From the NCBI GenBank assembly GCA_028293775.1, contig JAQGOD010000071.1, positions 1-10,109 on the forward strand: a stretch of DNA of 10,109 nt, read 5' to 3'. The position numbers were made by a program, and so were the translations under genes. This DNA comes from Gammaproteobacteria bacterium. Lineage in GTDB: Bacteria > Pseudomonadota > Gammaproteobacteria > Steroidobacterales > Steroidobacteraceae. Below the pieces are notes generated by a model. That model made no database searches and was not told the origin of the DNA. It was given only the letters and a program-made list of their open reading frames with translations. Below are positions 1 through 10,109 of this stretch, one piece after another (position 1 is the first letter of the stretch; every line of letters starts with the position of its first letter).

Positions 1-1420
1 CGATTGCCTCTGCTACACCGGCCCCATAAGCCGCATCTGCCTTGGCGCAATTGGCGATATGGCGTGCCACTACGGGCGGTGTGGCGCCTTTGATGGCCCG
101 CGCCGTATTCTCGAACAGCGCCCGCTGCTGCGCCGCCGTCATCAGGCGGAACAGATCGCCGGGCTGCGAGTAGTAGTCATTGTCCGCGCGGTGGTTCCAG
201 CGCTTTGCGGCGCCTTCGATCGCCAAAGGCGGCTCGGCAAAATGCGGCTGTGCGATCCATTCGCCCCGGCTGTTCGGTTCGTACGAGGTGGCGCCGCCGC
301 TGTTGCCGTCGACGCGCATCTGGCCGTCCCGATGATAGCTATGGAACGGACATTTCGGTGCATTCACCGGAATCTGCGAGTAATTGACGCCGAGCCGATA
401 GCGTTGCGTGTCGCCGTAGGAGAATAGACGTCCTTGCAGCATCTTGTCCGGCGAGAAACCGATCCCCGGCACGATATTGGCCGGACTGAAGGCGGCCTGT
501 TCGACATCTGCGAAGAAATTTTCTGGATTGCGATTCAGCTCCATCACGCCGACTTCGATCAGCGGGTAATCCTTGTGCGGCCACACCTTGGTCAGATCAA
601 AAGGGTTCAGTCGATACGTATGGGCATCGCTCTCCGGCATCACCTGGATGTACAGCGTCCAGCGCGGAAAATCGCCGCGCTCTATGCTTTCGTAGAGGTC
701 GCGCTGATTGCTTTCCCGATCCCGTCCGACCGTTGCTTGCGCTTCGGCATCCGTCAGATTCTCGACGCCTTGCTGGGTCTTGAACGTGAACTTCACCCAA
801 AATCGTTCGTTCCGTGCATTGAGAAAACTGTAGGTGTGGCTGCCGAATCCATGCATGTGGCGAAAACTGCGCGGAATCCCGCGATCACTCATCACGATGG
901 TGACCTGGTGCAACGCCTCGGGCAACAATGTCCAATAGTCCCAATTGTTGTCGGCACTGCGCATTCCGGTGCGCGGATCACGCTTGATCGCATGGTTGAG
1001 ATCGGAAAACTTCAGCGGGTCGCGGATGAAAAATACCGGCGTGTTGTTGCCCACCAGGTCCCAGTTGCCTTCTTCTGTGTAGAACTTCATCGCGAACCCG
1101 CGGATGTCGCGCTCTGCGTCCGCCGCGCCGCGCTCGCCGGCCACCGTGGAGAAACGTGTGAACATAGGGGTCTTCTTGCCCAATTCGGCGAAGATCCTTG
1201 CCTTCGTGTAACGCGTGATGTCGTGGGTTACCTTAAAGGTGCCGAACGCGCCGGCACCTTTGGCATGCATGCGCCGTTCGGGAATGACCTCCCGATCGAA
1301 ATGCGCCAGCTTCTCGAGAAACCAGACATCTTGCAACAATGCCGGTCCATGCGGACCCGCAGTCATGACGTTGTTGTCGTCCGCAACCGGAGCGCCGAAT
1401 TCAGTGGTGAGTTTATTCAT
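1..1420 (-). CDS. katA: Monofunctional haem catalase, clade 3 type (3' end cut by window edge)
   Basis: Converts H2O2 to water and oxygen; cytoplasmic, as no signal peptide is seen. The frame is open from the ATG at 1420 to the left edge (473 codons visible). It ends in a stretch typical of the last residues of small-subunit catalases ([16 protein letters not shown]), so only a few residues are probably missing. The distal active-site signature lies at residues 41-57 ([17 protein letters not shown]) with catalytic His52. The distal Asn is N125 in GNNTPVFF. The haem-ligand signature is RLFSYGDTQ with proximal Tyr335. The His-to-Asn spacing (73) and His-to-Tyr spacing (283) match bovine catalase. 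The start ATG overlaps the stop of the upstream HD gene (ATGA, 1420-1417) and has no strong Shine-Dalgarno of its own, which suggests translational coupling. It is the last visible gene of the oxdC-mntH-srpA operon. Function is near certain; the symbol katA is by family. Confidence 0.96.
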
Positions 1421-2121
1421 GTGGCGTCCCAAGCGGTATGAGCAGTGAGCACACTTCCCCCGTTCGTCGCCGGCTCCGCCGATTCGCGCCATGCAGACCC
1501 GCGGATCACGGTGCAGAAGTTGCCGCGACGGAACTTCGGATCCTTGTCGGCGAGCACGTCGGCCTTGACGTTGCCGAAGGTCGTGTCCGGTTTACGTTTG
1601 ATGCCATCGTAGAAGGCTTGGATGATATCCTCCTTGAAACGCCGGCTGCGCGGATGCACACCTACTACGGATTCGCGCTCGGCGTCGCTGTATTCGAAAT
1701 ACGAGAGACCAAGCACATCCATTTCGACACCGGCGGTTACCAGGGAAACCACCGGGTGCATGTGCACTGGAATGCCGGGTGTCGTGTGCAGGGCGATCGC
1801 GGTCCAGACCAGATCGATGTCCTGTTGCGCGATTCCGTGGCTATGCAGGAAATCGCGCGCGGCATTCGCGCCATCGACTTCGAAGCGCTGATTGGCGCTG
1901 CTGTGTCGTTCGGTCAAGCCCATGTCGTGAAACATGGCACCCACATAGAGCAATTCCGGGTCGAAGCTCAGGCCGCGGTGCTTGCCAGCCAGCGCGCCGA
2001 AGTAATAAACGCGACTGGAATGATGAAACAGCAGTGCGGATTCGGTGTCTCGAACCAACTCGGTCGCTTCGCGCGCCAGTCGGCTGTCGGGAATGCTGAT
2101 GCCCTCGATGCTTACATTCAC
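1417..2121 (-). CDS. HD-domain metal-dependent hydrolase, cyanamide hydratase-like
   Basis: A protein of 234 residues with the HD superfamily fold. The visible metal-binding pattern is His34 in FHHSSR, the His65-Asp66 doublet in AMFHDMGL, His112 in ALHTTPGI, His120/His122, and a downstream Asp135. This arrangement and the surrounding sequence resemble the cyanamide hydratase-like branch of HD proteins, in which a metal-bound water hydrates cyanamide to urea. The actual substrate here is unknown. I chose the GTG at 2121 as start because GGAGGA lies 6 nt before it, and the family-like sequence begins just after ([13 protein letters not shown]). The frame can be extended to 2199, but the extra 26 residues overlap the end of the cytochrome b561 gene and look like read-back. 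It starts 26 nt after the cytochrome gene, and its stop overlaps the catalase start (ATGA). No signal peptide or membrane segment is seen, so it is probably cytoplasmic. Confidence 0.85.
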
Positions 2122-2127
2122 AGGTGT

Positions 2128-2133
2128 TCCTCC
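2128..2133 (-). promoter_or_regulatory. Ribosome binding site of the HD-domain gene
   Basis: GGAGGA on the minus strand, 6 nt upstream of the GTG at 2121. It is a near-perfect Shine-Dalgarno and decides the start over the upstream in-frame codon at 2199. It lies in the 26-nt gap after the cytochrome b561 stop. Confidence 0.8.
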
Positions 2134-2147
2134 GGTATGGGTATAGA

Positions 2148-2726
2148 TCAATTCTCGCCTTCGGGAGCGCGCGGCCGGTGTGACCCTTGCTGCCCCCACG
2201 AAGCCATGCTTTCAAGCACTCCGTCACGCCGTATGAGGCCATGCAGCAGTGCCGCTCCGAGGTGGGCCAGGACCGTGGCGAAAAACAGATAGGCCAGGGT
2301 GGTGTGCAACTGCCGAAGCCAGGCATACAACGCCGCATCCTGCGGCAGTATCGGCGGCAAGTGCACCGGGCCATAGAGCACCACCGGATATGGCGCGGCC
2401 GAGAGCATGCCCCAACCGACCAGGGGCATGATGAACATCAGCAGGTACAACAGGACGTGCGAGCCTTTCGCAGCCAAGCGCATCCAGCGCGGCATCGTAT
2501 CGGGTAGCGGCGGCGGCGGATTCACCAGCCGGTTGATAAAACGGATGATCACCAGAACGAGAATTGCGATCCCGAGTGGCTTGTGGATCGAGAGCAGCAG
2601 GTGATAGCGGGGGGATTCCGACGTGACCATGCCCACGCCGATAAACAGCATCGTCAGAATCATCGCCGCCATGAGCCAGTGGAGCAAGCGCGAGGCGGCG
2701 GCAAAGCGTACTAGAGCTGTGCTCAT
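2148..2726 (-). CDS. Cytochrome b561 family di-haem membrane protein
   Basis: An inner-membrane protein of 192 residues of the prokaryotic cytochrome b561 (CybB/YodB) family, which passes electrons from the quinol pool across the membrane. Four hydrophobic segments are visible at about residues 14-34, 47-67, 90-110 and 140-163. The four expected haem b ligands are His16 (LLHW), His48 (IHKPLG), His141 (LHTTLAY) and His155 (LAHLG), offset by 1-4 from the E. coli CybB ligands. The ATG at 2726 overlaps the stop of the upstream catalase-related peroxidase (ATGA) and has a strong GGAGG 7 nt upstream. Adjacency to a membrane-anchored haem peroxidase suggests it supplies that enzyme with electrons from quinol (inference). 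The C-terminal tail after residue 165 is polar and cytoplasmic-looking. Family assignment is firm; the partner is not proven. Confidence 0.93.
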   Translation of the reverse strand: MSTALVRFAAASRLLHWLMAAMILTMLFIGVGMVTSESPRYHLLLSIHKPLGIAILVLVIIRFINRLVNPPPPLPDTMPRWMRLAAKGSHVLLYLLMFIMPLVGWGMLSAAPYPVVLYGPVHLPPILPQDAALYAWLRQLHTTLAYLFFATVLAHLGAALLHGLIRRDGVLESMASWGQQGSHRPRAPEGEN

Positions 2727-3823
2727 GGCGCGGCCTCCGAACGTACGGCTTGCGCTGTGACTGCACTGGGCGCTTTCCTGTCCTTCTCGCCGGCACGCAA
2801 CGTAAACGAACGCGAATAGGCCGCCGAACGGGCGCTGAGCAGTGGATCGTCAGAAGGCTCGATGCCTGAAGGGAGCACCAGCGGATCGAAGTTGACGTCG
2901 GCGCAGGACCCGCCGTCCTCGCTCGACACGCGATCAATTGTCACTGTCCCGGCATCGAGCTGTTGGCGGTCGAGGGGCCAAGGCAGTGTGGCGTCGTTCG
3001 TGGGATCGCCTGGCTGGCCGAGCGTAACCATCAAGCGCCACTGCAGCGGATGTAGGTGAATTTGCGTGATCAGCTCATCAAACAAATAGTTTTTGTCCGC
3101 ATCTCCGGACTGCGCCTCAGTCTGTGCCGCGAATGGCTCGGTCGGCACCAAGGCCCAGCGTACCGGGAGGCTTCTGCCTGCGGCGTTGACGAAATGGAAC
3201 GCATCGAGGCTGTTGAAAGTGCTATCGGCAAAGCCGGAGGAAACGGCACGCGTCTTGATGATTGCCATGGCGCGTACTGTCTCCGGATGACGTGCTAGAA
3301 ACTCGTGCAGCGCCTTCGGATCGGGCTTGCCAGTAGCCGGATCAGGCTTTGAGGCCAGCAACTGGTCGTAAAAACCCTGCGCTGAGTTCACGGGAAAGAC
3401 CGGGATGTTGTTCATACCGGTCCGCCATTCACCACCGCCGGGGGGCAAAAAGCGCAGCGCCATGCTCCGCACCGTCGTGACCTCATCCGCCTGCATCGGC
3501 GCGCCGCCGGCCAAAGCGAAGCGCCCAATCACGGGCACGTGGCCAGGCTTGAAGATCTCCGCCTTCGACACGGAGGCTGCTGCCCCACCGCTGTCAAACC
3601 AACCGGAAACACACACGCCCTTGGCGTGGTTGCGGCGGAAACCCGGATGAACGCCGCTGTTCTCCTGGAATGCCCCAATGATCCGGGCGGGCGTCAGTCT
3701 GCCAGGCGACAGCCAGCCACCGGTGTATGCGAACGCGCCGGCCACTATCGCCACGATGGCGCCAATCAGCATCAGGCGAACAAGCTTGGCGGCAGGATTG
3801 AGCGGCGTGTCCTTCAGGCCCAC
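2723..3823 (-). CDS. srpA: Catalase-related peroxidase (SrpA-like), membrane-anchored
   Basis: A protein of 366 residues of the catalase-related peroxidase group, shorter than true catalases. One hydrophobic segment at residues 14-33 (LVRLMLIGAIVAIVAGAFAY) acts as a signal anchor, which places the haem domain in the periplasm. Catalase-fold active-site residues are present: distal His66 in RRNHAKG, distal Asn138 in MNNIPVF, and the probable proximal Tyr336 in ARSAAYSRSF. The His-Asn spacing is 72, close to that of catalase. Family members generally act as organic or hydrogen peroxide peroxidases with weak catalase activity; the donor here may be the co-transcribed cytochrome b561. The start is a GTG at 3823, with a GAAGG about 8 nt upstream inside the end of mntH and only 3 nt after the mntH stop. 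The C-terminal 25 residues are low-complexity. The symbol follows family usage and is not species-specific evidence. Confidence 0.92.
   Translation of the reverse strand: MGLKDTPLNPAAKLVRLMLIGAIVAIVAGAFAYTGGWLSPGRLTPARIIGAFQENSGVHPGFRRNHAKGVCVSGWFDSGGAAASVSKAEIFKPGHVPVIGRFALAGGAPMQADEVTTVRSMALRFLPPGGGEWRTGMNNIPVFPVNSAQGFYDQLLASKPDPATGKPDPKALHEFLARHPETVRAMAIIKTRAVSSGFADSTFNSLDAFHFVNAAGRSLPVRWALVPTEPFAAQTEAQSGDADKNYLFDELITQIHLHPLQWRLMVTLGQPGDPTNDATLPWPLDRQQLDAGTVTIDRVSSEDGGSCADVNFDPLVLPSGIEPSDDPLLSARSAAYSRSFTLRAGEKDRKAPSAVTAQAVRSEAAP
2734..2738 (-). promoter_or_regulatory. Ribosome binding site of cytochrome b561 gene
   Basis: GGAGG on the minus strand, 7 nt before the ATG at 2726 and inside the last codons of the peroxidase gene. 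It shows that the overlapping cytochrome gene has its own strong initiation site as well as possible reinitiation. Confidence 0.7.
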
Positions 3824-3826
3824 TTT

Positions 3827-5158
3827 TTACGCCTTCGGCCAATATTGCGCGATCAACACGGTGTTCAGCAGGACGACGAGGACCAGCGCCAGCACCGATG
3901 CAAACACCGTACCTTTGCGCATCGCAAACTTGCCCATCACCGATTTGCGCGACGACAGTATTACCAGTGCGGCCATCGGCAAGGGCAGAACGAAGCTCAG
4001 TACCACCTGGCTTAACACCATGGCTGTCATCGTGTTGCAGCTGAGCGCGACTACAAAGGCGGGTACCATCGTGATCAGGCGGCGTATGCCGACCGGTATG
4101 CGGTATCCGACGAAACCCTGCATGATCACCTGTCCTGCCATCGTGCCGATCACCGAGCTGGAGATTCCGGATGCAATCAACGCGATCAGGAATACGCCGG
4201 CAGAGGCGATGCCGACCGCCGGAATCAGCGTGTGATATGCGACACCGATATCCGAGATACCCTGTGCCGACTTGCCGAACGCGGATGTCGCCATCATCAC
4301 CATCGCGAGATTGACCAGCGCGGCGAAGCCGAGAGCAATCACAACCTCCCGGTTTGAGAACCGCAACAGGCCGCGGCGTTCGAAGTCGTTGCGCGGAAGC
4401 GTCCTAGACTGAGTCAATCCCGAATGGAGGTAGAGCGTGTGCGGCATGATCGTCGCGCCGATAATCCCGACCGCCAGCATCACCGCGGACCGGTCATGCA
4501 ATTCCGGTACGACCGTGTGGAAGAGAGCGGCGTGCCAGTCCGGCGGTGCAACGACGAGTTCCCACAGGTAGCTGATGCCGATTACACCGACGAACGCGGC
4601 AATCACCAGTTCGAGTGGTCGGAAGCCTCGCTTGTCCAGATGCAAAATTGCGAAAGTCACCACGCCGGTGATGCTCAAGCCGCACAGCAACGAGACATGA
4701 AACAACAGCGAAATGCCCAGTGCGCCGCCGATGAACTCAGCGACATCGGTCGCCATCGCGGCGACTTCCGAGGCGATCCACATACCGACCACCACGGGTC
4801 GCGAGAACTGGTCTCTGCACAGTTGCGCAAGATTGCGTCCAGTGACAATACCCAGCTTGGCGGACATTGCCTGGAACAGCATCGCGACGAGGCTCGCGAT
4901 CAAGACGACCCACAGCAATTGGTAGCCATAAGTCGAACCGGCCTGGATGTTTGTCGCGAAGTTGCCGGGATCCATGTAGGCGACCGATGCCATGATTGCA
5001 GGCCCGGCAAACGGCAGGAGTGCCCGCACGCCTTTGCGGCCTCCATTGAGCACCTCGCGCGCGGCGAGTTCTGTCTGCAGCGTGGTGCCGGAAAGCAGCC
5101 CGCCATCCACCTGGAGTGCGCTGGAACCCGGGCGGAAGCGATCTGCAGCGACGGCCAT
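3827..5158 (-). CDS. mntH: Nramp family proton-coupled Mn2+ transporter MntH
   Basis: An inner-membrane importer of Mn2+ (also Fe2+ and other divalent metals) driven by protons; 443 residues with about 11 hydrophobic segments. The Nramp metal-binding motifs are intact: DPGN at residues 63-66 in transmembrane helix 1 (SVAYMDPGNFATN) and MPH at 238-240 in helix 6 (IMPHTLYLHS). Helix 3 carries MATDVAEF (135-142), also conserved in bacterial MntH proteins. The N-terminus before DPGN is about 29 residues longer than in E. coli MntH and looks unstructured. The ATG at 5158 lies 6 nt after the oxdC stop with only a weak ribosome site, so coupling to oxdC translation is likely. Its place directly after a Mn-dependent enzyme suggests a role in supplying that enzyme's metal (inference). 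I saw no mntR-type switch next to it. Confidence 0.96.
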   Translation of the reverse strand: MAVAADRFRPGSSALQVDGGLLSGTTLQTELAAREVLNGGRKGVRALLPFAGPAIMASVAYMDPGNFATNIQAGSTYGYQLLWVVLIASLVAMLFQAMSAKLGIVTGRNLAQLCRDQFSRPVVVGMWIASEVAAMATDVAEFIGGALGISLLFHVSLLCGLSITGVVTFAILHLDKRGFRPLELVIAAFVGVIGISYLWELVVAPPDWHAALFHTVVPELHDRSAVMLAVGIIGATIMPHTLYLHSGLTQSRTLPRNDFERRGLLRFSNREVVIALGFAALVNLAMVMMATSAFGKSAQGISDIGVAYHTLIPAVGIASAGVFLIALIASGISSSVIGTMAGQVIMQGFVGYRIPVGIRRLITMVPAFVVALSCNTMTAMVLSQVVLSFVLPLPMAALVILSSRKSVMGKFAMRKGTVFASVLALVLVVLLNTVLIAQYWPKA

Positions 5159-5164
5159 TGGCGT

Positions 5165-6469
5165 TTAGACCGGCACGATGTCAGGGCGGCTGTTCGGAAA
5201 CTTCGCGAGCGTTTCACGGCTGATATTCAGGGTATCCATCACCATTTTTGGCGGCGTATGGGTCAGCCAGTCAGACAGCGAGACTTCTTCATAGTGATCG
5301 GACTTGAACAGCTCCAAGAACACCAGATCGGTGTTGCCTGTGTTCTGCACATAGTGGCCGAAGCTCTTCTTCACGTAGCCGATGTCGCCCGGGCGGAAGT
5401 CTGCGGTCATCGCCGCGGGACCTGTGTTGAACACGGTCATCCGGGCTTGGCCCTTGATGAAGAACGCCCATTCATCCGCGTTCGGATGCCAGTGCAGCTC
5501 GCGCATGGCGCCCGGCTTGACCGTGACCAGCGCGGCAGCGACAGTCTTTGACACTTTGAAATTGCCGCTGTCAGCGATCTGCACGGATCCGCCCCGGGTC
5601 TGCCGAATCGGCGCCAGCTCACTCAACGAAAATATGAACGGATGGGGCGGCTGGCCTCTGGCTGACAACACCGCGCGCTGATCGGCAGGCAGCGGGCCCG
5701 GGTCCTCACCCTGGAAGATCCACAGATTGTCGAGCGGGATGTTCTTGAATGCTTCTGCCGGTACGCCGAAGTTCAGAGCAAGCACATCCGGCGGTGTGTG
5801 CGCGATCCAATCGGTCAGCAGCAGCGTATTAAATTCGGATGACTTGCCGTTGTCGAAGGCGAGCAGGAACTCGGCACCCGTCCGGCCCAGGCCTTGCAAC
5901 GAGTGCGGCAGGCCCGGCGGAAAGTACCACAGGTCGCCGGTCTTGACGTCAGCGACTTGTGCGCGCCCGAGTTCGTCGAGAATCGTAATGCGGCATTTGC
6001 CGTCCAGCATGATGGCCCACTCGGCTTGTTGGTGCCAATGCAGTTCGCGGATACCGTTCTCACCGAGCCGCATATTGACGCCCGCGAAGTCTTCTGAGAT
6101 CGCGAAGTCGCCTTGCGTGACTTGGCGTGCCCACCCGCCGTTTTGATAACGCTTGTGCGCGATATTGAAAGATGACCAGAACAGCGGCATTCCGTTGATA
6201 TCGGTGGCCGGCGGGTCCAGGAACGAGGGGAGCTGGCTGGCCAGCGCTGGGTTCTGCGGGCCCGGGTCATCCAGGCTAGAGGGGCTCTTTGCGTTGATCC
6301 GCCCTTCGCCCGGCGAGTCCGGGTTGCCGAACGAGCGCATCGGCGGCGCGACGGAGTTGCCGAACGATTGTGCTCCGGCGGCCGCGGCCACACTGAGAGC
6401 GGCCGCCGACGCAGCCGCGCCGACCAGAACTTTGCGTCGTGATAAGTCAGTAGGTGAGTCACTGGTCAT
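5165..6469 (-). CDS. oxdC: Bicupin oxalate decarboxylase, probably Tat-exported
   Basis: A protein of 434 residues with two cupin domains, matching Mn-dependent oxalate decarboxylases (oxalate to formate plus CO2). Cupin 1 metal ligands are His144, His146, Glu150 and His189 (RELHWHQQAEWA...LPHS). Cupin 2 ligands are His326, His328, Glu333 and His372 (RELHWHPNADEW...FGHY). Ligand spacings equal those of Bacillus OxdC. The Arg92/Arg270 equivalents are Arg141 and Arg323. The active-site lid SENST of Bacillus appears as SEFNT (211-215), keeping the catalytic Glu as Glu212, which favours decarboxylase over oxidase. The N-terminus has a twin-arginine signal: SRRKVLV at 10-16, an Ala-rich hydrophobic stretch to about 31, and a possible AGA cleavage site near residue 33. 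Start ATG 6469 has GGAG 8 nt upstream. It is the first gene of the minus-strand operon. A related exported Mn bicupin, MncA of Synechocystis, is an alternative functional model. Confidence 0.92.
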   Translation of the reverse strand: MTSDSPTDLSRRKVLVGAAASAAALSVAAAAGAQSFGNSVAPPMRSFGNPDSPGEGRINAKSPSSLDDPGPQNPALASQLPSFLDPPATDINGMPLFWSSFNIAHKRYQNGGWARQVTQGDFAISEDFAGVNMRLGENGIRELHWHQQAEWAIMLDGKCRITILDELGRAQVADVKTGDLWYFPPGLPHSLQGLGRTGAEFLLAFDNGKSSEFNTLLLTDWIAHTPPDVLALNFGVPAEAFKNIPLDNLWIFQGEDPGPLPADQRAVLSARGQPPHPFIFSLSELAPIRQTRGGSVQIADSGNFKVSKTVAAALVTVKPGAMRELHWHPNADEWAFFIKGQARMTVFNTGPAAMTADFRPGDIGYVKKSFGHYVQNTGNTDLVFLELFKSDHYEEVSLSDWLTHTPPKMVMDTLNISRETLAKFPNSRPDIVPV

Positions 6470-6604
6470 AAATTCTTCTCCAGCCCTCCGATGAAACGGA
6501 TTACGTGATGTGGAGAAAGTGTCGGTGCCGGCTGTGTCTGTTCTATTTCGACCAGGCGTGCTGCCATTACGATTGAAACAGCGCCAACAGAGCCGCGCCG
6601 ATGC

Positions 6605-6633
6605 TTGCGATAAGCCAGAAATCGCTCGATACT
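6605..6633 (+). promoter_or_regulatory. Possible sigma-70 promoter of the alkene reductase gene
   Basis: TTGCGA (6605-6610), a 17-nt spacer and GATACT (6628-6633) each match 4 of 6 consensus bases at ideal spacing. Transcription would start near 6640, which fits translation from 6667 and excludes the longer frame start at 6601. The inverted repeat at 6621-6630 overlaps the -10 box. This is a weak prediction. Confidence 0.3.
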
Positions 6634-6650
6634 GGCGTCGATCCCAGCGT

Positions 6651-6659
6651 GGAGCGAGG
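6651..6659 (+). promoter_or_regulatory. Ribosome binding site of the alkene reductase gene
   Basis: GGAGCGAGG contains GAGG ending 7 nt before the ATG at 6667. It supports that start over the in-frame ATG at 6601, whose 22 extra residues do not look like the enzyme family. Confidence 0.65.
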
Positions 6660-6666
6660 TGCGGTC

Positions 6667-7830
6667 ATGTCGGCTGAATTGCTGTTCGAGCCCTTCAAGC
6701 TGGGCCCTTATGCGTTGCCCCATCGGATCGCGATGGCACCCCTGACACGATCACGAGCGCGGCAGCCGGGCAACGTGCCGACTCTCCTCAACGCGTGCTA
6801 CTACGCCCAGCGCGCATCGGCCGCCTTCATCATCAGCGAGGCTAGTCAGGTTTCGATGCAGGGGCAGGGCTACGCCTGGACGCCGGGCATTCATAGCCGC
6901 GAGCAGGTCGAGGGCTGGCGGCTGGTTACCGATGCCGTGCACCAAGCGGGCGGCAGGATCTTCATGCAGCTTTGGCATGTCGGGCGCATCTCCCATCCAG
7001 CATTGCAACCGGACAACATGCTTCCCGTCGCGCCCTCGGCGATCAAGCCGAGCGGCGACGCCTTCATCGAGAACGAGAGCGGCGAGGGTGCGCTCGTACC
7101 GTTCGTCACGCCTCGAGCTCTTCAGATCGAGGAGATGCCTTATCTCGTCCAGCAATACGTGCGTGGCGCGAGGAACGCGTTGCGCGCAGGCTTCGATGGC
7201 GTCGAGATCCATGGCGCCAATGGTTATCTGCTGGATCAGTTCATCAATTCGCGCACCAATCGCAGGGAAGATCGCTATGGTAGTTCGGTCGAGAACCGAG
7301 CACGGCTGTTACTCGAAGTGGTCGAGGCAGTTGGCGACGTGTGGGGCCGGGACCGCGTGGGGGTAAGATTGTCGCCGCTCGGCACCTTCAATGACATCGG
7401 GGACGATGATCCCGAGAGCACGTTCGGCCATATCGCAACCGCGCTCAGCGCCTGGCAGCTCGCATACCTGCACATCGTCAATCCTGCCATGCCGGCGCTG
7501 CTGAAAGGTATGGAGCCGGACACTCGTTCTTTGGCGATGGTCGACCTGATACGCAAGAAGTACCGCGGCGCGTTGATCATCGCCGGCGGCTTCGATCACG
7601 ATACGGCCGAGCAATGGCTGAAGAAGGGCAGGGCAGAACTCATCGCTTTCGGTCGCAAGTTCCTTGCGAACCCCGATTTGCCGGAGCGCTTTCGGCTGCG
7701 AGCGCCGCTCAACGCCGAAGATCCTGCGACCTTCTATGGTGGTGGTGCGAAAGGCTACACGGACTATCCCAGCCTCGCGCAGGATCGCGGCGAGCTGCCA
7801 AGACCCTGCGTTGATGAAACATGGCGGTAG
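6667..7830 (+). CDS. Old Yellow Enzyme family FMN-dependent alkene reductase (NemA-like)
   Basis: A cytoplasmic flavoenzyme of 387 residues that uses NAD(P)H and bound FMN to reduce activated C=C bonds (enones, maleimides, sometimes nitro compounds or nitrate esters). Family landmarks in order are: the N-terminal LFEPFKLGPYALPHRIAMAP with Thr27 in APLTRSR near the flavin; LWHVGRISHP; the substrate-binding pair His182/Asn185 and proton-donor Tyr187 in IHGANGYLLDQF; NSRTNRREDRYG; and the C-terminal GYTDYPSL typical of the NemA/xenobiotic reductase group. Length is normal for the family. The ATG at 6667 was chosen for its ribosome site and because family sequence begins there. It is transcribed away from the oxdC operon and stops 2 nt before the end of the convergent kinase gene. 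The physiological substrate cannot be read from sequence; adjacency to peroxide-defence genes hints at electrophile or oxidative stress (inference). Confidence 0.94.
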   Translation: MSAELLFEPFKLGPYALPHRIAMAPLTRSRARQPGNVPTLLNACYYAQRASAAFIISEASQVSMQGQGYAWTPGIHSREQVEGWRLVTDAVHQAGGRIFMQLWHVGRISHPALQPDNMLPVAPSAIKPSGDAFIENESGEGALVPFVTPRALQIEEMPYLVQQYVRGARNALRAGFDGVEIHGANGYLLDQFINSRTNRREDRYGSSVENRARLLLEVVEAVGDVWGRDRVGVRLSPLGTFNDIGDDDPESTFGHIATALSAWQLAYLHIVNPAMPALLKGMEPDTRSLAMVDLIRKKYRGALIIAGGFDHDTAEQWLKKGRAELIAFGRKFLANPDLPERFRLRAPLNAEDPATFYGGGAKGYTDYPSLAQDRGELPRPCVDETWR

Positions 7831-7832
7831 CG

Positions 7833-10109
7833 CTACGATATAGAGGCTCGTCGAGCTCGCAGATAATTCGTTGCTTTATCCACTTCCTGCCGCAATTGCC
7901 GCTCGAGCTCTGATAAGTCAGCGCCGCCGCTGACACCGGCCGCCTCCTCGAGGCGGCGGGCTGCCTCGCTCGTCATGTGCGCGCGCATGTTGGCGCTCGA
8001 CCCCTTGAGAGAATGCGCCGCTCGCTTCACGGCCGCAAGATCGCCGCGTTCGAGCGCAAACTGAATTTCCCGCAATGTCGCGTCGCCGGAATCGATGAAC
8101 ACTTGCACCAGATCTTGAGCGAAGAGCTGATCGCCGTCTGCGACCGCCATCAGCTGTTCCCAATCGACAGGGTCGGTCGCCTGCACGGAAATGTCGGTGG
8201 ATAGCAAGGCAGGGTCTGCGGGCGAGGGCGCGGGCCGCGCTAGATGCCGTTGGATGGCTTCGTCAAGCTGCAGGCGATCAATTGGCTTAGTCAGGTAATC
8301 ATCCATGCCCGCATCGCGGCATTGCTGCTCGGTTCCCTTCATTGCATCGGCGGTAAGCGCAATGATTGGAATGCGGCGTTTGCCCTGCTCGCGCCGCCGG
8401 ATTTCGCGCGCAGCCTCATAGCCGTCCATCACGGGCATTTGGCAGTCCATGAGAATGAGGTGATAGCGTCCGCTCTCCCAAGCGGCGATGGCTTCCTCAC
8501 CGTTGTTGACAACATCGACTTCAAATCCGATGCTTTTCAGCACGCCTCGAGCGACCTTTTGGTTGACAGCATTGTCCTCTGCGAGCAGAAGCCGTTCAGT
8601 GCCGGGATGGCGGGCGCGTTGCGCAGTGACGATCGGTTGTGTGCGGCTATGCCAGCGCTCGCCCTGTACGGACATGACGCGATTCAAGCAGTCCCGCAGC
8701 TCGCGATGCGATACCGGTTTGAGCACATAGGCCGCAAATCCCAGCGTCGCAAAATCCGCGGCGCCGCGCATTCCCTGGGCAGAGGTCAGTAGTACGAGAC
8801 GCGTTGCCTTGAATCGGTCATCGGCTGTGATCCGCCGCCCGAGCTCAAATCCATCGCAAGACGGCATCATGTAATCCAGTATGGCCACTTCAAATGGTTG
8901 ATCCTGAATCAAGGACGCTTGAAGCGACTGTATGGCGGAGTCGGCATCGTTGACGCATTCAACATTCATGCCGAGCTGCGTTAGCTGCAGTGTCAGTACT
9001 TTGCGGTTCGTGGCATTGTCATCGACGATGAGTACCCGGCGGTTCGTCAGGATTTGGTCCTCGAACACCGGCCGATCGAGCTTTCGACTCGATGCGCCAA
9101 ACCTCGCCGTAAACCAGAAAATCGATCCCAAGCCTTCGTTGCTCTCGACACCGGCTTCGCCGTGCATCAGTTCGGCCAGCCGGCGCACGATGGATAGCCC
9201 GAGGCCCGTACCGCCGTAATGCCGGGTGGTCGATGCGTCTATTTGCGAGAACGGTTGGAATAGCGAGTCTTTGAGTTCTCTTGGAATGCCGATTCCCGTG
9301 TCGCGTACTTCGCACCGTATCGCGCAGCCTTCGTTATCGGCCGATACAAGGCGCAAATCGATCGACACCTCACCGTTCTGCGTAAACTTGATGGCGTTGC
9401 TGCCGAGATTCAGGAGAATCTGCCGCACGCGGCCCGGGTCGCCGATGAGGTGGTCCGGGAGCATCGGATCAATGTTCGTGATTAGCTCGAGCCCTTTGCC
9501 ATGCGCCTGAATTGCCAGCATGTGTGCGACGTCGTCCACGGTGGCGCGCAAGTCCATATCGATGCGCTCAAGATCCAGCTTGCCGGCTTCGATCTTTGAA
9601 AAGTCCAGAATGTCGTTGATGATGTTGAGCAGTCCGCCGGCGCTGTCGCGGATGGTTTCAGTGAAGTCGCGCTGTCCAGGATCGAGACGCGTATCGAGCA
9701 GCAGCTCAGTCATACCGATGACGCCGTTCATCGGCGTGCGAATCTCGTGACTCATATTGGCAAGAAATTGGGACTTGGCTCGTGCAGCGGACTCGGCGCG
9801 ATCCTTGGCCTCGAGCAGCTCGCTGTTGGCCAACTCGAGATCTTTCGTGCGATGTGCAACCAGTTCGCCGAGAAGGGCCGCATGTCGCCGCAGGCGCCCG
9901 ACACGTAGCCGGTACAGTGCGCTTGCGGCGGCCAGGATACTGAGGATGCAGAGCAGCAGGAACCACCACGTCTGATAAAAGTATGGCTTTAGTTTGAAGC
10001 GCAGGCGCGCACCGTCGCCGTTCCAGGCGCCGTCATTGTTGGCCGCGATCACATGGAAGGAATAAGTGCCCGGCGGCAACCGTGTGTAATAGGCGGTCCT
10101 GCGGTTGCC
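7833..10109 (-). CDS. Hybrid sensor histidine kinase with Y_Y_Y sensor end, two receivers and HPt (5' end cut by window edge)
   Basis: The frame is open to the right edge; 758 residues are visible and the N-terminal part lies outside. The visible start ([12 protein letters not shown]...AANNDGAWN) is the end of a Y_Y_Y domain. That domain usually follows a periplasmic Reg_prop beta-propeller, so the missing part is probably several hundred residues (inference). Next comes one transmembrane helix (about 9962-9910), a short coiled linker, HisKA with phospho-acceptor His in SHEIRTP (codon 9749-9747), and HATPase with an N box (GSNAIKFT), DTGIGIP and GGTGLGLSI. Receiver 1 has Asp in ILDYMMP (8876-8874). 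Receiver 2 has Asp in [11 protein letters not shown] (8447-8445). An HPt domain ends the protein, with His in [11 protein letters not shown] (8015-8013). All phosphorelay residues are intact, so this is a complete His-Asp-Asp-His relay of BarA-like layout without a DNA-binding output; a separate response regulator is needed. The TTG at 10079 is internal, not a start. Confidence 0.95.

Follow-up and report, generated by a model that had tools for sequence, protein, structure and literature searches.

Does a tightly packed row of six genes in a soil bacterium form one functional system, and what would such a system do? The row lies in a window of 10,109 nucleotides, which is the whole stretch of DNA that we analysed. 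Its genes, oxdC, mntH, an srpA-like gene, b561, HD and katA, are consecutive on the minus strand in the ORF coordinates. oxdC (5165..6469, 434 aa) is separated by 6 nt from mntH (3827..5158, 443 aa), which is separated by 3 nt from the srpA-like gene (2723..3823, 366 aa, GTG start). The srpA-like gene shares a 4-nt ATGA overlap with b561 (2148..2726, 192 aa), and a 26-nt gap leads to HD (1417..2121, 234 aa), which shares a second 4-nt ATGA overlap with katA (1..1420). katA runs past the window edge, with 473 aa present and the stop outside the window. For HD we chose a GTG start preceded by GGAGG; with GTG 2199 as its start, the longest HD ORF would overlap b561. The junctions are exactly those given in the preliminary description of this DNA. 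Six same-strand genes never more than 26 nt apart are no chance ORF arrangement, and the row may be co-transcribed. On balance, we favor an oxalate-decarboxylation operon with oxdC-mntH as its core, to which srpA-b561 and HD-katA would have been added for peroxide removal.

All six row genes pass their Pfam cut-offs. OxdC and MntH also pass NCBIfam cut-offs, which the other four miss. The region 5' of oxdC (6470..6600), between oxdC and a divergent OYE gene, is presumed to be the promoter region of the row, and no consensus sigma-70 site was found in it. Across positions 1-6800 we observed one promoter-like site (1.8 expected from shuffles) and eight terminator-like sites (6.0 expected). Three terminator-like sites are on the row strand, all within srpA and none at any junction. 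A search for RNA elements such as a Mn riboswitch yielded nothing in Rfam at E values up to 1. As a point against an oxalate operon, the window revealed no regulator, oxalate transporter or formate-handling gene. A phage or mobile origin found no support, as viral contigs held no OxdC relative and GC content is even over the six genes (0.587-0.627).

OxdC scored 543.9 bits against the bicupin oxalate decarboxylase model TIGR03404 (curated cut-off 254.2) and 388 bits against the B. subtilis OxdC structures (PDB 1j58, 5vg3), with residues 71-419 aligned. Like the B. subtilis enzyme, it is a bicupin with eight Mn-ligand positions and a lid glutamate. H144, H146, E150, H189, H326, H328, E333, H372 and Glu212 did not vary among 17 aligned sequences. 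We take the first eight to be the two His-His-Glu-His Mn sites of OxdC and Glu212 to be the lid Glu, its position matched to the active-site Glu of B. subtilis OxDC. The two proteins differ in that the window OxdC carries an RR (Tat-type) signal and the lid SEFNT, whereas B. subtilis OxdC has the lid SENST and is described as cytosolic in a passage of PMC11742986. By a loose test, RR occurred no more than 50 residues before FGNPD in all 82 OxdC loci, out of 84, in which FGNPD was found. Judged by these features, the window OxdC is probably an exported Mn enzyme that degrades oxalate.

The product of mntH, an Nramp Mn(II) importer, scored 489 bits against NF001923 (curated cut-off 430). Its DPGN at residue 63 and MPH at residue 238 are presumably metal-site motifs. 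We surveyed 84 OxdC loci together with flanks of up to 10 kb in either direction; a full flank of at least 9.9 kb was available on both sides in 60 of these loci and downstream of oxdC in 64. A same-strand mntH lay within 300 nt downstream of oxdC in 41/84 loci, starting 5-211 nt past oxdC. The pair was further found in genomes G490, G917 and G973. On an OxdC tree, the linked label required 4 changes, compared with a shuffled mean of 27.1, and the linked OxdC fell inside one starred clade of 49 rows from Burkholderiaceae, Comamonadaceae, Rhodanobacteraceae and Nevskiaceae. This tree omits L052, L056 and L079, whose matched stretch contains a stop, as well as L046 and L055, which have less than 1.5 kb downstream.

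We also built an MntH tree from the matches with a locus (30/39) and the MntH proteins of the loci already surveyed, excluding fragments whose alignment covered no more than 300 residues, rows with stops and duplicates. The OxdC-linked MntH formed one 100/100 branch separate from 10 other MntH copies; the tree row L029_un is actually linked, its match being split by a frameshift. These data indicate that the OxdC-linked MntH is a subfamily of its own that recurs with OxdC. Alphaproteobacterial OxdC in the set have RR signals and lack a linked MntH, so OxdC can function without an MntH neighbour. Genes beside oxdC lend slight support to oxalate handling. Beside one oxdC-mntH pair (L002), a divergent gene encodes an MFS carrier that passes an L-lactate model and matches oxalate/formate models only below cut-off. 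At another locus (L084), a gene of the formate/nitrite transporter family that is under every NCBIfam cut-off adjoins oxdC.

What might a linked importer do for an exported enzyme? A precedent comes from cyanobacteria. According to a passage of PMC11742986, MncA decarboxylates oxalate in a Mn-dependent manner and, as a Tat substrate, traps Mn while still in the cytosol, prior to its secretion; the main text of that paper has 0 occurrences of 'mntH'. The window OxdC matches Synechocystis MncA (Sll1358, PDB 2vqa) at 235.6 bits and is closer in sequence to B. subtilis OxdC. MncA serves as a works-like model of how Mn could be loaded ahead of export; for the window OxdC, an RR signal was seen across its family. 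By analogy with MncA, MntH would import Mn(II), and OxdC would take up its Mn on folding in the cytosol, prior to export. OxdC would then convert oxalate to CO2 and formate outside the cytosol.

The next two genes form a second pair. The SrpA-like protein is a short, single-domain member of the catalase family (PF00199, 100.3 bits). Its His66 and Tyr336, near-invariant in 16 rows, are presumably the haem His and Tyr, and an N-terminal hydrophobic anchor can be read from its sequence. A 99% identical protein is present in a Gammaproteobacteria MAG. The cytochrome b561 scored 101.3 bits against PF01292 and 45.1 bits against the E. coli CybB-type equivalog NF008566, below the cut-off of 170; His16, 48, 90 and 141 are near-invariant (11 rows). 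b561 lay within 1.5 kb of srpA in 8/9 close SrpA loci and 0/18 remote ones, the split being at 39.6% identity, a line set after the data were seen. It adjoins srpA in 4/5 plasmid SrpA loci. The pair has the same gene order in other loci as in the window. Genes for an ECF sigma and anti-sigma factor lie near srpA in 2/3 annotated plasmid loci (L086 and L087, not L085), whereas in the window none was recognised and the pair stands downstream of oxdC-mntH. The gene pairing suggests that SrpA-b561 could be a haem peroxidase on the exported side that receives quinol electrons through b561.

The third pair comprises HD and katA. HD is a distant relative of the yeast cyanamide hydratase Ddi2. It scored 32.4 bits against PF01966, which suffices, and 54.7 bits against the cyanamide hydratase model TIGR03401, which does not (cut-off 109.85). 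Its three PDB sequence matches are all yeast Ddi2, and the phmmer match to 6dka (7.8e-5) spans only residues 36-139 of the long-start form. The top 13 Foldseek matches were likewise all Ddi2, from a weak model (pLDDT 61.9) and with a best E of 1.2e-3, so that none reaches 0.001. The candidate HD metal residues His34, His65-Asp66, His112 and Asp135 are near-invariant in 34 rows. Because both the sequence and, with the weak model, the top fold matches lead to Ddi2, a nucleotide phosphohydrolase is not favored. KatA is a haem catalase (PF00199, 645.7 bits; PF06628, 70.8 bits; both above cut-off), and no export signal was seen in its sequence. HD and katA were associated in a minority of HD loci, 4/35, two of these in window order. 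HD-katA would combine a cytosolic catalase with a cyanamide-hydratase-like partner. In the open-licence literature we found nothing on the oxdC-mntH pair, the srpA-b561 pair or HD with a catalase.

A passage of PMC5423638 reports superoxide trapped during OxDC turnover. With SrpA and b561 outside and KatA inside, the row could remove peroxide that OxdC turnover or an oxalate-rich, oxidising niche generates. Peroxide clean-up in two compartments had already been proposed for this locus. The compartments agree with what the sequences offer, namely RR on OxdC, an anchor on the SrpA-like protein and no signal seen on KatA. Peroxide removal by the row, the presumed purpose of its extra genes, is plausible in the window organism, but the OxdC loci that we examined do not share it as a conserved trait.

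Roles in peroxide or acid stress would suit most genes of the row, and a general acid, peroxide and Mn stress operon in which oxalate catabolism is incidental is the strongest competing explanation, although clearly a less probable one. OxdC would mainly consume protons or hold Mn, MntH would let Mn take the place of Fe when H2O2 is present, and the H2O2 itself would be removed by SrpA-b561 and KatA. That KatA and SrpA belong to one superfamily (24% identical) is in keeping with this, and the sigma and anti-sigma genes beside SrpA in L086 and L087 suggest a stress regulon. However, the separate subfamily of OxdC-linked MntH tracks OxdC across families without catalases, and we recognised neither an ECF nor an OxyR-type gene in the window ORFs of known family.

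If the row were one functional module, as first described, its members should recur together. In the families and orders to which the nearest genomes belong, we sampled for OxdC, SrpA and HD; OxdC matched in 1/196, 3/300, 2/180, 3/74 and 2/180 of partly overlapping genome samples, and flanks at SrpA and HD loci were only about 1.5 kb. Within the flanks of up to 10 kb around OxdC, the module held up for the same-strand MntH of its own subfamily and failed for the rest: SrpA, b561 and HD were present in 0/84 loci, and KatA in one, on the opposite strand and 43% identical. SrpA, b561 and HD were also absent from the wider OxdC regions of G917, G973 and G007. These data suggest that the full row is a local assembly and that OxdC does not usually need these three nearby. 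The full row was in none of the 84 OxdC loci, the sampled genomes or the SrpA and HD loci; the closest metagenome relatives of the window OxdC (93% and 86% identity) were outside this search. A conserved six-gene system is therefore unsupported in the genomes reached. The importer partnership is widespread, and the complete row was seen only here. Each pair occurs elsewhere without the other two, and the row resembles a string of three recurrent gene pairs.

This pattern fits chance or passive concatenation, in which three independently useful pairs share a promoter and have no joint function. We consider it unlikely, since the tight junctions, 4-nt overlaps at two of them and gaps of 3 to 26 nt at the others, suggest that co-expression was selected for. 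Moreover, the longest contig is given as 34,894 bases both for a homologue of SrpA (80%) and for one of HD (89%), so the two genes probably share one contig in another organism. A further rival is a bicupin that is mainly an oxalate oxidase, so that the two catalase-family proteins of the row would handle H2O2 as a main product. It would suit the SEFNT lid and the bicupin oxalate oxidases, 49% identical to OxDC, that a passage of PMC5423638 mentions. It is very improbable, since the lid glutamate is kept, presumably at the position of the active-site Glu to which the same paper gives a proton-donor role in B. subtilis OxDC, and since OxdC loci that lack catalase neighbours generally have the same EFNT lid.

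For the oxalate-decarboxylation operon, whose enzyme activities are putative, we offer one further and rather improbable reading as speculation. The linked MntH would be a transporter subfamily that evolved as a dedicated supplier, loading one exported Mn enzyme at its folding site. The row would be a self-contained two-compartment oxalate unit, and HD would be a nitrile/cyanamide-type hydratase that keeps its partner catalase working, cyanamide being an inhibitor that catalase activates.

Burkholderia phytofirmans, of a related bacterial group, likewise has genes for oxalate degradation. Its oxc product is presumably a CoA-dependent enzyme of another family than OxdC. In a passage of PMC3886118, the 'oxalate decarboxylase' of this species is oxc, clustered with a formyl-CoA transferase (frc) and an antiporter. 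The oxdC-mntH pair points to an oxalate route in Burkholderiaceae and soil Gammaproteobacteria that is distinct from the oxc-frc cluster. How exported metalloenzymes obtain the correct metal is a live question, for which the printed case we found is cyanobacterial MncA, in a passage of PMC11742986. An OxdC with a Tat signal that recurs with its own MntH subfamily makes the Mn supply side of this question experimentally testable.

The six genes lie on the minus strand as open reading frames in the order oxdC (6469-5165), mntH (5158-3827), srpA-like (3823-2723), b561 (2726-2148), HD (2121-1417) and katA (1420 to beyond base 1). The junctions are as the preliminary description gave them: gaps of 6 and 3 nt, an ATGA overlap, a gap of 26 nt and a second ATGA overlap. 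Divergent to the row is a gene for an OYE-family flavin oxidoreductase (start codon ATG 6601 or 6667; end 7830). Beside it, a hybrid histidine kinase gene with two receiver stretches and an Hpt (10079-7833, minus strand) extends nearly to the edge of the window. We found no reason to count either as a member of the row.

OxdC scored 543.9 bits against TIGR03404 in a profile search (cut-off 254.2) and 388 bits against the structures of B. subtilis OxdC. A 17-sequence alignment shows no variation in either ligand set (H144, H146, E150, H189 and H326, H328, E333, H372) or in the lid glutamate E212, and we take the roles of these residues to be those of their B. subtilis counterparts. The window OxdC begins with an RR signal; RR lies at most 50 residues ahead of the FGNPD anchor in all 82 of the 84 OxdC loci where that anchor was found, by a loose test whose 50-residue reach can extend past the start codon. 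MntH scores above the NF001923 cut-off and contains DPGN and MPH. The SrpA-like protein belongs to the catalase family, with an N-terminus that reads as a hydrophobic anchor, and is 24% identical to KatA, which matches the whole catalase domain. For the HD protein, sequence matches among solved structures were yeast Ddi2 chains only, annotated as cyanamide hydratase, and its score for the cyanamide hydratase family is below the curated cut-off. Its weak predicted model (pLDDT 61.9) gave 13 top fold matches that were all Ddi2 (best E 1.2e-3, none below 0.001).

The preliminary description had proposed that all six genes form one oxalate, manganese and peroxide module. We examined 84 OxdC loci with flanks of up to 10 kb on each side (full on both sides in 60). 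Genome contigs supplied 80 of them, the best 80 among 426 confirmed matches, and plasmid records the other four. In 41 of the 84, a same-strand MntH match begins 5-211 nt past OxdC. These loci are not independent, as many are from Burkholderia species, several are contigs of metagenome-assembled genomes (MAGs), and a few share one genome or species (e.g. L003/L035, L060/L072 and L034/L081). In an 80-row OxdC tree, the linked rows fall in a 49-row clade (41 linked, 8 unlinked) spanning Burkholderiaceae, Comamonadaceae, Rhodanobacteraceae and Nevskiaceae; the linked label required four changes, compared to a mean of 27.1 when shuffled. The link was never seen in the alphaproteobacterial OxdC rows of the 84-locus set. 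The pair was also present in three genomes found later (G490, G917 and G973), and genome G363 (locus L120) had no mntH within 1.2 kb of OxdC.

In these loci, the rest of the proposed module was almost never found near OxdC. Within the same flanks (E ≤1), b561 and HD were found at 0/84 loci and KatA at one (L007, 43% identity, opposite strand). SrpA was likewise counted at 0/84, since its only matches were 26% to the L007 catalase and 33 residues (E 0.88) in L067. The wider regions of G917, G973 and G007 gave no SrpA, b561, HD or KatA match. Among the loci examined, the peroxide extension of oxdC-mntH was seen in the window row only.

Transporter genes of other kinds were observed near oxdC. 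In L002, an MFS carrier (8259-9761, minus strand) is divergent to oxdC-mntH and scores 337.5 bits for NF049980 (L-lactate; cut-off 320) and 165.8 bits for TIGR00890 (oxalate/formate), below the cut-off of 374.85. On an Agrobacterium plasmid (L084), the gene immediately ahead of oxdC (9043-9876, plus strand) bears a formate/nitrite transporter family annotation; its every NCBIfam match is below cut-off.

The linked MntH forms, by sequence, a separate subfamily. A search of 18 genomes with an OxdC locus gave 39 MntH matches, 30 with a locus, and the matches with a locus were combined with the MntH of earlier loci in a 58-row tree. The linked rows and seven unlinked Burkholderiaceae copies form one 100/100 branch, around whose split the program warned of long branches; ten other copies, 36-41% identical to the window MntH, fall outside it. 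The subfamily therefore extends beyond the linked copies. In L012, L020 and L021, an MntH match lies on the strand opposite OxdC, ~9-10 kb away; those of L020 and L021 (~9 kb) are among the seven unlinked copies of the branch and are perhaps what is left of a broken-up oxdC-mntH pair.

The remaining four genes are two further pairs, srpA-b561 and HD-katA. A sample of 300 genomes of the order to which G005 (a Burkholderiales MAG) belongs gave 27 SrpA loci in 24 genomes. Nine shared 39.6% identity or more with the window SrpA, and eight of these had b561 within a 1.5-kb flank, compared to 0/18 of the more distant loci. At plasmid SrpA loci b561 adjoins in 4/5; in the fifth (L086) the adjoining gene is an IS5-family transposase. 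Of the three annotated plasmid loci, two (L086 and L087) carry ECF sigma and anti-sigma genes. Three genome samples gave 35 HD loci, and HD and KatA adjoin in four of these, in the window order and strand in L152 and L166 and on opposite strands in L162 and L170, and KatA was found at 0/5 plasmid HD loci (6-kb flanks). Among 12 KatA loci with identities of 66% or more, one of which (L220) begins at a contig end, HD is immediately upstream on the same strand in L215 and L219; in L238, for which alone the view was widened, it is 1.7 kb upstream. These counts indicate that HD-katA is a minority arrangement. Beside HD or HD-katA we also observed GlxA-type regulators in L088, L089 and L158 (DJ-1/PfpI with an AraC-type HTH in L158); the KatA adjoining HD in L158 (6540-7565, genome G442) matched in two pieces and looks frameshifted.

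Three cases hint at a larger grouping. In a Ramlibacter MAG (G004; L237/L238), a single contig carries oxdC-mntH and, ~19-23 kb away, katA/HD. On contig C84 of G363 (L121, L122), a second OxdC (45%) lies ~15 kb from a 57% SrpA with b561. An 80% SrpA homologue (P0129) and an 89% HD homologue (P0243) share a longest listed contig of 34,894 bases, which suggests that both are probably on one contig in a second organism.

We propose that OxdC would be made in the cytosol, load Mn provided by MntH, and be exported folded via Tat to convert oxalate to formate and CO2. This order is modeled by analogy on MncA, a Tat-exported Mn oxalate decarboxylase whose Mn is trapped ahead of export, as described in the available text of PMC11742986. 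The available text of PMC5423638 reports that superoxide was trapped during OxDC turnover, but that H2O2 does not inhibit OxDC. Outside the cytosol, SrpA with b561 could use quinol electrons to reduce peroxide, and inside it KatA could do the clean-up; that HD is a hydratase protecting catalase is a guess.

In the accessible portions of the literature on the row's genes and oxalate enzymes, the six-gene set was not found, and in those dealing with oxalate decarboxylase and manganese transport (MntH or Nramp) we recognized no description of the oxdC-mntH pair. The oxalate cluster described in the available text for Burkholderia phytofirmans is a different one, oxc-frc (PMC3886118). For Granulicella, the accessible parts of one paper list oxalate decarboxylase among upregulated proteins in the manganese proteome section and two mntH copies, with no pairing of the two (PMC7315648). 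For Paraburkholderia terrae, cupin oxalate enzymes are predicted in a paper from which the term 'mntH' is absent (PMC5986945). The oxdC-mntH pairing, which we did not find described, gives a known enzyme a recurring, putative metal-supply partner.
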